From the NCBI RefSeq assembly GCF_024298845.1, contig NZ_CP101156.1:2046001-2110000 (forward strand): a DNA stretch of 64,000 nucleotides, read 5' to 3'. The notes under the pieces were generated by a model that was given only the letters and a program-made list of their open reading frames with translations, did no database searches and was not told where the DNA came from. Both the position numbers and the translations under genes were made by a program. The DNA is from Natronosalvus amylolyticus. GTDB lineage: Archaea > Halobacteriota > Halobacteria > Halobacteriales > Natrialbaceae. Positions 1 through 64,000 of the stretch are shown here, one piece after another (within the stretch, counting starts at the first letter, position 1; each line of letters begins with the position of its first letter).

Positions 1-88
1 AACAACGCGTAATCCCCGCAATCGACCTGCGAGCTACCCCAGCTCGGTCGAGGCCGTTTGTTGCCCTCTCTTTCGATTCGTTCAGCGA

Positions 89-991
89 CTACCGATCTCG
101 AGTCGTCACTTCACAACCGTCTTCAGTGACGATGATCGTGTGTTCTTTCTGACTCACCAGACAGCCGTCGTCTTCTTTCAACACCGGATAGCCGTGGACG
201 ACGTTCTTGCGTTTGAGTCGGCGTAGCGCCATCTCCGGCCGGTCGGTCTCGAGCCATCGCGTCGCAAACGGCAGCGTCCGAAACTCCTCGGTGATCTGGT
301 CGAGAGCAGCCCGAGCCTGTCGGTTTCGTACCGAGGCCTCGCGCTCGAGCGAGTAAATCTCCTCGCTTGCACCCTCCGTGACCTTGCCGCCGCCGTCGGT
401 GGCGAACGGTTCGATGGCAACGACGTCACCGACCTCGAGCGTTGCGCCCTGCGCGACGGCGCGGTTCGGAATGTTCGGCGTCGTGTGTTGTTCCCAGTGA
501 CCCAGACCGTGACCGGTGAGGTTGACGACGGGGTTGTAACCGTAGCCGTCGATCACGTCTTCGATTTCCGCGCCGATATCGCCGGTGTTGACGCCCGGTT
601 CGACGATGTCGATAGCCGCCTCGAGTGCCTGTTCGGAGGCCTCGGCGAGTTCCGGGTTGCCCGAGAGGTCGACGGTGATAGCTGTATCCGCGAGCCAGCC
701 GTCGATGTGAACGCCGATATCGAGGTTGATCATCTCCTCGCCGAACACCGAGTCGTCGTCGACCGACGGCGTTCTGTGGGCGGCCTCTTCGTCGATCGAG
801 ATATTGACCGGAAACGCCGGTTTCCCGCCGAGTTCCCGAATTCGGTTCTCGGCGTATTCGGCCACCTCGAGGTGGCTCACCCCGACCTCGACCCGGTCAG
901 CGGTTTCCGCCCGAACCTGGGCCAGAATCTCACCGGCTTCGCGGTGTTTTTGATACTGTTCCGCCTCGAGGTCGATTTCCGTCTCGCTCAT
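89..991 (-). CDS. map: Methionine aminopeptidase, type II
   Basis: Cytoplasmic metalloprotease that removes the initiator methionine from new proteins. It is 300 residues, normal for archaeal type II enzymes. The pita-bread metal ligands are visible in order: D91 (NLDIGVHIDG), D102 (ADTAITVDL), H161 (TGHGLGHW), E194 (AIEPFA) and E283 (KEHTIIV). The ATG at 991 opens directly into the expected N-terminal helix. It stands alone, facing away from the window edge. The next upstream gene (1075-2034) is on the same strand, 83 bp away, so co-transcription is possible but not required. Confidence 0.96.
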   Translation of the reverse strand: MSETEIDLEAEQYQKHREAGEILAQVRAETADRVEVGVSHLEVAEYAENRIRELGGKPAFPVNISIDEEAAHRTPSVDDDSVFGEEMINLDIGVHIDGWLADTAITVDLSGNPELAEASEQALEAAIDIVEPGVNTGDIGAEIEDVIDGYGYNPVVNLTGHGLGHWEQHTTPNIPNRAVAQGATLEVGDVVAIEPFATDGGGKVTEGASEEIYSLEREASVRNRQARAALDQITEEFRTLPFATRWLETDRPEMALRRLKRKNVVHGYPVLKEDDGCLVSQKEHTIIVTEDGCEVTTRDR

Positions 992-1074
992 ACGTCCCCT
1001 TGTAGCGGTCGATAAAAAGAGATTGCGTCACGGTCTCGGGTCCGTCCGCGGAGGACCCGTTCGAACGACGTCGT

Positions 1075-2034
1075 TCACTCAGGGTCGAATCCGCCAGCCA
1101 GCACGTTCAACCCGAACAGCACGCCGGCACCGACTACGAGCCAGCCTGTCGCGACGAGGAAGGCTTCCGTCGACCAGGCCTGATCCTCGGCGATAGTGAA
1201 CATCGGTGCCGGCGTCGAACCGGCGATCAGGCTCACCAGAAAGACGAGCGTGAGGTTTCGCCGCCAGTCGAGTGCCCGACGAACCACTCGAGCGACCGTC
1301 AACAGGCCGACGACGCCACCGGCGATAAACACGACCACGGTGGTACCCGGACCGACCAGTGCCTCGAGCGAGCCACCGCTGGTGAGCGCGGCAAGTCCCG
1401 ACAGGAAGGCGCTCAGTTCGCCCGAGAGGTAGACGTACTGCCCGAGCAGTATCAGGAATAACGAGCCCGAGATGCCCGGCAGAATCATCGCGCTAATCGC
1501 CACGATTCCCGCCACGAACACCATCCACAGTCCAGTTGCCGGAAACTGGATGACGTTTGCCCCGACCAGCAAGGCGAACGAGATTGCGGACACCATCGCG
1601 AGTACCTCCACTCGAGTCGCGATTGAGACACTCCGGTAGAGGACGACTGCTGACGCGCCGATGAGCCCGCTGAAAAACGACGCGAGCGCCAGCGGGTGTG
1701 AGTTCGCTATTGCCGTCACAGCACTCGCGATGATGGCGACGGCTGTCACCATTCCGGCACCGAGCGGCAGCAGAAATCGGAGGTCCATCTCGAGCAGACT
1801 TTCGCGCGCCGTGCTGCGGTATGTCGGCTGTACACCCCGGAGAACGGCCCCCATCCGAGCCGGTGTCAACGCCGTGATCGCCGAGAGCAGCCGTCCGTAA
1901 AAGCCGAGCAACAGAGCAACGGTTCCGCCGGAGACCCCCGGCAAGGCATCCGCCGTCCCCATACAGAGCCCATATCCGTAGACGCGCAGGAGGGCCAACC
2001 CCTCGAGTACTCGCGTGTCGTGTTCGTACCCCAT
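1075..2034 (-). CDS. DUF368 family polytopic membrane protein
   Basis: 319-residue hydrophobic protein with about eight membrane segments. The N-terminal motif around GTADALPGVSGGT and its second copy AMILPGISGSLFLILLGQ are the duplicated Pro/Gly-rich hallmarks of DUF368. In bacteria DUF368 proteins recycle the C55 polyprenyl-phosphate carrier across the membrane. In a haloarchaeon the matching substrate would be dolichyl-type phosphate used in S-layer glycosylation, which is an inference. The ATG at 2034 precedes the first helix closely. The about 200 bp up to the divergent mutS-like gene hold both promoters. Confidence 0.88.
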   Translation of the reverse strand: MGYEHDTRVLEGLALLRVYGYGLCMGTADALPGVSGGTVALLLGFYGRLLSAITALTPARMGAVLRGVQPTYRSTARESLLEMDLRFLLPLGAGMVTAVAIIASAVTAIANSHPLALASFFSGLIGASAVVLYRSVSIATRVEVLAMVSAISFALLVGANVIQFPATGLWMVFVAGIVAISAMILPGISGSLFLILLGQYVYLSGELSAFLSGLAALTSGGSLEALVGPGTTVVVFIAGGVVGLLTVARVVRRALDWRRNLTLVFLVSLIAGSTPAPMFTIAEDQAWSTEAFLVATGWLVVGAGVLFGLNVLAGGFDPE

Positions 2035-2231
2035 CTGTTATCGATGCCTCAGCCGACCCCACAACAGACAGTTCGTACACGAGAGGGCAATCCAAGCGAA
2101 ATCCGTGTTCATGTCACCTCCTGCTTGATCCGCAGTCTTAAATTAGGGCCTTTCGTCGCAGGGCGTGGAATATCGACTCGACCAACTCACGGGCGGGACC
2201 TTTTTCTCATCTCGGCGGGACATCCCGGTCG

Positions 2232-4277
2232 ATGGCAATGGATCTCGAGTCGATTCCGGGTGTCGGCGAGAAGACCGCCCGCGCACTGAGCGACCTCGAG
2301 GACCCGGAAGGGGTGCTCGAGCGTGGCGATGTCGCCGCCCTGGCCGACGCACCCGGCATCTCCGTCGGCCGGGCTGCACGCATCGCTCGCGGCGCAATCA
2401 GGGCACGACACGACGACCCGGGAGGCTTTCTCGCGACGAATCGAGCCAGAGAGATTTATCGGACGCTACTCGGTTTGCTCCAGGAACGAACCGTCACGAA
2501 CTACGCTGCATACCGCCTCGAAACGCTGTATCCGAGCCCCCGTCGCTCGCGAATCGAGGAGAGTCAGACCTTCGTTCGGACGGCCATCGAACGGGAACCG
2601 AACGACGCCGTCCTCGAGGCGCTCGAGGGTGTCGAACCGCTCGAGCGACCCGGCGACGTCGCCGTCCGCGACCGCTGTCTCGCGACCACGGACGCCGAAC
2701 GGTACGCCGAAGCACGCGAGGCGATCCCCGAACTCTCCGTCGAAGTCGTCGAAGACGCCCAGGGACTGGCCGAACTCGCCCGCGGCTACGCGACCGTCAT
2801 CGCCATCGACGAATCGTTCGCCGGCGTCGAGGTGAGCGGTGACGTTCGCGTGCGTCCAGACGCACTCGAGGAGCCGGCAGACGTCGTTCCGGAACGCCCG
2901 CTGGCGTTTTTCGCCCGCAATCGCGAGCGGCTTCGCGCCGCTATCCGCGCCGCCCGCGCGCTCGAGGGCGACTCGCTTCCGGATACCGAGGTGGACCTGT
3001 CGGCGCTCGAAAACGGCCTCGAGCGACTCGAAGACGACGGTTCGGTCGCCGGCGACGACGAACTCGACAGGCTCAGCGTGGCCGTCGACGACCTCGATGC
3101 CGTCGTCGGGATGAGCGAAAGCGTCGCGAACGACCGGCTTCGGGACGCCATCGAGCGACAGGACGTCACCATCGAAGGTGCCGACCTGCTCTCGCTGGTC
3201 GAACGCGGCGCTGGCGTCGACTCGCTGCTCTCTCGAGAGCTCGCCGACGAGTACGCCGACGCCGTCGAGGCGGCCCGCGAACACCTTGTCGAGGTGCTCG
3301 ACCTCGATACCGGCGAAGCAGAACTCGCCCGCCGGGTGTTCGGGGACGAACCGACCTACCCCGTCGAACGGGACGAAAACGCCTGCTCACGCCTTCGAGA
3401 GGAACTGGTCGCGGCTCGAGACCGTCGCGCTACCCGGTTGAAACGCGAGTTGGCCGCCGACCTGGCCGCCCAGCGCGAGGGGGCAACGGCGCTGGTTCGA
3501 AGCGTCCTCGAGGTGGACGTCGAACTGGCGATTGCCCGATTCGCTCGTGACTTCGACTGTACGCTCCCGAGGTTCGTCTGGGAGGAAGCGGACACGGGGG
3601 AGACAGCTGGCGATACGGCAGGCGGCTTCGGGTTCGCCATCGAAGGCGGACGCTCCCCCCTGCTCGAGGAACCGCTGGACCAAATCGACCCGGTCGATTA
3701 CCGCGTCTCGGGCACGACGCTGTTATCCGGCGTCAACAGCGGTGGCAAGACCTCGACGCTCGACCTCGTTGCGAGCGTCGTTATCCTTGCCCACATGGGA
3801 CTGCCCGTCCCCGCAGACGAGGTTCGTATCCAGCGCTTCGACGACATTCACTATCACGCCAAAACACAGGGCACCCTCGATGCGGGAGCGTTCGAATCGA
3901 CCGTCAGAGAGTTCGCAGACCTCGCAACTGGCAGCGACGGCTCGCTCGTGCTGGTCGACGAACTCGAGAGCATCACCGAACCCGGAGCGAGTGCGAAGAT
4001 TATCGCCGGTATCCTCGAGGCGTTGACCGAAAACGGGTCGACAGCTGTATTCGTCTCCCACCTGGCCGGCGAGATTCGGGACGTGTCGACAGCCGACATC
4101 GCGGTCGACGGTATCGAGGCCGTCGGCCTCGTCGACGGCGAGTTGAAAGTCAACCGGTCGCCCGTTCCCGACCACCTCGCCCGGTCGACACCCGAACTCA
4201 TCGTCGAGAAACTGGCCGGCGAGAGCGACGGCGATTTCTACGACCGACTGCTCGAGAAGTTCGAGGACGAGGGTTAG
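2232..4277 (+). CDS. MutS-like ATPase with N-terminal helix-hairpin-helix
   Basis: 681-residue protein. Residues 1-60 hold two helix-hairpin-helix motifs (SIPGVGEKTARAL and DAPGISVGRAARIA), which bind DNA non-specifically. The middle is long, charged and helical like the MutS core and clamp. The C-terminal third is a MutS-type ABC ATPase: Walker A GVNSGGKTST near residue 500, the following hydrophobic helix, Walker B LVLVDELES and a switch His in VFVSHLAGE. There is no mismatch-binding N-terminal domain and no Smr nuclease domain. It therefore resembles the archaeal MutS-related (MutS5/MutS2-like) group, and a role in recombination or branched-DNA handling is more likely than classic mismatch repair. 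ATG at 2238 is an alternative start. Confidence 0.85.
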   Translation: MAMDLESIPGVGEKTARALSDLEDPEGVLERGDVAALADAPGISVGRAARIARGAIRARHDDPGGFLATNRAREIYRTLLGLLQERTVTNYAAYRLETLYPSPRRSRIEESQTFVRTAIEREPNDAVLEALEGVEPLERPGDVAVRDRCLATTDAERYAEAREAIPELSVEVVEDAQGLAELARGYATVIAIDESFAGVEVSGDVRVRPDALEEPADVVPERPLAFFARNRERLRAAIRAARALEGDSLPDTEVDLSALENGLERLEDDGSVAGDDELDRLSVAVDDLDAVVGMSESVANDRLRDAIERQDVTIEGADLLSLVERGAGVDSLLSRELADEYADAVEAAREHLVEVLDLDTGEAELARRVFGDEPTYPVERDENACSRLREELVAARDRRATRLKRELAADLAAQREGATALVRSVLEVDVELAIARFARDFDCTLPRFVWEEADTGETAGDTAGGFGFAIEGGRSPLLEEPLDQIDPVDYRVSGTTLLSGVNSGGKTSTLDLVASVVILAHMGLPVPADEVRIQRFDDIHYHAKTQGTLDAGAFESTVREFADLATGSDGSLVLVDELESITEPGASAKIIAGILEALTENGSTAVFVSHLAGEIRDVSTADIAVDGIEAVGLVDGELKVNRSPVPDHLARSTPELIVEKLAGESDGDFYDRLLEKFEDEG

Positions 4278-4354
4278 TTCCTCGGAACACCAGTCACTGA
4301 CTCCGCTACCAGTACTCCTCCAGACACCAGTCACCACTGCCTCGAGTCTCGCGT

Positions 4355-5014
4355 TCAACGAGCGTCCGACTGCGTGGCGGATGGTTCGGGGCTCGAGTGG
4401 CCCTGCCCGGAGGTGGTGTCGTTTGTCGGCGGCCCCGATTGTGGCGACGCTGTCACAGTTTCCGGCCCGGACGTGCTGGTGGCACCTACGGGCTGGTCTG
4501 TGGCCGTGGATCCGGTAGAAGGACTCGTTTGCGCGGATTGTGATGAAGATGTGGCTGTGGTGGGTGGAGAGGGAGTGGCCGTATCGCTCGAGACGGCCGT
4601 GGAACCGGAGCCGAACGCTTGCAGACCCCGATAGCCACCGAGGGTAACCAGCCCGCCGGCGAGGGCAGCGACGTACAGCCCGATTTCGGGGGAGACGCTG
4701 ACGTGGTTTGCGGGCTGGCCGACGGCGAACACGTTCTCGAGGGAGGTGTAAATGATACCCAGTGAGACGAGCGAGATGCCACCGGCGGCTGCGGTCACTT
4801 TCGCCTCGTAGGGTCGCCACTCTCGGAAGTAGACCATCCAGAGGGCGACACAGCCGGTGAGCGGGGCGCTGTAACCAATGCCTGTCAGTCCGTTCGAAGA
4901 CATTGACGTCTCGAGGACGTCGATAGTCGCCCACGGGAGGAAAGCGCTCACGATGAGGAGGCCGCCACCGATAGCGGCCAGCCGTTTGTTCGGGTCGGTC
5001 GGTAACGTGCTCAT
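4355..5014 (-). CDS. Small four-helix membrane protein with Ser/Thr/Pro-rich tail
   Basis: 219 residues from the ATG at 5014 (MSTLPTDPNKRL). The first ~140 residues hold four hydrophobic segments (IGGGLLIVSAFLPWATI, YSAPLTGCVALWMVYF, VTAAAGGISLVSLGIIY, IGLYVAALAGGLVTLGGY). The rest is a low-complexity Ser/Thr/Pro/Gly tail. I do not recognise a named family, and no enzymatic motif is visible. The reading frame stays open upstream of 5014, but that part is basic and Arg-rich, unlike a haloarchaeal protein, and would overlap the cdc6 promoter. It ends 78 bp from the convergent mutS-like gene. Confidence 0.75.
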   Translation of the reverse strand: MSTLPTDPNKRLAAIGGGLLIVSAFLPWATIDVLETSMSSNGLTGIGYSAPLTGCVALWMVYFREWRPYEAKVTAAAGGISLVSLGIIYTSLENVFAVGQPANHVSVSPEIGLYVAALAGGLVTLGGYRGLQAFGSGSTAVSSDTATPSPPTTATSSSQSAQTSPSTGSTATDQPVGATSTSGPETVTASPQSGPPTNDTTSGQGHSSPEPSATQSDAR

Positions 5015-5130
5015 TGGGCCACGCTGGCCGCGGGTTCGTATATAAAGTCTCGGCGGAAGACGGGCGAATTCGGCCCCGAAACCCGACACACCGCAAACAA
5101 CTAAGTGGTCTCGAGAGCGTGGTGAAAGTA

Positions 5131-6258
5131 ATGACAGGGGACTCCGGAGAGGACATGCTGTCGTGGGACGAGTCCGTGTTTCGCAACGAGCACGTCTTCG
5201 AAATCGACTACGTTCCGGAGACGTTCCGCCACCGCGAGTCCCAGATGCAGAGTTTGACCTACGCGTTGCGGCCGGCAGTTCGTGGCTCTCGGCCACTGAA
5301 CGTGATGATCCGTGGGCCACCCGGAACGGGGAAGACCACGGCCGTCCAGAAACTGTTCGACGAAGTCGGTGCTCAGACGCGAGACGTCCAGACCATCCGG
5401 GTCAACTGCCAGGTCAACGCAACCCGATATGCCGTCTTCTCACGACTGTTCGAGGGCAGTTTCGACTACGAGCCACCATCGTCGGGCATCTCGTTCAAGA
5501 AACTATTCGGGCAGATCGCCGAGAAACTGGTCGACGACGACCGAGTCCTCGTTGTCGCCCTCGACGACGTCAACTACCTGTTTTACGAGAACGAGGCCTC
5601 CGATACCCTGTACTCGCTGTTGCGCGCCCACGAGGAACATCCCGGTGCGAAAATCGGCGTCGTCGTCATCTCCTCTGACCCCTCCCTCGACGTCATCGAC
5701 GAACTCGATACCCGGGTTCAGAGCGTTTTCCGACCCGAAGACATCTACTTCCCCGTCTACGACCAGCCCGAAATCGTCGATATCCTCCGCGAGCGAGTCA
5801 CCCGCGGCTTCCACGACGGCGTCGTCGCAACCGACGTCCTCGAGCGAGTCGGGGGATTGACCGCCGACAGCGGCGACCTCCGGGTCGGCATCGACCTCCT
5901 TCGACGAGCCGGCCTCAACGCCGAAATGCGCGCCAGCAAGACCGTCGAACTCGAGGACGTCGAAACGGCCTACGAGACATCGAAGTACATCAATCTCTCC
6001 CGGAGTCTCAACAGCCTGACCGACAACGAGGCCGCGTTGCTCGAGGTGTTACTCGAGCACGATGGCGCACAGGCCGGCGACGTCTACGACCGGTTTCGCG
6101 AACGGACCGACCTCGGCTACACTCGATACTCAGAGATCGTCAACAAACTCGACCAGCTCGGTCTCATCGACGCTGATTACGCCGAGATCGAGGGCCGCGG
6201 ACGCTCTCGAGCGCTGACGCTGGCGTACGACGCGGATGCCATAGCCGACCGCCTATAG
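5131..6258 (+). CDS. orc: Cdc6/Orc1 origin-recognition AAA+ ATPase
   Basis: 375 residues. The AAA+ core shows Walker A GPPGTGKTT at 62-70, Walker B VVALDDVNYL at 141-150, sensor-1 region VVVISSDPSL and a sensor-2/lid region around GDLRVGIDLLRRAG. The C-terminal ~90 residues form the winged-helix DNA-binding domain (DNEAALLEVL to YAEIEGRGRSRALTL). It binds replication-origin boxes and loads MCM. The chosen ATG (MTGDSGEDML) has GGTGA nine bases upstream. The frame is open further upstream, but the residues there are basic and unlike the family. A strong hairpin follows the stop codon directly. No origin repeat array is evident nearby, so this copy may act elsewhere. Confidence 0.93.
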   Translation: MTGDSGEDMLSWDESVFRNEHVFEIDYVPETFRHRESQMQSLTYALRPAVRGSRPLNVMIRGPPGTGKTTAVQKLFDEVGAQTRDVQTIRVNCQVNATRYAVFSRLFEGSFDYEPPSSGISFKKLFGQIAEKLVDDDRVLVVALDDVNYLFYENEASDTLYSLLRAHEEHPGAKIGVVVISSDPSLDVIDELDTRVQSVFRPEDIYFPVYDQPEIVDILRERVTRGFHDGVVATDVLERVGGLTADSGDLRVGIDLLRRAGLNAEMRASKTVELEDVETAYETSKYINLSRSLNSLTDNEAALLEVLLEHDGAQAGDVYDRFRERTDLGYTRYSEIVNKLDQLGLIDADYAEIEGRGRSRALTLAYDADAIADRL

Positions 6259-6275
6259 GCGTCGGCACCGACGCC
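6258..6275 (+). terminator. Perfect hairpin at the cdc6/orc1 stop codon
   Basis: GGCGTCGG and CCGACGCC pair as a perfect 8-bp stem with a CA turn. The hairpin begins on the last base of the stop codon and is followed by the T-containing GCGTCTTTGTG. Transcription termination or 3'-end protection is the simplest reading. Confidence 0.55.
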
Positions 6276-6481
6276 GAAGCGTCTTTGTGAGTGACGAGCC
6301 CCCCGTTGTTTTCGAACCTGCTCGCATTGATCATCAGTCGCGGACGCATATAGCTGACAAACGTCCACAACTCATGCATATTTCGTCGTGAAAACCGACC
6401 ATCAAGACGAAAAATAACCAGACAAAGAGAATATTGCTCGAGTCGATACGAACGTCTACAGGCGTGGCGTAAACCCCGTCG

Positions 6482-6856
6482 ATGAGCGACGAGGAGCCGC
6501 CGGCTGGCTGGACGGTCGAACAACGTCGACAGTACACGCCCGCAGACAGCGACCGTGAAATGGAGTATCGAACCTACCGTCACGACTCCGGTGACCTGCG
6601 CGTTCGGGTCGCACCCGCCTCCATCGACGGCGAAGATAGACCGGGGTATGCGATTACGACGACGACGTATCCGGGTCTCGAGTTTTCGGAATCGGAGACG
6701 ATCCGTCACGTGCTCAGGTTCGAGGGATGTGACGACCTCGCCAGACGGTTTATGAAGTTGTTCGAGACCCAGTATTCCGGGACCGATACCTTCGATGCGG
6801 CTCTGGAGTACGCTACTGACCGTACCCGAGCGTCGGCGGCACACGAGTCGGGCTGA
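6482..6856 (+). CDS. Small acidic hypothetical protein
   Basis: 124 residues, soluble, acidic, no membrane segment or recognisable catalytic motif. The order is a charged N-terminus (MSDEEPPAGWTVEQRRQYT), a beta-rich stretch (GDLRVRVAPASIDG, GYAITTTTYPGLEFSES) and a helical C-terminus (IRHVLRFEGCDDLARRFMKLFE). Codon use matches surrounding genes, so it is likely real. I do not recognise a characterised family. It converges on the DUF389 gene with only 13 bp between the stops. The 223 bp upstream are AT-richer and carry the promoter. Confidence 0.7.
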   Translation: MSDEEPPAGWTVEQRRQYTPADSDREMEYRTYRHDSGDLRVRVAPASIDGEDRPGYAITTTTYPGLEFSESETIRHVLRFEGCDDLARRFMKLFETQYSGTDTFDAALEYATDRTRASAAHESG

Positions 6857-6869
6857 CCGGTCCAGCCGG

Positions 6870-8141
6870 TCACTCGGTTTGGATCTCGACGAACCGAACT
6901 TCGATAGTCACGTCGGCGCCGACGCGTTCGCGTAACTCGCTCGCAATCGGCGGTCTTTCGGCCCCCGGTTCGATGCCGACAGTCACCACGACACGGTCGG
7001 GACTTGCCTGTAACGGGTTGTCGTCGCGTTCGGCCTCGAATTCGATCATGGTCAACTCTTCGTGCTCATCGAGGATCGCCTCCGTCTCCTCACGGATAGT
7101 TTCCTCCTCGAGGGCCCCCTGATAACTCGCGTAGGTGACGCCGCCGAGAAAGAGCGAAAGGACGAGGATAACACCGGCAAGTACGGCGATTCTGGTGAGG
7201 GTTTGCATCCGTGCATCCGACGCGCGAAACCACGAGTCAGGTCGGTACCCCTGATACCACAGCACGGCCAGCGCGGCCATGTTGATCGAGAGGACGTTGA
7301 CCAGGACCAGAATTCCTGACCCGAGCGCCAGTGTGGGCTCACCCCAGGCGATACCGATACCGACGACGGCGGCCGGCGGAATCAACGCAACGGCGATCAT
7401 GACGCCTACGAGCGCGGCCGAAACCCCCGTCGAGAGGCTCAGTGCACCGGCGACGCCCGCCCCGAGTGCGATGACGAGCGCCAGAAAGTCCGGTGCCAGC
7501 CGCTCTCTGACCTGCTCGATCGAGAGGACGTCGATTCCCGGCGGGACGAGATTTGCAAACTGGACGATACCAGCGAAAATCGCTGCGCTCGCGATGGCAC
7601 AGCCGACCCCGAGGGCTTGCAAGGCGACTCCACGAACCCTGAGTTCGTAGTCGTCGATGACGGTGCCGACGCTGGCCGCAAGCGCGGGCCCGACCAGCGG
7701 CGCAATCACCATTGAGCCGACGACGACCGCGGCCGAGTTGAGCAACAGTCCGGCGGTCGCCACGAGTGCGCTGACAACGGTCAATACGACGTAGTTCCGA
7801 CGGGCCGGCAACAGTGCATTTGCACTCGAGCGCAGTTCCTCTCGAGCGATTCGCTCCTCGCTCGTCTCTTCCTCGTACCGTTCTTCGAGTTCCTCGAAAT
7901 GGGCCGAGACGACCGTATTGGCCTCCAGAACAACCGTGATCGCCTCCTCGTTCATCCCGAGAGCCTTGAGCTTGTCCATGACTGGTTCGACTCCCGCTTT
8001 CGGGAGTGGGATGTAGGCGACGGTTTCGTACTCCCGGTCGCTCGTCTCGTCGGTGAAGGTGTAATCGAAACCCTCCTCCTCGAGGAGCCGGCGAACGGTG
8101 TCGCGTTTGCCCGTCGGAATCGTGATCTGAACCAGTCGCAC
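6870..8141 (-). CDS. DUF389 (TIGR00341-type) membrane protein
   Basis: 423 residues. The N-terminal ~100 residues form a ferredoxin-fold-like soluble domain (MRLVQITIPTGKRDTVRRLL to EANTVVSAHFEE), followed by a hydrophobic core of about six membrane helices including the characteristic GSMVIAPLVGPALA and GVMIAVALIPPAAVVGIGIAWG. A soluble domain around EAERDDNPLQASPDRVVVTVG closes the protein. This architecture is that of DUF389/TIGR00341, widespread and of uncertain function. The start at the ATG at 8141 fits the domain boundary. It lies downstream of tspO on the same strand with a 50-bp gap. Confidence 0.87.
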   Translation of the reverse strand: MRLVQITIPTGKRDTVRRLLEEEGFDYTFTDETSDREYETVAYIPLPKAGVEPVMDKLKALGMNEEAITVVLEANTVVSAHFEELEERYEEETSEERIAREELRSSANALLPARRNYVVLTVVSALVATAGLLLNSAAVVVGSMVIAPLVGPALAASVGTVIDDYELRVRGVALQALGVGCAIASAAIFAGIVQFANLVPPGIDVLSIEQVRERLAPDFLALVIALGAGVAGALSLSTGVSAALVGVMIAVALIPPAAVVGIGIAWGEPTLALGSGILVLVNVLSINMAALAVLWYQGYRPDSWFRASDARMQTLTRIAVLAGVILVLSLFLGGVTYASYQGALEEETIREETEAILDEHEELTMIEFEAERDDNPLQASPDRVVVTVGIEPGAERPPIASELRERVGADVTIEVRFVEIQTE

Positions 8142-8191
8142 GAGTGCTCACACGAAGGGTGAGGCGAAAAAGCCTGTGCTGTGGCGTCCGA

Positions 8192-8698
8192 TCACGTGTT
8201 GAGTCGCCACAGTTCGTACGACAGAACCGTTGCAAAGGAGACCCACAGGAGGTACGGGGCGAGCATCAGGGCCGCACGCCGGTCGACCCGGGCGAACGCG
8301 ACGATGGTCCCGACGATTCCCACCCAAAGTAACACGATCACGGCGACCGCCAAACCGAGTGCCTCGAGGCCGAAAAAGACCGGCGTCCAGACCACGTTGA
8401 GGGCCATCTGTATGGTAAAGATACCGATGGCGAGGGAGCGCCCAGAACTCGAGGATCGCCAGACGAGCCAGAGGGCGAGACCCATGAGGGAGAACAACAG
8501 CGTCCAGACGATCGGAAACGCCAGTTCCGGCGGATAGTAGGCAGGTTTTTCGAGCGAGCGAAACCAGGCGCTGTCAGGTGAAAACACGAGCGCCGGACTC
8601 GCGCCGATGGCGTTGATGGCGACGACGAACCCCAGCACCTCGAGGACGGTCGCTCGAGACGGCACGCCGCCAGTCGCTCCATCGTCAACAGATCCCAT
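8192..8698 (-). CDS. tspO: TspO/MBR family membrane protein
   Basis: 168 residues with five hydrophobic segments. The aromatic signature of the TspO/peripheral benzodiazepine receptor family is clear: FRSLEKPAYYPPELAFPIVWTLL in helices 1-2, then ALWLVW, ALNVVWTPVFFGLEAL and APYLLWVSFATVLSYELWRLN. The family binds tetrapyrroles and steroid-like ligands and modulates stress and pigment responses. In haloarchaea the exact ligand is unknown. A GTG at 8704 lies two codons upstream of the chosen ATG. It is divergent from hef across 86 bp. Confidence 0.9.
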   Translation of the reverse strand: MGSVDDGATGGVPSRATVLEVLGFVVAINAIGASPALVFSPDSAWFRSLEKPAYYPPELAFPIVWTLLFSLMGLALWLVWRSSSSGRSLAIGIFTIQMALNVVWTPVFFGLEALGLAVAVIVLLWVGIVGTIVAFARVDRRAALMLAPYLLWVSFATVLSYELWRLNT

Positions 8699-8784
8699 GA
8701 CCACCGTACGGTTTCTCTGCCCTTACCGTTCACTTTCACCGTGGTATCTCAATCCTTAACCGAGCGGACCGCAAATGAGTGATA

Positions 8785-11316
8785 ATGGCCGCGACGGACG
8801 AGAGCCCGCCCTCGATCGAACATCCCCTCCTCGAGTCGGATTTCCTCGAGCGTCGACTCTATCAGTTGAAACTCGCAGGGACGGCTGCAAACGATCACAC
8901 CCTCGTCTGTCTTCCGACGGGGCTCGGCAAAACGACGGTCAGCCTGCTCGTTACGGCACGCCGACTGGACGAAGTCGGTGGTAAATCCCTCATGCTCGCG
9001 CCGACAAAACCGCTGGTCCAGCAACACGCTGACTTCTATCGGGAGGCACTCCAGATTCCCAACGAGGAGATCGTCGTCTTTACCGGTGACGTCAGCCCCG
9101 ACGACCGGGCGGCGTTGTGGCAAGACGCCACCGTCGTCATGGCAACCCCGCAGGTGATCGAAAACGACCTCGTCGGCTCCCGGGTCTCGCTCGCCGACGT
9201 CACCCACATTACGTTCGACGAGTGTCACCGAGCGACGGGCAACTACGCCTACAACTACATCGCCGAACGGTACCACGCCGACGCCACGGACCCGCTCGTC
9301 ACCGGGATGAGCGCTTCCCCCGGCGGCGACGAGGAAGCAATCCTCGAGGTCTGTGCCAACCTCGGCCTGCGCGAGGTCGAGGTGATGACCGAAGACGACG
9401 CCGACGTCGGCGAATTTACCCACGACACCGACCTCGAGTGGGAACGAATCGAGTTGCCCGACGAAGTCATCGAGATCAGGGACGCGCTCAACGAGGTGAT
9501 TTCCGAGCGCCTCGAGAAGCTGAAAGAACTGGGTGTCGCGCGTTCGACCCGACCAGACCAGTCCCAGAAGGATCTCAACCGGATGCGTGCGGAACTCCAG
9601 AAACTCATCAACAACGACCAGTCGGAAGGGTTCAAAGGCATGTCCGTCCACGCCGAGATCATGAAGCTTCGACAGGCGGTGACGCTGGTCGAAACCCAGA
9701 GCGTCGAAGCCCTGCGCCGGTACTTCGAGCGCCAGCGAAACCAGGCACGGAGTTCGGGCGCCTCGAAAGCCAGCCAGCGACTCGTGAGTGACCCGCGCGT
9801 GCGCGAGGCGATGCGTCGGGCCGAGTCGTTCGACGAACTCCATCCGAAGTATCGAAAGACCCGGATGCTACTCGCCGAGACCCTGGGACTCGAGGGAGGC
9901 CAGCGGGTGATCGTCTTCACTGAGTCGCGAGATACGGCCGAAGCGCTGACCGAGTTCTTACAGTCGAGTTTCGACGCCCGGCGGTTCGTCGGGCAGGGCA
10001 ACCGCGAGGGGTCGGATGGAATGACCCAGACCCAACAACAGGACGTCCTCGACGACTTCCGCGCCGGCGAGTTCGAGGTGCTGGTCTCGACGTCGGTTGC
10101 CGAGGAGGGCCTCGACGTCCCCGAAGTCGACCTCGTTCTCTTCTATGAACCCGTACCCACAGCCATCCGGTCGATTCAGCGCAAGGGCCGAACTGGCCGC
10201 CAATCCGAGGGGCGCGTCGTCGTGTTGATGGCCGAAGATACCCGCGACGAGGCCTACTTCTGGATCTCGAGACGTCGCGAAAAAGAGATGGAGAGCGAAC
10301 TGCGCGAACTGAAGGGAATGGCCAGCGACCTCGAGGCCGAACTCGACGACTCCCAACAATCACTGGCCGCGTTCGACACCGGAGCGAAAGTAGACGGAGA
10401 TGGCGGAAAACCCGGGGATGGAAGCGGGTCCTCGAGTGGAACCCAGGGGGTTAGCCAACAGCCAGGGTTACAGGATTTCGCTGGTGATACCGACTCGAGC
10501 GATGACGATGAGCACGATGCTGGCGAGTCCCCAGATGACGAATCGAACGTGGATGGATCCGGGGAAACCGCACCAGCAGCAGACGAACACGGCCAGCCCG
10601 AGCGCCACGTCCCCAGCGCCGACGGCGACACGGTCGAAATCGTCGCCGATCAGCGCGAGATGGACGCCAACATCGCTCGTGACCTTTCGAGACGCGAGGA
10701 AATCGAGATCCGACTCGAGACGCTCGAGGTCGGTGACTATATTTGCTCCGACCGGGTCGCCGTCGAGCGAAAGTCCGTCGCCGACTTCGTCGACTCGCTG
10801 GTCGGCGGCGACCGCTCGGTGTTCGAGCAGGTGGGCGCGATGGCCAGACACTACGCTCGACCCGTGGTCGTCGTCGAAGGCGAAGGCCTCTACGAGCAAC
10901 GTGACATCCACCCGAACGCGATTCGTGGCGCGCTCTCGAGTCTGGCCGTCGATTTCGGTGCGAGCATCCTCCGAACCGAAGGCGAAGACGACACGACGGA
11001 ACTGCTGGCGACCATCGCCAAACGCGAACAGCAACTCGAGGACCGCGAGGTATCCGTCCACGGCGAAAAAGGGACGAAAACACGCAGCGAACAACAGGAG
11101 TATGTCGTCTCCTCGATTGCCGAAATCGGCCCCGTTACCGCCCGGTCGCTGCTCGAGGAGTTTGGCACGGTCGAGGCCGTTATGATCGCCAGCGAAGACG
11201 AGTTGCAGGCGGCTGACGGCGTCGGGACGGTGACCGCCGAGCGAATGCGCGAAGTCATCGGCAGTCCGTACACGGGAGCGGGTGACGGCTCGAGCGCAGG
11301 GTCCGATTCGTCCTGA
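8785..11316 (+). CDS. hef: Hef helicase-nuclease (XPF/FANCM family)
   Basis: 843 residues. It combines an SF2 helicase (Walker A PTGLGKT at 44-50, DECH box at about 145-148, motif VI QRKGRTGRQ) with an XPF/ERCC4 nuclease whose ERKxxxD motif includes ERK at about 661-663 (GDYICSDRVAVERKSVADFVD). Tandem helix-hairpin-helix motifs close the protein (IAEIGPVTARSLLEEFG, ADGVGTVTAERM). The family acts on stalled forks and branched DNA. An acidic Ser/Gly/Asp-rich linker (about 530-615) contains QPGLQDF at 559-565, a PCNA-interacting-type motif. Archaeal Hef is known to work with PCNA. ATG at 8785 is preferred over the GTG two codons upstream. Confidence 0.95.
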   Translation: MAATDESPPSIEHPLLESDFLERRLYQLKLAGTAANDHTLVCLPTGLGKTTVSLLVTARRLDEVGGKSLMLAPTKPLVQQHADFYREALQIPNEEIVVFTGDVSPDDRAALWQDATVVMATPQVIENDLVGSRVSLADVTHITFDECHRATGNYAYNYIAERYHADATDPLVTGMSASPGGDEEAILEVCANLGLREVEVMTEDDADVGEFTHDTDLEWERIELPDEVIEIRDALNEVISERLEKLKELGVARSTRPDQSQKDLNRMRAELQKLINNDQSEGFKGMSVHAEIMKLRQAVTLVETQSVEALRRYFERQRNQARSSGASKASQRLVSDPRVREAMRRAESFDELHPKYRKTRMLLAETLGLEGGQRVIVFTESRDTAEALTEFLQSSFDARRFVGQGNREGSDGMTQTQQQDVLDDFRAGEFEVLVSTSVAEEGLDVPEVDLVLFYEPVPTAIRSIQRKGRTGRQSEGRVVVLMAEDTRDEAYFWISRRREKEMESELRELKGMASDLEAELDDSQQSLAAFDTGAKVDGDGGKPGDGSGSSSGTQGVSQQPGLQDFAGDTDSSDDDEHDAGESPDDESNVDGSGETAPAADEHGQPERHVPSADGDTVEIVADQREMDANIARDLSRREEIEIRLETLEVGDYICSDRVAVERKSVADFVDSLVGGDRSVFEQVGAMARHYARPVVVVEGEGLYEQRDIHPNAIRGALSSLAVDFGASILRTEGEDDTTELLATIAKREQQLEDREVSVHGEKGTKTRSEQQEYVVSSIAEIGPVTARSLLEEFGTVEAVMIASEDELQAADGVGTVTAERMREVIGSPYTGAGDGSSAGSDSS

Positions 11317-11438
11317 CGAACATAGCAGGTAGGGCGTGATGGCTCGAGCGCTGGAACACCGCACCTGACCCGTCGAGAGCCTCGGTGCGGTCGGCAATCG
11401 GAACCCTGAGGTATCCGAAGACCGAAGTTTCAATCGAG

Positions 11439-11855
11439 ATGTCGCCCGAGATACCAGACGAGGACCCGATAATCCTCTTCGACGGCGTCTGTAACCTCTG
11501 TAACGGGTTCGTGCAGTACATCGCTCCCCGGGACACCGAGGAACGATTTTACTTCGCCTCCCTTCAATCCGACGTCGGCCAGGAACTCCTCGAGCGCCAC
11601 GACCTGCCGACAGACGCCCTCGAGTCGGTCGTCCTGATCGAAGGTGACGATGTCTACGTCAAATCGGGAGCCGTCCTGCGGACGGCCTACCACCTTGGCC
11701 TGCCGTACCGGCTGCTGTGGCCGTTCCGAGTCCTCCCGCGTCGACTTCGTAACTGGGCGTACGATTTCGTCGCCGCCCGACGCTATCGCTGGTTCGGCAA
11801 GAAAGACCAGTGTATGATGCCCACGGGCAACATTCAGGAACGGTTTCTCGAGTGA
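11439..11855 (+). CDS. DCC-family thiol-disulfide oxidoreductase-like protein (DUF393)
   Basis: 138 residues. The family motif sits near the N-terminus: ILFDGVCNLCNGFVQ, with C18 and C21 in a CxxC following an Asp. The middle (FYFASLQSDVGQELLERH) and the C-terminal aromatic/basic helix (AYDFVAARRYRWFGKKDQC) fit DCC proteins of about 130 residues. The family is predicted to be thioredoxin-like and redox-active, but substrates are undefined. The ATG at 11439 directly precedes the conserved domain. Residues encoded upstream in the same frame do not look conserved. It converges with the p27-type gene, 18 bp apart. Confidence 0.88.
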   Translation: MSPEIPDEDPIILFDGVCNLCNGFVQYIAPRDTEERFYFASLQSDVGQELLERHDLPTDALESVVLIEGDDVYVKSGAVLRTAYHLGLPYRLLWPFRVLPRRLRNWAYDFVAARRYRWFGKKDQCMMPTGNIQERFLE

Positions 11856-11873
11856 GCAGTGAACGGTCAGTCG

Positions 11874-12569
11874 TTACTCCCGAAGCGTCGAAAGCGCCGC
11901 CGCCGCCTCGTGTGCCGCCTCGAGACATTCTTTTGCCTCTCGCGGATCGTCGGCCTGTGCCCCCGCTCGAGCGAAGCGCTCGAGGGCTGCGACGAGGGCA
12001 TTTGTGGCGTCGTCGATATCGGCGCCAGGGACTGGATTACCAGCGGGAAATCCGTTGGAAGTGCCCGCAGTCTCGCGCTGTGGCTCACTCGAGGCAGAGC
12101 CGGTACCCTGTTGGGATCTCGAAGGCGCACCTTGCTGTGGCTGTCCCTGTTGGGGCTGTGGTGGCTGCCCCTGCTGAGGTTGTTGTGGCTGTTCCTGTTG
12201 AGGCTGTGGTGGCTGTCCCTGCTGTGAAATAGCCTCCTGGGGACCATCCGCCGAATCGGAGACCGACTGAGGTGAATTCGCGTGTGCCGGTCCGGAATCC
12301 GTTGCCGGATCAGTCTCCGTCTGCGTCTCATCATCAGCTGGTGGAACCGAGGCATCGACACCCTCTGGTCCGCCGTGACAGCTAGGACAGAACGTCGTCC
12401 CCTGCTGTCGAAACAGCGGATCGCCACAGGTGTTACAGTGGCTGTTCGTCATCGTCGCACCCTTGAGCAAGAGGTCGCTCATCCGCTGGGTCGCCTCGCG
12501 GTCTTGCTTGTCCTTCTCGTACTTCTTGCGAAGTTTTTCGCGCTCGGCTTCCTTGTCGAAATCGCTCAT
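11874..12569 (-). CDS. Auto-antigen p27 (Sjogren/scleroderma autoantigen 1) family zinc protein
   Basis: 231 residues. The N-terminus is a charged helix (MSDFDKEAEREKLRKKYEKD), then MSDLLLKGATM, then a four-cysteine zinc ribbon (CNTCGDPLF ... FCPSCHG). This order is the archaeal p27/SSSCA1-like pattern, and the molecular role is unknown. The middle ~90 residues are Gln/Pro-rich low complexity encoded by short repeats. A helical C-terminus (DDATNALVAALERFARAG to AAHEAAAALSTLRE) follows. ATG at 12569 is chosen because the family begins there. It is probably co-oriented with the GNAT and LOG genes upstream. Confidence 0.85.
   Translation of the reverse strand: MSDFDKEAEREKLRKKYEKDKQDREATQRMSDLLLKGATMTNSHCNTCGDPLFRQQGTTFCPSCHGGPEGVDASVPPADDETQTETDPATDSGPAHANSPQSVSDSADGPQEAISQQGQPPQPQQEQPQQPQQGQPPQPQQGQPQQGAPSRSQQGTGSASSEPQRETAGTSNGFPAGNPVPGADIDDATNALVAALERFARAGAQADDPREAKECLEAAHEAAAALSTLRE
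12133..12226. repeat. Short tandem repeats encoding a Gln/Pro-rich tract
   Basis: Imperfect reiterations of TGTTGAGGCTGTGGTGGCTG-like units encode repeated Gln-Pro and Gln-Gly-Gln blocks in the p27-type protein. Such repeats are prone to copy-number change by slippage, so strain variation in length is expected. Confidence 0.7.
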
Positions 12570-12652
12570 ATCCGTGCTATGGACGGGGAACGTCGAAAAA
12601 GCTACGACCCGTGTCGCGCCTTGTCCGATGGAGCGACTCGTGAGAAGGACCG

Positions 12653-13102
12653 CTATTCCTCGAGACGAACCGCCATGCCCCTCGAGGCCGGTTGGACGGG
12701 TTCGAACCCCCATTGCTCGTAGAAGCCATCGACGTCGGCGACCAGATTGACGTAGGCGGTGTCGGGTGCGGTCGTCTCGATGTAGCCCCACAGGGCGTTC
12801 ATGATCGCCGTCCCCAGGCCCCGACCCTGATGGTCGGGATGGACGGCCATATCCGAGATGTGATACACTGCGCCGTCGTCGCCGACGATTCGCCCCATCC
12901 CGACGGTCTCGCCAGAGTCCCCGTGGACGACGTGCACCGCGTACACCGAGTTTGGCAGGCCGCGTTCGGCTGCCTCGAGCGACCGCGAGCCCATGCCCGC
13001 AGCGTCCCGCAGGGCGACGAAGGTCGCTGGCGTCGGTGGCTTCTCCTCGAGACGATACCCAGGGATGTCCACGAGTGGCTCCTGGCTCGCGATTTCAGTC
13101 AT
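12653..13102 (-). CDS. GNAT family N-acetyltransferase
   Basis: 149 residues. It shows the GNAT core: central strand GMGRIVGDDGAVYHISDMAVHPDHQ followed by the acetyl-CoA pyrophosphate loop QGRGLGTAIM, then strand DTAYVNLVAD and the C-terminal FYEQWGFEPV typical of small-molecule GNATs. The substrate cannot be inferred. ATG at 13102 (MTEIASQEPL) is chosen. The frame is open upstream to a GTG at 13180, but that would overlap the LOG-like gene. It sits between the p27-type gene and the LOG-like gene, all on the minus strand. Confidence 0.88.
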   Translation of the reverse strand: MTEIASQEPLVDIPGYRLEEKPPTPATFVALRDAAGMGSRSLEAAERGLPNSVYAVHVVHGDSGETVGMGRIVGDDGAVYHISDMAVHPDHQGRGLGTAIMNALWGYIETTAPDTAYVNLVADVDGFYEQWGFEPVQPASRGMAVRLEE

Positions 13103-13176
13103 GCCTCGAGGGAGGGCGAGCGGGGCGAAAATGCTGTCGAAGCCCGGTTCACAGTCTCGCCGCTGGTGCGAGCCGT

Positions 13177-13641
13177 TCACTCACCACCCTCGTGAGCCCG
13201 TTCGACCGCTTCGACAGCCGCCGTCGGTGACTCGACTGTCGTGATCTCGAGGCCGAGACTACCGACATCGTGGCTCCCGAGGCTCACGAGCGGTCGGTCA
13301 GCGATAGCGCCAAAGCCGATTTCGGTGAGCGTCCCCGCGCCCCCAGGCAGGGCGATGACGGCGTCGCCGTTGAGCGGGACCAGAGCGTTTCGAGCGTGAC
13401 CCAGCCCCGTCGCAATGGGGACATCGACGTAGGGGTTCGCTTCCGTGCGACGACTCGAGGGGAGAATACCGATGGTCTGGCCCCCTTCGGCTTTCGCGCC
13501 ACGACAGACGGCTTCCATCGTCCCGCCACGACCGCCGCAGACGACGGTGTGGCCGCGCCGAGCCAGTTCCCGACCCAGCGCCTCGGCTCGAGTCGCCTGT
13601 TCGTCCGTGATCGAACCGCCACCGATAACGCTGACGCGCAT
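13177..13641 (-). CDS. LOG/TIGR00725-like nucleotide-binding protein
   Basis: 154 residues, Rossmann-like. Visible motifs are VSVIGGGSITDEQATRAEALG at the N-terminus, VVCGGRGGTMEAVCRGA and the diagnostic PGGAGTLTEIGF (PGGxGTxxE). These place it in the lysine-decarboxylase-like/LOG superfamily, TIGR00725 branch. LOG enzymes cleave nucleoside 5'-monophosphates. This short branch is uncharacterised, so activity is uncertain. ATG at 13641 begins the conserved strand. It is divergent from mdh. Confidence 0.88.
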   Translation of the reverse strand: MRVSVIGGGSITDEQATRAEALGRELARRGHTVVCGGRGGTMEAVCRGAKAEGGQTIGILPSSRRTEANPYVDVPIATGLGHARNALVPLNGDAVIALPGGAGTLTEIGFGAIADRPLVSLGSHDVGSLGLEITTVESPTAAVEAVERAHEGGE

Positions 13642-13839
13642 GCAAGAGAGCGCGTCGCGAGTCCACAAGGCTGGCTCGGTTTGACCGCATCATCGATTCG
13701 TTCGGCTGGCCTCGAGTGTCGCCAGTCCTGAACGATGGCCGACGGGCGTGCTCCTCGAGGTGAAAACGGGGTGTCTCGAGGGGACAAATTGGCAATTTCC
13801 GACGGATTTAACGCCTGGGCAGGCAAACCTCCACGTGGT

Positions 13840-14754
13840 ATGACGAAAGTTAGCGTGATCGGCGCGGCTGGCACTGTCGGTGCGGCAGCGGGGTACAACA
13901 TCGCACTGCGCGGGATTGCAGACGAACTCGTCTTCGTCGACATTCCGGACATGGAAGACACCACGGTCGGGCAAGCGGCGGACGTCAACCACGGCGCGGC
14001 CTACGACTCGAACACCGTGATCCGCCAGGGCGACTACTCGGCGACCGAAGGCTCCGACGTGGTCGTCATCACGGCCGGTATTCCCCGCAAACCCGGCCAG
14101 ACGCGTATCGACCTCGCCGGTGACAACGCCCCCATCATGGAAGACATCGGCTCCTCGCTGGCGGAGTACAACGACGATTTCGTCACCATCACGACCTCGA
14201 ACCCCGTCGACCTGCTGAACCGTCACCTCTACGAGGTCGGCGACCGCGCTCGAGAGCAAGTCATCGGCTTCGGTGGCCGACTCGACTCCGCGCGCTTCCG
14301 GTACGTGCTCTCCCAGCGCTTTGACGCCCCCGTTCAGAACGTCGAGGCGACGATTCTCGGCGAACACGGCGACGCACAGGTACCCGTCTTCTCGAAAGTG
14401 CGCGTCGACGGCCAGGACCTCACCTTCGACGACGACGAACGCGAGGAAATTCTGAACGAACTCCAGACCAGCGCGATGAACGTCATCGAGAAGAAAGGCG
14501 CGACAGAGTGGGGGCCAGCCACTGGCGTCGCCCACATGGTCGAAGCCGTCATCCGCGACACCGGCGAAGTCCTCCCCGCCAGCGTGAAACTCGAGGGCGA
14601 GTTCGGCCACGAGGACACCGCGTTCGGTGTCCCGGCCAAACTCGGTGCCAACGGCGTCGAGGAGGTCGTCGAGTGGGACCTCTCGGAGTACGAGCGCAAC
14701 CAGCTCGGCGAAGCCGCCGAAAAGCTGACCGAGCAGTACGAGAAAATCGCCTGA
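13840..14754 (+). CDS. mdh: Malate dehydrogenase
   Basis: 304 residues, LDH-like malate dehydrogenase of the TCA cycle. NAD-binding [17 protein letters not shown] is at the N-terminus. The substrate loop is [24 protein letters not shown] follows, and the catalytic His is in [15 protein letters not shown]. Length and motifs match the well-studied haloarchaeal tetrameric enzyme. ATG at 13840 is preferred: GATTTAAC lies about 30 bp upstream as a TATA box and family homology starts there, although the frame is open further upstream. The downstream ~190 bp are unusually AT-rich. Confidence 0.95.
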
Positions 14755-14947
14755 GAGCGACGAACGGCGGTTTTCACCGGGAGGCTAGCGTCTCGTTTTC
14801 GTTGCGTCGCACTCGAGTGTGTCAGTTACATTACGACATATTCAATAGTTGATGCTTCGAAATAGATAGTAAACAATATCATAGGCGTAGCTAATAGTAT
14901 TGATAGCATAGTTATTCGATCCAATTATTGGAAGGGGAGCGAGGCAG
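14755..14947. other. AT-rich convergent intergenic region
   Basis: Non-coding stretch between the ends of mdh and the ferredoxin gene. From about 14,825 the sequence becomes strikingly AT-rich (ATAGTAAACAATATCATAGG and similar), unlike the GC-rich surroundings. No ORF, tRNA or clear hairpin was seen. Confidence 0.6.
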
Positions 14948-15193
14948 TCAGGGGATCAACTGCTCGCCCTCGTCGTCGTAAATCGTGATCGCATCGACCG
15001 GACAGGTCCGGGCCGCGAACTTCGCATCCAGTTCGTCTCCTTCGGGGACCTCACGGACGAACACGCCGTCTTCGGCTTCTTCGGACTCGAGCAACACCGC
15101 CTTCCCCGCCGACTTATCCTTCTCGAACTCGCTCCACTCGACGACACACTGGTACATACCGATGCAGGTATCTTCGTCAAATTCGACTTTCAT
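14948..15193 (-). CDS. Small ferredoxin, three-cysteine (3Fe-4S-like) type
   Basis: 81 residues, acidic. Cysteines occur as CIGMYQC near the N-terminus and a single TCPVDAITI near the C-terminus, three in all. This matches the Fer4_13-like or P450-associated small ferredoxins that normally carry a [3Fe-4S] cluster. A full [4Fe-4S] set (CxxCxxC) is absent. Haloarchaeal plant-type 2Fe-2S ferredoxin is a different protein. The electron-transfer partner is unknown; neither neighbour (mdh, PiT transporter) points to one. The ATG at 15193 is clear. Confidence 0.88.
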   Translation of the reverse strand: MKVEFDEDTCIGMYQCVVEWSEFEKDKSAGKAVLLESEEAEDGVFVREVPEGDELDAKFAARTCPVDAITIYDDEGEQLIP

Positions 15194-15317
15194 GCTTGCT
15201 GATTTGGCTGGCAGGACTAAAGCGGTGACGGGTACCCGCTAGAGTCGTGCTAGCGGACCAGCAGAGGGAACTCGAGCATAGGTTTTTGGTGCCAACGCGG
15301 CAAGCGATAGCCAGACA

Positions 15318-16526
15318 ATGTCGACAGTCGGGTTCGGGCTGTTGCTCGGGGTCGCAATACTCACCTGTTTTTCCATGGCGTGGGTGCTCGGGGCGAACAG
15401 CAACTCGCCGCCGTTTGCTCCCGCAATCGGGGCGAACGCCATCTCGACCATGCAAGCCGCGTTCGTCATCGGGCTGCTCGCTGCCGCGGGCGCGCTCATG
15501 CAGGGCGGCGCCATCTCCGAAACGGTCGGCCAGGACCTGATCGACAACGCCGACATCGACGCCCTCGCCGCCACCGCCGGCCTGCTGACGGCCGCCGGCT
15601 TCATGGCCGTCGGCATCTACACCCGCTATCCCATCCCTGCCGCGTTCGCGACGACGGGCGCGATGGTGGGGGTCGGCCTCTCGCTCGGCGGCGACCCCGC
15701 GATGGCGACCTACCAGCGGTTGGGGCTCTTCTGGCTCATGGTTCCGTTCATGTCCGGCGGCCTCGCCTACACGACGGCGATCATGCTTCGTCGGGATGAC
15801 GTACCAGAAACCATCGGGGTTCCCCTGCTCGCGGGGCTGGTCGGAATGATCATCGCGAACATTCGTCTCGGCGTGATTCCCACACCGGCCGGCGACCAGG
15901 GAACCGTCGCCGAATTCGTCTCCTGGCAACTGGGGTCGCCCCTGCCGGTCGCGTCCAACTACGATATCGTGATGGTGCTGGTCACCATCGCCTTCGGCCT
16001 CGGCAGCTTCTACTGGGTTCGGACGCAAATTCAGGCCTCTATCGAGGGGGGTATCCGCTCGTTCCTGCTCGTGCTGGGCGGCATCGTCGCGTTCTCCTCC
16101 GGCGGCTCGCAGGTCGGCCTCGCAACGGGACCGCTCGACAACCTCTTTCGCGTCCAGCTCGGCCTCCCGGCGATCACCCTGCTCGCCCTGGGTGCCAGCG
16201 GGATTCTCGCCGGCGCGTGGATGGCCGCCCCGCGACTCCTGCAGGCGACCTCTCGAGAGTACGCCCAACTCGGCGTTCGCCGCTCCATCGCCGCGCTCGT
16301 CCCCGGTTTCGTCATCGCCCAGCTAGCGATCGCCCTGGGCATTCCCATCTCGCTCAACAACATCATCCTCTCGGGAGTCATCGGCAGCGGCCTCGCTGCT
16401 GGCTCCGGCGGCGTCTCGAAAGGGAAGATACTCTTCACCGTCGGCTTCTGGCTATTTACGCTGTTCTCGTCGGTCGCCGTCGGCTTCGGCGTCTACCGCG
16501 TCTTCGCGTTCGTCGTCGGCGGGTGA
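15318..16526 (+). CDS. pit: Inorganic phosphate transporter, PiT family
   Basis: 402 residues with about ten or eleven membrane helices. Both copies of the PiT signature are recognisable: GANSNSPPFAPAIGANAISTMQAA in the N-terminal half and the reduced copy near GGVSKGKILFTVGFW in the C-terminal half. Additional motifs are ATTGAMVGVGLSLGG and IALGIPISLNNIILSGVIGSG. It likely moves phosphate with a cation across the membrane. ATG at 15318 begins the first helix (MSTVGFGLLLGVAIL). It is divergent from the ferredoxin gene with a 124-bp promoter region. Confidence 0.92.
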   Translation: MSTVGFGLLLGVAILTCFSMAWVLGANSNSPPFAPAIGANAISTMQAAFVIGLLAAAGALMQGGAISETVGQDLIDNADIDALAATAGLLTAAGFMAVGIYTRYPIPAAFATTGAMVGVGLSLGGDPAMATYQRLGLFWLMVPFMSGGLAYTTAIMLRRDDVPETIGVPLLAGLVGMIIANIRLGVIPTPAGDQGTVAEFVSWQLGSPLPVASNYDIVMVLVTIAFGLGSFYWVRTQIQASIEGGIRSFLLVLGGIVAFSSGGSQVGLATGPLDNLFRVQLGLPAITLLALGASGILAGAWMAAPRLLQATSREYAQLGVRRSIAALVPGFVIAQLAIALGIPISLNNIILSGVIGSGLAAGSGGVSKGKILFTVGFWLFTLFSSVAVGFGVYRVFAFVVGG

Positions 16527-16616
16527 GACGGCCTGTCGGTGCGCGCTCGAGACCGATAGTTGAGCGAAGACGGCGTCTCGAGCACACAAGGTATGCATCA
16601 CGGCGAGGAAGCCAGT

Positions 16617-17288
16617 TCACAGCACGATCGAGATGACGGCAAAGAGGATGAGAACGCCCGTAATGTCACAGACGTTGGTCACGACAGGGATCGTCGTGTC
16701 GTCGGGATTGTACCCCAGTCGAAACGACGCCGAGACCGACAGGAGGCTCACGACGACGACGAACAGCGACAACAGCGTGCCACTCACGAGCGAAATCGTC
16801 AGCACCTCGAGCAGCGTGAGCGATCCCCCGAGAACGCGGCCGATAGCCCACGCGGCAACGCCGACGAGTGTGAACACGGTGAGTCCGAGGCCCAGGACCG
16901 CAGCCGAGTTCGTGCGGACGTCCGAGTTGTCGAGGGCGAGTTCGAACGTGCCCAGATGCAGTTGCGTGGACAGTCGAGAGCACATGATCGAGCCGAGGTT
17001 TCCGGCGGTCCCGATCTGTACCGGAACCAGGATCAACAGCGCCGGATTCGTTAGCAGCACTTCTTCGAACGACTCGAGGACCGAGCCCGAAACCATCTGC
17101 AAAATCGAGAGGCCGGCGAGCAACGGCACCATCGTGGCGACCATGTGGGTGATCGTCCAGTCGTCGCCAAGGGGGCTCTCGTCTACAGGGTCTGCTTCTT
17201 CATCGTCTTTCCCGGCGAGCTCGTCGTAGAACTCTCCCAGCGTGTCGCTCATGCCCGAGAGGTCGTCGCCGGAGTAGCTGTCTCTCAT
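16617..17288 (-). CDS. MgtE-like magnesium channel membrane domain, second half
   Basis: 223 residues. After an acidic cytoplasmic N-terminus (MRDSYSGDDLSGMSDTLGEF) come about five helices with the MgtE/SLC41 pattern: LAGLSILQMVSGSVLESFEEVLL, then NPALLILVPVQIGTAGNLGSI with the conserved P-x-x-x-x-x-x-G-N pattern, and SFRLGYNPDDTTIPVVTNVCDITG near the end. The Asp-rich segment before the last helices is typical of MgtE. There are no CBS domains. It lies 10 bp downstream of its partner gene, indicating one operon and probably one heteromeric Mg2+/divalent-cation transporter. Confidence 0.85.
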   Translation of the reverse strand: MRDSYSGDDLSGMSDTLGEFYDELAGKDDEEADPVDESPLGDDWTITHMVATMVPLLAGLSILQMVSGSVLESFEEVLLTNPALLILVPVQIGTAGNLGSIMCSRLSTQLHLGTFELALDNSDVRTNSAAVLGLGLTVFTLVGVAAWAIGRVLGGSLTLLEVLTISLVSGTLLSLFVVVVSLLSVSASFRLGYNPDDTTIPVVTNVCDITGVLILFAVISIVL

Positions 17289-17298
17289 CGTACCCACC

Positions 17299-17871
17299 TC
17301 ATAGCACCAACCCCACGAGATAGATCGCAACCAGGAGGAAAAAGACCCCGAACACGTCACCGAGTGTCGTAACCAGTGGGCCGACGATGTTGTCCGGGTC
17401 CAGCCCGCGACGGTAGCCCACGAAGACGACGGTCACCAGCACCGACAGCATGAGGAGCGCCGAGAGAAAGCCTGCGATGAGCATAATGCCGACCAACTCG
17501 ACCAGATTCCCACCGCCGCCGGTGAGCGCCAGGACGGCGAAGGCAATGACGGCGATGAACGCGGAGACCACCATCCCGTTGATGAACGAGGCGATAACCG
17601 CGTTCGAGAGGCGCTCGTCGAGGATGAACTCCGGCTCGATCAGCCCCTGGTGGAGCCCGCTCGAGAGCCGTGCACCGAGCGAGCCGTAGACGCCGCCTCG
17701 AGTCGCCAGGAAGGCGGGCAAGAGAACGAGGATGCCCGGCACCTGTTCGATACCATCACGCATCGTCTCGCTGCCGAGGATCGTGCCGGCGAACAGCCCG
17801 GCAACGAGACTGACCAGGACCACGGGCAGTGCGCGTCGATAAATTTCGATGGCGTCCGCCCATTCGCTCAT
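17299..17871 (-). CDS. MgtE-like magnesium channel membrane domain, first half
   Basis: 190 residues. It has the same fold as its neighbour: IYRRALPVVLVSLVAGLFAGTILG, then QVPGILVLLPAFLATRGGVYGSLGARLSSGLHQG and VGYRRGLDPDNIVGPLVTTLGDVFGVFFLL, the last being the MgtE signature RGLDPDNxxxP. Start ATG at 17871 (MSEWADAIEI) is chosen. The frame is open upstream but encodes a Ser-rich, non-conserved stretch that coincides with 21-bp repeats in the promoter. The two adjacent genes together make a duplicated MgtE membrane domain without regulatory CBS or N domains. Confidence 0.87.
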   Translation of the reverse strand: MSEWADAIEIYRRALPVVLVSLVAGLFAGTILGSETMRDGIEQVPGILVLLPAFLATRGGVYGSLGARLSSGLHQGLIEPEFILDERLSNAVIASFINGMVVSAFIAVIAFAVLALTGGGGNLVELVGIMLIAGFLSALLMLSVLVTVVFVGYRRGLDPDNIVGPLVTTLGDVFGVFFLLVAIYLVGLVL

Positions 17872-17908
17872 ATCGATCAATTGTGCGCTCGCCGTATATG
17901 AATGCGTG

Positions 17909-17960
17909 TCACTCGAGGCCGTGAAAATATCACTCGAGGTCACAAAGATGTCACTCGACG
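17909..17960. repeat. Three direct repeats at 21-bp spacing upstream of the MgtE-like operon
   Basis: TCACTCGAGG begins at 17909 and again at 17930, and TCACTCGACG begins at 17951. The spacing is exactly 21 bp, two helical turns, so all copies present the same DNA face. They lie 40-90 bp upstream of the start of the first MgtE-like gene, and the third touches the end of the usp gene. A cooperative operator is plausible. Confidence 0.5.
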
Positions 17961-18442
17961 ACGGTGACCGGAACCGGCGCTCGATTAGTGACCGTCGTCG
18001 TGATATCGCGCCCGAGCAGCCGACGGACGAGCCAGTGCCCGTCCTCACCACTCATGACGACGTGATCGATGTCGTGCTCGCTGGCGAACGCGGGGACGAC
18101 CATGCCGGGGCGGCCCGTTTCGACGACGATATCGACTCGAGCGGGGAGGTCGGTTCGCTCGCCATCCGACCCGACTTCGCCGCCACCCGACCTGGTCCGT
18201 TCGACTGACTCGGCTCGCTCGCCTGCCGCCTCAAGCAACCGTCGTGCTCGCTCGCGTTCGGCAGCTTCTCGCTCGTCTTCTCGCTCCAGAATCCCGCCCT
18301 CACTCAGCCGTGCGCCGATCGGAAGGACCACGGCGAGGACCGTGATCGAGGCGTCCGGAAACCGCTCGAGCGCGTACTCGAGTGCCTCCTCCTCACGAGG
18401 GCGTCCAACGAGCGAGACGAGGACGTCGGACGGACTGCGCAT
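17951..18442 (-). CDS. Universal stress protein family (UspA-like)
   Basis: 163 residues with the Usp alpha/beta pattern. Strand 1 is [23 protein letters not shown], strand 2 is [11 protein letters not shown], then a charged helical insertion ([19 protein letters not shown]), strand RVDIVVETG and the closing [41 protein letters not shown]. The G-x2-G-x9-G ATP-binding pattern is only partly kept, so nucleotide binding is uncertain. ATG at 18442 starts the first strand. It is upstream of and co-oriented with the MgtE-like pair. Confidence 0.83.
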
Positions 18443-18494
18443 ACGCCACCGTTCGGGCGGCCCGTTCAAGGGTTTATCGCCACTCGAGACGACA

Positions 18495-18502
18495 GTTTAA
18501 AC
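18495..18502 (+). promoter_or_regulatory. TATA box of hel308
   Basis: GTTTAAAC is centred about 28 bp before the ATG at 18527, the spacing expected for a leaderless haloarchaeal transcript. Confidence 0.55.
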
Positions 18503-18526
18503 CCGAACACGCCCAAACGACGAGCA

Positions 18527-20911
18527 ATGAACGCCGAGGACCTGTCGGGACTGCCCGACGGCGCTGTCGATCACTTTCGCGAGGAGGGGGTCGAGTCGCT
18601 GTACCCACCACAGGCCGAGGCCGTCGAGGCCGGCATCTGTGCGGGCGAGAGCCTCGTCGCCGCCGTCCCCACGGCAAGCGGAAAGACGATGATCGCCGCA
18701 CTCTCCATGCTATCAGCCATCGAACGCGGCGGGAAGGCGCTCTACATCGTCCCCCTGCGAGCGCTCGCCAGCGAGAAAAAGGCCGAGTTCGACGCGTTCG
18801 AACGGTTCGGCGTGACGACGGGCGTGACCACCGGCAACTACGAATCGACCAGCGACTGGCTCGCCACCAAGGACCTGATCGTCGCGACCAGCGAGAAAGT
18901 CGACTCGCTCGTGCGAAACGGTGCAGATTGGCTCACCGACCTCACCTGTGTCGTGAGCGACGAGGTGCACCTGATCGACGACCGCAACCGGGGACCGACC
19001 CTCGAGGTCACCCTCGCAAAGCTCAGACAGCTCAACCCCGCGTTGCAGGTGATCGCCCTCTCGGCGACCGTGGGCAACGCCGACGCCATCGCCGACTGGC
19101 TCGACGCCGAACTGGTCGACAGCGACTGGCGACCCATCGACCTCGAGATGGGGGTCCACTACGGCAACGCAATCCAGTTCGAAGACGGATCGAACCGTGA
19201 AGTACCCGTCGAGGGCACCGAAAAACAGGAAGCCGCCTTGCTCCGGGATATCCTCGAGGAAGGTGGGTCCTCACTGGTGTTCGTCAACTCGAGACGGAAC
19301 GCGGAGGCCGCGGCTCGACGACTGGCCAAGACGAGTGGGAACCATCTCACGCCAGAGGAGCGCGACGACCTCGCCGCCCTCGCCGACGAGGTGAGAGACA
19401 TCTCGGATACCGAAACGAGCGAGGAACTGGCGACCTGCCTCGAAGCGGGGTCGGCCTTTCACCATGCTGGACTCGCCAATGAGCACCGGTCGCTGGTCGA
19501 GGACGCCTTTCGCGACCGACTCATCAAAGTAATATCAGCGACGCCGACGCTCGCCGCCGGCGTCAACACGCCCGCTCGCCGGGTCGTGGTTCGTGACTGG
19601 CGGCGCTTCGACGCGAGCGCCGGCGGGATGGCCCCGCTCTCGGTCCTCGAGGTTCACCAGATGATGGGGCGAGCGGGCCGACCCGGTCTCGACCCCTACG
19701 GCGAAGCCGTCTTGCTGGCCAAAAGCCACGACGAGATGGACGAACTGTTCGAGCGCTACGTCTGGGCCGACCCCGAGGAGGTCCGATCGAAACTCGCGGC
19801 CGAACCCGCCCTCCGGACGCACGTGCTGGCGACGATCGCGTCAGGGTTTGCAAACACCCGCGGCGGCCTGCTCGAGTTCATGGCCAACACCCTCTATGCC
19901 AGCCAGTCGACCGAGGCGGGCCGTCTCGAGCGAGTGACCGACGACGTGCTCGCCTATCTCGATCGAAACGACTTCATCGAACGCGAGGGGGGCGAGGTTT
20001 CGGGTGTGACGGCCGAATCCGAATCTGACGACGACCCCGGTGGCTTCGTCTCCGCAGCCACGATGGCAGCATCCGAGGCGGCGGCAAACGACGTCGAACT
20101 CCGGGCGACCAATCTCGGACACACAGTCTCACGGCTGTACCTCGACCCCATGAGCGCCGCTGAAATCGTCCACGGCCTCGAGAGAACCGACGAGCGCCCG
20201 ACCGCGCTCGGCCTCTACCAGTTGATCGCCCGCACCCCGGACATGTACGAACTGTACCTCCGTTCGGGAGACGATGAGACCTACGGAGAACTGTTCTACG
20301 AACGCGAGGCCGAACTGCTCGGGGACGCACCGAGTGAGTACGAAGACGCCCGTTTCGAAGACTGGCTCTCGGCCCTGAAAACCGGGAAACTGCTCGAAGA
20401 CTGGGCCGACGAAGACGACGAATCCAGGCTCACGGAACGCTACTCGGTCGGGCCTGGCGACCTGCGGGGCAAGGTCGACACCGCCGAGTGGCTCCTCGGG
20501 GCCGCCGAATCGCTCGCGGCCGAAATCGGCAGCGAGTGGACCGTCGCGGTCCGCGAGGCTCGAGCGCGCGTCGAACACGGCGTCAGGGAGGAACTACTCG
20601 AACTCGTCGGCATCCGCGGTATCGGTCGGAAACGCGCCCGCCAGTTGTATGCGGCGGGACTGGAGACGCCAGCCGACCTCCGCGAAGCCGACAAATCGCT
20701 CGTCCTCGGTGCGCTCAAAGGGAAGAAGACGGCCGAGACCATCCTCGAGAACGCCGGCCGGGACGACCCGTCGATGGACGGCGTTTCGCCAACCACGACG
20801 GGGGCCAGTGACGGCGGTACCGCCAGCAGCGAGTCGGAAAGTGACGAAAGCCACCGTTCCGACGATGACCGAGACGACCACGAATCACAGGCGTCGCTGG
20901 GTGATTTCTGA
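18527..20911 (+). CDS. hel308: Hel308 (HelQ-type) Ski2 DNA helicase
   Basis: 794 residues. The SF2 core has Walker A PTASGKT at 48-54, DEVH at 145-148, [14 protein letters not shown] (motif III) and motif [15 protein letters not shown]. The rest follows the Hel308 winged helix, ratchet helix and C-terminal helix-hairpin-helix ([20 protein letters not shown]). It unwinds forked DNA 3'-5' and removes lagging strands at stalled forks. An acidic Ser-rich tail ends with QASLGDF as the very last seven residues, a C-terminal PCNA-interacting-type motif. The stop overlaps the start of cgi121 by one base, so the two are translationally coupled. Confidence 0.96.
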
Positions 20912-21444
20912 TGGAGCTACGCACAGCCGAACTCGACATCGACGACCTCGAGAGCTTCCTCGAGACGGTCGATTCCGTGGCGACTGCCCACGACGTGACG
21001 GTACAGGCCTTCGACGCGAGCTACGTGGCCGGCCGCCGGCACCTCGAGCGGGCGGTCGAACTAGCTGACCGCGCAATCGCTCGCGGCGAGAACGTCGCCC
21101 GCGATCGAAGCGTCGAAATCCTGTTGTACGCCGCGGGCCGCCGGCAGATCGACCGGGCCCTCGAGATGGGCGTCTCACCGGGCGAGACGCGAGCCGTGTT
21201 CGTGATCGACGGGGCTGGCGACGAGGCTGCCGCGGCGGCTGCTCTGTGCGAGCGACTGGACGGCGAGGGCTGGAAGTCACTCGAGAGGGAGACGGCAGGC
21301 GACTCCGACGACCCCTTCGAATGGCGCGATAGCGCGACCATCGAGTCGTTTTTCGACATCACCGAAGCCGAGCGGGCGGCGACTGACGCCGACCTCGAGA
21401 CGCTGATCTGTGAGCGGGTGGCACTGCTCGAGGTGGAAAAGTGA
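20911..21444 (+). CDS. cgi121: KEOPS complex subunit Cgi121
   Basis: 177 residues. Cgi121 binds the kinase Bud32 and recruits tRNA in the KEOPS complex that makes t6A37. The family features are visible: an N-terminal beta strand, VQAFDASYVAGRRHLERAVELADRAIARGENVARDRSVEILLYAAGRRQIDRALEMGVSPG spread over the core (quoted here only as landmarks AFDASYVAG, RGENVARD, EILLYAAGRRQI), and a C-terminal acidic part. Overlap with hel308 in ATGA/TGATG fashion indicates an operon. The hel308-cgi121 pairing recurs in archaea to my knowledge, without an obvious functional reason. Confidence 0.9.
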   Translation: MELRTAELDIDDLESFLETVDSVATAHDVTVQAFDASYVAGRRHLERAVELADRAIARGENVARDRSVEILLYAAGRRQIDRALEMGVSPGETRAVFVIDGAGDEAAAAAALCERLDGEGWKSLERETAGDSDDPFEWRDSATIESFFDITEAERAATDADLETLICERVALLEVEK

Positions 21445-21463
21445 GGGGTGACGGTAACGAAAA

Positions 21464-21691
21464 ATGAGTGACAAACGTACAGACGCCACGACGGAAACGC
21501 CGACAGCGGCCGAGACCGATATGAACGATATACTGGTGGACGCGGCCGTGAAGGGCGTTATCGTGTTGGTCGTCTTGCTCGCCTTCCAGTACGTCAGTCG
21601 CGGGGAGGTGACCCTGCCGATAGCGGTCGGAGCCGCCGTCGGCTTTTTCGTGGTCCAGACGAGCGTGGAGTACTATCGACTACGTCGCTGA
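21464..21691 (+). CDS. Small two-helix membrane protein
   Basis: 75 residues. An acidic Thr-rich cytoplasmic N-terminus is followed by two hydrophobic helices (AVKGVIVLVVLLAFQYV and LPIAVGAAVGFFVVQTSV) and a basic end (EYYRLRR), a positive-inside arrangement. No family recognised. It lies 19 bp after cgi121 on the same strand, so it is likely in the hel308-cgi121 operon. Confidence 0.72.
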   Translation: MSDKRTDATTETPTAAETDMNDILVDAAVKGVIVLVVLLAFQYVSRGEVTLPIAVGAAVGFFVVQTSVEYYRLRR

Positions 21692-21777
21692 TCGGCCGAC
21701 GCGTCATACTGTCGGACAAAAGTCTGTGAACACCCGCTCGAGTGCGATCGGTGTGTGACCCGTTTTGTCTGGCAGTA

Positions 21778-21957
21778 TCACTCGCCGGGGAACTCCTCGG
21801 GATCCTCCCGTTCGTCGAGCACCCACTCGAGTTCCGCGATCGCTCGGAGGAGTTCGACCTCGAGTTCGTCCGCCACGGGCGAGGCCGGCGGATCGTTCTC
21901 GTCGTACCACGTTTCGAGGCGCTCGAGTCGCTCGCGGATTGCGGCTTCCGATTGCAT
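21778..21957 (-). CDS. Small acidic coiled protein
   Basis: 59 residues from the ATG at 21957: MQSEAAIRERLERLETWYDE, a Pro/Ala break, then LEVELLRAIAELEWVLDERE. It is entirely helical and acidic, with heptad-like Leu/Ile spacing that suggests a short coiled coil. It resembles small haloarchaeal hypotheticals that precede metabolic genes. I do not recognise a function. It is divergent from the flavin oxidoreductase gene across 59 bp. Confidence 0.62.
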   Translation of the reverse strand: MQSEAAIRERLERLETWYDENDPPASPVADELEVELLRAIAELEWVLDEREDPEEFPGE

Positions 21958-22016
21958 ACACGTGTGTTCGAACAGCGCCACAATATACTCTTGTGTCCGG
22001 CCGCGGTAGCCACCGT

Positions 22017-23384
22017 ATGCCACGACTCGAGGAGCCGGTCGAGATCGGCGGCCTGACGATACCGAACCGCCTCTATCGCGCGCCCGTCCTCGAGTGTGCG
22101 GGCAACGGGCCGGACGCCGTCGACGCGCTGATCGAGGACCTCGAGCCGGCGGCCGAATCCGGGGTCGGTCTGCTCTGTCAGGGCGCGACCATCGTCCGCG
22201 GCGAGGGCGGCTGTGCCGCGCCGGGCATGACGCGAGTCCACGACTCCGATTTCGTCTCACAGCTCTACAGGCTCACCGACCGCATCCACGACCACGGGAG
22301 CCGAATTTTCGTCCAACTCGAGCACGGTGGCCTGCGGAGCATGGAAACCTGGCACGCGGGGTTTCGATCGGATAATCCAGGCCTCGAGCAACTGGCCGTC
22401 TCCGCGCTCCCCTGGCAGTTACGCGCGCTCGACGCCGTCGGGTTTCTGGAGTACGACCCGCACGTCCTCTCGACGGACGAGGTGTACGATCTCGCGGCCG
22501 ATTTCGGGGCCGCAGCCGCCAACTGCGCCGACGCCGGCTACGACGGCATCCACCTCTCCGGGGCGAACATGGGCATCGTCCAGCAGTTCCTCTCACCCTT
22601 TTACAACCGCCGCGAGGACGAGTTCGGTGGCTCGCTCGAGGCCCGCATGCGGTTCCTCGAAGTCGTCCACGACGAGATTCGCGACCGGGCCGGCGACGTT
22701 CCGCTCATCACCAAAGTGCCCGCCGAGCGGCCCGCCCCGCCGTGGCCGGTCGTTCGTCGAAAGCTCTCGCTCGAGGACGGCGTCGAGATCGCTCGTCGAC
22801 TCGAGGCGGTCGGCTACGACGGCGTCGTGCCGGTCGAGACCTCCGTCGCCTGGGACATGAGCATCGTCAGGGGGTCGTTCCCGAAGCGGGCGTGGGAGAA
22901 CGAGGCCCTGCGAGAGAAATACGACGAGGCGTTCGGGAGTGCGTGGCGTCGCCGACTCGTCGCCGCGGGAAACCGCCTCGAGTCGTTCGTCTACGATTTC
23001 GATCCCGCGTGGAACGAGACGTTCTGTCGGCGCGTCCGCGAACAGGTCTCGATACCGGTGCTGGCCGAAGGCGGGATCCGCGAACGCGGTCAGATGGACC
23101 GCCTGCTGGGCGGGAGCCAGGGGGCCAAATCCCCGGCCTGCGACATGGTCGGGATGGCGCGACCCTTCTACGCGGAGCCTCGACTCGGCGCGCGATTGCT
23201 CGAGGACGACCCCGACGCCCCCACGGACCCCACCCGCCGCGTTATCTGTGAGAACTGCAACAACTGCACGGTCCCGCAGGTGACCGGCGCGCCCGGTATC
23301 TGTCGAACTCCCTCCGTCCTGCGGACGCGCGGCGAACTCGAGCGGGCAGGGGCGTACGTCCGAGAGCCGGGCGAACGCCTTTAG
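22017..23384 (+). CDS. NADH:flavin oxidoreductase / Old Yellow Enzyme family protein
   Basis: 455 residues. FMN-binding TIM barrel: N-terminal LEEPVEIGGLTIPNRLYRAPV, then FVQLEHGG, GYDGIHLSGANMGIVQQFLSPFYNRREDEFGGSLEARMRF landmarks (AHGYL-type active-site region reads HLSGANMG) and a phosphate-binding GGIRERGQMDRLL. The C-terminus carries a CxxCxxC-x10-C set (CENCNNC ... C), where 2,4-dienoyl-CoA reductase relatives bind a [4Fe-4S] cluster, but the FAD/NAD domain of those enzymes is missing. Substrate unknown. ATG at 22017 is chosen over the long upstream open frame, which overlaps the divergent gene. Confidence 0.85.
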   Translation: MPRLEEPVEIGGLTIPNRLYRAPVLECAGNGPDAVDALIEDLEPAAESGVGLLCQGATIVRGEGGCAAPGMTRVHDSDFVSQLYRLTDRIHDHGSRIFVQLEHGGLRSMETWHAGFRSDNPGLEQLAVSALPWQLRALDAVGFLEYDPHVLSTDEVYDLAADFGAAAANCADAGYDGIHLSGANMGIVQQFLSPFYNRREDEFGGSLEARMRFLEVVHDEIRDRAGDVPLITKVPAERPAPPWPVVRRKLSLEDGVEIARRLEAVGYDGVVPVETSVAWDMSIVRGSFPKRAWENEALREKYDEAFGSAWRRRLVAAGNRLESFVYDFDPAWNETFCRRVREQVSIPVLAEGGIRERGQMDRLLGGSQGAKSPACDMVGMARPFYAEPRLGARLLEDDPDAPTDPTRRVICENCNNCTVPQVTGAPGICRTPSVLRTRGELERAGAYVREPGERL

Positions 23385-23408
23385 GCCCGTCTACTGTATC
23401 CCCGGCCA

Positions 23409-24068
23409 ATGACCGCGAGTGCAGTCTTATTCGACATGGACGGCGTCCTGGTCGACTCCGAAGATTACTGGGTCGAACTCGAGCGAGAGCGACTCCTCCC
23501 TGAAGTCGTCCCCGACGGGAACGTCGACGTGCGCGAAATCACCGGTATGAACTACCGAGAGATCTACGACTACCTCGAGGCGAATTACGACGTCGCCGTC
23601 TCCCGCGAAGGGTTTCTCAAGCGGTTCGAAGAAACGGCACAGGAACTGTACCACGAGCGAGTGAGTCTCCTCGAGGGCGTTCACGACCTGCTGGCCGAAC
23701 TCGAGGAAGAGAACGTGGCGCGCGCGGTCGTCTCCTCTTCGCCACACGACTGGATCGATATCGTCCTCGAGCGATTCGACCTCGAGGAGTCCTTCGATAG
23801 GGTCATCAGCGCCGAGGAGATCGACGGTCCCGGAAAACCCGAGCCAGATATTTTCGAATACGCCGCCGACCAACTGGGCCTGGCTCCCGAAGAGTGCGTG
23901 GTCGTCGAGGACTCCGCCCACGGTATCGAGGCCGCGATTCGCGCCGGAACGATCTGTATCGCCTACGACATCGACGCCCACGACGGTATCGACTACTCCG
24001 GCGCAGACGCCGTGGTCACCACGCCCGCGGCGCTTCGAGAAGCGGTGCTCGAGCAGGTCGAAAAGTAA
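23409..24068 (+). CDS. HAD-superfamily phosphatase (beta-phosphoglucomutase-like)
   Basis: 219 residues. Motif I is FDMDGVLVDSEDYW, with the nucleophile and acid Asp pair. Motif II is RAVVSSSPHDWI. Motif III/IV is GKPEPDIFEYAADQLGLAPEECVVVEDSAHGI. The helical cap between motifs I and II fits subclass I (phosphatase or phosphoglucomutase type). The substrate cannot be told from sequence. It follows the flavin oxidoreductase by 24 bp on the same strand, so co-transcription is likely. Confidence 0.9.
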   Translation: MTASAVLFDMDGVLVDSEDYWVELERERLLPEVVPDGNVDVREITGMNYREIYDYLEANYDVAVSREGFLKRFEETAQELYHERVSLLEGVHDLLAELEEENVARAVVSSSPHDWIDIVLERFDLEESFDRVISAEEIDGPGKPEPDIFEYAADQLGLAPEECVVVEDSAHGIEAAIRAGTICIAYDIDAHDGIDYSGADAVVTTPAALREAVLEQVEK

Positions 24069-24104
24069 CGTTAGCGGTCGTGAGAAATCGGTTCGGAGGA
24101 GGTG

Positions 24105-26489
24105 TTACACCACGTCGACGACCCGCGTCTCCTCGCACGGGACCAGCGGTTCGTCGGGGAACGCGACGCTGATAGTGTACTCGAGTTCGTCGGCGTTCGC
24201 ACCGAAGACGCCGATCGGAACGGTCGTCCGATCACGCAAATAACAGGTCGTCGCCGTCATCTCGACCCCGTTGACGGTCACGCGGATGCCCGCCGTACTC
24301 GGTTCGCCGACGTTACGAACGATAACCTCGTGGACGGTGCTTTCACCCGTGGTGACGGAGTCGGGGAACGAACCCCACTCGAGTTCGACCGCGGGAAGCG
24401 TCTGTGCACCCTCGTAGATTCGCTCGGCGATGCTATCGCCCAGCCCCGCCCGGACCAGCCCCTCGACGCCCGCCTCGACGACGTCGCCGGGTGTCGCCAG
24501 CCCCTCTTTGGCGAGTTTGCTCGCCCGACCCGAAGCCACGCCGTCGATCGCCGTCAGTCCGACCGCGTCGTCGGCGACCCCGTTTTCGATCCGGGCCTCG
24601 AGTCGTCGGGCGAGATTCGCGTCGTGAGCCGTTCCGAAGCGCTCGAGAAACGCCCGCAGGGCTGCGAGCAATCGCAGGGCATTGCGCCGGATGACCCAGG
24701 CGTCGCTGCGCAGGTCCGGCGGCGTGTTGCCGTTGGCCGCACTGCGGAGGATGGCGAGCACCTTCCGCTGGCCGGCATCGAGTTCCGGGGTGTTTCGGCC
24801 GACCAGTACGGCGTTGATGGCGTCTCGTTCCGACTGACGTGCCGACACCGAGTCGAACTCCGTCGCGCTCGCGACGGTCTCGAGGATGTCGTCGGCCTCG
24901 AGCGTTGCGGTATCGTCCGCAGTACCAGTCTCCGAGTCGGCACCGCTCGAGCGATCACACAGGTTCGCGAACCCGACAGCCGTCTCGAGACGAAGGTAGT
25001 ACGTCGAGGCCAACACCCCGCGAGGCGTCGCTTCGACCGACAGTTCGGGTCCCGTTTCGACGAATCCCTGTTCGACGAGGCCCTCGAGACAGTCTCGAAC
25101 CCGCCGGCGGAGGTTCTGGAAGTCGTAGTCGTCTGGCCGGGACTGACCGCGGACGTAATAGAACGTGGTCTCGAGCCAGTCCATCACGTCCTCGAGGTCG
25201 GTGATGGTTCCCATCGCGATTTCGGCGTTGAGATGCGTCGCCAGGCTGTCGGCCAGTCGGGATTCGATCTCCTTGCCGTCTCTGAGCAGACGGCGGTAGG
25301 TGTCTGCGTCGGCCGTATCACAGACGACCCAGCCGTAGCCAACGTCGTCGTAGCCCGGCCGTCCAGCGCGCCCGAGCATCTGTAACACGTCGAGGGGACT
25401 CATGTCGACTTCGCCCTCCAGCGGGTCGTGGTACTTCGTATCCCGAATCACGACACAGCGAGCGGGAAGGTTGACCCCCCAGGCGAGCGTCGAGGTCGAA
25501 AACAGTAGTTCGATTTTCCCCTCCTTGAACCACTCCTCGACCAGGTCCTTGTCGTTTTTCGAGAGGCCCGCGTGGTGGAAGGCGACCCCGTCGAGGGCGG
25601 AGTTACGAAGGGTATCGTTCTCGAGGCGTTTCGTCTCGGTATGAAAATCGTAGTCGCCCCGGGCCCCCATCGGAATGTCTCGCTCGCCGATTTCGTCTCT
25701 GGCCTTTTTCGCCGCCTGCACGGTATCCTGCCTCGAGGCGACGAACACGAGCGCCTGGCCGTCCTCGCGAAGGTGCGGTTCGGCGAGGTCGAGCGCCCGG
25801 TACAACCGCCGGTACTTGTCCGCAAAGGTGTTCTCGCCGTGGGTGTAGGTTTTGACCCCGGCGTTGAGGTCGACGGGCCGATACTCGTCGCCGAACTCGA
25901 AGGTGCACTCGGGCGGGGAATCGAGCCACGCAGCCACGTCGTCGATGTTGGGCATCGTCGCCGACAGGGCCACGACGCGCGGGTCACAGAGTCGTCGAAG
26001 CCGAGAGATCGTGACCTCGAGGACCGAGCCACGCCGGTCGGCATCCAGCAGATGCACTTCGTCGATGACGCAGACGTCGATGTCCGTAACGAACGAATAC
26101 CGGGGCGAGTCGTGTTTGCGCGTCGCCGAGTCGAGTTTTTCGGGTGTCATCACGAGGATGTCCGCCCGCTCGGCGCGGCGCGGGTTCAGGTCGCGTTCGC
26201 CGGTGACGACGTACACCGAGTAGCCGAGGGACTCGAAGCGCTCCCAGTCGGCCTCCTTTTCGTTGGTCAGGGCGCGAAGCGGCGCGAGAAACAGCGCCGT
26301 CCCGTCCTCGGCTAGGGCGTTACAGATTGCCAGTTCTGCGAGCGCGGTTTTGCCCGAGGCAGTTGGCGCGCTCGCGACGACGTTGTCAGACCGCTCGAGC
26401 AACGCGGGCAACGCCTCGCGTTGCATCCGGTTGAACGACTCGAAGGCGAAGGCGTCAGCAAAGTCAGGTAGAACCTCGGCGACCTCCAT
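24105..26489 (-). CDS. Ski2-like helicase with Brr2/ASCC-type architecture
   Basis: 794 residues. The SF2 core includes Walker A APTASGKT at 41-48, DEVH at 143-146, LSATMPNIDDVAAWL, AFHHAGLSKNDKDLVEEWF and motif VI LGRAGRPGYDDVGYG. The C-terminal part resembles a Sec63-like unit: a winged helix, a helical bundle, a helix-hairpin-helix (TAIDGVASGRASKLAKEG) and a terminal immunoglobulin/FN3-like beta domain (VELEWGSFPDSV to VAFPDEPLVPCEE). That beta domain distinguishes it from Hel308. Function in archaea is unknown, with DNA or RNA as possible substrates. Start at ATG 26489; a GTG precedes it. Confidence 0.88.
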   Translation of the reverse strand: MEVAEVLPDFADAFAFESFNRMQREALPALLERSDNVVASAPTASGKTALAELAICNALAEDGTALFLAPLRALTNEKEADWERFESLGYSVYVVTGERDLNPRRAERADILVMTPEKLDSATRKHDSPRYSFVTDIDVCVIDEVHLLDADRRGSVLEVTISRLRRLCDPRVVALSATMPNIDDVAAWLDSPPECTFEFGDEYRPVDLNAGVKTYTHGENTFADKYRRLYRALDLAEPHLREDGQALVFVASRQDTVQAAKKARDEIGERDIPMGARGDYDFHTETKRLENDTLRNSALDGVAFHHAGLSKNDKDLVEEWFKEGKIELLFSTSTLAWGVNLPARCVVIRDTKYHDPLEGEVDMSPLDVLQMLGRAGRPGYDDVGYGWVVCDTADADTYRRLLRDGKEIESRLADSLATHLNAEIAMGTITDLEDVMDWLETTFYYVRGQSRPDDYDFQNLRRRVRDCLEGLVEQGFVETGPELSVEATPRGVLASTYYLRLETAVGFANLCDRSSGADSETGTADDTATLEADDILETVASATEFDSVSARQSERDAINAVLVGRNTPELDAGQRKVLAILRSAANGNTPPDLRSDAWVIRRNALRLLAALRAFLERFGTAHDANLARRLEARIENGVADDAVGLTAIDGVASGRASKLAKEGLATPGDVVEAGVEGLVRAGLGDSIAERIYEGAQTLPAVELEWGSFPDSVTTGESTVHEVIVRNVGEPSTAGIRVTVNGVEMTATTCYLRDRTTVPIGVFGANADELEYTISVAFPDEPLVPCEETRVVDVV

Positions 26490-26569
26490 CACTCGGACAC
26501 GGGGTGTGCCCGGTGAAAGGCGTTTCTGTCGCGGCCGACGATGTCAAACTGATTCTTGGAACAACCGAG

Positions 26570-26600
26570 ACACTCGAGTGAAGGGGTCCCGTTCGAGTGT
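26570..26600 (-). terminator. Hairpin downstream of the PH-domain gene
   Basis: ACACTCGA and TCGAGTGT form a perfect 8-bp inverted repeat with a 15-base spacer that itself contains GGGGTCCC. It begins 18 bp after the end of the PH-domain gene, so a 3'-end role is plausible. Confidence 0.4.
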
Positions 26601-26617
26601 TACAACCCTTCCGGAAG

Positions 26618-27142
26618 TCACGATTCCTCGCGCTCCCGTTCTCGCCTCGAGCCACCCTCGAGCTGTTCGTTGAGCACGCCAGCCGCACGTTCTGGCCGTG
26701 GCGTGTACCGAAACGTGAGTTCGGGGTCGGCCGAACCCGCCGTATAGACGGTCAGTTCACCGTAGCCGAGCAGCCGGCCGAAGTAGCTCTGGCGCAAACT
26801 CGTGTTCTGTATCCGGTCGAGACGGAACTGTGTGACGTTCCGAGCGATGACACCGTGTTTTCGATACAGTTCACCCGAGGTGATGACGTAGCGCGTGTTC
26901 GTCCAGAAGACGTACGCCACGAGGACGACCCCGAGGCCAACTCCCGAAAAGACGAGCCCCGTCGCGGTCACGAGTTCGTTGCCGTTGGTCGCCGTCCAGA
27001 CCAGAAAGACCAGACCGAACAGAATCAGCCCGCCCCCGAGCGGGAGTCGCCACCCCATCGAAATCGGATGCGGACGGCTCTCCCAGACGACCTGTTCCCC
27101 GTCGGCGAGGTGGAGCCACGCCGCGTTATTCCCCTCTGACAT
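26618..27142 (-). CDS. Membrane protein with bacterial PH (bPH2/DUF304) domain
   Basis: 174 residues. A short soluble start (MSEGNNAAWLHLADGEQVVWESRPHP) leads to two membrane helices (LPLGGGLILFGLVFLVWTA and LVTATGLVFSGVGLGVVLVAYVFW), then the bPH2 core TRYVITSGELYRKHGVIARNVTQFRLDRIQNTSL and GYGELTVYTAGS. This is the classical small DUF304 protein. The family's role is obscure and may be membrane or cell-envelope related. The ATG at 27142 is chosen over a GTG at 27160. It is divergent from the zinc-finger gene. Confidence 0.87.
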   Translation of the reverse strand: MSEGNNAAWLHLADGEQVVWESRPHPISMGWRLPLGGGLILFGLVFLVWTATNGNELVTATGLVFSGVGLGVVLVAYVFWTNTRYVITSGELYRKHGVIARNVTQFRLDRIQNTSLRQSYFGRLLGYGELTVYTAGSADPELTFRYTPRPERAAGVLNEQLEGGSRREREREES

Positions 27143-27259
27143 GTACCGGGCTACCACCATCGATCATAAAACGACTGGGGCGTTTCGCACCCGGCGAAAT
27201 GCCCGTGGTGCGGGATCATTTGACTTTCGAACACGGACCCACTCGGGTACCTCCTCGAG

Positions 27260-27267
27260 TTTAAATA
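27260..27267 (+). promoter_or_regulatory. TATA box of the NucS-like zinc-finger gene
   Basis: TTTAAATA starts 30 bp before the ATG at 27290, consistent with a leaderless haloarchaeal transcript. Confidence 0.6.
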
Positions 27268-27289
27268 CGAACCCGCGGCCAGCACAGCC

Positions 27290-28081
27290 ATGATCAGCGA
27301 CTCGATCCGCGTCATCGCCGGGGACTGTACGGTCATCGCCGACGGCACCGACCGCAGCGAATACCGCGGGCGCGTGACGACCATCGTCAAGCCCGACAAC
27401 ACTGTCCTCGTCCACGACGTCGACGGCTACCAGCCGGTCGCCTGGCTCACTCGAGCCGACAGCGTCTCGAGCGACCGCTCGGATGGGTTCACCCTCGTCG
27501 CCAAGAAGGACACCCAGACCCTGCGCGTCGCCGCCCACGACCAGGATGGCTTCGGGACGTACCCCGCCTCGAGCGCCGGCATCCCCGTCGGCACCTGCCC
27601 AAACGACGACTGCACCGGCGTGCTCGTTCGCTCGAACGGCGTCCACTGTGTCGACTGTGGTGAGCGCTATGCGATTCCGAACGACGCGACGATTCGCGAC
27701 GAGCGCTGTTCGTGTGGCCTTCCACGGATGCGCGTCGAACGGGGACTCGCCTTTCACGTCTGTCTCGACCGCGACTGTGAATCACTCGACGACGCCGTCA
27801 CCGAGGCCTTCGGCCGCGAGTGGGACTGCCCGGAGTGTGGGAGCGACCTCCTGATTCTCCGACGCGGCGGGCTGATCGCCGGCTGTGAATCGTACCCCGA
27901 GTGTGAGACCGGCTACGTGATCCCGACCGGCGTCGTCGACGGCGAGTGTGGCTGTGGCCTCCCAACCTTCGACACCGGGCACGGCCGGCGCTGTCTGGAT
28001 GCGACCTGTGCTCGACTTGAGGAACGCGATCGAACCGCTCGTGACGCCCTCGAGGGGGAAGAAGCGGTCGTCGAGAAGTGA
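27290..28081 (+). CDS. NucS N-terminal-like domain fused to four C4 zinc-finger modules
   Basis: 263 residues. Residues 1-85 (IRVIAGDCTVIADG, RVTTIVKPDNTVLVHDVDGYQPVAWL) look like the DNA-binding domain of NucS/EndoMS (DUF91). The RecB-like nuclease domain is absent. Instead sixteen cysteines fall into four sets of four: C103/108/120/123, C140/142/158/163, C180/183/199/205 and C220/222/235/240. The third (CPECGSDLLILRRGGLIAGCESYPEC) is a topoisomerase-I-type finger. A nucleic-acid-binding role is likely, but no catalysis can be assigned. It is followed 118 bp later by endA. Confidence 0.82.
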   Translation: MISDSIRVIAGDCTVIADGTDRSEYRGRVTTIVKPDNTVLVHDVDGYQPVAWLTRADSVSSDRSDGFTLVAKKDTQTLRVAAHDQDGFGTYPASSAGIPVGTCPNDDCTGVLVRSNGVHCVDCGERYAIPNDATIRDERCSCGLPRMRVERGLAFHVCLDRDCESLDDAVTEAFGREWDCPECGSDLLILRRGGLIAGCESYPECETGYVIPTGVVDGECGCGLPTFDTGHGRRCLDATCARLEERDRTARDALEGEEAVVEK

Positions 28082-28199
28082 CGAAAGGGGCCCGAACAGT
28101 GTCGAGATCGACGGTGTCGAAGCAACCCTCGACCCGGTATTCATACGATGGCGACCCGCAATTCGCAGGCGCTTTGTGCCCGGCCACACAGGTTCGCGT

Positions 28200-29270
28200 A
28201 TGACACTCGAGGGTCGATTCGACGGCGACGTGGTTCGCGTTGCAGGTGACGCTCGCCAGCGATTTCACGACGCTCGCGGCTACGGCTATCCGCTCGAGGG
28301 TAACGAAATCGCGCTCGCGCCGGTCGAAGCCGCCCACCTGTTGTATCGTGGGGATATCGCTGTCGTCGATACGCGGTCCGGTGGCGCCCAAAACCTTGGG
28401 TTTCGCGACTTTCTCGCAGGCGATCACGGACCCGACTTCGGCGTTCGGTTTCTCGTCTACGCCGACCTCCGCTCGCGTGGGTTCTACCTGACCCCGGCCA
28501 GGGAACCGTGGCTCGAGGACCCACCAGATGCGGCGTTTGCCGTCTTTCCGCGCGGTTCCGGGCCCGGAGATGGCGAAATCGAGTACGCCCTGCAGGTCGT
28601 CGGCGAACGAACCGACCTGTCAGCGACCGACCTCGCGGCGGGCGCACTCGCCGTCGTCGACGAAGAGAGCGAGATTACCTACTTCGAGGTGAGTACGCCC
28701 GAAATTAGCGGCGATAGCGCGGCGGCGTTACCAACGGGGGTCGACGCCGACTTGCTCGAAGACCGTGTCGTCGTCTGGAACCCACCGGAGACGCTGTACG
28801 AACGCACGTTTTACGGCCAGCCACTCGAGGGGAGAGAGTACGACCGACCGACGCTCCAGTGTTCGTTGCTCGAGGCAGCCCACCTCAGCCGGAACGGCGC
28901 ACTCGAACTGGAGCCCGAACGGGTACTCGAACGTGGCCGGACCGTCGAAGGCGATCGATTCGACCGCCGGTTGGCGGTGTACACCGCACTGCGAGAAGCA
29001 GGAGTCGTCCCGAAAACCGGATACAAGTTCGGGGCCGACTTCCGCACGTACGCGTCCGTCGAAAGCGTCGACGACCTGGGCCACTCGGAGTTGCTGATCA
29101 GGGTCCACCCGAGCGAGCACGTCTTCGAGCCCCGAGACCTCGCGCTCGACGTTCGACTCGCCCACGGCGTCAGAAAAACCATGGTGTTCGCACTGGTGAG
29201 TTCCCAAAGTGGTGCGGAGAACCGGGCGGATTCGATAACCTGGCTCGCACTCACTCGACTGACCCCATGA
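28200..29270 (+). CDS. endA: tRNA-splicing endonuclease EndA
   Basis: 356 residues, the tandem-repeat homodimeric type usual in haloarchaea. The C-terminal repeat has the catalytic triad at Y284 (GYKFGADFRTY), H295 (GHSELLIRV) and K326 (VRKTMVF). The 11- and 31-residue spacings match the archaeal family. The N-terminal repeat (residues 1-170) keeps the fold but lacks the triad. It excises introns from pre-tRNA and pre-rRNA at bulge-helix-bulge motifs. ATG at 28200 begins the first repeat. A much longer open frame upstream overlaps the zinc-finger gene in another frame and is rejected. Confidence 0.94.
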   Translation: MTLEGRFDGDVVRVAGDARQRFHDARGYGYPLEGNEIALAPVEAAHLLYRGDIAVVDTRSGGAQNLGFRDFLAGDHGPDFGVRFLVYADLRSRGFYLTPAREPWLEDPPDAAFAVFPRGSGPGDGEIEYALQVVGERTDLSATDLAAGALAVVDEESEITYFEVSTPEISGDSAAALPTGVDADLLEDRVVVWNPPETLYERTFYGQPLEGREYDRPTLQCSLLEAAHLSRNGALELEPERVLERGRTVEGDRFDRRLAVYTALREAGVVPKTGYKFGADFRTYASVESVDDLGHSELLIRVHPSEHVFEPRDLALDVRLAHGVRKTMVFALVSSQSGAENRADSITWLALTRLTP

Positions 29271-29311
29271 AGTGACGGTGTTGTGAACATACTCGGTTGG
29301 GCAACAGGTAT

Positions 29312-30922
29312 ATGACTCGCCGGGCCGACTCATCGATAATGGCAGTTGGTGCAGTCGGCGCGCCGAACGTCCTCGTTCTCGGAGACACTCACGGAGATGG
29401 GATACTCGAGGCGCTCGAGTCCCGGCTTTCTCGCGTGACGCTAGTTCACGAGCGACAGCTCGAAGGCGCACTCGAGCGATTGAAAAACGAAGATTTCGCG
29501 TGCGTCGTCTGTCCCGCTTCATCGAGCGCACCAGCCCTGTCGACGCTCCTCGAAGCAGTCGAGAAACACGCCGAAAACGGAGAAGTCGTCTGTTATATCG
29601 AGTCCGGAAGGGAGACAGCGGGCAGTGAGTTCGAAGACGTCCCCTACCGGCCAGCGACGTTTCACACGACGGCCAAAGACACACTGGTCGACCACGTCGA
29701 GCGTTTCGTCGCGGAGCGTCACCGGGAAGAGATTATTCGTGCGCTCCAGCGTTCGACACAGGAGCTGTTTCACGCGACGTCGACCGAAGAAATTGCGGAG
29801 GCAGCCGTCGACACAGCAAACCGGCTGCTGGGCCATCCGTTCACCTCGGTTTTTCAGTACACCGAACGTGAAGATGGGTTCGACGTCGTTGCGACGACCG
29901 ACGAACGGCAAACGCACGGCGATCCACCACAGCGAATCCCCGCTGGCGACTCGCTGACCGGAACCGCCTTCGGGAACCAGCGCCCCGTCTACTTCGACAC
30001 CGGAATCGACACCACGACCGACGTCTTCGACGTCGAGTCAGTCGACGGCACCTCGTGGCTCGATGAACTCGTCGACCTCGAGGCCATCGACGTTCGATCG
30101 ATCGACGAAAGCGACGTCCTCACCGACCCATCCAACCCAATGTCGTCTGGATTTATTTTTCCGCTCGGCACCTACGGTACCCTCGGCGTCGTCGCGATCG
30201 AGCCACAGGCGTTCACCGTCGACGACTTTCGGTTCCTGAGCGTGCTGGCAGACACCACCACGGCGGCTCTGGAACGCACCGAGCGGGAACGAGCCCTCGA
30301 GGAGACCAACGATCGACTCGAGGCGTTCGCCGCCATCGTTTCTCACGACCTGCGGAATCCGCTGGCCGTCGCCACGGGGAAACTCCAGTTACTGGAAGCG
30401 GAGTGTGACAGCGACCAGATCGAAGGTATCGAGGACGCGCTGGGACGGATGGACAACCTCATCGAGGATGTCCTCACACTCGTCCGAAACGATATCGACG
30501 GCGACGATCTCGAGTGGGTCTCACTCGGCGTGGTCGCCAACCGGGCCTGGGACACCGTCGACACCGGCGACGCAAGCCTCGAAGTGGCCACGGACCTCGG
30601 TTCCGCCAGGGCGGTCGACGGTCCGCTCCAGGAGCTGTTCGAGAACCTCTTCGACAACGCCGTCACACACGGCGGTCGTGATGTGACCGTTCGGGTCGAG
30701 CCCCTCGAAACCGGCGGGTTCGCCATCGAAGACGATGGTGAAGGTATCGACGACGTCGACCGTTCCCGGCTGTTCGAGTACGGGTACACCTCGAGCGGGT
30801 CTGGAACCGGGCTCGGGCTCGCAATCGTCGAACGAATCGCGTCAGTTTTCGACTGGGAGGTCACCGCCCATACCGGGGCCGATGGGGGACTTCGCCTCGA
30901 GTTCCAGACCTTCGATCACTAA
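29312..30922 (+). CDS. Soluble sensor histidine kinase: degenerate receiver, GAF, HisKA, HATPase
   Basis: About 536 residues. The N-terminal ~125 residues resemble a receiver fold, but the phosphoacceptor site reads FACVVCPAS, so it is probably a pseudo-receiver. A GAF domain follows (about 150-320: ELFHATSTEEIAEAAVDTANRLLG to VVAIEPQAFTVDDFRFLSVLADTT). The kinase has the H-box AFAAIVSHDLRNPLAV, N-box LFDNAVTHGG, G1 AIEDDGEGIDD and G2 GSGTGLGLAIVERI. It has no membrane segment, so it senses internal signals. No response regulator is adjacent. The start is uncertain: ATG at 29312 or at 29339. Confidence 0.9.
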   Translation: MTRRADSSIMAVGAVGAPNVLVLGDTHGDGILEALESRLSRVTLVHERQLEGALERLKNEDFACVVCPASSSAPALSTLLEAVEKHAENGEVVCYIESGRETAGSEFEDVPYRPATFHTTAKDTLVDHVERFVAERHREEIIRALQRSTQELFHATSTEEIAEAAVDTANRLLGHPFTSVFQYTEREDGFDVVATTDERQTHGDPPQRIPAGDSLTGTAFGNQRPVYFDTGIDTTTDVFDVESVDGTSWLDELVDLEAIDVRSIDESDVLTDPSNPMSSGFIFPLGTYGTLGVVAIEPQAFTVDDFRFLSVLADTTTAALERTERERALEETNDRLEAFAAIVSHDLRNPLAVATGKLQLLEAECDSDQIEGIEDALGRMDNLIEDVLTLVRNDIDGDDLEWVSLGVVANRAWDTVDTGDASLEVATDLGSARAVDGPLQELFENLFDNAVTHGGRDVTVRVEPLETGGFAIEDDGEGIDDVDRSRLFEYGYTSSGSGTGLGLAIVERIASVFDWEVTAHTGADGGLRLEFQTFDH

Positions 30923-30974
30923 GGAGTTACAAAAACGGAGCGTTTCGAGGGGTTACAGAAAGTCAAGGAGAAAG

Positions 30975-31005
30975 CCCACGACTTGAGTCGTGGGATGAAT
31001 CCCAC
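30975..31005 (+). repeat. Left-end hairpins of the tnpB element
   Basis: Two mutually exclusive stems overlap. A 9-bp stem (CCCACGACT/AGTCGTGGG) lies at 30975-30994 and a 6-bp stem (GTGGGA/TCCCAC) with a TGAA loop at 30990-31005. Subterminal imperfect palindromes of this type are what the Y1 transposase recognises in IS200/IS605. Confidence 0.7.
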
Positions 31006-31095
31006 AACAGACGACACGAACCACGAGCGATAGCCAGTCCGAGTCTCCCACGCTCATCCATACCTTTACAAAACAATATTTCGTAAGATCTGGTG

Positions 31096-32430
31096 ATGAA
31101 GCGAGCCAATCGCTTCAACGTTCGCCCTCGCTCGGAGAAAGAGCGTGAGGTGTTCATTCGCTGGTTGGACGCTTCTGCGAGTCTCTGGAACGAGACCAAC
31201 TACGCTCGCCGCCAAGCCCTTCTTGAAGACGACGAAAGCATCTGGGACGCCGACACCGGCAAACTCGAAGGCAAATACAAGGGTGTTCTCAGCAGTTCCG
31301 TCGCCCAACAGATCATCCGCAAGAACTCCGAAGCGTGGCGGTCGTTCTTTTCCAGCAATGAGAGATACCACGCCGGCAAACTCGACGAGAAGCCGTCTCC
31401 ACCTGGATACTGGGGTAACGAAGACGATGGACGGGTACTCCGTACGTACGTTCGCAACGACCAGTACACCATCCAATTCGGGAAATATTCCCGGCTTGAA
31501 GTCCCGATCGGCTCTGAACTCAAAAACGAACTTGGGTTGAATCGGAACCAACGGCTTCGCGTTGAAGTTGCTGGTGAGCCGAAGTGGAGCGGCGAGCAAG
31601 GCCGACTCGAACTCGTGTACGACGAAACCGCAGATACGTTCAGGGCTTATCAACCAGTCACCGTCGACAGTTCTCGACTGGATTCACCACTGGCTTCGGA
31701 AGAAGCCGCTCTCGACGTGGGCGCGAACAATCTCGTCGCTTGCACGACGACAACCGGTTCTCAATACTTGTACGAAGGACGTGAGTTGTTCGAGCGGTTC
31801 CGCGAAACCACCGAACAAATCGCGTACTACCAGTCACTCCTCGAAGACCAGCGCAAATCCAGCAAGCGCATCGACCGCTTGTACCGTAAGCGCACGAATC
31901 GGCGCAAACACGCCCAAAACACCCTCGTCCGCGACCTCGTGGAACGTCTGTACGACGAGGGCGTGTCGACGCTGTACGTAGGCGACATCAAAGGCGTTCT
32001 CTCAACACATTGGTCGCCGGTTATAAACTCGAAGACGCACAACTTTTGGGCGTACCGCCGGTTCATCAATCGGCTCGAAGACATGTGCGAAGAGTACGGT
32101 ATCAGGGTCGAAGAGGAATCTGAAGCGTGGACGAGTCAGGAGTGTCCCGACTGTGGCGAGCGCGAAGGGACTATTCGCCACGAGGATTCGCTGGCGTGTC
32201 CGTGTGGGTTCGAGGGTCACGCCGACCTTGTCGCATCGGAATCGTTCCTGAGACAGCAGAACAACACAGTAGGGTCGATGGCACGGCCCGTGTACCTCAA
32301 GTGGAACAAACACAGTTGGCGGGAACATCATAGCCCGCCCTCCCTTGTGGAGACAACGGCCAACGAGGCGTACACAAACCAAAGTACCGCATCGAGCGGA
32401 AATATCGCTCTCGGGGACTCAGACGACTGA
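31096..32430 (+). CDS. tnpB: TnpB, RNA-guided nuclease family, with a non-canonical RuvC-II site
   Basis: 444 residues. RuvC-I is [15 protein letters not shown] (D207). The zinc finger is C350/C353 with C368/C370 (SQECPDCGE ... LACPCGFEG). RuvC-III is [10 protein letters not shown] (D377). The N-terminal part has the TnpB oligonucleotide-binding and helical regions ([21 protein letters not shown]). At RuvC-II, where TnpB normally has E-D-L, this protein has [11 protein letters not shown], so the usual Glu position is G296. Related haloarchaeal IS1341-type proteins often read this way to my knowledge. The nuclease may be inactive or use a relocated acid. GTG at 31093 abuts the chosen ATG. Confidence 0.9.
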
Positions 32431-32433
32431 GAC

Positions 32434-32478
32434 TCCCACGAGAGGGATCTCACGACTTCAGTCGTGGGTGGATGTCAA
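32434..32478 (+). ncRNA. Right end / putative omega (reRNA) scaffold 3' end
   Basis: Right after the tnpB stop come TCCC...GGGA (32434-32447) and CACGACT-TC-AGTCGTG (32451-32466), then GGTGGATGTCAA. In IS200/IS605 elements the guide RNA of TnpB is transcribed across the 3' end of tnpB and the right end. Its 3' guide is the flanking sequence beginning at about 32479 here. RNA processing is inferred, not seen. Confidence 0.45.
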
Positions 32479-32491
32479 AACACCGCGTGTC

Positions 32492-32806
32492 TCAATGCTG
32501 GTTGTATCCGTGGCCGATGTACAACGCGAAGACGTTGAGTGTCAACAGCGTGACGAAAGCCAGCGCCACAGGTGCACTGCCCAGTCCGTTCACGAGGAGG
32601 GGGACATACAGGAACGGGAGGGCAATCGCAATCCAGAAGCTCAGGAACTGCGCTGGTGATCTGAGCGTGCTGGCCAGTCGGCGCACACGCGAGCCATAGC
32701 GGCTAACGGCTTCGGGCGGCGAGAGAGAGGGCGATTCGTTCGAAAGCGGGGATGAGCTGGACACAGGTAATCTCCTCGAGTTACTCGAGACATTCACTGC
32801 ACACAT
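32492..32806 (-). CDS. Small two-helix membrane protein
   Basis: 104 residues. A Ser-rich N-terminus (NVSSNSRRLPVSSSSPLSNE) is followed by a basic amphipathic part (RYGSRVRRLASTLRS) and two hydrophobic segments (FLSFWIAIALPFLYVPLLVNGLG and VALAFVTLLTLNVFALYIGHGY). It resembles a recurrent haloarchaeal hypothetical family with a FWIAIALPFLYVPLL core, and I know no function. Start is ATG 32806 or the codon before it. It is divergent from hisB, sharing a 211-bp region with two abutting palindromes. The tnpB element ends 14 bp from its 3' end. Confidence 0.7.
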   Translation of the reverse strand: MCAVNVSSNSRRLPVSSSSPLSNESPSLSPPEAVSRYGSRVRRLASTLRSPAQFLSFWIAIALPFLYVPLLVNGLGSAPVALAFVTLLTLNVFALYIGHGYNQH

Positions 32807-32893
32807 CATATAGCCAATCGAACATTGACGTATTTTCAGTCGTTTTCACCCCCGATATGGAGACCATACATCGTTTTTAGACGTGTTCAGAAT

Positions 32894-32912
32894 CGTCTAG
32901 ACGTTTTAAAAC
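32894..32912. promoter_or_regulatory. Abutting palindromes CGTCTAGACG and GTTTTAAAAC
   Basis: Two perfect 10-bp palindromes share the G at 32903, between the divergent small-membrane-protein gene and hisB. Flanking copies of TTTAGA and GCGTC-like words surround them. The TTTTAAAA centre could double as a TATA element. An operator is plausible. Confidence 0.4.
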
Positions 32913-33017
32913 ACCTTTAGAATGCGTCTTCAGAGATTCAGTAGCATCGGCTGGCTCGAGCGGAAATACCACCACCTCGAACGCAATCGCCTTGTAGGTT
33001 CGCGAACACGCACCAGT

Positions 33018-33605
33018 ATGAGCCAGCGAACGGCGACCGTCTCGCGCACGACGGGCGAGACGTCGATCGAGTGTACCCTGACCGTCGACGGTACCGGCGA
33101 ATCGACCGTCGACACCGGTATCGGCTTTTTCGATCACATGTGCAGCGCGTTCGCCAAGCACGGACTGTTCGATCTCGAACTGACGTGTGACGGCGACCTC
33201 GAGGTCGACGATCACCACACGGTCGAAGACGTTGCAATCGTCCTCGGGCAGGCGTTCGACGACGCACTCGGGGACCGGGCGGGTATCGTCCGATATGCCG
33301 ACCGACGGGTCCCACTCGACGAGGCAGTCGCCGATGCCGTCGTCGACGTGAGTGGCCGCCCGCGATTTTATTTCGAAGGTGGGTTTTCACAGGAGCAAAT
33401 CGGCGGGTTCACGAGCGACATGGCGCGTCACTTCGCCGAGTCGCTGGCGATGCACGCCGGCGTGACCCTCCATCTCTCAGTGGACGGCGACAACGCCCAC
33501 CACGAGGTGGAGGCACTGTTCAAAACGCTCGCTCGAACGCTCGACGACGCAACTCGACTCGACGAGCGACGGGAGGGAACGCCGAGCACGAAGGGGACCT
33601 TATAA
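33018..33605 (+). CDS. hisB: Imidazoleglycerol-phosphate dehydratase
   Basis: 195 residues, the monofunctional archaeal size, without the phosphatase domain. It catalyses the sixth step of histidine synthesis, IGP to imidazoleacetol phosphate. The repeated manganese-binding motifs are seen: [33 protein letters not shown], then [17 protein letters not shown] and [21 protein letters not shown] at 33018 ([15 protein letters not shown]) is the family start. No other his gene is adjacent, as is usual in haloarchaea, where the pathway is dispersed. Confidence 0.95.
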
Positions 33606-33610
33606 CAGCG

Positions 33611-34312
33611 TCAGGCTCGACGGAGTTTGCCGCCCGATTCGACGAGTTCACCCTGTTCGATTGCGTACTCGATGATGGCATCGACTTCGTGGCGCTCGAG
33701 GTCGTAGGCACCCGCAGCAAGTCCCTCGACGTCGGCTCGAGCCATCGGGAACTCGCGGTTGCGGAGGAGACGCCGAACTTTTCCGTAGGCACGTGGCGGC
33801 GTAGAAGATTCGTCAGCCGTTTCGTCTCCCGTGCTCGAGTCAGGCTTTGGGGAGACCGGTTCGTCACTCGAGCCCTGCGTGTCGCCGTCGGTCGCCTGGA
33901 CTGCCCCGGCCTCGTTTTCCTCGGTGGCTGTAGAATCGTCGCTCGGGGCAGAACCGGGCTCGAGCAACACGCCGCCAGGTTCGTCGTTCAGGGGCGCGTT
34001 GGGTTTGCCCCGCTCGCTCCCATCCACAGCAGGCCCGTTTCCGTCCGCACCGTTCCCATCCGCAGTATCCCGCTCCGACTCGAGCGAAGCCGACTGGCTC
34101 GAGTCGACAGCCCCAGTCGCCCTGCCGGCTCGTGAGCCCCCAGTAGCTCGCTCGAGCAGTGGCTCCAACAGTGTCTCGAGCCGCTGTTGGCACGACTCAC
34201 ATAGTGCCGTCCGTCGTTGTTCTCGTTCGCTGGGCTCGAGCGATTCGGGGACGATTTCGAAGACGCCAACGGCTGGCTCACTGCAGAAATCACAGGTGTT
34301 GACTGCGCGCAT
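33611..34312 (-). CDS. Zinc-ribbon protein with acidic linker and C-terminal winged-helix-like domain
   Basis: 233 residues. The N-terminus has CDFC (C7, C10) and CESC (C38, C41), a four-cysteine zinc site. A ~120-residue acidic, Ser/Gly/Asp-rich low-complexity linker follows. The last ~65 residues (YGKVRRLLRNREFPMARADVEGLAAGAY to AIIEYAIEQGELVESGGKLRRA) look like a winged-helix domain. This combination suggests a small nucleic-acid-binding or regulatory protein, and I do not know a named family member. A TTTTTATC box about 25 bp upstream supports the ATG at 34312. Its stop is 5 bp from the convergent hisB stop. Confidence 0.75.
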   Translation of the reverse strand: MRAVNTCDFCSEPAVGVFEIVPESLEPSEREQRRTALCESCQQRLETLLEPLLERATGGSRAGRATGAVDSSQSASLESERDTADGNGADGNGPAVDGSERGKPNAPLNDEPGGVLLEPGSAPSDDSTATEENEAGAVQATDGDTQGSSDEPVSPKPDSSTGDETADESSTPPRAYGKVRRLLRNREFPMARADVEGLAAGAYDLERHEVDAIIEYAIEQGELVESGGKLRRA

Positions 34313-34534
34313 ACCCTCGCATTTCGGTGCTGGCGATAAAAACGTGGCCACCACGATCTGGTCCGAACCCGCGATTTCTCGTGCCCTTCCCCGCACTGCT
34401 CCAGTCTCCAAGTTCCACAGCCAAAGGGCTCGAGTCTCGATATCCTCCAGATGAGCGTGTTCGACCAGTCGAAGCAACCTCGAGCGTCGATCACGTATCA
34501 TTATACGGACGGGGCCGTACTATCCGGGAGACGA

Positions 34535-35038
34535 ATGTTCGACGAAATCATGGAGAAGTTCGAGGGGTCACCGAGTCAGCAGGCCGTTATTCGCCTGTTG
34601 CTCGAGCGTGGGTTCTCCGTCAACGACGACGGGCGGGTCGTCTCCGGCGGCATCGAAATTCCGAACACCGGAATCGCCCGCGAGATCGACGTCGACCGAC
34701 GGGTCGTCGACTCGACGACCGACGTCATCCTCGAGGACCCCGAACTCCGGCGTATCTTTCAGAACATCTCGCAAGTGCCCAGTCTGATGGATCTGGCACC
34801 GGTGCTCGACCTGACGGTCCTGTCCGTCGAGGTTGCCGACGCGGAACAGAAAGGCATCGTCGCCGCAGTCACCGGCGTGCTCGCAGAACACGACGTCTCG
34901 ATTCGCCAGACGATCAGCGAAGACCCTGAGTTCACCGACGAACCCCGGCTCCATCTGGTAACCGATCAAGAACTCCCTGGCGACGTGATCACCGATCTGC
35001 GCGCGCTACCGTTCGTTCGCACCCTCGAGATTCAATAA
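34535..35038 (+). CDS. ACT-domain regulator-like protein (COG2150 type)
   Basis: 167 residues. An N-terminal winged-helix-like part (MFDEIMEKFEGSPSQQAVIRLLLERGFSVND) is followed by a central segment (IPNTGIAREIDVDRRVVDSTTDVIL) and a C-terminal ACT domain (LTVLSVEVADAEQKGIVAAVTGVLAEHDVSI). Such proteins are predicted amino-acid-responsive regulators of amino acid metabolism. Its position near hisB is suggestive. CATTATAC about 30 bp before ATG 34535 supports this start over the ATG at 34451. Confidence 0.85.
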   Translation: MFDEIMEKFEGSPSQQAVIRLLLERGFSVNDDGRVVSGGIEIPNTGIAREIDVDRRVVDSTTDVILEDPELRRIFQNISQVPSLMDLAPVLDLTVLSVEVADAEQKGIVAAVTGVLAEHDVSIRQTISEDPEFTDEPRLHLVTDQELPGDVITDLRALPFVRTLEIQ

Positions 35039-35044
35039 CGAGAA

Positions 35045-35476
35045 TTATTGTACGGGTTCTTCCATCCGCGCCCAGCCGATAGCGTCGAGAACGACCACCC
35101 GGTCGTCGTAGCGAACGTAGACGCCGTTGTGGGCGTCGTCGTCGTTTTCGTAGTACGGTAGCGACCGACGGAGTGCGTCGACGATGTCCCACGCGCCCTC
35201 GCGCTCGAGGGTGACGTGCTCCCACTCCTCGCGGGCGTCGTACCGGATCGCCCGCCGGATCGCTCGACCGACCCCGGGCAGTTCGCGAAGGCGCTCGCTC
35301 GAGGCGTCGATGACGGTTGCTTCGGCAGGAATGTCCTCGACGATGCGCGCACCAACGTCGGCTTTCGGCTGACCGGTGGCCCTATCGCCGCCACGAGACC
35401 TGAGGAGGTAGCCAGCGACGGCCGCCACGCCGACCGCCAGTAGCGAGAGTGCGACGTTTTTACCCCTGAGTATCAT
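35045..35476 (-). CDS. Membrane-anchored hypothetical protein
   Basis: 143 residues. One N-terminal membrane helix (VALSLLAVGVAAVAGYLL) is followed by Arg and a soluble acidic domain with PGVGRAIRRAIRYDAREEWEHVTL and a final beta-rich part YVRYDDRVVVLDAIGWARMEEP. GVGRAIRRAI resembles a helix-hairpin-helix loop but is isolated, so I would not call DNA binding. No named family recognised. Its stop lies 6 bp from the end of the convergent ACT-domain gene. Confidence 0.72.
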   Translation of the reverse strand: MILRGKNVALSLLAVGVAAVAGYLLRSRGGDRATGQPKADVGARIVEDIPAEATVIDASSERLRELPGVGRAIRRAIRYDAREEWEHVTLEREGAWDIVDALRRSLPYYENDDDAHNGVYVRYDDRVVVLDAIGWARMEEPVQ

Positions 35477-35626
35477 AGCGCTATCTTACAGTAATCGGCT
35501 AAGTATCTTTCGCAATTATATGTCTTACTGACACTTCAGTTTCGAAGTGATACGGACGCATTTTGGGCGACACCGCCCGATAACCGGCAGCTAACCGCAA
35601 AAAAGAGTAGGCGGTACTCGAGAATG

Positions 35627-36106
35627 TCAGAGGCGGTGCACGAATCCGGTCGTGATGAGGCCGCCAACGATGAGCAAGAGGATACCGATAACGGCCGCCG
35701 CACGGAACATCGGCAACGCGTTCTGGGCCGGTTCGCGGAGTTTCTTGCCGTTCAGCCCCGATTCGAAGCGTTTCGCTCCGATTTCGACCAGCGCAGCGAG
35801 AGCCACCCAGAGAACGAGCATGAAAATGACGAGTTGGCCGTTCGTCGAACTGAACAGACTCGGCCCACCCTCGCCGTCGAAGCTGTACAGTACGCCCGCG
35901 AGGTGGCCACCCGTCACCAGAAGGACGACTGCACTCACACGCGAGAGCATCGTTAGCTTCGAGGAGAGGACCTCGAGCGGTTTGGTCGTGTTGAAGGCCC
36001 CATCTCGAGCCAGCGGTAAGACGACGAAGGCCACGTAAAAGACGCTGCCCGCCCACACGGCGGCAAACACCAGGTGGACGATTCGCGAGACGGCATCGAC
36101 AGGCAT
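35627..36106 (-). CDS. CopD-like four-helix membrane protein
   Basis: 159 residues, four hydrophobic helices: IVHLVFAAVWAGSVFYVAFVVLPLA, LSRVSAVVLLVTGGHLAGVLY, LVIFMLVLWVALAALVEIG and MFRAAAVIGILLLIVGGLITTGFV. The HLVFAAVWAGSVFYVAFVVLP start is the CopD/DUF2269-like motif with a His in helix 1. Copper transport is possible by family name, but metal ligands are few. A redox or haem role is equally open. It lies alone between genes on the same strand. Confidence 0.78.
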   Translation of the reverse strand: MPVDAVSRIVHLVFAAVWAGSVFYVAFVVLPLARDGAFNTTKPLEVLSSKLTMLSRVSAVVLLVTGGHLAGVLYSFDGEGGPSLFSSTNGQLVIFMLVLWVALAALVEIGAKRFESGLNGKKLREPAQNALPMFRAAAVIGILLLIVGGLITTGFVHRL

Positions 36107-36176
36107 ACCCGACTCTTGGGTAGCAACCGTATTAGCATTGTGACTTTCGCCGAGACGCGAATATCCGGATGCAAGC

Positions 36177-36731
36177 TCACTCGAGCCAGTCAGGTGTCCA
36201 CTCGACGAGTCGACGGCGAAGCAGTGCGTAAATCACCGAAACGACGACCAAGGTGAGGATGAGTGTTCTGAGGAGTCCGTCGAACACGATCAGCGGAACG
36301 ACCGCAAGCGAGACGGCCAGGACGGCGTCTTCGGGCGCACCATCGTAACGAATCCAGCGGCGAGGGCGGACCCAACGACCGCGGACGTGATCGTAGACGG
36401 CGCGGTCGGTCGGATTCGTCCACGGATCCATTTCGGGGCCGCCGCCAGCGGCGTCACTGACCGCGTGCACCCACGCCGTAAGCGCGAACGCCGCGAGGAA
36501 TGCGGTGAGCGCCGACGGGACCAGGAGTGCAACGGCGAGCATCGGGACGGTGAGCACGCCACCCACGAGCGGAAAATGGAACGTCCGACGATGGATGAAC
36601 ACGAGGTCAAAATCCGGAGCGAGGCCGCCGATGATCGCCCCCACAGCGAGCGGAGCAGCCAGTTCCGGAACCGCGTACGCGACCGGCGCAACGAGCGCCA
36701 GTCCGAGGAACACGTGCGTTGTCGCCATCAT
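36177..36731 (-). CDS. Membrane-bound metal-dependent hydrolase-like protein (DUF457/YdjM)
   Basis: 184 residues. It starts MMATTHVFLGLALVAPVAY, with a His in helix 1, followed by GGLAPDFDLVFIHRRTFHFPLVGG, which contains the Asp and His cluster typical of the DUF457/YdjM family, and several helices to VVPLIVFDGLLRTLILTLVVVSVIYALL. The family is annotated as metal-dependent hydrolase by motif only. ATG 36728 is an equally good start. It lies 57 bp from the dUTPase stop region on the same strand. Confidence 0.83.
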   Translation of the reverse strand: MMATTHVFLGLALVAPVAYAVPELAAPLAVGAIIGGLAPDFDLVFIHRRTFHFPLVGGVLTVPMLAVALLVPSALTAFLAAFALTAWVHAVSDAAGGGPEMDPWTNPTDRAVYDHVRGRWVRPRRWIRYDGAPEDAVLAVSLAVVPLIVFDGLLRTLILTLVVVSVIYALLRRRLVEWTPDWLE

Positions 36732-36788
36732 CGCAGTGGTAGCCTTACAATTGCACGCGCTAAAACGGTATGCCAACCGGAAGGCACA

Positions 36789-37268
36789 CTAGAGATTTTC
36801 ACCCTGATAGCTCCCGTCGTACGTAGCTTGGTGCTCCGCCTTCGCGAAGACGAGTTGTGCAATCCGGGCCCCGCGCTCGAGTTCGATATCGTGATGAACT
36901 TGCATTAGCCCTTCCCCCCGTCCCTCGTAGCCCGCGTCCCAGACCGCAGTGTTGAGCATACAGGAGTTTCGCATGAGCGACGACCGCGGATAGACGAAAC
37001 CGATGTGGCCGTCGGGGATGCGGATTCGTTCACCGTATCGGACGACGTAGGACCCCTCTGGCAGATAGTAGCTGTCGGGGTCTTTTTGCTCGAGTTGCTC
37101 GAGCGGCCGGGCTACCCGATCCCCGACCTCTTTGTCCGCTTTGGTAATTCGCCCCGGCTCGAGTTGTTCGAACACGACGTCGAGGGTCAGGTCGACGCCG
37201 TTTGGCTGTACCTGCTCGCCGGTGGTCGGCGATACGTGGTTGGCGACGAACTCGCCGGAACGGTACAT
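36789..37268 (-). CDS. dut: dUTP diphosphatase (archaeal Dut/Dcd family)
   Basis: 159 residues. The family motifs are VQPNGVDLTLDVVFE near the N-terminus, GHIGFVYPRSSLMRNSC (P-R-S-S-L phosphate loop), AVWDAGYEGRGEGLMQVHHD and GARIAQLVFAKAE. It hydrolyses dUTP to dUMP and keeps uracil out of DNA. dCTP deaminases share this fold but are longer, about 190-200 residues, so Dut is preferred, with Dcd as the alternative. ATG 37268 begins the conserved MYRSGEFV. The open frame upstream is not conserved in composition. Confidence 0.87.
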   Translation of the reverse strand: MYRSGEFVANHVSPTTGEQVQPNGVDLTLDVVFEQLEPGRITKADKEVGDRVARPLEQLEQKDPDSYYLPEGSYVVRYGERIRIPDGHIGFVYPRSSLMRNSCMLNTAVWDAGYEGRGEGLMQVHHDIELERGARIAQLVFAKAEHQATYDGSYQGENL

Positions 37269-37538
37269 ACAGACTCCACCTCGAGGGATGAACAAAAGCG
37301 TATCGCGTTCGGATACAGCGCAACTGCTCGTAGACGGGTTTTGACTCGACAGACCATCGTGGAAGGTGACCCTGACCCAGTACCGCCGCCCACACGCTCT
37401 CGAATAACAGACTTTCGAGGGACACACGCTGTCAGCGAACGAAAAGTGACCGAGCGTCCAGGATGAGCGCAAAAGTTGCGGCGAGCGTTCCCGAGAGGAG
37501 GAAATTCACATGGTTGATTGGGATAGAAACACGCTGGA

Positions 37539-37544
37539 TTTATC
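37539..37544 (+). promoter_or_regulatory. TATA box of the aconitase gene
   Basis: TTTATC lies 28-33 bp before the ATG at 37572, consistent with transcription starting at or just before the start codon. Confidence 0.45.
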
Positions 37545-37571
37545 AGGCAGGAAAGCCCACTTTTTGGTGCT

Positions 37572-39539
37572 ATGGGACAGACGCTTACCGAGAAAATTCT
37601 CGAAGATCACCTCGTCGAGGGCGAACTCGAAACTGGCGAGGAGATCGGGATCGAGATCGACCAGGTGCTGACACAGGACACCACGGGAACGATGGTCTGG
37701 CTCCAGTTCGAAGCGATGGGACTGGACGAGGTCCAGACCGAAATCGCGGCCCAGTACTGTGACCACCAGACGTACCAGTTCGACTTCAAAAACACCGACG
37801 ACCACCGTTTCCTGCGTTCTGCTGCCGGCACGTTCGGGGCACACTTCTCTCGCCCCGGTAACGGCATCTGTCACAACGTCCACCGGGAGAACTTCGCCGC
37901 CCCCGGCAAGACGTTGCTCGGCTCCGACAGCCACACCCCAACCCCCGGCGGAATGGGCGAACTCGCCATCGGTGCCGGCGGTATCGACGTCACCGTCGCC
38001 ATGGGTGGCGCACCGTACTACATCGAGATGCCCGAAATCGTCGAGGTCCGCCTCGAGGGCGAACTCCCCGAGTGGGCCACCGCGAAAGACGTCATCCTCG
38101 AGATGCTGCGCCGCCTGTCCGTGAAAGGTGGCGTCGGCAAAATCCTCGAGTACACCGGCCCCGGTGCCGAAACCCTCACCGCGCCCGAGCGAATGACCAT
38201 CACCAACATGGGCACCGAACTCGGCGCAACGACGTCGATTTTCGGTACCGACGAGCAGACCAAAGACTACCTCGAGCGCGTCGGCCGCGGCGACGAGTAC
38301 GTCGAACTCCAGCCCGACGACGACGCCGAGTACGACGACCAGATCGTCGTCGATCTCTCGGACCTCGAGCCGTTGATCGCCGAACCCTCGATGCCCGACA
38401 AGGTCGTCCCCGTCCGCGAGGTCGCCGGCCAGTCCGTCGAACAGGTCATCGTCGGCTCCTGTACCAACGGCGGCTACGAGGACATCCTCCCCGTCGCGAA
38501 GATGCTCGAGGGGCGCGAAACTTCGATGGAAACGGAGACCATCGTCGCACCCGGCTCCAAGCAGGCCTCCGAGATGCTCGCCCGCAAAGGCTGGGTCGCC
38601 GAGATGATGGCCGCCGGCGTCAACTTCTCGGAAGCCACCTGCGGTGCCTGTATCGGTATCGGTCACGTTCCCGCGAGCGATTCCGTCTCGCTGCGAACGT
38701 TCAACCGCAACTTCGAGGGCCGTTCGGGCATCGAAGACGACAACGTCTACCTCTGTTCGCCGGAAGTCGCCGCCGCCGCCGCGCTCAAAGGCGAAATCGT
38801 CGACCCACGAGACCTGGCCGACGAACTCGGCGACCTCGAGGCACCCGGCGTCGAACTCCCCGAGAAGTACGACGGCTCCAAAACCGACCTCATCGCACCG
38901 GACGAGGCCGTCGACGACGAACTCATCAAAGGGCCGAACATCGGCGACGTCCCGATTCGCGACCAGCTCGGCTCCGAGGTCGCCGGCGAAGCACTGCTCA
39001 AGATGGAGGACAACATCACGACCGACCACATCATCCCCGCGACTCAGGACATCCTGATGTACCGGTCGAACGTCCCCAAACTGAGCGAGTTCACGCTCTC
39101 TCGCGTCGACGACACCTTCGCCCAGCGCGCACTCGACGCCGACGGCGGGTTCCTCGTCGCCGGCGAGAACTACGGCCAGGGTTCCTCGCGAGAACACGCC
39201 GCCCTCTGTCCGATGTATCTCGGCATCGAGGCGGTGCTCGCCCAGAGCTTCGCCCGGATCCACCGCGCGAACCTCTTTAACTTCGGAATCGTCCCGCTGA
39301 CCATCGACGAGGACACCTACGACGCGATCGACCAGGGTGACGACCTCGAGATCGTCGACGACGTCTACGAAGCCGTCACGAGCGGTCAGGAAGAATTCAC
39401 CGTCCGCGTCAACGGCGACGAGTACACCGCAACGCTCGACGCCTCCGAGCGAGAACGCGACATTCTCGCTGCCGGCGGCAAACTCGCCTGGACGAAAGCC
39501 CAGGCCGAAGACTCGGGCGCAGCACCTGCCGACGACTGA
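37572..39539 (+). CDS. acnA: Aconitate hydratase
   Basis: 655 residues, the shorter haloarchaeal type rather than the ~890-residue bacterial AcnA. It interconverts citrate and isocitrate in the TCA cycle. [4Fe-4S] ligands appear as VIVGSCTNGGYEDI and SEATCGACIGIGHVP. SDSHTPTPGGMGELAIGAGG marks the substrate region, and the C-terminal swivel domain holds GENYGQGSSREHAALCPMYLG. ATG 37572 is clear. It stands as a single gene. A large antisense open frame is a GC-codon shadow. Confidence 0.95.
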   Translation: MGQTLTEKILEDHLVEGELETGEEIGIEIDQVLTQDTTGTMVWLQFEAMGLDEVQTEIAAQYCDHQTYQFDFKNTDDHRFLRSAAGTFGAHFSRPGNGICHNVHRENFAAPGKTLLGSDSHTPTPGGMGELAIGAGGIDVTVAMGGAPYYIEMPEIVEVRLEGELPEWATAKDVILEMLRRLSVKGGVGKILEYTGPGAETLTAPERMTITNMGTELGATTSIFGTDEQTKDYLERVGRGDEYVELQPDDDAEYDDQIVVDLSDLEPLIAEPSMPDKVVPVREVAGQSVEQVIVGSCTNGGYEDILPVAKMLEGRETSMETETIVAPGSKQASEMLARKGWVAEMMAAGVNFSEATCGACIGIGHVPASDSVSLRTFNRNFEGRSGIEDDNVYLCSPEVAAAAALKGEIVDPRDLADELGDLEAPGVELPEKYDGSKTDLIAPDEAVDDELIKGPNIGDVPIRDQLGSEVAGEALLKMEDNITTDHIIPATQDILMYRSNVPKLSEFTLSRVDDTFAQRALDADGGFLVAGENYGQGSSREHAALCPMYLGIEAVLAQSFARIHRANLFNFGIVPLTIDEDTYDAIDQGDDLEIVDDVYEAVTSGQEEFTVRVNGDEYTATLDASERERDILAAGGKLAWTKAQAEDSGAAPADD

Positions 39540-39557
39540 TCGGATCACCGGCCGAGA

Positions 39558-39563
39558 TTTTTT
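39558..39563 (+). terminator. U-rich stretch after aconitase
   Basis: Six Ts begin 19 bp after the aconitase stop codon, preceded by GC-rich CACCGGCCGAG. T-runs alone can terminate archaeal transcription. Confidence 0.4.
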
Positions 39564-40120
39564 GACGGGGCGATAGACCTGCTCGAGTGTGGGGTACGCT
39601 CTCCGGCCACTCGCGATCACTCTGGTCTGTCGAAGAAAACTGCCTCGAGTGAGTCGGGCGACCCCCCGGAAGCCCGTAATCGAGGCAAGTAACGTCCGGG
39701 AATCCGGCACGCAATCGACGACCACACGTCCCCCAACGTGTCGCCGCCGACGGGCCGATGGGGGCTGAGTTTCGGGCAGGAATGCTGCCACAGGCTCAGC
39801 GCCCATCGACATTCGTGGTACCGCTTCCCATCAATAACGTAGGGCCAGCGCGTCTTAACAGTTCTGCGTACCGACGGGTTCGAAGCGCCTCGAGTGTCCT
39901 ATGCCCAGCACGTTGTCCTCCATGTGGTGAACCGAACGAGTGAGGACACTGTCTCTCGAGGGAGCGCGAGTTCAACTCGAGGAGAATGAACGGCAGCAGC
40001 AAAACTCGAGGTCACCACAACTCTATCGCCGAAACGAACGGTTTCCTCGGTGTCCGTCCCGTCAACCGTCGTTTTACTGCTGCCTCGGGTGTGTGGCTGG
40101 AGGTCAACGGTGTCACTACA
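39564..40120. other. Long gene-free stretch between convergent genes
   Basis: I see no convincing coding region. Short open frames on both strands encode Arg/Ser/Pro-rich peptides unlike haloarchaeal proteins. Several CTCGAG sites and small palindromes occur, but no recognisable transposase remnant, tRNA or rRNA. Confidence 0.5.
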
Positions 40121-40214
40121 ATATGGGGGAGGGACCAACACCGAGTCGTGCCCTCCATGCTGGGAGCACACCTATTGGGGGTGCCGCCAATCCGGGGGGA
40201 TCGGCGGCCCTTTT
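40121..40214 (+). ncRNA. Candidate structured RNA ending in a terminator-like hairpin
   Basis: Consecutive stems can be drawn on the plus strand. GGAGGG (40128-40133) pairs with CCCTCC (40151-40156), with CAC/GTG stacked inside. GCAC pairs with GTGC (40166-40184). GCCGCC-A-ATCC pairs with GGAT-C-GGCGGC around a GGGG loop (40183-40208), followed by CC and four Ts. The last stem plus T-run resembles an intrinsic terminator. The third stem competes with the second by two bases. Whether it is transcribed is unknown. Confidence 0.35.
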
Positions 40215-40325
40215 CGACAGTCGCTGTACACCATCGCTCAATTTTTTGGTCCCGTCCCAAAGTCCTCTACCGATTGTCTCATCCTCGAGTGGGACTCGAG
40301 CCACGGCAGCGAAAACGGTGATCGC

Positions 40326-40790
40326 TTATGACGAACCAGATGTCTCGTCGCACTCGAGGTGGAACGACCGATCGTTTGCCGTCACTTCAGCCGAGTCAGT
40401 TTCTGCGGTGATCGTCACCGTCACCTTGCCACTCGCCGTGCAGTTGGCCTCGAGGGTGTACGTGTGGTCCGCACCGGATTCGAGTGTGCGCTCGAGTTCA
40501 CTTTCGAAATCACCCTCGTCGAATCCCTCGGGTGAATCCTCGAGTTCGATCGTGAGATCGGCCTCGTCACTGAACTGATTGGTGATCTCCAATGTGTCGA
40601 CGGGATCGCCCTCGGTTGCATTGAACTTCTCGCCGACCCCGTCAATTTTGAGGTAGGCCTCGTCATCATCGACGACAGAGATATCTATCGATCGGTCGGC
40701 CGCAAGTCCGCTGAACGCGCCGCTCGCTGTCACGAGCGCAATGACGGCGACCAGACCGACGGCGAGGCTGACGAGTTTCGTCCGATTCAT
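40326..40790 (-). CDS. Small exported beta-rich protein (DUF1102/TasA-like candidate)
   Basis: 154 residues. The hydrophobic N-terminus MNRTKLVSLAVGLVAVIALV is followed by TASGAFSGLAADRSIDISVV, the same SGAFS-x-x-x-[AS]-x-R-[ST] junction as in the proteins at 41721 and 42434. The mature part is acidic and beta-rich (LEITNQFSDEADLTIELED, HTYTLEANCTASGKVTVTITAE). The signal lacks twin arginines, so Sec export is expected. It lies 4 bp downstream of the DUF7344 regulator gene, surely one operon. Function is inferred from the locus: a possible minor surface or fibre subunit. Confidence 0.72.
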   Translation of the reverse strand: MNRTKLVSLAVGLVAVIALVTASGAFSGLAADRSIDISVVDDDEAYLKIDGVGEKFNATEGDPVDTLEITNQFSDEADLTIELEDSPEGFDEGDFESELERTLESGADHTYTLEANCTASGKVTVTITAETDSAEVTANDRSFHLECDETSGSS

Positions 40791-40794
40791 CGAT

Positions 40795-41385
40795 TTACTC
40801 GACCCCCGGTGGCTCGCCACTGATACCGAGGCGATTCCGCCGGGAGTAGTACCGATGTGCCAGCGCCGAGACGGCGAGCGTCACCACGACGAAGATCGTC
40901 CAGGCGGACATCGGGAGCATCGCAAACGGAGCAATCCCCACCGTTGCCCCACCCAGTACGAGCGCGATAACGCCCGTCAGTCCGAGGTAGTAGTCGCTCC
41001 AAGGGAGTTCACGCCCGCGAATGACGTCCATGTAGATTTCGACGTCCTCGAGCGCTTCGGTCGGCTCGACCGTTCCGCGGTCGCTGTTGTAGTCGACGAC
41101 CCCCGATTTGTCCATCTTCGGCAGGTGCGATTGCTGGAGTGCCGTATAGACCCGTTTTCGATCCTTGCTCGAGACTTCCTCGAGTGCGTTGCCGTCCTCC
41201 CAGGCGGCGATCTCCTGTGAGAGCGTCCCGATCTCGAGTGCCTGGTCCTCGCGCATGAGTGCGTGAAGAATGTGCCGTCGACGCTGATTTGCGAGTAGTT
41301 CGAACAGTTCGTCCTCCGAAAGTGTTGTCGTAGCTGATGCTTGTCGCTCACGTCCCCCCAAGGACGTCGCGCTTGCGGTCCCCAT
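40795..41385 (-). CDS. Membrane-anchored DUF7344-type winged-helix regulator
   Basis: 196 residues. The N-terminal winged helix reads LSEDELFELLANQRRRHILHALMREDQALEIGTLSQEIAAWEDG, with the haloarchaeal NQRRRHIL motif quoted in parts as DELFELLANQRRRHIL and LEIGTLSQEIAAWE. VSSKDRKRVYTALQQSHLPKMDKSGVVDYN follows, typical of DUF7344. The C-terminus has two membrane helices (YYLGLTGVIALVLGGATVG and WTIFVVVTLAVSALAHRYY). A membrane-bound transcription factor next to surface-protein genes suggests it senses envelope state. The likely target is the shared 335-bp divergent promoter with AGTCAAC repeats. Confidence 0.85.
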   Translation of the reverse strand: MGTASATSLGGRERQASATTTLSEDELFELLANQRRRHILHALMREDQALEIGTLSQEIAAWEDGNALEEVSSKDRKRVYTALQQSHLPKMDKSGVVDYNSDRGTVEPTEALEDVEIYMDVIRGRELPWSDYYLGLTGVIALVLGGATVGIAPFAMLPMSAWTIFVVVTLAVSALAHRYYSRRNRLGISGEPPGVE

Positions 41386-41720
41386 TACCAGTGGCTATTC
41401 GATGGTAGTGTATTAAATCCTCTGATCAGTCATCCATCCTAACATATTCACCGGTGGAAAATAGCCCCAGAACGGGGTGCAAATTCAGACTTCGGAGAAC
41501 GGACTTCTCGAGGTTCCTGTAACCAGTCAACCCCAGTAATACCGTTCGTTCGTCAGTTTCAGGCACCGGTTTCGGACGTTCCAAGCGGTCCAATACCAGT
41601 ACGTGAGTGTCGTTGACCGACAGTCAACTGTCGGGAGTAGGGAGTCAATTCCCGGATTACAATATGCCTACTGGCGAGTGGTTGACTCGAGTCCCTTAGG
41701 GGGGACCGGTGACAAACGAT
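41386..41720. promoter_or_regulatory. Divergent promoter region with repeated AGTCAAC motifs
   Basis: Five AGTCAAC-like words lie in 165 bp: 41525 (+), 41612 (as GTTGACC), 41622 (+), 41643 (AGTCAAT) and 41681 (as GTTGACT). Two interlock as GTTGAC-CGACA-GTCAAC and CCGACAG-TCAA-CTGTCGG (41612-41634). TATTAAAT around 41412-41419 is placed as the TATA box for the minus-strand regulator gene. Confidence 0.6.
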
Positions 41721-42389
41721 ATGCAACGACGCAAATTCGTAATCGGAATGGGCGCATTGGCATCAGGAACAGCGGCTGCGGTTGGCTCGGGTGCGTTCTC
41801 GGCAGTGTCCGCCGAACGTACCGTGAGTGTCGAAGTTGCCGATGAGGATACAGACGCGCTGTTGGGATTGGAACCGCTCGATACTGATCGAGTAGTTGAT
41901 ACAGGTGAGGGAATCGAAATTGATCTCACTGGCGAAGCTGGTGATGATGACGGTGTTGAACCTAAGGGATTAAACCCGAACGCATCAACCGATTTCACCG
42001 ACCTCTTCAACGTCGTCAATCAGAGTACGAACGACGTTTTGTTCGGCACTTTTGGAGGAATGGATATTAGAGATCAGAATGACGCTATAGATGGATGGTT
42101 CACTTATTCTACTGACGGAGAGCTAACTGAGGACGGAGAGCAGAATGAGGATGTCGATAACGGAGTTGGTACGGGATCCCCAGAGCTCGAAGAAGTCGAC
42201 GGTGGCTCAGGCTATGTAATTCCGGAGGGTGCGACGATAGACGAAGATAACAACGTTCGTTATCTTGAGCCTGGTGAATCGACACCAGTCTCGTTCACCA
42301 TTCAGACTACCAACGAAGATCTTGAAGATTTCGACGAAGAACTCACAATTGCTGCTGTCGGCGTTGGTACTGCACGTGATCAGCGCTAA
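41721..42389 (+). CDS. Tat-exported beta-rich protein, DUF1102/TasA-like (subunit 1)
   Basis: 222 residues. The start MQRRKFVIGMGALASGTAAA carries a twin-arginine motif and hydrophobic core, then GSGAFSAVSAERTVSVEVADEDTD. The mature protein is extremely acidic with FTDLFNVVNQSTNDVLFGTFGG, which matches the F-x-x-x-F-x-x-x-N strand of TasA/camelysin-like and DUF1102 proteins, and YLEPGESTPVSFTIQTTNEDL near the end, a second beta strand. Codon use is less GC-biased than neighbours (many ATT, GAT, AAT), which could indicate transfer or relaxed selection. First gene of a three-gene plus-strand operon. Confidence 0.75.
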   Translation: MQRRKFVIGMGALASGTAAAVGSGAFSAVSAERTVSVEVADEDTDALLGLEPLDTDRVVDTGEGIEIDLTGEAGDDDGVEPKGLNPNASTDFTDLFNVVNQSTNDVLFGTFGGMDIRDQNDAIDGWFTYSTDGELTEDGEQNEDVDNGVGTGSPELEEVDGGSGYVIPEGATIDEDNNVRYLEPGESTPVSFTIQTTNEDLEDFDEELTIAAVGVGTARDQR

Positions 42390-42433
42390 TGGCGACTAAC
42401 TGATACATCACCGAACATAGAGACACCAAAACG

Positions 42434-43003
42434 ATGAAACGACGAGAAGTGCTATTTGGTGTCGCCGGGTTGACAGCGACTGGTATACTCGCCGCCGGTT
42501 CGGGAGCGTTTTCGGCGACGAGTGTCGAGCGCACCGTATCCGTCAGCCTCGCCGAACAGGATTCGGATGCGTTGCTCACACTCGAAGCCACGTCAGATCT
42601 CGCCGAAATCGGTGATAATGACGGATCGCTGTTGATCACAATCGACGAGGAACTCGGAACCGAATCGGCAACAGGAATCAACGCCAACGCAACGTACGTC
42701 TTCAGCGATGTGTTCACCATACAGAATCTGGGCACGCAAACAGTCGAGGTCAAAGGAGAGGCCGGAAAGCTAACCGAGCCGGACGAAACGACTGGACAAG
42801 CAGACGTTGAACCGCCAGATGACGAAGAGCCGGAAATAACGCTTTGGACCGAAGACGGCGGTTCAGGAGACGCACTGAACGAAGAGCTGGATCCCGGCGA
42901 AGACCCAGTATCCGTTTCAGTCAAAGTAGATACGACGAACGTCGACACGGACGGTGATCTGGTTGATGCCAGTTACGTTATCGTCGCTGAAACATCAGAC
43001 TGA
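42434..43003 (+). CDS. Tat-exported beta-rich protein, DUF1102/TasA-like (subunit 2)
   Basis: 189 residues. MKRREVLFGVAGLTATGILA is a twin-arginine signal. It is followed by GSGAFSATSVERTVSVSLAEQDSDALLTLE, the same junction as the preceding gene over about 25 residues, so the two are paralogues diverged mainly in the mature part. Features include YVFSDVFTIQNLGTQTVEVKGE (F-x-x-x-F-x-x-x-N) and ELDPGEDPVSVSVKVDTTNVD. It is acidic with no C-terminal anchor, so either released or polymerised. It lies 44 bp after subunit 1 and 24 bp before the large surface protein. Confidence 0.75.
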   Translation: MKRREVLFGVAGLTATGILAAGSGAFSATSVERTVSVSLAEQDSDALLTLEATSDLAEIGDNDGSLLITIDEELGTESATGINANATYVFSDVFTIQNLGTQTVEVKGEAGKLTEPDETTGQADVEPPDDEEPEITLWTEDGGSGDALNEELDPGEDPVSVSVKVDTTNVDTDGDLVDASYVIVAETSD

Positions 43004-43027
43004 ATCATGGCACAAAATTTAAAATAA

Positions 43028-44593
43028 ATGAACGCTACGCGCGCCGGCGTCATAGTCGCCCTGATCCTGATAGTGGCAATCCCGACTGCAGCTGTCACGA
43101 TCGTCGAAAATAGTTCACAGGACCAGATTTCAGACGATATAGTCGCTCAACCGTCCGAGGGCTCGAACGGCGCGTATGCCTTCATAGATCCTGAAACCGA
43201 CGAACTCGTCATCGATCTCACCGCCAACAACACGGAAATCGAGGGAAGTGGGGTCTCTGTAGAGGCCCTGAGCGGGATCGATGACATCTTCACCCTCACC
43301 TACACGGGCGAAGACTTCGCACAGGTGTGGCTCGAGCACGATTCCGACCACGTTACCTTCTACGACACCAGTGGCGACTCACTCGAGGGACAGGCCAACA
43401 ACGTCACCCTCGAGCACAACGAAACCGTCCACGTTGGTTTCTCAGTCGACACCCGCGAAAGCGACCTCGAGGCAGGCGATATGCTCATCGACTCCATCGA
43501 GATCAACGCCCAGGTGCCCGAAGAAGATGATGACGACGGCCCCGGATTCATCCCCGCACCACCATCACCGCCCGCTGACCCCGACCCACCGGAGGACCCA
43601 CCTGAGGACCCTGACCCCCCAGGACAGCCGCCGATCGATCTCATCGTCGGCCCCGGTGAGCGAACGGCGGCCATCGAGGACATCCCGGCCGACGTCCCAG
43701 TTGACGTGCCCTTCGAGGCGCTGGGAATTGGTGAGTTCGTCACCCTCGAGCGCCTCGAAGTCACCTTTGCCGACGACGGTGACGCAGAGTTCACCGTCCT
43801 CGGGGAAGACGCCCTCGAGGGCGATGGCCAACCGCTGGCCGACGAAAACACCACGAGCGCCATCGGCGAGTTCGAGATCACGGAGACGCCTGATCCCGAC
43901 CGCGTCGAGACGGTCACCTACACGCTCGGCGTCGACCGAAGCTACCTCGAGAGCGAGGGTATCGACACTGACGCCCTCGTGCTCTACCGGCAAGCCGACG
44001 ACGGCAGCAAGTGGGACCCGCTCACCACGACCGTCGTCGAGGAGACCGACGACCAGGTGGTCCTCGAGGCGACCTACGACGGGTTCTCCCGGTACGCACT
44101 GGGGGTCGACCAGGCCGTCTTCACCGTCGAGGACGTGACCGCCGAACCGTCGATCGTGACGGTCAGGGAGTCGACGACGCTCGAGACGACCATCACGAAC
44201 ACCGGCGAGGAAGTCGGGACGTTCGAAACCGAGATCGTCGTCGAGGAGACGGTCATCGACACGGTGACGGTCACCCTCGAGCCGGGCGAATCCGAAACGG
44301 TGGCCACGGAGTACACCACGACGGGCACCGGCTCCTACGAGATCATCGTCGACGGCCAGGTGGAAGCGACGATACTGGTCGAACCGCCGGCGGAAGATCC
44401 GCCGAGCGACGACACGGTCGAAACCGACGACCTGGACGAACTCGACGAGCCGACGGAGGAGCCAGGCGGCTTCGGCGTGCTGGAAATCGGTGGCATCCTG
44501 ATGTTGCTGGTGTTGCTCACCATGGGGCTGTGGGGCTACCGAAACCGCGAACAGCTGCCATCTCGAGGGGACTTTTTCGCCGGTCGAGTGTAG
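43028..44593 (+). CDS. Membrane-anchored surface protein with PGF-pre-PGF-like and CARDB-like domains
   Basis: 521 residues. N-terminal signal or anchor helix VIVALILIVAIPTAAVTIV. Beta-rich domain 1 (about 45-165) has N-glycosylation sequons near N67, N125 and N131. A proline-rich spacer spans 172-202. Next comes a PGF-pre-PGF-like domain (GERTAAIEDIPADVPVDVPF to LVLYRQADDGSKWDPLTTTV), and a CARDB/Ig-like domain (IVTVRESTTLETTITNTGEEVGTF). The C-terminal membrane helix is ILMLLVLLTMGLWGY with a short basic cytoplasmic tail. There is no PGF-CTERM sorting motif. It is likely the anchor or scaffold for the two small proteins encoded just before it. Confidence 0.8.
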   Translation: MNATRAGVIVALILIVAIPTAAVTIVENSSQDQISDDIVAQPSEGSNGAYAFIDPETDELVIDLTANNTEIEGSGVSVEALSGIDDIFTLTYTGEDFAQVWLEHDSDHVTFYDTSGDSLEGQANNVTLEHNETVHVGFSVDTRESDLEAGDMLIDSIEINAQVPEEDDDDGPGFIPAPPSPPADPDPPEDPPEDPDPPGQPPIDLIVGPGERTAAIEDIPADVPVDVPFEALGIGEFVTLERLEVTFADDGDAEFTVLGEDALEGDGQPLADENTTSAIGEFEITETPDPDRVETVTYTLGVDRSYLESEGIDTDALVLYRQADDGSKWDPLTTTVVEETDDQVVLEATYDGFSRYALGVDQAVFTVEDVTAEPSIVTVRESTTLETTITNTGEEVGTFETEIVVEETVIDTVTVTLEPGESETVATEYTTTGTGSYEIIVDGQVEATILVEPPAEDPPSDDTVETDDLDELDEPTEEPGGFGVLEIGGILMLLVLLTMGLWGYRNREQLPSRGDFFAGRV

Positions 44594-44614
44594 TCCACAC
44601 CCGGGCGAGTGGAC
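44593..44614 (+). terminator. Hairpin at the end of the surface-protein operon
   Basis: GTCCAC and GTGGAC pair as a perfect 6-bp stem around a 10-base loop, starting on the last base of the stop codon of the large surface-protein gene. No T-run follows, so confidence is modest. Confidence 0.4.
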
Positions 44615-45190
44615 ACACGCAGCCGGAGAATCGGGTTGCAGGCGCCGACAGGCGAAACCGTGGTGCCGACGGCAATATCCCCGAGTTGGGTGTTTTCGAG
44701 GGTGAATGTATTCGCTCGTGTTCCCCAGTTCGAGCACCCACTGTAAGCGAACGATGAAGCGATCAGACGGGGGTCTGAGATTACTACACAATCACTATCC
44801 AGTGGGTAGCGTAGTTGTAGTAAAGTGTTGACCTTTTCTCATCTCGAGCGACAAACTCGTTCATACACGACTCACGGTTCGACTCGAGTTTCGATACGCA
44901 GACCGACTCGTTCCCTGTAAACGTACAGACGTATTTACAGAAACGAGACGAACGTTCATCCGTACGCGAGCTATCGGTCGTTCGGACGCACACGCTACCT
45001 ACACCGATCCCCCCATCCCCCAACCGATCACCGTCCCCCGTGGGTAGTCGACGAACGCCGATGACTGGCGATGCCGTGGACCGTGCATCCATTTCAACTG
45101 CACAACGCACACGTCAGCCACTCGTCTCGAGTGTGACGTGACACACCACCGTGTCATCCGACGCGCAGGTAACGGGATGGGAACCACCCC
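44615..45190. other. Gene-free region rich in inverted repeats
   Basis: No credible coding sequence lies in these 576 bp. Perfect inverted repeats occur at 44763-44778 (TCAGAC/GTCTGA around GGGG), 44781-44823 (TTACTACA/TGTAGTAA, 27-base spacer), 44915-44940 (CTGTAAA/TTTACAG) and 45139-45156 (TGACAC/GTGTCA around ACCACC). GTTGACC at 44827 resembles the motif in the 41.5-kb promoter. Base composition is lower in GC than the flanks. Confidence 0.55.
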
Positions 45191-46087
45191 ATGTCATACC
45201 CAGGTCCCAAACCCCGTACCGCTGCCGAACGGCCGTTTCTCGAGCGAACGCGACGGAAAGTGCGAGCCCTCGACCTGGCACTCTTGTTCGCTATTCCCGC
45301 CCTGCTGGTGCTGGTCTATGCGCTTCCCGAAGCGTTCAGGGACGAGTTCGTATTGTACTATCTCGAGCCCACGCTGCTGACGGCGTTTGCGTCCCACTTC
45401 GTTCACCTCGAGGCGACACACCTGCTGGCAAACCTCCTGGGGTACGGGCTGCTTGCCGGAGTGGGGTACCTACTGGCGGTGCATGGCAACTGTCGACGCT
45501 TTTTCCTCTCGGCACTGCTGGTTATCGTCCTCGTGTTTCCACTGGTGCTGTCGGGGCTCAACCTCGCAGTGCCACGAAACGCCGTCTCCTATGGCTTTTC
45601 GGGCGTGAACATGGCTCTCCTCGGGTTGTTGCCGCTGGTACTCGGTGAGTATCTCAGAGCGACGTTCACGCCGACACTCGAGCGACGACACGTCGGACTG
45701 GCCTACTTCGTGGCGACGGCGATCATCGCACTCATCGCCGTTCCCATCGCCCTGTCGACGGTCGCCCTGGCGACCACCTCTGTCGGGATCGCTGGCCTGT
45801 ACGCACACGGATTGTTGCAGCGACACTGGCAGCTTCGCCGGCTGGGTCGGGAAATCCTCGAGCGACCGGGCTACGGGGAACTCGCGCTGGGGGGAGGCGT
45901 GGTCTTCGTCTCGTATCTGTTCGTTGCGTTTCCCGCCGACGTGGTGTACGGGACGGCAGTATTGAACATCTACGTGCACTTTCTGGGCTACTCGCTGGGG
46001 TTCATCGGCCCGTATCTGGTGCTCGAGGCTGGGACGTACGACCGGCCGACCAGCCCTCTCAAACCCCCTTCCTCTCCCCGAGCCTGA
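45191..46087 (+). CDS. Rhomboid-family intramembrane serine protease-like protein
   Basis: 298 residues with about seven membrane helices. Rhomboid landmarks are HLEATHLLANLLGYG (H77, N81 for the oxyanion site), the catalytic loop SYGFSGVNMALLG (Ser137 in G-F-S-G) and YVHFLGYSLGF with the partner His263. Spacing between Ser and His is longer than in short bacterial rhomboids because of an extra middle segment (TLERRHVGLAYFVATA). It would cut substrates within or near the membrane. It lies 47 bp before the signal peptidase gene on the same strand, which hints at a joint role in processing exported proteins. Confidence 0.85.
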   Translation: MSYPGPKPRTAAERPFLERTRRKVRALDLALLFAIPALLVLVYALPEAFRDEFVLYYLEPTLLTAFASHFVHLEATHLLANLLGYGLLAGVGYLLAVHGNCRRFFLSALLVIVLVFPLVLSGLNLAVPRNAVSYGFSGVNMALLGLLPLVLGEYLRATFTPTLERRHVGLAYFVATAIIALIAVPIALSTVALATTSVGIAGLYAHGLLQRHWQLRRLGREILERPGYGELALGGGVVFVSYLFVAFPADVVYGTAVLNIYVHFLGYSLGFIGPYLVLEAGTYDRPTSPLKPPSSPRA

Positions 46088-46134
46088 CCGGAACACCCGC
46101 AGTTAAGACGGTGGGGACGTGATACACGTTCGTC

Positions 46135-47289
46135 ATGAGTGAGGGGTGGGTCAGTCGCGGGCTACAGCTACTCGTCGTCGTCGCGATCGTCGCCCTGCTC
46201 GCCGGGCACCTCCTCGGACAACCCGTTCTGTTGGGCTACGTCGAAACCGGAAGTATGGAACCGACGCTCGAGCCCGGGGACGGATTCGTCGCCGTTCCAT
46301 CGGTCGTCGCGAGCGATCCCGAACCGGGCGACGTCGTCGTCTTCGACGCCCAGGAGATCGAGGGTGGCGGATTGACGACGCACCGGATCGTCGACGAACG
46401 ACCCGAGGGGTACGTGACCCAGGGGGACGCCAACCCGTTTACCGACCAGGATGGGGGTGAGCCACCGGTTCAGGACGCCCAGATCGTAGCAACGGTCGCC
46501 CAGCCGACCGGCTCGGTGCTGACGATACCCGCACTCGGAACCGTCGTCATGGCGATCAACGCCCTCTTCGAATGGATTCAGACCTGGATGGCGTCTGCTC
46601 TCGGCTTACAATCCGCTCAGGGGACGACGGGTGCAGCCTACGTCTTGCTCGGTATCTCGCTGGCCGCCTACGCCATCGAAACCGTTCGCGAGCGTCGCCA
46701 ACAGGCACGCGAGTCGCGACTCGGACGAAACAACGAGGAGGGTCTCGATCCGAAACTCCTCTGTGGCGCGTTCGCCCTCATGGTGATGGTCGCCGCACTC
46801 GGGGCGATGGTCGTCCCCGCCGGAACACACTCCTACGACGTGGTCAGTGCGCAGTCGCCCTCCGACCGGCCACTCGTCATCGAACAGGGCGAAACCGAAC
46901 GGATCGATTACCCCGTCGAGAACAGCGGCTTCGTACCCGTCCTGGTCGGCCTCGAGGGTGGAGACGGCGTCAGCGTCGAGGACGAACGGCTGGCACTCGA
47001 GCAACGAGGTTCTGCAGGAACAATGGTTGCGATAACTGCTCCCGCAGATACCGGTGCCTATCAGCGATACGTGACCGAGTATCGGTATCTGTACGTGTTA
47101 CCGTCACCGGTGATCAGCGGGCTCGCATCACTCAATCCCTGGCTCCCGGTGCTCGTCATTACGGGGCTCATGGGTGGCGTAACGTACGGAATCGGCCGAA
47201 TCCTTATCGGCGACACGCCAGCACAACGGCGGTCGAAAACAGGAAGACGGGACACACACGCACAGCGAAGTGATTATAACCAATGGTAG
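46135..47289 (+). CDS. S26B signal peptidase with C-terminal extracellular domain
   Basis: 384 residues, far longer than ordinary archaeal signal peptidases. The catalytic part matches SEC11/SipW-type enzymes: S40 (VETGSMEPTLEPGD), H83 (TTHRIVDE, His replacing the bacterial Lys) and D98 (VTQGDANPFTDQDGG). After residue 130 come two more membrane helices (AAYVLLGISLAAYAIETV, LLCGAFALMVMVAALGAMVV), an Ig-like extracytoplasmic domain (VIEQGETERIDYPVENSGFVPVLVGL), a last helix (LPVLVITGLMGGVTYGIGRIL) and a basic tail. In this locus it is likely the dedicated peptidase for the small exported proteins. A TTAAG element about 30 bp upstream may be its own promoter. Confidence 0.88.
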   Translation: MSEGWVSRGLQLLVVVAIVALLAGHLLGQPVLLGYVETGSMEPTLEPGDGFVAVPSVVASDPEPGDVVVFDAQEIEGGGLTTHRIVDERPEGYVTQGDANPFTDQDGGEPPVQDAQIVATVAQPTGSVLTIPALGTVVMAINALFEWIQTWMASALGLQSAQGTTGAAYVLLGISLAAYAIETVRERRQQARESRLGRNNEEGLDPKLLCGAFALMVMVAALGAMVVPAGTHSYDVVSAQSPSDRPLVIEQGETERIDYPVENSGFVPVLVGLEGGDGVSVEDERLALEQRGSAGTMVAITAPADTGAYQRYVTEYRYLYVLPSPVISGLASLNPWLPVLVITGLMGGVTYGIGRILIGDTPAQRRSKTGRRDTHAQRSDYNQW

Positions 47290-47419
47290 TTACGACAAAC
47301 ACACATGAACGGTGGCGACGGTGGGTGGCAATGACTCGAGCCACGGTGTGGAAAACGGTTGGAGGGGACGTACCGGTTCGACAGACGAGTGGCAACCATC
47401 GTCGGGGTGAGTGCTGACG

Positions 47420-48712
47420 ATGGACACCCAACGCCTCCGGGTTCGACGCAACCTCGCCTCCTACCGATGGCTCGTTATCGGCATCTGTCTACTCGCCGTG
47501 GTCGGCGGTGCCTGGGTTACCTACGGCACCTACGTGGACCCTGGTGAGGAAGCGCACCAACAACTCGAGGATTCGTGGACGACGACGGGCGTCCTGACAC
47601 ACAGCGCCGTGGTCGAGGCGGAGAACACGGTGTATCCGGTCGGCTCACGGCTCTCGAATCAGCCGCTGTATTACACGCGACTCTCACCAACACTCGAGGG
47701 CGAGTTCGACGCCGGCTATCGGGGAACCACTGGCGACGACGTGAGTGTCGACCTCGAAGTAACCTTGCGCTGGGAGTCGAGCGACGACGAGCACACCTAC
47801 TGGCGGGAGACGGAAACCCTTGCAACTGCCAGCGAGAGTGGCCTCGACCCCGACGAGAGCGCGACGGCAGCGTTCGAGTTCAACGTCAGCGAAATCGAGA
47901 ACCGTATGGATGCCATCGAATCAGATCTCGGCGCGAGTCCGGGCGACCGACAGGTTGTCCTCGAGATCGAACGCGAAATCGAGGGGACGGTAGACGGCAC
48001 CCAACGGTCGACGACCGAGACGACCACGATCGACGTCGACCTCGACGGGAACACCTACTCGCTCACCGAAGACGGGAGCTTCGGCGAAACCTACGAACAG
48101 TACGAGACGGTTACCCAGACACGGACCTACGGCCTCGAACGGCGTGCCGGTGGCCCACTGCTCGCACTCGTGGGACTGGTCGGTGCGATAGGATTGACGG
48201 TCGTTCCCCCGAGTCGCTACGAGTTATCGCCCGCGGAAGCCGAATGGCTCGCCTATCGGGAAACGCTCGAGGAACAGGGTTCACTTGTGACGCGGACGCG
48301 ACTCCCCGCCGACGACGCCACAGAACCTACGCCAGGCGACGATACCACTGAAATGGGACGAAAGCAGCAAGCCCCACTCGAGAGCCTGGAAGCGGCGATT
48401 CAGTTGGCAATCGACCTCGAAGCGCCGATTCTCGAGGATGTCGACCGGGATCGGTACGTCGTGCTCACCGACGACCTGTGGTACGTGTACGAACCCCCGT
48501 CGCCGCCACACGAAGGTGGACAGACGAACGCCCTGGATGGGGGTCGTGACGACGCACCCGAACCGGCGGACTCCGGGACAGTTACTTCGTTCGACGAATC
48601 GATTCCCGACGCGGCCACGAGAACCAAAGAGAGTGACGGCAAGACGAATGAGTCACCCAAAGAAACCGGCGAATCAGACCCGAAAACGGAAACTGTGACA
48701 GACAGGAAGTGA
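47420..48712 (+). CDS. DUF5305 membrane protein
   Basis: 430 residues. An N-terminal membrane helix (WLVIGICLLAVVGGAWVTY) is followed by an extracellular beta-rich DUF5305 domain (SWTTTGVLTHSAVVEAENTVYPVG to YSLTEDGSFGETYEQYET) and a second helix (GGPLLALVGLVGAIGLTVV). A cytoplasmic acidic tail then contains SLEAAIQLAIDLEAPILEDVDRDRYVVLTDDLWYVYEP, a short conserved-looking module. DUF5305 genes regularly accompany this kind of long signal peptidase in haloarchaea to my knowledge. The role is unknown, possibly assembly or anchoring. ATG 47420 is preferred over GTG 47411. Confidence 0.83.
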   Translation: MDTQRLRVRRNLASYRWLVIGICLLAVVGGAWVTYGTYVDPGEEAHQQLEDSWTTTGVLTHSAVVEAENTVYPVGSRLSNQPLYYTRLSPTLEGEFDAGYRGTTGDDVSVDLEVTLRWESSDDEHTYWRETETLATASESGLDPDESATAAFEFNVSEIENRMDAIESDLGASPGDRQVVLEIEREIEGTVDGTQRSTTETTTIDVDLDGNTYSLTEDGSFGETYEQYETVTQTRTYGLERRAGGPLLALVGLVGAIGLTVVPPSRYELSPAEAEWLAYRETLEEQGSLVTRTRLPADDATEPTPGDDTTEMGRKQQAPLESLEAAIQLAIDLEAPILEDVDRDRYVVLTDDLWYVYEPPSPPHEGGQTNALDGGRDDAPEPADSGTVTSFDESIPDAATRTKESDGKTNESPKETGESDPKTETVTDRK

Positions 48713-48819
48713 GTATCTGTCTGCCGTTCCGGTGGCTGATGGCAGTAGAACTCGGACGCCGAGACGTGTGAAACGGAGTGGAGCCACTGAACGGGGCGAA
48801 CGACCCCTGGTCGCTCAAT

Positions 48820-49401
48820 TCAGGGGTGTGGCTTCTCGAGTGTGGCCGCGAAGGAGGCCACGAAATCGTCGATAGCCGCCCACTGTCGACGTGCCGCGAT
48901 CCGTTCTCGAGGGCGCGTATCCCCCCGGAGCTTCGAGAGTCGGTAGCGGAGTTCGTTCCAGACGATCGAAAACAACTGCCCGGATCGGTCTTCCACGATG
49001 AGCGTATAGGTTGGTTCCCAGCCGAGCGCCTCGCAGAGGGCGTCGACACGTTCGGCTGCCGGTGGGACGGCAGTCGCTCCAGTAGACGGTTCGGTCTGGG
49101 GTTTCTGTCTCGATCCCTCGAGTGGGCCGTCGGTGCTATCGACGGCGATCAGTCCCGAATGCAATCGATTCAACACATCGGCGTTAGCGCGTAGAAAAGG
49201 ACTCGGTTCGGTGACGACTGGTGGGAGCGCTCGGACGACGACACAGCCGTCGTACCGTCGGAGGTCGAGGTTTGGCGGGGGATGTGTCGTATTGATTACG
49301 ATGGGGTCGTGTCTCGCCTCGGCAAGCCGGTCAGCGACGTAGTCCGCAATCGAACCGGTCGGCGACCCGCCAATATTCGAGCCAACCAGGACACGCCCCA
49401 T
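48820..49401 (-). CDS. Flavodoxin-like hypothetical protein
   Basis: 193 residues. The N-terminus GRVLVGSNIGGSPTGSIADYVADRL resembles the phosphate-binding loop of flavodoxins (T/S-x-T-G-x-T) though altered. DLRRYDGCVVVRALPP and AVDSTDGPLEG follow as the next strands. The rest is helical and basic (IVWNELRYRLSKLRGDTRPRERIAARRQW). FMN binding is uncertain because the loop lacks the canonical Thr/Ser pattern. It converges with the DUF5305 gene (107 bp apart). ATG 49401 is preferred over the upstream codon. Confidence 0.7.
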   Translation of the reverse strand: MGRVLVGSNIGGSPTGSIADYVADRLAEARHDPIVINTTHPPPNLDLRRYDGCVVVRALPPVVTEPSPFLRANADVLNRLHSGLIAVDSTDGPLEGSRQKPQTEPSTGATAVPPAAERVDALCEALGWEPTYTLIVEDRSGQLFSIVWNELRYRLSKLRGDTRPRERIAARRQWAAIDDFVASFAATLEKPHP

Positions 49402-49590
49402 CAAAACCACCCTCCGAATTGGTCTCGAGTGAGCATAGGGAGTTCACGACGCGACTGTCTATCAAACCCCGCCCCTTTCATCAGGTTCGTTGTCGTTTCG
49501 GATGGCGATCTGTTCGCCACTCCGAACTGATGGCACAACCCACTCGAGATGAACGCAGACCTTAACCCGCCAGATACCCAACAGCGAGCA

Positions 49591-50388
49591 ATGACTGACC
49601 GAACGGACGAGACAGACCGCAGGCATCGGTTCTCCGAAGGTGCCGGGTTCGACGAGTCCTACGACGATTTCGACCTCGATCCCCCGGAACTCGACGTCGA
49701 CCCGTCGAAGGTCGACCCGGTCGACTCGCGCGTGCTCTCTGACATGCTGGACGAGCGCCAGATCGCGAGCGACGCCGTCGACACCGAGGAACTGCTCGAC
49801 GTCGGCCTGAGTTACATGCAGATCAACCGCTTCGAAGAGGCAACCGAGGCCTTCGAACGGACGGCGAAGTTCGCCGAAGACCCGAGTATCGAACAGGAGG
49901 CATGGGTCAACAAGGGCGTCGCCCACGCGAACCTGGAAGAGTACGACGAGGCCATCGGGGCCCACCAGGAGGCACTGCGAATCGCCCGCGAAGCCGACAA
50001 AGAGGGTGGGGAGTACGACCGCGCAGCCCCCCAGCACACGGCGACGGCACACACCAACCTGGCCTACGCCCTGTGGGAGTTTGGCGATACGAGTCAGGCA
50101 CTCGAGCACGCCGAACGCGCCGTCGAAATCGACGATCGCTTCGCTGAGGGGTGGTACAACCGGGCGTTCTTCCTCGCCGAACGCGGCCTCACCGAGGAGG
50201 CACTCAACTGTATCGACAACGCGATTCGACTCGGCTTGCGAAACGCACAGATCCTCGAGGAGAAGGCCGAAATCCTCGAAGAATTGGGCGAACACGAGGA
50301 AGCCGAGGCACTGGCCGACGAGGCAAATCAGCTTCGCGAGCAGGCCGAACAGCAGCTCATCGAAGACCGCGAACAGTTGCCCGAGTAA
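49591..50388 (+). CDS. Tetratricopeptide-repeat protein
   Basis: 265 residues. The first ~75 residues are acidic and disordered. From about residue 80 TPR units are visible: GLSYMQINRFEEATEAFERTAKFAED, AWVNKGVAHANLEEYDEAIGAHQEALRIA, AHTNLAYALWEFGDTSQALEHAERAVEI and GWYNRAFFLAERGLTEEALNCIDNAIRLG (each seen as 34-residue repeats; only landmarks quoted, e.g. NKGVAHANLEEYDEAI). A protein-protein scaffold is expected. CTTAACCC about 28 bp before ATG 49591 supports this start over ATG 49549. It ends 2 bp before the DUF424 gene, so the two are co-transcribed. Confidence 0.88.
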   Translation: MTDRTDETDRRHRFSEGAGFDESYDDFDLDPPELDVDPSKVDPVDSRVLSDMLDERQIASDAVDTEELLDVGLSYMQINRFEEATEAFERTAKFAEDPSIEQEAWVNKGVAHANLEEYDEAIGAHQEALRIAREADKEGGEYDRAAPQHTATAHTNLAYALWEFGDTSQALEHAERAVEIDDRFAEGWYNRAFFLAERGLTEEALNCIDNAIRLGLRNAQILEEKAEILEELGEHEEAEALADEANQLREQAEQQLIEDREQLPE

Positions 50389-50390
50389 CC

Positions 50391-50729
50391 GTGACCGAAC
50401 GCGATTCACTCCAGGAAGCCGGCCCGCTGTTGCTGGTCGAGCGCCAGACGCCCAAAGGATTGCTCGTCTCGGTCTGTGATGACGGTCTGCTCGGTGAGAC
50501 CTTCGAAGGCGTCGACCAGGACGTCTCGCTGACGGTCACCGAGGATTTTTACGGCGAGGGTGCCGAATCCGTCGATGCCGAAAGCGCCCTCGAGAGCCTG
50601 GCTCGAGCGAGTGTGGCGAACCTCGTCGGCAACGATGCCGTCGGCGTCGCCATCGAAGCGGGCTACGTCGAGGAAGGGAACGTGCTGGAACTCGAGGGGA
50701 CCAGGCACGCCCAGTTTATGCGAATGTAG
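50391..50729 (+). CDS. DUF424 family protein
   Basis: 112 residues from a GTG start at 50391, immediately after the TPR gene stop. Family features are LLLVERQTPKGLLVSVCDDGLLGETFE, a central ALESLARASVANLVGNDAVGVAIEAGYVEEGN and a C-terminal hydrophobic end, fitting the small archaeal DUF424 proteins (landmarks VCDDGLLGETFE and ANLVGNDAVGVAI). An association with translation or RNA has been suggested for the family from genome context, but its function is undetermined. The very tight spacing to the TPR gene argues for translational coupling. Confidence 0.83.
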   Translation: MTERDSLQEAGPLLLVERQTPKGLLVSVCDDGLLGETFEGVDQDVSLTVTEDFYGEGAESVDAESALESLARASVANLVGNDAVGVAIEAGYVEEGNVLELEGTRHAQFMRM

Positions 50730-50815
50730 CGGTCATCGAGATCGGTGTGACAGTTTGCCGCCGAGCGTTTGCCACGGGGAGGGCGCTCGCTGATACGTGA
50801 CGACAGCAGTCCCTA

Positions 50816-51691
50816 TTACAGGTCCGCTCGCTGGAACCGGTAGTAGCCGATAGCAACGGGGACGACGACCCAGAACAACATCGCCACCGCACCGAACCAC
50901 TCCTGGAGATAAAACGGCGCGTCGCCCACGTAGCGTTCAGCCGGCGTCATGCTCTGAGCCTCGAACGGCTCGAGACCGTAGCGGAACATGAACGGAAACA
51001 CCTCGCCTTCGACGATGGTGGAGGAGACGTTTGCGTAAGTCTCGAGCGGGTTGAGCTGTAATAGTAGCAGATACCACGTTTCGGCTTCGATCGGTGGCGT
51101 CTCACCGTAGATCAGGTAGTACGGACCCGCAGTGATGAGTTCCCAGAGCCCGACGAACACCATGTAGGTTCCGACGACGAGGGCCATCGACCGCCCCCTC
51201 GAGGCGACGCCCGCGGAGACGCCGACGGCAAGCCCCACGAAGGTGAGCCCAAAGAGGAGACTGACGGCCCCGAACGCCAGCCAGTCGAGAAACGGGACCG
51301 AACCGAAAAGCAGGAGGCTCAACGCCAGTGCGACGACGAACGCGAGGACGACGGCCGAAGAGATGACGGCCACGCGGCCGAGTAGCTTGCCGAAGACGAC
51401 ATCCGTCCGGTTCGGCGGCAAGCCAAGCAGGAGTTTCAGGCTCCCCGAGCGACGTTCACCGACAACAGCCATGTAACCCGCGATGAGGGCTGCAACCGGC
51501 AACAGGACGCTCAACGGGAGGGCGACGAAGCCGAGCATCGCGGCCCCCGTCGCGTCGTCGATGGTGGCCCAGGCGGCGACGTATCCGATTGCCATCAGTC
51601 CCACGAGCAACCCGACGATAGCCCAGAGCAGTTTCGAACGGCCAGCATCCTCGAGGTCCTTGCGTGCAACGGTCGTGATGTGAGAGGTCAC
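50816..51691 (-). CDS. ABC-2 type transporter permease
   Basis: 291 residues from a GTG start. It has six membrane helices and a GERRSGSLKLLLGLPPNRTDVVFGK motif between helices 2 and 3, typical of haloarchaeal ABC-2 permeases (TTVARKDLEDAGRSKLLWAIVG at the N-terminus). A long extracellular loop (LLQLNPLETYANVSSTIVEG) lies between helices 5 and 6. It pairs with the ATPase encoded just upstream; the genes overlap by four bases. It probably exports a small molecule, lipid or peptide, but the substrate is unknown. Confidence 0.9.
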   Translation of the reverse strand: MTSHITTVARKDLEDAGRSKLLWAIVGLLVGLMAIGYVAAWATIDDATGAAMLGFVALPLSVLLPVAALIAGYMAVVGERRSGSLKLLLGLPPNRTDVVFGKLLGRVAVISSAVVLAFVVALALSLLLFGSVPFLDWLAFGAVSLLFGLTFVGLAVGVSAGVASRGRSMALVVGTYMVFVGLWELITAGPYYLIYGETPPIEAETWYLLLLQLNPLETYANVSSTIVEGEVFPFMFRYGLEPFEAQSMTPAERYVGDAPFYLQEWFGAVAMLFWVVVPVAIGYYRFQRADL

Positions 51692-52695
51692 TGAGAGACA
51701 CCTCCCGACGACGAAGCCTTTCGTGTTGGTGTCGACACCGCGGTTTCGGCCCCCGGGTCGGTTGTCGATGCGAGCAACTCATCGGCCTCGCCGTCGACCA
51801 GCATCGAGAACAGCGACTCGAGCGAGGTTTCCTCGATACGGATATCAGTGATCGTCCCACCGGCCGCATCGAGGGCCGTCACGATAGTCGCTTTGGCAGT
51901 CGGTTCGGTGACCGAGGCCTCGAGTCGACGACCGCCAGCGGTGACGTTGCTGACGCCCTCGAGTGCGGCGACGGTTTCGGCCGCGCCGTCGACTGGGTCG
52001 GCCAGCGTGACCGTCATCGTCGCCCCGTTGCCGAGCGAGTCGCGAAGTCCCTCGAGCGTATCGACGACCAGGAGTTCGCCCTCGTTGAGGACGCCAATGC
52101 GGTCACAGACGGCTTCGACGTGCTCGAGGATGTGACTCGAGAAAAAGACCGTCGTCCCCCGGTCGGCTTCGCTCTGAACGAGGGTTTGCATCTCCCGAAT
52201 TCCCGTCGGATCGAGCCCCGTCGAAGGTTCGTCCATGATGAGTAAATCGGGGTCACCCACCAGCGCCATCCCGGTCGCGAGTCGCTGTCGCATTCCCTTG
52301 GAGTACTCGCCAGCAGGGCGGGACGCGTCTTCGCCGTCGAGACCGACGCGCTCGAGCAGTTCCTCGGGGTCGTCGTCGGAGCGTTTCGTCTCGATAGCAA
52401 ACTCGAGGTGTTTGCGGCCGGTGAGCCGTTCGTAGACGCCAAACCCCTCGGGGAGAACACCAACGCGTGAGCTGATCGCGTCAGTCTCCGTCTGTGCGTC
52501 GTAGCCCAGGACGGTTGCCGACCCCGACGTTGGGCGAGTGAAATCCAGTAACATATTGATCGTCGTCGACTTGCCGGCCCCGTTCGGGCCCAAAAAGCCG
52601 AATACTTCGCCCTCCTCGACCGTCAGGTTGAGGTCGTCCACGGCGGTTACGTCGCCGAACCGCTTGGACAATCTGCGTGTCTCTATTGCTGGCAT
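51688..52695 (-). CDS. ABC transporter ATP-binding protein (ABC-2 partner)
   Basis: 335 residues. Walker A is FGFLGPNGAGKSTTINML, signature YSKGMRQRLATGMALVGDP, Walker B LLIMDEPSTGLDPTGI, and the switch His is in VFFSSHILEHVEAV. The C-terminal ~100 residues form an accessory domain (VTLADPVDGAAETVAALEG, IRIEETSLESLFSML) common in this exporter type. ATG 52695 (MPAIETRRLSKRFG) is preferred since family homology begins there. Stop and the permease GTG overlap in GTGA form, so the two are translationally coupled. Confidence 0.93.
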   Translation of the reverse strand: MPAIETRRLSKRFGDVTAVDDLNLTVEEGEVFGFLGPNGAGKSTTINMLLDFTRPTSGSATVLGYDAQTETDAISSRVGVLPEGFGVYERLTGRKHLEFAIETKRSDDDPEELLERVGLDGEDASRPAGEYSKGMRQRLATGMALVGDPDLLIMDEPSTGLDPTGIREMQTLVQSEADRGTTVFFSSHILEHVEAVCDRIGVLNEGELLVVDTLEGLRDSLGNGATMTVTLADPVDGAAETVAALEGVSNVTAGGRRLEASVTEPTAKATIVTALDAAGGTITDIRIEETSLESLFSMLVDGEADELLASTTDPGAETAVSTPTRKASSSGGVSQ

Positions 52696-52857
52696 GTAAT
52701 GAACACGTTCGGTGGGCCTAGCTGGCACGTTCCCGTCGGTTAAAACTTGTTATCTGACCCACATTTTTACAGTCGTTCCGGGGAAGCCAGGGCTCGAGTA
52801 CTGCTAACAGCCCACAGAACCGACGTGTTTTTTACGAGGGTTATCCAAGTCGGGATT

Positions 52858-53712
52858 ATGCCAACGACACCGTCTCGAGCCCTCGACCGGCTTCGCCAAC
52901 CAGAATACACCGGCGAAAACCGGTGTATTCCGTGCACGGTCGTCAACGTCCTGATTGCACTCGTCCTTTCTCTCGCCGTCGGGTTCCTCGTCCCACCGGT
53001 GGGCTTCGCCGTCTTCGCGCTCTCGTTGCTCGCGATTTATTTCCGCGGCTATCTCGTGCCAGGCACGCCTGCGCTGACGAAACGGTACTTTCCCGACTGG
53101 CTGCTCGCTAAATTCGAAAAAGCCCCGCCCGGATACGGGATCGAAGGCGACGGCCTCGAGGCGGACGACAGTCACGGCCCCGACCCCCTACACGAACGGG
53201 AAACCCGGATCAACCCCGAGGAGACCCTCGTTTCGGCCGGCGTCGTCGAACCCTGTGCCGACGTCGACGACCTCTGTCTCGAAGACGACGCCCACGCGAC
53301 CTGGCGAGCGGCCATCGAGGACCGCCGTGAGGGCGACCGTGCGAAACAGGTCGCAGCCTTTCTCGACGCGGAGCCCGATAAGGTCGACGTCCGGGACAGT
53401 CAGCGCAGCAACCACGTCGTCGTCCGCGTCGACGGTCGAGTCGCGGCTCGCTGGGAATCAGACGCCGCGTTACTGGCCGACGTCGCCGGCTTCGACCTCC
53501 TCGAGCACCGCGTCGAAAACTGGGAGGCACTCACACTCGAACAGCGCAGTCAACTGGTCAGCGGCCTCAGGGCGTTTCTCGAGACCTGTCCGACCTGTAG
53601 CGGAACGATTTCCATCGACGCCGAAACCGTCGAATCCTGCTGTCGCTCCTACGAAGTGTACGCCGTTACCTGCGAGGACTGTGACGCGCGATTGCTCGAA
53701 GTCGACGCCTGA
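52858..53712 (+). CDS. Membrane protein with C-terminal zinc-ribbon-like domain
   Basis: 284 residues. The N-terminal LDRLRQPEYTGENRCIPCTV, with CIPC, precedes two hydrophobic helices (VNVLIALVLSLAVGFLVPPV and AVFALSLLAIYFRGYLV). A soluble acidic domain follows, then a C-terminal cysteine cluster (TCPTCSGTI, SCCRSY, TCEDCDARLLEV) likely binding zinc. It looks like a conserved haloarchaeal protein, with function unknown. ATG 52858 is supported by a T-rich box about 26 bp upstream. The codons for PEYTGENRCIP contain a perfect 11-bp inverted repeat. It is followed by sufS. Confidence 0.78.
   Translation: MPTTPSRALDRLRQPEYTGENRCIPCTVVNVLIALVLSLAVGFLVPPVGFAVFALSLLAIYFRGYLVPGTPALTKRYFPDWLLAKFEKAPPGYGIEGDGLEADDSHGPDPLHERETRINPEETLVSAGVVEPCADVDDLCLEDDAHATWRAAIEDRREGDRAKQVAAFLDAEPDKVDVRDSQRSNHVVVRVDGRVAARWESDAALLADVAGFDLLEHRVENWEALTLEQRSQLVSGLRAFLETCPTCSGTISIDAETVESCCRSYEVYAVTCEDCDARLLEVDA
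52903..52930 (+). repeat. Perfect 11-bp inverted repeat inside a coding region
   Basis: GAATACACCGG and CCGGTGTATTC are exact complements separated by CGAAAA, about 15 codons into the gene starting at 52858. In RNA this makes a strong stem-loop near the 5' end of a leaderless mRNA. It could also be an operator in DNA. Confidence 0.65.
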
Positions 53713-53757
53713 ACAACAGACGGTAGGAAAAGCGGGACTGGTGCGTTCCTGATCGAA

Positions 53758-53773
53758 TCCGGGAACTCCCGGA
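53758..53773. repeat. Hairpin between the zinc-ribbon gene and sufS
   Basis: TCCGGG and CCCGGA pair around AACT, 46 bp after the stop codon of the preceding gene and 60 bp before sufS. It may act as a terminator or operator. Confidence 0.35.
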
Positions 53774-53833
53774 TAACGGCGAAACCGGGATGGACCGAAG
53801 GAGTGTTTTGTCTACGGTTCCTCTCTTCGAGTA

Positions 53834-55078
53834 ATGAGTCACCAACAGGTCGAGTCCCTCGATGTCGACCGGATCCGGGCGGAGTACCCGATCCTCGAGC
53901 GCGAGTTTTCGGGGAGTCAACTGGTTTACCTCGACAACGCAGCGACGACGCACACACCAGATCCCGTCGTCGACGCGATGAGCGAGTACTATCGACAGTA
54001 CAATTCGAACGTCCACCGCGGTATCCACCACCTCAGTCAGGAAGCCTCGATCGCCTACGAGGAAGCCCACGACCGGGTCGCCGACTTTATCGGTGCCGAC
54101 GGTCGCGAAGAGGTCATCTTCACGAAGAACACGACCGAGAGCGAGAACCTCCTCGCCTACGCCTGGGGGCTGGCCGAACTCGGCCCCGGCGACGAGGTCG
54201 TCCTCACGGAGATGGAACACCACGCCTCGCTGGTCACCTGGCAACAGATCGCCAATCGCACCGGCGCGGACGTCAAGTACATCGCTATCGACGAAGACGG
54301 CCGCCTCGACATGGACCACGCTCGCGAGTGTATCACCGACGACACCGCTATCGTCAGCGCCGTCCACGTCTCGAACACGCTCGGGACGGTCAATCCGGTC
54401 GCCGAACTGGCCGACGTCGCCCACGACCACGACGCCTACATCTTCGTCGACGGCGCACAGGCCGTCCCGACCCGGCCCGTCGATGTCCAGGCCATCGACG
54501 CCGACTTCTACGCCTTTTCGGGCCACAAAATGGCCGGACCCACCGGTATCGGCGTCCTCTACGGAAAACGTCACCTGCTCGAGGCCATGCAGCCGTACCT
54601 GTACGGCGGCGGCATGATCGAGAAGGTCACCTTCGAGGACTCCACCTGGGCCGAATTGCCTTGGAAGTTCGAACCCGGCACGCCACCCATCGCGGAGGCC
54701 GTCGGTCTCGAGGCCGCCGTCGACTACCTCGAGGACATCGGCATGGAGCGCGTGCAGGCACACGAAGAACAGCTGGCAGAGTACGCCTACGAGCAACTGT
54801 CCGAGGAGGGGGACGTCGAACTCTACGGCCCCGAACCCGGCCCGGACCGCGGCGGACTGGTGAGCTTCAATCTCGAGTCAGTTCACGCCCACGATCTGGC
54901 CTCGATCATGAACGACCACGCCGTGGCGATTCGCGCCGGTGACCACTGTACCCAGCCACTGCACGACAAACTTGGTGTCGCGGCCTCCGCTCGAGCGTCG
55001 TTCTACGTTTACAACACTCGAGAGGAGGTCGACAAACTGGTCGAGGCTATCGACAGCGCCCGCCAACTGTTCGCATAG
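53834..55078 (+). CDS. sufS: Cysteine desulfurase SufS
   Basis: 414 residues, class V aminotransferase fold, group II (SufS/CsdA). The PLP lysine is K232 (FYAFSGHKMAGPTGIG). The catalytic cysteine is C372 (IRAGDHCTQPLH), in the short-loop arrangement of SufS. H130 (EMEHHASLV) and VDGAQAVPTRPVDV are also family landmarks. It takes sulfur from cysteine for Fe-S cluster assembly and normally passes it to SufU. SufU is encoded 1.4 kb downstream, with an MFS gene between. Two T-runs follow the stop. Confidence 0.95.
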   Translation: MSHQQVESLDVDRIRAEYPILEREFSGSQLVYLDNAATTHTPDPVVDAMSEYYRQYNSNVHRGIHHLSQEASIAYEEAHDRVADFIGADGREEVIFTKNTTESENLLAYAWGLAELGPGDEVVLTEMEHHASLVTWQQIANRTGADVKYIAIDEDGRLDMDHARECITDDTAIVSAVHVSNTLGTVNPVAELADVAHDHDAYIFVDGAQAVPTRPVDVQAIDADFYAFSGHKMAGPTGIGVLYGKRHLLEAMQPYLYGGGMIEKVTFEDSTWAELPWKFEPGTPPIAEAVGLEAAVDYLEDIGMERVQAHEEQLAEYAYEQLSEEGDVELYGPEPGPDRGGLVSFNLESVHAHDLASIMNDHAVAIRAGDHCTQPLHDKLGVAASARASFYVYNTREEVDKLVEAIDSARQLFA

Positions 55079-55100
55079 GTCTACCGCGAACGGAGAGCGA

Positions 55101-55119
55101 TTTTTTGGTCCAGATTTTT
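55101..55119 (+). terminator. T-runs after sufS
   Basis: TTTTTT at 55101-55106 and TTTTT at 55115-55119, 23-41 bp after the sufS stop, fit U-rich archaeal termination. This would separate sufS from the MFS gene transcriptionally. Confidence 0.45.
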
Positions 55120-55154
55120 GCTCGAGGGGATCCCAACGCGTTTCCGCGAGACAT

Positions 55155-56387
55155 ATGCCCTTCCACTCGCGACATGCGGTCGTTACAGCCGTGTTTCCAG
55201 GAGTCGTGACCTCGAGGGGCTGGCACTACCGCCAGACAGTGCTGGCGCTGTGTACGTTCGCCCTGTTCGCGACCATGGTTGCCCGCCTGGCGATCAGTCC
55301 ACTGGTTCCCGCGATTACTGCAACATACGGTGTTTCGAACGCGCTCGTCGGCCTGGCACTGACCGGAATGTGGCTCACCTACGGCCTGGCACAGTACCCC
55401 AGTGGGGTGTTTGCCGACCGGTACGGCGAGCGGCCGGTGATTCTGGTTGCCCTCGCGGGCACCGCGCTGGGCAGCCTCCTTATCGTCACGGCACCAGTCT
55501 TTTTCGTCTTCGCCATCGCGACGGTCATCCTCGGCGCGCTCGCCGGTCTCCACTTTAGCGTGGCGACGACGTTGCTCACCCGAACCTACGACGACGTCGG
55601 TCGCGCCATCGGCATCCACACGCTGGGGAGCACCTTCGGCGGCCTTTTGGCCCCCATCGCGGCCACCTGGATCGGCGTTCGATACGGATGGCGAACCGGT
55701 GTCGCTATCGGACTCGTCGTCGCGATTCCCGCGTTCGCCCTCTTTTTTCGGTACGTCGAGCCGACGCCACCTCGACGGCCCGACCTCGAGATCCGGAATC
55801 AGTTTCGCCTCGAGCCGTTGCTGACGGTCCTCTCCCGGCCATCGGTCACGTTCACGGTCGTGATTTCGGTCCTGCTCTCGTTTTCCTGGCAAGCGCTCGC
55901 CTCGTTTTTACCCACGTTCCTGGTCTCCTATCACGAATACAGCGATGGGTTGGCCGCAATCGCGTTCTCCGGTTTTTTCGTCGTCCAGGGGCTGACGCAG
56001 GTCAAAATCGGGCAGTTTTCCGACCAGTACGGCCGTGACCCCGTCATCGCTGGCTGTCTCGTGTTGGCAATTACTGGCTTGCTCGCACTCGTGATTCCGA
56101 CCGCCTCCGCTTTCGTCGTCATCGGCGTCGTCCTCGTCGGTGTCGGTCTGGGTGCGTACACTGCCGCTATGGCCCGGTTTATGGACCTGTTCTCGAGCGA
56201 GGACCGCGGGGCAGGTTTCGGGTTGACACAGACCGTCGTCATGGGTCTCGCTGCCGCTGGCTCCGTCGTCACCGGAACCGTCGCCGATCTGGCCGGCTGG
56301 GCCGCTTCCATCGCCGTCCTCGTGACGCTGCTGGCCATCGGGCTAGTCCTGCTATTCGGAAACTGGGCACTGCGAACGGGCTACTGA
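55155..56387 (+). CDS. MFS transporter (copy 1)
   Basis: 410 residues, twelve predicted helices. MFS landmarks are the inter-helix-2/3 loop FADRYGERPVIL (G-x-x-x-D-R-x-G-x-x), ALAGLHFSVATTLLTRTYDDVGRAIGIHTLGSTFGG in the middle and FSDQYGRDPVIAGC in the second half. It is clearly paralogous to the transporter at 62818: VLALC, ATMVARLAISP, VSN, PSG and SVATTLLTRTYD all recur. Substrate unknown. It sits between sufS and sufU on the same strand. Confidence 0.9.
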   Translation: MPFHSRHAVVTAVFPGVVTSRGWHYRQTVLALCTFALFATMVARLAISPLVPAITATYGVSNALVGLALTGMWLTYGLAQYPSGVFADRYGERPVILVALAGTALGSLLIVTAPVFFVFAIATVILGALAGLHFSVATTLLTRTYDDVGRAIGIHTLGSTFGGLLAPIAATWIGVRYGWRTGVAIGLVVAIPAFALFFRYVEPTPPRRPDLEIRNQFRLEPLLTVLSRPSVTFTVVISVLLSFSWQALASFLPTFLVSYHEYSDGLAAIAFSGFFVVQGLTQVKIGQFSDQYGRDPVIAGCLVLAITGLLALVIPTASAFVVIGVVLVGVGLGAYTAAMARFMDLFSSEDRGAGFGLTQTVVMGLAAAGSVVTGTVADLAGWAASIAVLVTLLAIGLVLLFGNWALRTGY

Positions 56388-56480
56388 TTCAGGTCTCGCC
56401 CGAGAGGAGACCACCACACAGCGGCAGACACCGGCCACCCCGGAACCCTTTTGGACGCGACAACCGTACCCGTACCTGAC

Positions 56481-56897
56481 ATGGGACTTGGCTCCGATAT
56501 GTACCGACAGCAGATCCTCGACCACTACAAGAGCCCCCGAAACTACGGGGAACTCGAGGATCCGACGTTCACCCACATCGGCGAGAACCCGATGTGTGGC
56601 GATGAGATTCGAATGGACGTCCGCCTCGATGGCGAGGAGATCGAACAGGTCGCGTTCTCGGGTGACGGCTGTGCTATCAGCCAGGCCGCCGCCAGCATGC
56701 TCACGACGGAGTTGCCGGGAACGACGGTCGACGAACTGCTCGAGATGGACCGGGACGACATTGTCGATATGCTCGGTGTCGAAATCTCGCCGATGCGAAT
56801 CAAGTGTGCGGTGTTAGCCGAGAAAGTCGCCCAAGACGGAGCCAAAATGTATCGCGGCGAACTCGAGAAGGAGAAGACGACGACCGAAGACGACTGA
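56481..56897 (+). CDS. sufU: Fe-S cluster assembly protein SufU (NifU N-terminal-like)
   Basis: 138 residues. The zinc and sulfur-accepting residues of SufU are present: C39 and D41 (NPMCGDEIRMDV), C64 (SGDGCAISQAAASM) and C109 (MRIKCAVLAEKV). The MYRQQILDHYKSPRNYG start is diagnostic. It accepts sulfur from SufS. ATG 56481 is chosen. The frame is open back to 56451 but starts there with TTG. SufBCD genes are not in this window. Confidence 0.94.
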   Translation: MGLGSDMYRQQILDHYKSPRNYGELEDPTFTHIGENPMCGDEIRMDVRLDGEEIEQVAFSGDGCAISQAAASMLTTELPGTTVDELLEMDRDDIVDMLGVEISPMRIKCAVLAEKVAQDGAKMYRGELEKEKTTTEDD

Positions 56898-56988
56898 TAG
56901 GGTTCGGTGTCGCGGTCAGCGACGAAACGTGAGTCGCTGGCCGGAGTCAGTTACGACGGTCTCGATAAGTGCCTTTTATTCCAGATTG

Positions 56989-57010
56989 GGAATTGAACGG
57001 TTTCAATTCC
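56989..57010. terminator. Inverted repeat between convergent sufU and radA
   Basis: GGAATTGAA and TTCAATTCC form a perfect 9-bp stem with a CGGT loop, preceded by CCTTTTATT. Located between two converging genes, it could serve as a bidirectional transcription end. An operator is less likely because no gene starts nearby. Confidence 0.4.
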
Positions 57011-57175
57011 GTAGTTTCAACAGCGAACCGAGACACCTCGAGCGTCCACGTCGTTCGAGGGTCGGTTAACAGATGACACAAACTCGGGGCGATTCGAGCG
57101 GTTGCGCTCGAGTGGTTCCATCCGAGCAGTCGATCGAGCGTGGAGCGGTACCGCGAGCGAAACAGTGAAAACGGG

Positions 57176-58207
57176 TTATTCCGGTTTCAGACCTTCGTCC
57201 TGGACGCGCATGACGGCCTCGCCGTCGGCGAGGTTCGGCGCGTCGACGAGTTTGACGATTCGCTTGTCGCCTTTGGACTTGCGGAGGTACATTCGGAAGG
57301 TCGATTTGTGGCCGAGAATGTTGCCACCGATGGGTTTGGTCGGGTCGCCGAAGAACGCGTCGGGGTTCGAGGTAACCTGGTTGGTGACGATGACGGCCGC
57401 GTTGTAGAGGTTGCCGACCTTGTCGATGTCGTGAAGGTGTTTGTTCAGTTTTTGCTGGCGGTTGGCGAGGTTGCCACGGCCGACGTACTCCGCACGGAAG
57501 TGGGCGGTCAGCGAGTCGACACACAGTAAGCGAACGGGGTACTCCGAGTCCTCGTGTTCGCTCGCGATCTCTTTTGCCTTCTCGGCCAGTAGCATCTGGT
57601 GGTTGGAGTTGAACGCCTTCGCGACGTGAATCTTCTCGAGTATGCTCGCGACGAGTTCGTCAACGGCTTCCTCGTCACCCGCAGACCCTTCGATTTCACG
57701 ATCCTCGAGGGCGGCGTCGATGGCCTCGTCGGGGAGACCGCGGACCATGTCGTCGATACGCTCGGGTCGGAAGGTGTCCTCCGAATCGATGAAGATGGTG
57801 CTGCCGTGGAGACCGCCGACCTCGTGGGGCAACTGGACGTTGACCGCCATCTGGTGGGTGACCTGGGACTTACCGGAGCCGAACTCGCCGTACACCTCGG
57901 TGATCGACTGGGTTTCGATACCGCCGCCGAGCAGGTCGTCGACCTCGTCGATGTGCCAGGAGAGTTTGCCGATCTGGTTTCGCCGCTCGAGGACGGTCGA
58001 ACCGGTTTCGAAGCCGCCGATATCTGCTGCGTCACGGGCGGCGCGAACGATGTCGCCAGCAGTCGATTCGCCGACGTCGGCGGTGTTCGAGAGTTCGGAG
58101 GGAGACGCGACGGCCAGGCTCTGGAAGGAGTCGTACCCGGCGTCAGTGAGTTTGTCTGCAGTTGCCGGTCCTACACCGGGGAGTGTCTCGAGATCTACTT
58201 CGGGCAT
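57176..58207 (-). CDS. radA: RadA recombinase
   Basis: 343 residues, archaeal Rad51/RecA-family strand-exchange protein. The N-terminal helix-hairpin-helix ([20 protein letters not shown]) is followed by the linker polymerisation region, Walker A GEFGSGKS at 107-114, Walker [16 protein letters not shown] and the L2 region [25 protein letters not shown] (landmarks [16 protein letters not shown]). No intein is present. A TATA box 25-30 bp upstream of ATG 58207 gives a leaderless transcript. It is the central homologous-recombination enzyme of the cell. Confidence 0.97.
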
Positions 58208-58230
58208 AGCTGGGGGTTGTGCCGGATGGG

Positions 58231-58237
58231 GTATAAA
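58231..58237 (-). promoter_or_regulatory. TATA box of radA
   Basis: TTTATAC on the minus strand lies 24-30 bp upstream of the radA ATG, the position expected for a leaderless haloarchaeal message. Confidence 0.65.
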
Positions 58238-58460
58238 CCCTCGTTAACACCAAAGTGGAAGTGAAAGTGGCCGACTGCTTGCCGGTGAAAAAGCGAGTGC
58301 AACGAAGGTTTGTATACCATCGAGCCGAGAACGGGAAGAAGTCGAGAACGACGGTGACCCCGGAAACAGGAGTTTCGGGAACAGCGAGGGTGCGACAACG
58401 GGAACGGGGAGACAGGACAGGCGGACTGAGAAAGCAAGGACTTGAGCTTTCGAGTGAGCG

Positions 58461-59519
58461 TCAGGGCCAGGTCAACCTGGTGAGAACGCCCGCCTCGTCA
58501 CCCACGAAGAGGTCGCCCTCGGCCAGCGGCGCTGGCGTGGCCGCGATGGGGGCCTCGAGGGGCAGGTGCCAGGTGAAATCGAGGTCCTTGAGGTCCACCC
58601 CGTAGAGGCCGCCGGTGTCGTCGCCGACGAAGGCGTTCTCGCCGACGCAGACGGGGTCGGTGGTGGGCGCACCGTCGAGTCCGAGGCCGGCTTTCGAAAA
58701 CAGCCAGCCGCGACGCTTGCGGTTGCCGAAGGTGGTATCGGTGATGTGCAACGTTTCGTCGGCAGCGGTGACCAACAGCGTGTCCCGGTCCTCGAGGACC
58801 GTCGGCGCGGACGCAAACGGTGCGCGAATTTCATACGAGAACCAGGTCTGGCCCGACTCGGGATCGAGTGCGAGCAGCGTGCCGCTGTCGTCTGCGACGT
58901 AAGCGCGGTCGTCAGTCAGCGTCGGGCCACCCACGACCACGCCGTCGGTAGGCGCACTCCAGGCCGTCTCCCCCGAACCCAACTCGAGGGCGTGGACCTG
59001 CTCGTCTCGCGTCGCCACGTAGACGTGACTCGAGCCGACCGCTGGTGCACCGACCGGCGGCGAGCCGAGGTCCCGCGTCCAGATCTCCTCGCCACCCTCG
59101 ACGCGAAACGCCGTGAGTCCGTCGCTCGAGCCGACGAGGCCGAGGTTCCCGTCGACCGTGGGTGGCGTCGTATAGAGGCCGTCTATCTGTCGCTCCCACT
59201 CGGCTGTGCCACGCGCCGAGTCGATACCGACCAGTCGGTCGTCGAGCACGAGACAGAGGTGATACCCGCTCACTGCCGGAGCGATGGTCGTCGTGGTCGT
59301 CGTCTCGTACACCCACCGACGGCGCCCCTGCCGGTCGAACGCGTACAGATTCCCGGCGCTCGAGCCGACGTAAACGGTGTCGTCGTCGAGGATGGGCGGA
59401 CACTCGAGCGCGCCGCTGAGTTCGACCTGCCAGGCCTGCGTCGGCCGAGTTGTCAGCCCCGCCCCATCTATCCGCGAGCGGTTTCGTTCGTCGCCTCGAA
59501 ACTGGTTCCAGCCGTTCAC
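58461..59519 (-). CDS. PQQ-type beta-propeller repeat protein
   Basis: 352 residues from a GTG at 59519 (reads [16 protein letters not shown]). WNQFRGD is the usual beginning of these proteins. Propeller blades repeat as [79 protein letters not shown] and [26 protein letters not shown] (landmarks [32 protein letters not shown]). There are no PQQ-dehydrogenase catalytic residues, so binding or scaffold function is likelier. It lacks a signal peptide from this start. CTTATC about 27 bp upstream supports the GTG. Confidence 0.82.
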
Positions 59520-59629
59520 TACTACCCGCTTTCGAGGCGAATCGGATAAGCGATGCCTTCGCACTCGAGGGACCGACACGACCGACCGCGGACGGTACAC
59601 TGAAATCGCTCGACCGGCTAGGGCCGCCG

Positions 59630-61489
59630 ATGAACGCCGAGGCGGTTCGTGAACGGGCGTCGGCACTGCCGACAGAGCCCGGCGTCTACCAGTTTCGGGC
59701 CGACGGAACCACGCTCTACGTGGGCAAGGCCGTCGACATCCGTACACGAGTTCGCTCCTACGCCGACCCACGCAGTGCTCGAATCCGGCGGATGGTCGAC
59801 CGGGCCGACGAAGTCGATATCGCCGTCACGGACACCGAAACCCAGGCGCTGTTGCTCGAGGCGAACCTCATCAAGCGCCACCAGCCTCGATACAACGTTC
59901 GGCTCAAAGACGACAAGTCCTACCCGATGGTTCAGCTGACGGCCCACGAGGCCCCACGAATCGAGATTACGCGGGACCCGAATACCGACCCCGCCAAGAG
60001 CCGAGGGAAGGCTACACCGGCGGCGACTCGAGGAAACGGGTTGGCGAGCAGTCGGCCGAACGGATCGACTGGCGGCCGGGAGAACGGGTCGACCGGCGCG
60101 GCCGCGACCGTCTTCGGCCCGTTCACCGACAAGGGCCGCCTCGAGACCGTCGTCAAGGCTATCCGTGAAACCTACGGCCTGCGCGGCTGTTCAGATCACA
60201 AGTACGCCGGCCGAGATCGGCCCTGTCTGGACTACGAAATGGGACTGTGCACTGCCCCCTGTACCGGCGAAATCGGCCACGAGAGCTACGCCGAAGACGT
60301 AGCCGCTGTGACCCGATTCTTTGACGGCGAAACGGGCATCCTCGCCGACCCGTTACGCCGACAGATGGAGGCCGCCGCCGAAAGCGAGAACTTCGAACGC
60401 GCCGCTCACCTTCGTGACCGGCTCGAGGCCGTCGAAGCGATTCACGGCGAGGGGAGCGCGGCCGTCCAGTCGGTGGGCGACGAGCGCGTCGTCGACGTCA
60501 TCGGCGTCGCGATTCGCGGTGCCGAGGCCACCGTCGCCCGACTCCGCTCCGAAGGGGGGAAACTCGTCGAGCGTGACCGCCACACGCTCGAGGCACCCGC
60601 CGCTGACGACCCCGAAGCAGGTGGCGTCCCGGGCGTCCTGGCAGCGTTTCTCGTCCAGTACTACGCCGAGCGACGGCTTCCGGACGCCCTCTTGCTCCCC
60701 GAACGTCACGGCGACGACGAGGTGTCGGCCTGGCTCGAGGGCGAGGGCGTCGCCGTCCGCGTCCCCGGCGCTGGGCGGGAAGCGACCCTCGTCGAACTCG
60801 CGTTGAAAAACGCCCGACAGAACGTCGGTCGACGGGACGAGTGTGGCCTGCTCGCCGAGGCACTCGGCCTCGAGCGCGCCAGCAGGCTCGAAGGGTTCGA
60901 CGTGAGCCACGCGCAGGGAACGGCAGCCGTCGGCTCGAACGTGACGTTCGTCGACGGCAGCGCCGACAAGTCGGGATATCGCCGGAAGAAACTGAGCGAC
61001 GAGAACGACGACTACGCCAACATGCGCCGACTCCTCGAGTGGCGCGCCCGCCGTGCTGTCGAGGGCCGCGACGAGCGGCCCGATCCCGACTTGCTGGTTA
61101 TCGACGGCGGGAAAGGCCAACTCGAGGCCGCTCGCGAAGCCCTCGAGAGGGTGGGCTGGGACGTTCCCGCAATCGGGCTGGCGAAAGCCGACGAGCGCGT
61201 GATAACCGCCGACAGGGAGTACGACTGGCCGACGGACGCCCCACAGCTACACCTCCTCCAGCGCGTGCGCGACGAATCCCATCGCTTTGCAGTTCAGTAC
61301 CACCAGACGCTGCGCGACGAGGTGTCGACGGTGCTCGACGACGTGCCGGGGATCGGTCCCGAAACGCGAAAGCGCCTGTTGCGTCGATTCGGTAGCGTCG
61401 AGAACGTCCGGGCGGCGAGCCTCGAGGAACTCCAGTCGGTCGACGGCGTCGGCGAGAAGACCGCACAGGTGGTCCAAAAGCGGCTGTGA
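59630..61489 (+). CDS. uvrC: UvrABC system protein C
   Basis: 619 residues. GIY-YIG nuclease domain at 14-95 ([27 protein letters not shown] variant). Zinc-binding-type Cys appear around [25 protein letters not shown], the UVR motif is [23 protein letters not shown], and the RNase H-like second nuclease domain has [21 protein letters not shown] and [18 protein letters not shown]. It ends with a helix-hairpin-helix pair ([31 protein letters not shown]). It makes both incisions in nucleotide excision repair. A Gly/Asn/Ser/Thr-rich insertion at about 118-158 is unusual. Confidence 0.95.
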
Positions 61490-61569
61490 GAGCGGTTGAT
61501 CAGTTTTCGAGCCCGCTTTGGCCTCATCCGAAACGAGTCACTCGAGCGCGGGCAAACGCACGACGTGGT

Positions 61570-62595
61570 TCACTCGAGTTCGTCGAACAGTGCCCGGATG
61601 GCCGTCCTGTCTTTGCCGGCACCGAGGGCAAGCCACAGCGTGAGTCGCGCTTTCCAGGCCGGAAGGTCACTTCCGAGGATGGCTCCAGTCTCGAGCAACG
61701 TCGTCGCGCCGCCGGAGCCGCCGTAGACGCCGGCGCTCGAACCGGCGTAACACCGCGAAGTGAGCACAACCGGAATATCGCCCTCGAGCGCCTGCTCGAG
61801 GACACCCCCGAGCGAGGCCGTCGCGTTCCCTAGCCCCGTTCCGGCGAGCACGATACCGTCGACGGCGTCCGGTCCCTCGAGGGCGGCCTCGAGAACGCCC
61901 CCATCGGCACCCAGCGCGTTGGTCACGATGGCGACCTGAACGTCCGGGTCGAAACGGGCGCCGGGAATCGGCGGGACTCGCGGGCCGGGCGAGCCGGAAA
62001 ACCGCAGTCCAGTCGGCGTCTCGACCGCCACCGGCCCCAGGTTCGGCGACTGGAAGGTCTCGAGTTTGCTCGTGTGATGTTTGACGACATCGCGTGCAGC
62101 GTGTACCGTTTCGTTGAACGCGACGTATACGCCCCCGGCGTCCCGGAACCGTTCGTCAGCAGCGGCTCGAACCGCGAGTCGAAGGTTCGTCGGCCCGTCC
62201 GTGCCTAGCTGGTCGAACGACCGCTGTGAGCCCGTACAGACCACCGGGAGCTCCGCCTCGAGAACCGTCTCGAGGAAGTACGCCGTCTCTGCCATCGTAT
62301 CGGTGCCGTGGGTGACGACGACGCCGTCGGCACCCGATCGCGCCGCCCGTTCGACGGCGTCGGCGACCGCGTTGGCGTTCGGCCCGTCCATCTGAAAGCC
62401 AGATACCTGGCAGATATCCTCGACCGTCACCGATGCGAGCGCTTCGATGTCGGGGACGGCCTCGAGTACCGCCGACCCGGATTCGGAGGGCGTTTTACCA
62501 TCTTCACCCGCGGTGCTGGCGATGGTGCCGCCCGTGCTCAACACGTGAACTTCGGGCCTCGAGACGTTCCGTTCGGCTGCGCCTGACTGGTCCAT
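61570..62595 (-). CDS. L-asparaginase, type I-like
   Basis: 341 residues. Both catalytic threonine motifs are present: VLSTGGTIAST near the N-terminus and VVVTHGTDTMAETAYFLE, then VVCTGSQRSFDQLGTDGPTNL. It hydrolyses asparagine to aspartate and ammonia in the cytoplasm (no signal peptide). It is not the GatD subunit: there is no N-terminal AnsA-like extension and no gatE nearby. The ATG at 62595 lies within a perfect CCATACC/GGTATGG inverted repeat. It is divergent from the second MFS gene. Confidence 0.92.
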   Translation of the reverse strand: MDQSGAAERNVSRPEVHVLSTGGTIASTAGEDGKTPSESGSAVLEAVPDIEALASVTVEDICQVSGFQMDGPNANAVADAVERAARSGADGVVVTHGTDTMAETAYFLETVLEAELPVVCTGSQRSFDQLGTDGPTNLRLAVRAAADERFRDAGGVYVAFNETVHAARDVVKHHTSKLETFQSPNLGPVAVETPTGLRFSGSPGPRVPPIPGARFDPDVQVAIVTNALGADGGVLEAALEGPDAVDGIVLAGTGLGNATASLGGVLEQALEGDIPVVLTSRCYAGSSAGVYGGSGGATTLLETGAILGSDLPAWKARLTLWLALGAGKDRTAIRALFDELE

Positions 62596-62607
62596 ACCTC
62601 GGTATGG
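62592..62607. repeat. Inverted repeat covering the asparaginase start codon
   Basis: CCATACC and GGTATGG are perfect complements separated by TC, and the start codon of the minus-strand gene lies inside. It may influence translation start or bind a regulator. Confidence 0.45.
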
Positions 62608-62670
62608 AAACGAATCCCAAAGGGTGTTTCCGGTTGCAGTCGGTCAGTGTAAGCCCTTTCACCGACCGTC

Positions 62671-62758
62671 TCGCTCCAGAACCGCTGCTGGTCACTCGAG
62701 GACATCGCTCGAGAACGGCTGTTGATTATCGAGGACATCGCTCCAGAACGGCTGCCGG
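62671..62758. repeat. Tandem 33/34-bp repeat, about 2.6 copies
   Basis: Units begin with TCGCTC[CG]AGAAC[CG]GCTG at 62671, 62705 and 62738. The first two end with CGAGGACA and the third is truncated. The array lies in the promoter region shared by the asparaginase and MFS copy 2 genes. Copy number could vary between strains. Confidence 0.65.
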
Positions 62759-62817
62759 AACCGACGTGTTCTTTTCCCCTACGAATCGATACACGAGCAC
62801 TGACCGTTTCGCTCACG

Positions 62818-64000
62818 ATGAATCCACTCGCTCGCTGGCGCTACCGGGACACCGTCCTCGCGCTGTGTACGCTCGCCTTCTTCGCGACGATGGTCGCCCG
62901 CCTCGCGATTAGCCCGGTCGTTCCCGACGTCATGGAGACGTTCGAAGTCTCGAACAGCGTCGTCGGAATCGCGCTCTCGGGCCTGTGGATGACCTACTTT
63001 CTGGTGCAGTTTCCGAGCGGTATCCTGGCCGACCGGTTTGGCGAACGACCGATCATCCTGCTCGCCGTCGGCGGCACCGCGGTGACGACGCTGCTCATCG
63101 CGCTCGCACCGACGTTCTGGGTGTTCCTGTTTGCCACGCTTGCGCTGGGTGCACTCGCCGGATTGCACTATAGCGTCGCCACGACGCTGCTCACCCGAAC
63201 CTACGACAACATCGGGTCGGCCATCGGCATCCACAACGGTGGCGGGCCACTCGCCGGACTGATCGCCCCCGTCCTCGTGGCCGCAATCGCGGTCCGATAC
63301 GGTTGGCGACCCGCCGTCGCGCTCGGCGTCATCGTCGCCGTCCCCATCTTCGTCCTCTTCGCCTGGCGGGTCGAACCCACCGAGCCACAGCGGCCCGACC
63401 AGCCCATGCGCGAACGCCTCGAACTCGAGCCCCTGCTCGAAGTGCTCTCTCGGCCGCCAATCGCCTTTACCGTCGGGCTCGCCATCTGCTGTGCGTTCGT
63501 CTGGCAGGGGTTGGCGTCGTTCATGCCGACGTTTCTGATGGACCATCGCAACCACTCACAGACCCTCGCGGGGATCGTCTTTTCGGCCTACTTCGTCGTC
63601 CAGACGATCACGCAGGTCGGCGTCGGGGCCGTCTCCGACCGCTACGGCCGTGACATCGCCGCCGCCGGCTGTATGATCTGTGGCTCGAGCGGGTTGCTCC
63701 TGTTCGTGTTCGTTTCCGGCTGGCTCGCCATCGGCCTCGGCGTGGTGCTCGTGGGAACTGGACTCGGCTGGGGGGCAGCACTGTTGCCCCGCGTCATGGA
63801 CAACCTCTCGGAAGCCGAGCGCGGTGCCGGCTTCGGCCTGGTCCGGACCGTCTACGGCGTCGTCGGGGCGCTCGGCTCGGTCGGCACCGGATTTTTCGCC
63901 GACCAGTTCGGCTGGGCCGTTTCGTTTACCATCCTCGCCGGGTTTCTGGCGCTCGTGCTGGTGGCACTGGTTGGCAATTACGTGTTCCGACTCGGGTACT
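62818..64000 (+). CDS. MFS transporter (copy 2), cut at the window end
   Basis: 394 codons are visible, reading MNPLARWRYRDTVLALCTLA at the start and VGNYVFRLGY at the end. The last base is T, which is compatible with a stop codon starting exactly at the window edge, so probably only two bases are missing. It has MFS motifs LADRFGERPIIL, GLHYSVATTLLTRTYDNIGSAIGIHNGGG and VSDRYGRDIAAAGC. It is a close paralogue of the protein at 55155, aligned end to end. No start-site doubt: ATG 62818 precedes the first helix. Substrate unknown. Confidence 0.9.
   Translation, partial: MNPLARWRYRDTVLALCTLAFFATMVARLAISPVVPDVMETFEVSNSVVGIALSGLWMTYFLVQFPSGILADRFGERPIILLAVGGTAVTTLLIALAPTFWVFLFATLALGALAGLHYSVATTLLTRTYDNIGSAIGIHNGGGPLAGLIAPVLVAAIAVRYGWRPAVALGVIVAVPIFVLFAWRVEPTEPQRPDQPMRERLELEPLLEVLSRPPIAFTVGLAICCAFVWQGLASFMPTFLMDHRNHSQTLAGIVFSAYFVVQTITQVGVGAVSDRYGRDIAAAGCMICGSSGLLLFVFVSGWLAIGLGVVLVGTGLGWGAALLPRVMDNLSEAERGAGFGLVRTVYGVVGALGSVGTGFFADQFGWAVSFTILAGFLALVLVALVGNYVFRLGY

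Follow-up and report, generated by a model that had tools for sequence, protein, structure and literature searches.

A probable, diverged Tat-fimbria locus in Natronosalvus amylolyticus with a proposed rhombosortase-like module and an apparently exchanged subunit cassette

The window, a stretch of 64,000 nucleotides from Natronosalvus amylolyticus, carries a set of genes for exported and membrane proteins at positions 40326-48712. On the minus strand, 40326..40820 codes for an exported protein in the position of TafC, with a probable start at ATG 40790 that gives 154 aa, a Sec-type signal ending in GA/FS, and two cysteines, Cys127 and Cys157 (numbering from GTG at 40820); its matches to the TafC (1.8e-8; 33.9 bits vs a cut-off of 410) and TafE (3.7e-7) profiles are both below cut-off. 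It overlaps the gene of a DUF7344 winged-helix-like protein (40795..41385, minus strand; Pfam 5e-29), a conserved neighbour with two C-terminal membrane helices by hydropathy that would act as a membrane regulator. On the plus strand, two Tat-exported fimbrial subunits of 222 aa (41721..42389; alternative start GTG at 41709; TafE 1e-17, TafA 5e-11) and 189 aa (42434..43003; TafE 9e-13) have signal peptides (about 41721-41795 and about 42434-42508) that are both predicted to be cut at GSGA/FS. Downstream on the same strand lie a TafF-like membrane-anchored scaffold (43028..44593), composed of an N-terminal DUF1102 head (2e-5, above cut-off), a PGF-pre-PGF domain (TIGR04213, 1.5e-8), a CARDB domain (1.7e-7) and a C-terminal membrane helix, a rhomboid intramembrane serine protease (45191..46087), a long archaeal S26B signal peptidase (46135..47289), and a DUF5305 membrane protein (47411..48712; Pfam 5.4e-45), whose likely topology includes two membrane helices, an extracellular middle domain and a cytosolic tail, and which may be a membrane partner for assembly or regulation. 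The open reading frames reported in an earlier note on this DNA all exist at these coordinates, and its calls of DUF7344, DUF5305, an S26 peptidase, DUF1102 in 43028 and a divergent rhomboid are supported.

The signal peptidase passes its model (TIGR02228, 4.8e-15, 55.8 vs 51.85 bits), has an extra membrane-flanked beta domain, and is 41-42% identical to three paralogues from the same kind of locus in the same genome, with the catalytic residues Ser40, His83, Asp98 and Asp104 invariant across the four paralogues. The post-signal motif that the earlier note had seen in the three small exported proteins is present in 40326, 41721 and 42434 (SGAFSGLAADRSI, SGAFSAVSAERTV, SGAFSATSVERTV) and, provided that ATG 40790 is the start of 40326, occupies residues 23-27 of each. 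As also claimed, two of the three start with twin arginines (MQRRKFV, MKRREVL), while 40326 (MNRTKLV) has no Tat signal; the proposed F-x3-F-x3-N strand pattern holds in both Tat proteins (FTDLFNVVN, FSDVFTIQN), and 40326 has it only in a loose form. Both 41721 and 42434 combine the Tat signal with a GA/F(S) signal end, and G, A and F are near-invariant at the predicted cut site in the family alignment A2.

These features belong to a class that is already known, and the locus at 40326-48712 is not a new one. A paper of 2025 (Galeva et al., iScience 28:111793, as cited by PMC12687288) described haloarchaeal Tat-fimbriae; NCBIfam models exist for TafA (NF052520), TafC (NF052521), TafE (NF052522) and TafF (NF052523), and PDB entry 9p0a is titled "Structure of Natrinema sp. 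J7-2 Tafi pilus". Sequence homology to 9p0a reaches 3.2e-11 for 41721 and 7.4e-7 for 42434 alone, and 1.1e-30 for the family profile; the two Tat proteins are diverged relatives of tafi subunits that match TafE and TafA. The curated TafA, TafC, TafE and TafF cut-offs are passed by none of the window proteins (for the Tat subunits, 64.4 and 48.4 bits vs 155 for TafE) and, consequently, the assembled structure could differ. The neighbourhood is nevertheless that of two reference loci, L137 and L138, in which TafA, TafC and TafE score above the curated cut-offs beside a long S26B peptidase and DUF7344; DUF5305 is present in L138 and was not found in the 19 kb of L137, and TafC overlaps the DUF7344 gene in L138 as 40326 does here. 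Moreover, the whole gene set is found again in dozens of genomes, 74 of the 82 DUF5305 genes are located at most 5 kb from a long S26B gene, and 85 of the 101 TafE-profile matches compared are at most 12 kb from one. Hence, the genes travel together rather than being scattered without the peptidase and, given the TafE and 9p0a matches of 41721 and the recurrence of the gene set, the locus is far beyond chance. It is probably a tafi-type Tat-fimbria locus with an added rhombosortase-like module, so that the fimbria class already described would gain a diverged branch, with four such loci in the single genome of N. amylolyticus.

The surface-fibre proposal of the earlier note holds in its core, namely Tat-exported beta-rich subunits with their own S26B peptidase, and is to be corrected in that the class is already known. 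The note had expected TasA-type folds for the small proteins, and the structural models bear this out in part. Specifically, the AlphaFold2 model of 42434, a single-chain prediction of moderate quality (mean pLDDT 69.8, with residues 1-28 below 50), is nearest to the Pyrobaculum bundling pili (7ueg; Z 7.9) and to 9p0a (Z 7.8), although Z values near 8 are not far above those of unrelated beta sandwiches; TasA is absent among the matches listed, which excludes nothing. In contrast, the model of 40326 (mean pLDDT 74) resembles generic Ig/PapD-like/MSP sandwiches, and neither 7ueg, 9p0a nor TasA appears among the matches listed; a TasA-type fold for this protein finds no support in this model, and a role as a TafC-position accessory protein is suggested. 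The counter-evidence named in the earlier note, models without a TasA-like fold or donor strand and homologues scattered without the peptidase, was not encountered for 41721 and 42434.

In the resulting model, 41721 and 42434, as acidic beta-sandwich subunits, would be exported via Tat and cut at GSGA/FS by the peptidase 46135, after which they would assemble into thin filaments on the cell surface, probably with each subunit inserting the N-terminal strand released by the cut into its neighbour. The solved pilus is consistent with such a cut, since chain 9p0a_C has 188 modelled residues, the last of which is 215, and the first, if the chain is continuous, would be Phe28 of GTGA/FS. The scaffold 43028, with its filament-like DUF1102 head, long stalk and C-terminal membrane anchor, is the likely fibre base, and scaffolds homologous to it match TafF at 1e-15 and 2e-10. 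The wide divergence of the subunits from the curated Taf families would also suit a coat or matrix layer, or adhesins that act singly at the surface, in place of filaments, but the match of the family profile to 9p0a and the nearest folds of 42434, which both belong to filament-forming proteins, make this very improbable.

The subunit genes differ sharply between close relatives. Compared with its syntenic counterpart in Natronosalvus hydrolyticus AArc-curdl1, the segment 41809..43282 has no detectable DNA homology and is flanked by sequences that are 90-95% identical; both Tat subunits are unalignable alleles (28% identity) with respect to a relative whose machinery genes are ~95% identical. 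The break coincides with the junction between signal peptide and mature protein, the same replacement occurs in other species pairs, and mature-subunit identities in close pairs are largely bimodal, at about 91-100% or 26-41%, with one pair at 71%. Not all species pairs are replacements: in L066/L070 the difference is an additional subunit gene whose upstream region is a copy, and the subunits are conserved in L026/L143 and L024/L144. These patterns suggest that close relatives exchange their subunit genes as a cassette and keep the machinery constant. Very fast divergence under selection without any exchange of alleles could be expected of surface-exposed subunits, which evolve fast, and would agree with the diverged N-terminal part of 43028, but it is rendered unlikely by the sharp boundary at the signal-peptide end between highly identical flanks and by the largely bimodal identities. 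A plasmid or mobile-element origin was considered and set aside, as no plasmid match was obtained and no tRNA lies within the window; no donor was detected at the DNA level among 125 genomes of the family. A replacement of subunit cassettes was not found described in the literature consulted, in which tafi is represented by NCBIfam entries, PDB titles and the citing paper PMC12687288.

The rhomboid 45191 carries a GFSG motif with Ser137, a catalytic His263, and His72, His77 and Asn81; the GxSG serine and His263 are conserved across full-length relatives. Its Pfam rhomboid score is below cut-off (12.5 bits), and its sole curated NCBIfam match is the rhombosortase TIGR03902, also below cut-off (20.1 vs 84 bits), which is the best NCBIfam match for 10/10 of its homologues, all below cut-off. 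The ordinary rhomboids of the Natronosalvus genome likewise match TIGR03902 weakly. The scaffold 43028 ends in a sorting-type signal, EEPGGFGV (44456..44479, plus strand), with a membrane helix (about 44474-44530) and then basic residues behind it; on scaffolds, the signal reads E-E-P-G-G-F-G-[LVI], helix, arginines. This tail tracks the rhomboid, being present on 17 of 19 scaffolds with a local rhomboid vs 3 of 12 without, in counts that ignore kinship; the three tail-bearing scaffolds without a neighbouring rhomboid come from genomes that have one elsewhere, and the nine comparison genomes have none. A tail profile built on 15 scaffolds retrieves 37 further matches (E<=1e-4) in 8,795 ORFs, 33 of them directly upstream of a rhomboid. 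No tail was found beside distant rhomboids of about 30% identity, which limits the pairing to the close rhomboid family, and since many tafi-type loci have no rhomboid, fibre formation does not depend on it. As far as sequence associations tell, the rhomboid is paired with the C-terminal signal of 43028 and is no incidental neighbour.

Conceivably, the tail is instead a variant PGF-CTERM signal for the archaeosortase ArtA within the same fimbria locus, and the rhomboid acts elsewhere, in quality control or regulation. The tail does share the tripartite layout and a G-F, and 43028 contains the PGF-pre-PGF domain, whose family is named for its link to PGF-CTERM, but no PGF-CTERM model matches at E values up to 10 (ten scaffolds with NCBIfam, seven with Pfam), PGF is absent from many tails (PSGIDL, PAGLGL, IGGFEV), and the tail follows the rhomboid both locally and genome-wide; overall, we regard the ArtA reading as rather unlikely, if less so than divergence without exchange. 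Under the rhomboid reading, 45191 would recognise the EEPGGFGV-helix-basic tail of 43028 and cleave it within or beside the membrane, so that the fibre base would be released or re-anchored in a rhombosortase-like manner.

Taken together, a dedicated halobacterial rhomboid sorting combined with fimbrial-subunit cassette exchange at the signal-peptide junction, giving an antigenic-type variation of Tat-fimbriae, is favoured by slightly better than even chances. Here, fimbria anchors and certain giant surface proteins would be cleaved at their EEP-[GSA]-G-[FIL]-[GDE]/helix/arginine tail by the catalytically intact rhomboid family, a putative archaeal counterpart of rhombosortase. According to PMC11985538, the native substrates of rhomboid proteases in archaea have yet to be identified, and the tail, as a predictor of the rhomboid also where the two genes are unlinked, offers a concrete substrate prediction and points to a C-terminal sorting system additional to ArtA. 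No such pairing was found described for archaea in the literature consulted. Allele swapping with retention of the export machinery would diversify the Tat-fimbria surface, with a bearing on adhesion and virus recognition.

The locus shares with described tafi the Tat signals, the GA/F signal end, DUF1102/TasA-like subunits, TafC- and TafF-like partners and, as neighbours, S26B, DUF7344 and usually DUF5305; it differs in that its members are all below the curated cut-offs, in the added rhomboid with the matching scaffold tail, and in 40326, which at 154 aa is much shorter than the TafC model of 373 positions and has no Tat signal. The Pyrobaculum bundling pili provide the best Foldseek match and the best Z for 42434 among the matches listed, with 9-12% identity over the structural alignments. 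The Bacillus TasA/SipW/TapA system, in which TasA forms a donor-strand fibre (PMC9674648), likewise has an S26B-type peptidase dedicated to its fibre subunit, in which an aromatic residue directly follows the cut, whereas 46135 is not recognised as SipW (NF046067, 30.6 bits vs a cut-off of 190). Lastly, the bacterial rhombosortase/GlyGly-CTERM system (PMC3237569, PMC6219818) also joins a rhomboid to a tripartite tail (Gly-rich motif, helix, basic residues), with protease and tail as cis-neighbours that co-occur at the genome level; in contrast, the archaeal tail has its own motif, EEP-[GSA]-G-[FIL]-[GDE], 45191 scores far below the rhombosortase cut-off, and each rhomboid seemingly serves one or few substrates.

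The genes claimed for the surface-fibre locus of Natronosalvus amylolyticus (genome size 4.2 Mb) are each present at the positions that the earlier note gave. Twin-arginine signals, claimed for two of the three small proteins, are present in 2/3 (the Tat subunits 41721 and 42434, named like all genes here by their window start), and SGAFS occurs in all three, at residues 23-27 provided that 40326 begins at the ATG at 40790. Searches of Pfam and NCBIfam confirm the DUF7344 protein (40795), the DUF5305 protein (47411) and the archaeal S26B peptidase (46135-47289), the last exceeding its cut-off, assign DUF1102 and CARDB to the 521-residue scaffold 43028, and support the rhomboid-like protease 45191 as a divergent rhomboid. 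Residues ~230-335 of the peptidase form a conserved extra membrane-flanked beta domain, typical of the long S26B of such loci and lying outside the signal peptidase models. The closest named relative at the locus is Natronosalvus hydrolyticus AArc-curdl1 (S26B 95% identical), which has ~1.3-1.4 kb of extra DNA at window 39543-39635, between the aconitase-like gene (37572-39539) and the locus.

In 61 relatives, homologues are mostly linked to the peptidase and not scattered without it. Specifically, a long S26B gene is found no more than 5 kb from 74 of 82 DUF5305 genes, and a DUF5305 gene equally close to 74 of 81 long S26B genes. Of the 101 compared matches to TafE, one of the NCBIfam Tat-fimbriae models (TafA, TafC, TafE, TafF), 85 have a long S26B at a distance of up to 12 kb. 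Across named Halobacteria the recurring order is a TafC-like and a DUF7344 gene, divergent from Tat subunits, scaffold, rhomboid or none, S26B and DUF5305. In N. amylolyticus there are four loci of this kind, and all of them contain S26B, DUF5305 and Tat subunits; the three further tafi-type loci are at G000:C1:165001-185000 (L024), 2550001-2568000 (L025) and 2796001-2815000 (L026, with five subunit-like proteins, the largest of 581 aa).

Compared with N. hydrolyticus, the DNA is 90-95% identical as far as 41809 and again from 43282, and homology between these positions was not detectable. Identity is complete for the 41721 signal peptide (27/27 residues), 28% for the mature parts of the two Tat subunits and 95-97% for S26B, rhomboid and DUF5305. 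A similar pattern that breaks at the signal peptide or within it is found in the locus pairs L025/L145 (a second N. amylolyticus locus) and L067/L077 (Natrialba), with a more rearranged case in Natronomonas (L129/L133) and an extra subunit gained in L066/L070. The extra Tat subunit gene (L066:6687-8138) is inserted together with a copy of the signal peptide and of the upstream region, which suggests that subunits are gained in tandem. Other pairs retain their subunits, including the remaining two N. amylolyticus loci (92-100%), and because the outcome is mostly bimodal the sequence comparison favours allele exchange, perhaps through recombination in the conserved signal-peptide region; searches for source DNA found no cassette donor.

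The rhomboid gene follows the scaffold gene, and in full-length relatives of the rhomboid the GxSG motif is conserved together with the catalytic and helix-2 histidines. A C-terminal tail E-[EA]-P-[GSA]-G-[FIL]-[GDE]-[LVIP], followed by a helix and arginines, is present in 17 of 19 scaffolds that have a rhomboid neighbour, versus 3 of 12 that lack one (p 5e-4, with no correction for phylogeny). A profile built from 15 tails and searched against 8,795 ORFs (E<=1e-4) gave 37 further matches, 33 immediately upstream of a rhomboid and 35 in a locus that has one; of the two remaining matches, one is a fragment of the window. Since the added loci were picked for having a rhomboid, the test is informative in that the tail adjoins the rhomboid and is nearly absent where the rhomboid is missing. 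In S26B-chosen loci the rhomboid/tail split is 13/4/3/53, many positives belonging to the training set. The sharpest test is the genome-level comparison: the tail scaffolds that lack a local rhomboid (L061, L062, L119) come from genomes that have this rhomboid elsewhere (3/3), and the search of nine comparison genomes did not find it. Of 391 genomes of the class, 125 have a member of this rhomboid family. The best NCBIfam match of the family is rhombosortase, at a weak 20 versus 84 bits, and that of the ordinary rhomboids of N. amylolyticus is GlpG. Profile searches of the scaffolds did not recognise the tail as PGF-CTERM, and we read rhomboid and tail as a putative rhombosortase-like pairing. 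Some giant surface proteins (~1,900-2,000 aa) beside a rhomboid (L214:6979-12990, L217:209-5818, L197:7269-12941) share the EEPGGF-type tail and also have a DUF1102/Taf-like profile match. In Halobacterium sp. TGN-42-S1 (L236), an unlinked rhomboid lies between two DUF7344 genes, with no flanking scaffold. The locus shows cassette variation of its Tat-fimbriae subunits and carries a probable sorting pair of archaeal rhomboid and tail, neither of which was found described in the literature searched.

Modelled with AlphaFold2 (mean pLDDT 69.8, pTM 0.63), 42434 comes closest to the Pyrobaculum bundling pili (7ueg; Z 7.9, Foldseek E 6e-4) and, at Z 7.8, to the Tafi pilus, followed by chaperone-usher pilins and other beta sandwiches. 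A Z near 8 would be weak by itself, but both top-ranking structures are archaeal filament subunits, one a sequence homologue. The 40326 model (pLDDT 74) resembles a generic Ig/PapD-like sandwich, and its two cysteines (the Tat subunits have none) would fit a Sec-exported, possibly disulphide-bonded accessory protein. Support for the predicted cut at GA|FS comes from G, A and F, which are near-invariant in the subunit family alignment, and from the modelled range of 9p0a, a Tafi pilus subunit, which appears to begin at Phe28, if the chain is continuous. A natural variant of this motif is seen in a Tat subunit-like protein (L024:6358-6864), where GTGSYD replaces GSGAFS.

Export of the subunits by Tat is strongly supported by their motif. 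They are likely cut at GA|FS by the S26B peptidase, and likely polymerised by donor strand, by homology to bundling pili and TasA (PMC9674648) and to the Tafi pilus. The scaffold is likely the fibre base or anchor, its tail probably processed by the rhomboid; roles for DUF5305, DUF7344 and 40326 are guesses from gene position.

Far under the curated NCBIfam cut-offs, 41721 matches TafE (1e-17) and TafA (5e-11), 42434 TafE (9e-13) and 40326 TafC (2e-8), while scaffolds homologous to 43028 match TafF. The sole significant PDB chain match of 41721 and 42434 is 9p0a, named in the fold search as the Natrinema sp. J7-2 Tafi pilus, which the subunit-family profile matches at 1e-30. In two genomes (L137, L138), TafA, TafC and TafE pass their cut-offs and adjoin the same long S26B and DUF7344; DUF5305 is also adjacent in L138 and was not found in the 19 kb of L137. 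Given these profile matches, the 9p0a match and the gene order common to the cut-off-passing loci, the locus is assigned, from its sequence, to a diverged branch that works like Tat-fimbriae and belongs with them by synteny. The earlier finding is correct in its essentials, and is of a kind already described in 2025, as tafi, by Galeva et al. (iScience, as cited in PMC12687288).

Follow-up and report, generated by a model that had tools for sequence, protein, structure and literature searches.

A conserved, helically phased dyad array between a DUF7344 regulator gene and a probable Tafi-type pilus operon in haloarchaea: a putative operator

Introduction

In Natronosalvus amylolyticus, a gene for a DUF7344 protein (40795-41385, minus strand) and a DUF1102-like gene (41721-42389, plus strand) are oriented divergently and separated by an intergenic region of 335 bp. 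An earlier note on the window, i.e., the whole 64,000-bp stretch of genomic DNA that was analysed, had described five AGTCAAC-like boxes in this region as a candidate operator for the DUF7344 protein or another factor. The question is whether these boxes represent a chance cluster of a short word or a control element and, in the latter case, which protein binds them and which genes are controlled. Our analysis indicates that the boxes belong to a conserved, evenly spaced array to which a gene switch, in all likelihood the adjacent membrane-anchored regulator, would bind.

The boxes within a single window

All five boxes were found where the earlier note had placed them: AGTCAAC occurs exactly at 41525 (+), 41622 (+) and 41681 (-), and one-mismatch forms are present at 41612 (GGTCAAC, -) and 41643 (AGTCAAT, +). 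The claim that such a cluster is improbable by chance holds only in part. Three exact copies within 163 bp were reached in none of 300 shuffles, whereas five copies with at most one mismatch were reached in 31 of 300. In addition, there are 121 different 7-mers for which some 163-bp segment of the window contains three non-overlapping copies, compared to 43-81 in 20 shuffles. Over the whole window, AGTCAAC is not enriched (7 exact copies versus 6.95 expected), and copies with at most one mismatch are slightly fewer than expected (124 versus 154). Because the 7-mer was chosen after reading the sequence and because 121 7-mers cluster likewise, the single-window statistic is weak and the comparative test has to decide. 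A chance cluster, singled out after reading, would fit both the many other clustered 7-mers and the lack of window-wide enrichment, but is contradicted by the conservation and the geometry of the boxes in 12 genera. The comparative data rule it out, although the single window alone could not do so, and we assign it a vanishingly small probability.

Conservation at orthologous promoters

Orthologues of the regulator (E up to 1e-55) are present once in each of 49 of the 125 genomes of the family. A divergent DUF1102-like gene accompanies 42 of them, and no divergent DUF1102 match was found for the remaining seven. The comparative set consequently comprised the 42 intergenic regions that separate these divergent DUF7344 and DUF1102 orthologues, with a total of 22,333 bp from 14 genera. 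In these regions GTCAAC occurs 140 times, whereas 100 shuffles gave 16.5 copies on average and never more than 27. When hexamers were ranked without bias and weighted by genus, none scored higher. GTCAAC is far rarer in the flanking coding DNA: of two sets of 25.2 kb each, the pilin sequences contain 32 copies and the regulator sequences 14. The enrichment at orthologous promoters that the earlier note had suggested looking for is therefore present. At least one GTCAAC is found in all 38 regions outside genus g2, and none in the four regions of g2. In 12 genera of the family, the boxes are found again at this intergenic position and with fixed geometry, so that a lack of conservation at orthologous promoters, named beforehand as speaking against an operator, was not what the comparison revealed. 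Across the 125 genomes, the exact dyad pattern described below has 44 forward matches versus six for the reversed control. GTCAAC as a general site of DUF7344 paralogues was also considered and rejected: only six of 36 paralogue loci have any copy within 500 bp upstream, with seven copies in total (two loci end earlier).

Architecture of the array

The comparison also redefines the unit of the array. The 7-mer boxes are real, but the unit is a 17-bp dyad, GTTGACC-N3-RGTCAAC, in which the half-sites pair as GTTGAC-N5-GTCAAC at a distance of 11 bp, or about one helical turn (30 pairs in 8 genera). The consensus of 57 dyads is GTTGACCGNNRGTCAAC. For further analysis, group A was defined as the orthologues with a divergent pilin gene minus genera g2 and g14 (Natrialba), which gives 34 loci. 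At least one dyad with up to three mismatches is present in 32 of these, and 33 have TTACAAT, or a sequence close to it, as core element. Relative to this core, a strict half-site is found in register -46 to -44 at 26 of 33 loci, and in 11 genera it is exactly at -45; further registers follow at about -98/-99, -151 and -205.

Neighbouring dyads (up to 120 bp apart) are separated by 21, 32, 42-43, 52-55, 74-75, 85, 96 or 106-108 bp, the exceptions being 39 and 67 bp. These distances are approximately multiples of 10.6-10.7 bp, with R 0.83 at 10.7 bp and none of 2000 uniform draws as good, a statistic that is inflated by the shared ancestry of the loci; when registers are collapsed to clusters, the phasing is weaker (16 of 25 in phase versus 10 expected). 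That the array exists, is conserved, is spaced in this way and is linked to the gene pair has been shown computationally.

In the window, the main putative operator dyad GTTGACCGACAGTCAAC (41612-41628, no strand assigned) sits at register -45, its left end being 45 bp upstream of TTACAAT, and is the sole exact copy of GTTGACN5GTCAAC in its own 4.2-Mb genome. The window was aligned with two relatives: genome G003 of the same genus, which matches the regulator's closest named relative (Natronosalvus hydrolyticus, 94% identity), and G022 from another genus. The arms of the main dyad are invariant in both. A third half-site, AGTCAAT (41643-41649, +), lies 21 bp (two turns) from the main dyad and just upstream of the core, and its GTCAA has the same position in both relatives. 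The distal half-site AGTCAAC (41525-41531, +) corresponds to dyad register -142; its GTCAA is in the same place in G003, and the half-site in G022 is 11 bp further out. The remaining half-site, GTTGACT (41681-41687, -), is a doubtful operator near the expected transcription start (register +24). It is conserved in the sister species G003 but not beyond, and was rejected as core operator since G022 lacks it. In total, the alignment retains GTTGACCGA..GTCAAC, the downstream GTCAA, TACAAT and the CGAGTCCCTT...GGGAC stem.

The nested palindromes reported at 41612-41634 both exist in the window, i.e., GTTGAC-N5-GTCAAC at 41612-41628 and, interlocking with it, CCGACAG-TCAA-CTGTCGG at 41617-41634 (no strand assigned). 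Only the inner one is kept in the two relatives, whereas the outer one is broken in both; it is probably incidental and was rejected as an operator.

Core promoter and leader hairpin

Downstream of the main dyad follows a conserved core promoter, TATTACAATA; in the window, the element ATTACAATA (41656-41664, +) occupies the TATA-box position. The core GTATTACAATAYCC has 27 copies in 26 of the 125 family genomes and none in the reversed control, and each of the 27 copies is flanked by an orthologous DUF7344 gene on one side and a DUF1102-like gene on the other; the window's own version is GGATTACAATATGCC. The haloarchaeal TATA consensus is TTTAWA, and the deviation of the core from this consensus suggests that it depends on assistance. 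About 28 bp separate the end of the most conserved dyad from the TATA position, so that the expected BRE is not covered.

Immediately downstream of the core promoter, the 5'-UTR contains a stem-loop, GTCCC-TTAGGG-GGGAC (41691-41706, +), which could affect mRNA stability or translation. The majority of group A, Halorubrum-like and type-2 loci (for the latter two see below) have a hairpin in the equivalent position, with changed stems that nevertheless pair, most clearly in type 2. Hairpin energies exceed those of shuffles in the Halorubrum-like (mean z -2.5) and type-2 loci (mean z -1.9, n=14). The mean RNA z of group A is unremarkable (-0.98 versus -0.48 for an upstream control, n=33), and there the feature rests on its recurrence with changed stems and not on energy.

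The DUF7344 regulator

The protein encoded at 40795-41385 is predicted to consist of a winged helix of the ArsR/RosR type followed by two membrane helices at the C-terminus. It matches Pfam PF24035 (DUF7344) with an E-value of 5e-29 and 100.9 bits at a gathering cut-off of 27.8, and no PDB sequence match was obtained at E up to 1. The AlphaFold model (pLDDT 76) comprises helices at residues 24-94 and a wing at 97-108, and two further predicted helices (129-149 and 159-185) look membrane-spanning; by a crude rule, two hydropathy peaks are present in 42 of the 49 orthologues. In VIA-align, the best Z-score was obtained for H. salinarum RosR (10.5), with CadC at 9.7, and Foldseek retrieved ArsR-family proteins (best E 0.037). 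The orthologue is single-copy beside the promoter, and a Pfam scan of eight window proteins and ten ORFs of two relatives found no other DNA-binding gene there, so that a second regulator adjoining the promoter was dismissed for the ORFs scanned. As a side observation, the genome of N. amylolyticus contains 22 DUF7344-like matches, a striking expansion of the family.

The probable pilus operon

The first gene of the operon that the array would control (41721-42389, +) encodes a DUF1102-like pilin with a Tat-like signal that is related to the Natrinema Tafi pilin. Its phmmer match to PDB 9p0a, entitled "Structure of Natrinema sp. J7-2 Tafi pilus", covers residues 1-115 with an E-value of 4.6e-9, the signal region making up about a quarter of this stretch. 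The corresponding Foldseek match (E 5.5e-3, prob 0.97) and one to archaeal bundling pili (PDB 7ueg, E 0.094) are weak, since the model of the pilin has a pLDDT of only 65. Pfam DUF1102 itself stays below the cut-off for this first pilin (17.2 of 22.2 bits). Judged by eye, the 9p0a pilin resembles the pilin encoded at the type-2 locus described below more than that of the window at its N-terminus. Archaea have TasA-like donor-strand fibres, according to excerpts of PMC9674648.

The genes that follow (42434-48712, +) are likely co-regulated surface genes, as far as gene order indicates operon membership. By Pfam scan, they include a second DUF1102-like protein, a DUF1102+CARDB protein, an S26 signal peptidase (46135-47289, +) and a DUF5305 protein (47411-48712, +).

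Variants of the array in other clades

Halorubrum and its near relatives have kept the divergent gene pair but have few or no GTCAAC copies. An unbiased ranking of 23 Halorubrum-like regions instead placed GCCTGA and CCTGAA/TTCAGG on top, with CCTGAA occurring 59 times versus 4.7 expected. TTCAGG-N5-CCTGAA with up to three mismatches is found 74 times at the N5 spacer, at most 19 times at other spacers and seven times in the reversed control (N5). The spacing is 31-33 bp in 46 of 50 neighbouring dyad pairs, and the array extends into the core, whose sequence, ATAACGATATGGG, is related to that of group A.

A second DUF7344/pilin-like pair, L004 (G000:C1:2561406-2561942), is present in the genome of N. 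amylolyticus (G000) and has orthologues in most of the family, referred to here as type 2. Upstream of L004, a TTCAGG-type dyad, TTCAGGCCGGGCTTGAA, is accompanied by a second dyad 42 bp away and by an own conserved core, ATACAAAG. In 30 orthologous type-2 loci, the L004-type dyad occurs 13 times at N5 versus at most two times at any other spacer. In a tree with some poorly supported inner nodes, Natrialba falls within group A, the sister group of which is formed by Halorubrum together with g2, and type 2 lies outside. The group A branch seems to be where the half-site changed, with the geometry left as it was. That dyad, N5 spacer and phasing are kept with a TTCAGG half-site is as expected for a locally encoded, diverging regulator.

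The regulator sequences follow this change only incompletely. The recognition helix, RKRVYTALQQSHLPKMD, is nearly invariant between clades with different half-sites, and a recognition-helix code was rejected because there is no clean difference between half-site types. Residues 56-57 mostly track the half-site, being SQ in the majority of group A and AE in clades with TTCAGG; residue 75 follows it less cleanly. Natrialba has group A-like regulator residues, yet its four loci with a divergent pilin gene have a mixed promoter with few, differently placed GTCAAC copies and one TTCTGG...CCTGAA-type dyad. Since the recognition helix hardly varies, the change in specificity must be located elsewhere, or another protein binds.

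A separate observation concerns Natrialba aegyptia, N. taiwanensis and N. asiatica (L193, L198 and L199), which have the orthologous regulator without a divergent DUF1102 match. The TATTACAATGA core is present, as are GTCAA half-sites at -77 and -13; this is a rearranged locus in which the control element has been partly kept.

Proposed mechanism and alternative explanations

The conserved array supports reading the boxes as an operator, and we consider it likely that this operator array controls a Tafi-type pilus operon of haloarchaea and is bound by DUF7344 as phased dimers. Binding by DUF7344, its dimerisation and cooperativity, the direction of control and a membrane signal are what we infer. 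A 17-bp dyad with half-sites one turn apart would be the full site that a winged-helix dimer needs. With dyads spaced by about whole turns on one face of the DNA and the nearest one 45 bp upstream of the core, the divergently encoded DUF7344 would most likely bind as dimers, cooperatively along this face, and would stay membrane-held through its two C-terminal helices while bound. It would probably recruit TFB/TBP to the weak-looking core promoter, and for this reason an activating role at the pilin operon is the somewhat more probable direction of control, the alternative being silencing by a filled array.

In the latter case DUF7344 would be a repressor, whose dimers fill the array up to the core and block TBP/TFB or the polymerase until a membrane signal releases them. 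The half-sites at 41643 and 41681, which flank the core in the window, the Halorubrum array that extends up to the core, and the structural neighbours CadC, CzrA and SmtB, which act as repressors, all point in this direction. Yet the 41681 box is not conserved, and activation is favoured because the best-conserved dyad stops about 28 bp before the TATA position and leaves the expected BRE free. We therefore regard repression as the less probable, though still a serious, possibility. It is unlikely, in our estimation, that the array serves a regulator encoded elsewhere, such as a soluble RosR/ArsR-like or TrmB-like protein, with DUF7344 being a mere neighbour or itself co-regulated. Such a regulator would explain why the recognition helix is nearly invariant despite the half-site change between clades, why residues and operator type are mismatched in Natrialba, and why a few exact dyads occur at other surface genes. 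However, the dyad is nearly private to this promoter, the core is found beside an orthologous DUF7344 gene in 27 of 27 cases, and the paralogous DUF7344/pilin pair has its own dyads.

A broader and more tentative generalisation, to which we give slightly less than an even chance, is that the DUF7344 proteins of haloarchaea constitute a large family of one-component regulators tethered to the membrane. Every member would be paired with its own pilus or surface operon via phased N5 dyads, with half-sites that differ between paralogues (GTTGAC versus TTCAGG) and were switched between clades, while spacing and core were kept. DUF7344 paralogues would then amount to naturally insulated switches that determine which pilus the cell displays.

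Relation to known regulators

The predicted layout of DUF7344, an N-terminal HTH followed by C-terminal transmembrane helices, resembles ArnR/ArnR1 of Sulfolobus, the membrane-bound one-component activators of the archaellum. In excerpts of PMC13286277, these are described as transmembrane proteins with an N-terminal helix-turn-helix and a positive effect on a surface-filament promoter; in contrast to DUF7344, they are crenarchaeal and phosphorylated by kinases, and the excerpts do not speak of a phased dyad array. The same excerpts describe EarA, the euryarchaeal archaellum activator, as a winged-helix protein that binds upstream of a filament promoter and is bypassed by promoter-strengthening BRE mutations; they attribute no membrane helices to it. 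Its help for a weak-BRE promoter is like the role proposed for DUF7344, but the filament is a different one and haloarchaea lack EarA, as stated there. CsmR of Haloferax volcanii, also covered in these excerpts, is likewise a winged-helix regulator of filament genes; it is small (13 kDa), has 65 ChIP peaks and recognises a semi-palindrome, TATCA-N4-TGATA, beside the TATA box, with a half-site that differs from GTCAAC. RosR (VNG0258H) of Halobacterium salinarum gives the best structural match to the DNA-binding part (Z 10.3-10.5) and is a haloarchaeal winged helix with solved complexes, the solved chains having 110-114 residues. Excerpts of PMC3443676 give it a putative TCG-N-CGA site and a role in oxidative stress, which sets it apart from DUF7344.

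In the literature searched, the name DUF7344 gave no match and no operator of the family was described; DUF1102 in combination with archaea and PDB 9P0A were likewise without match. The array supplies the DUF7344 family with a candidate binding site and a target, the Tafi-type pilus. An operator whose sequence changed between clades and paralogues while its geometry stayed is useful for studying the evolution of regulator specificity, and also how membrane-held regulators reach DNA in archaea.

Finally, exact copies of GTTGACN5GTCAAC also occur outside the main promoter at four loci (L077, L078, L247 and L250). These sites are near a pilin-like gene (G016 and G017), near a Tat-signal protein (G016) and upstream of a second DUF1102-like gene (G053), and possibly mark further members of the regulon.
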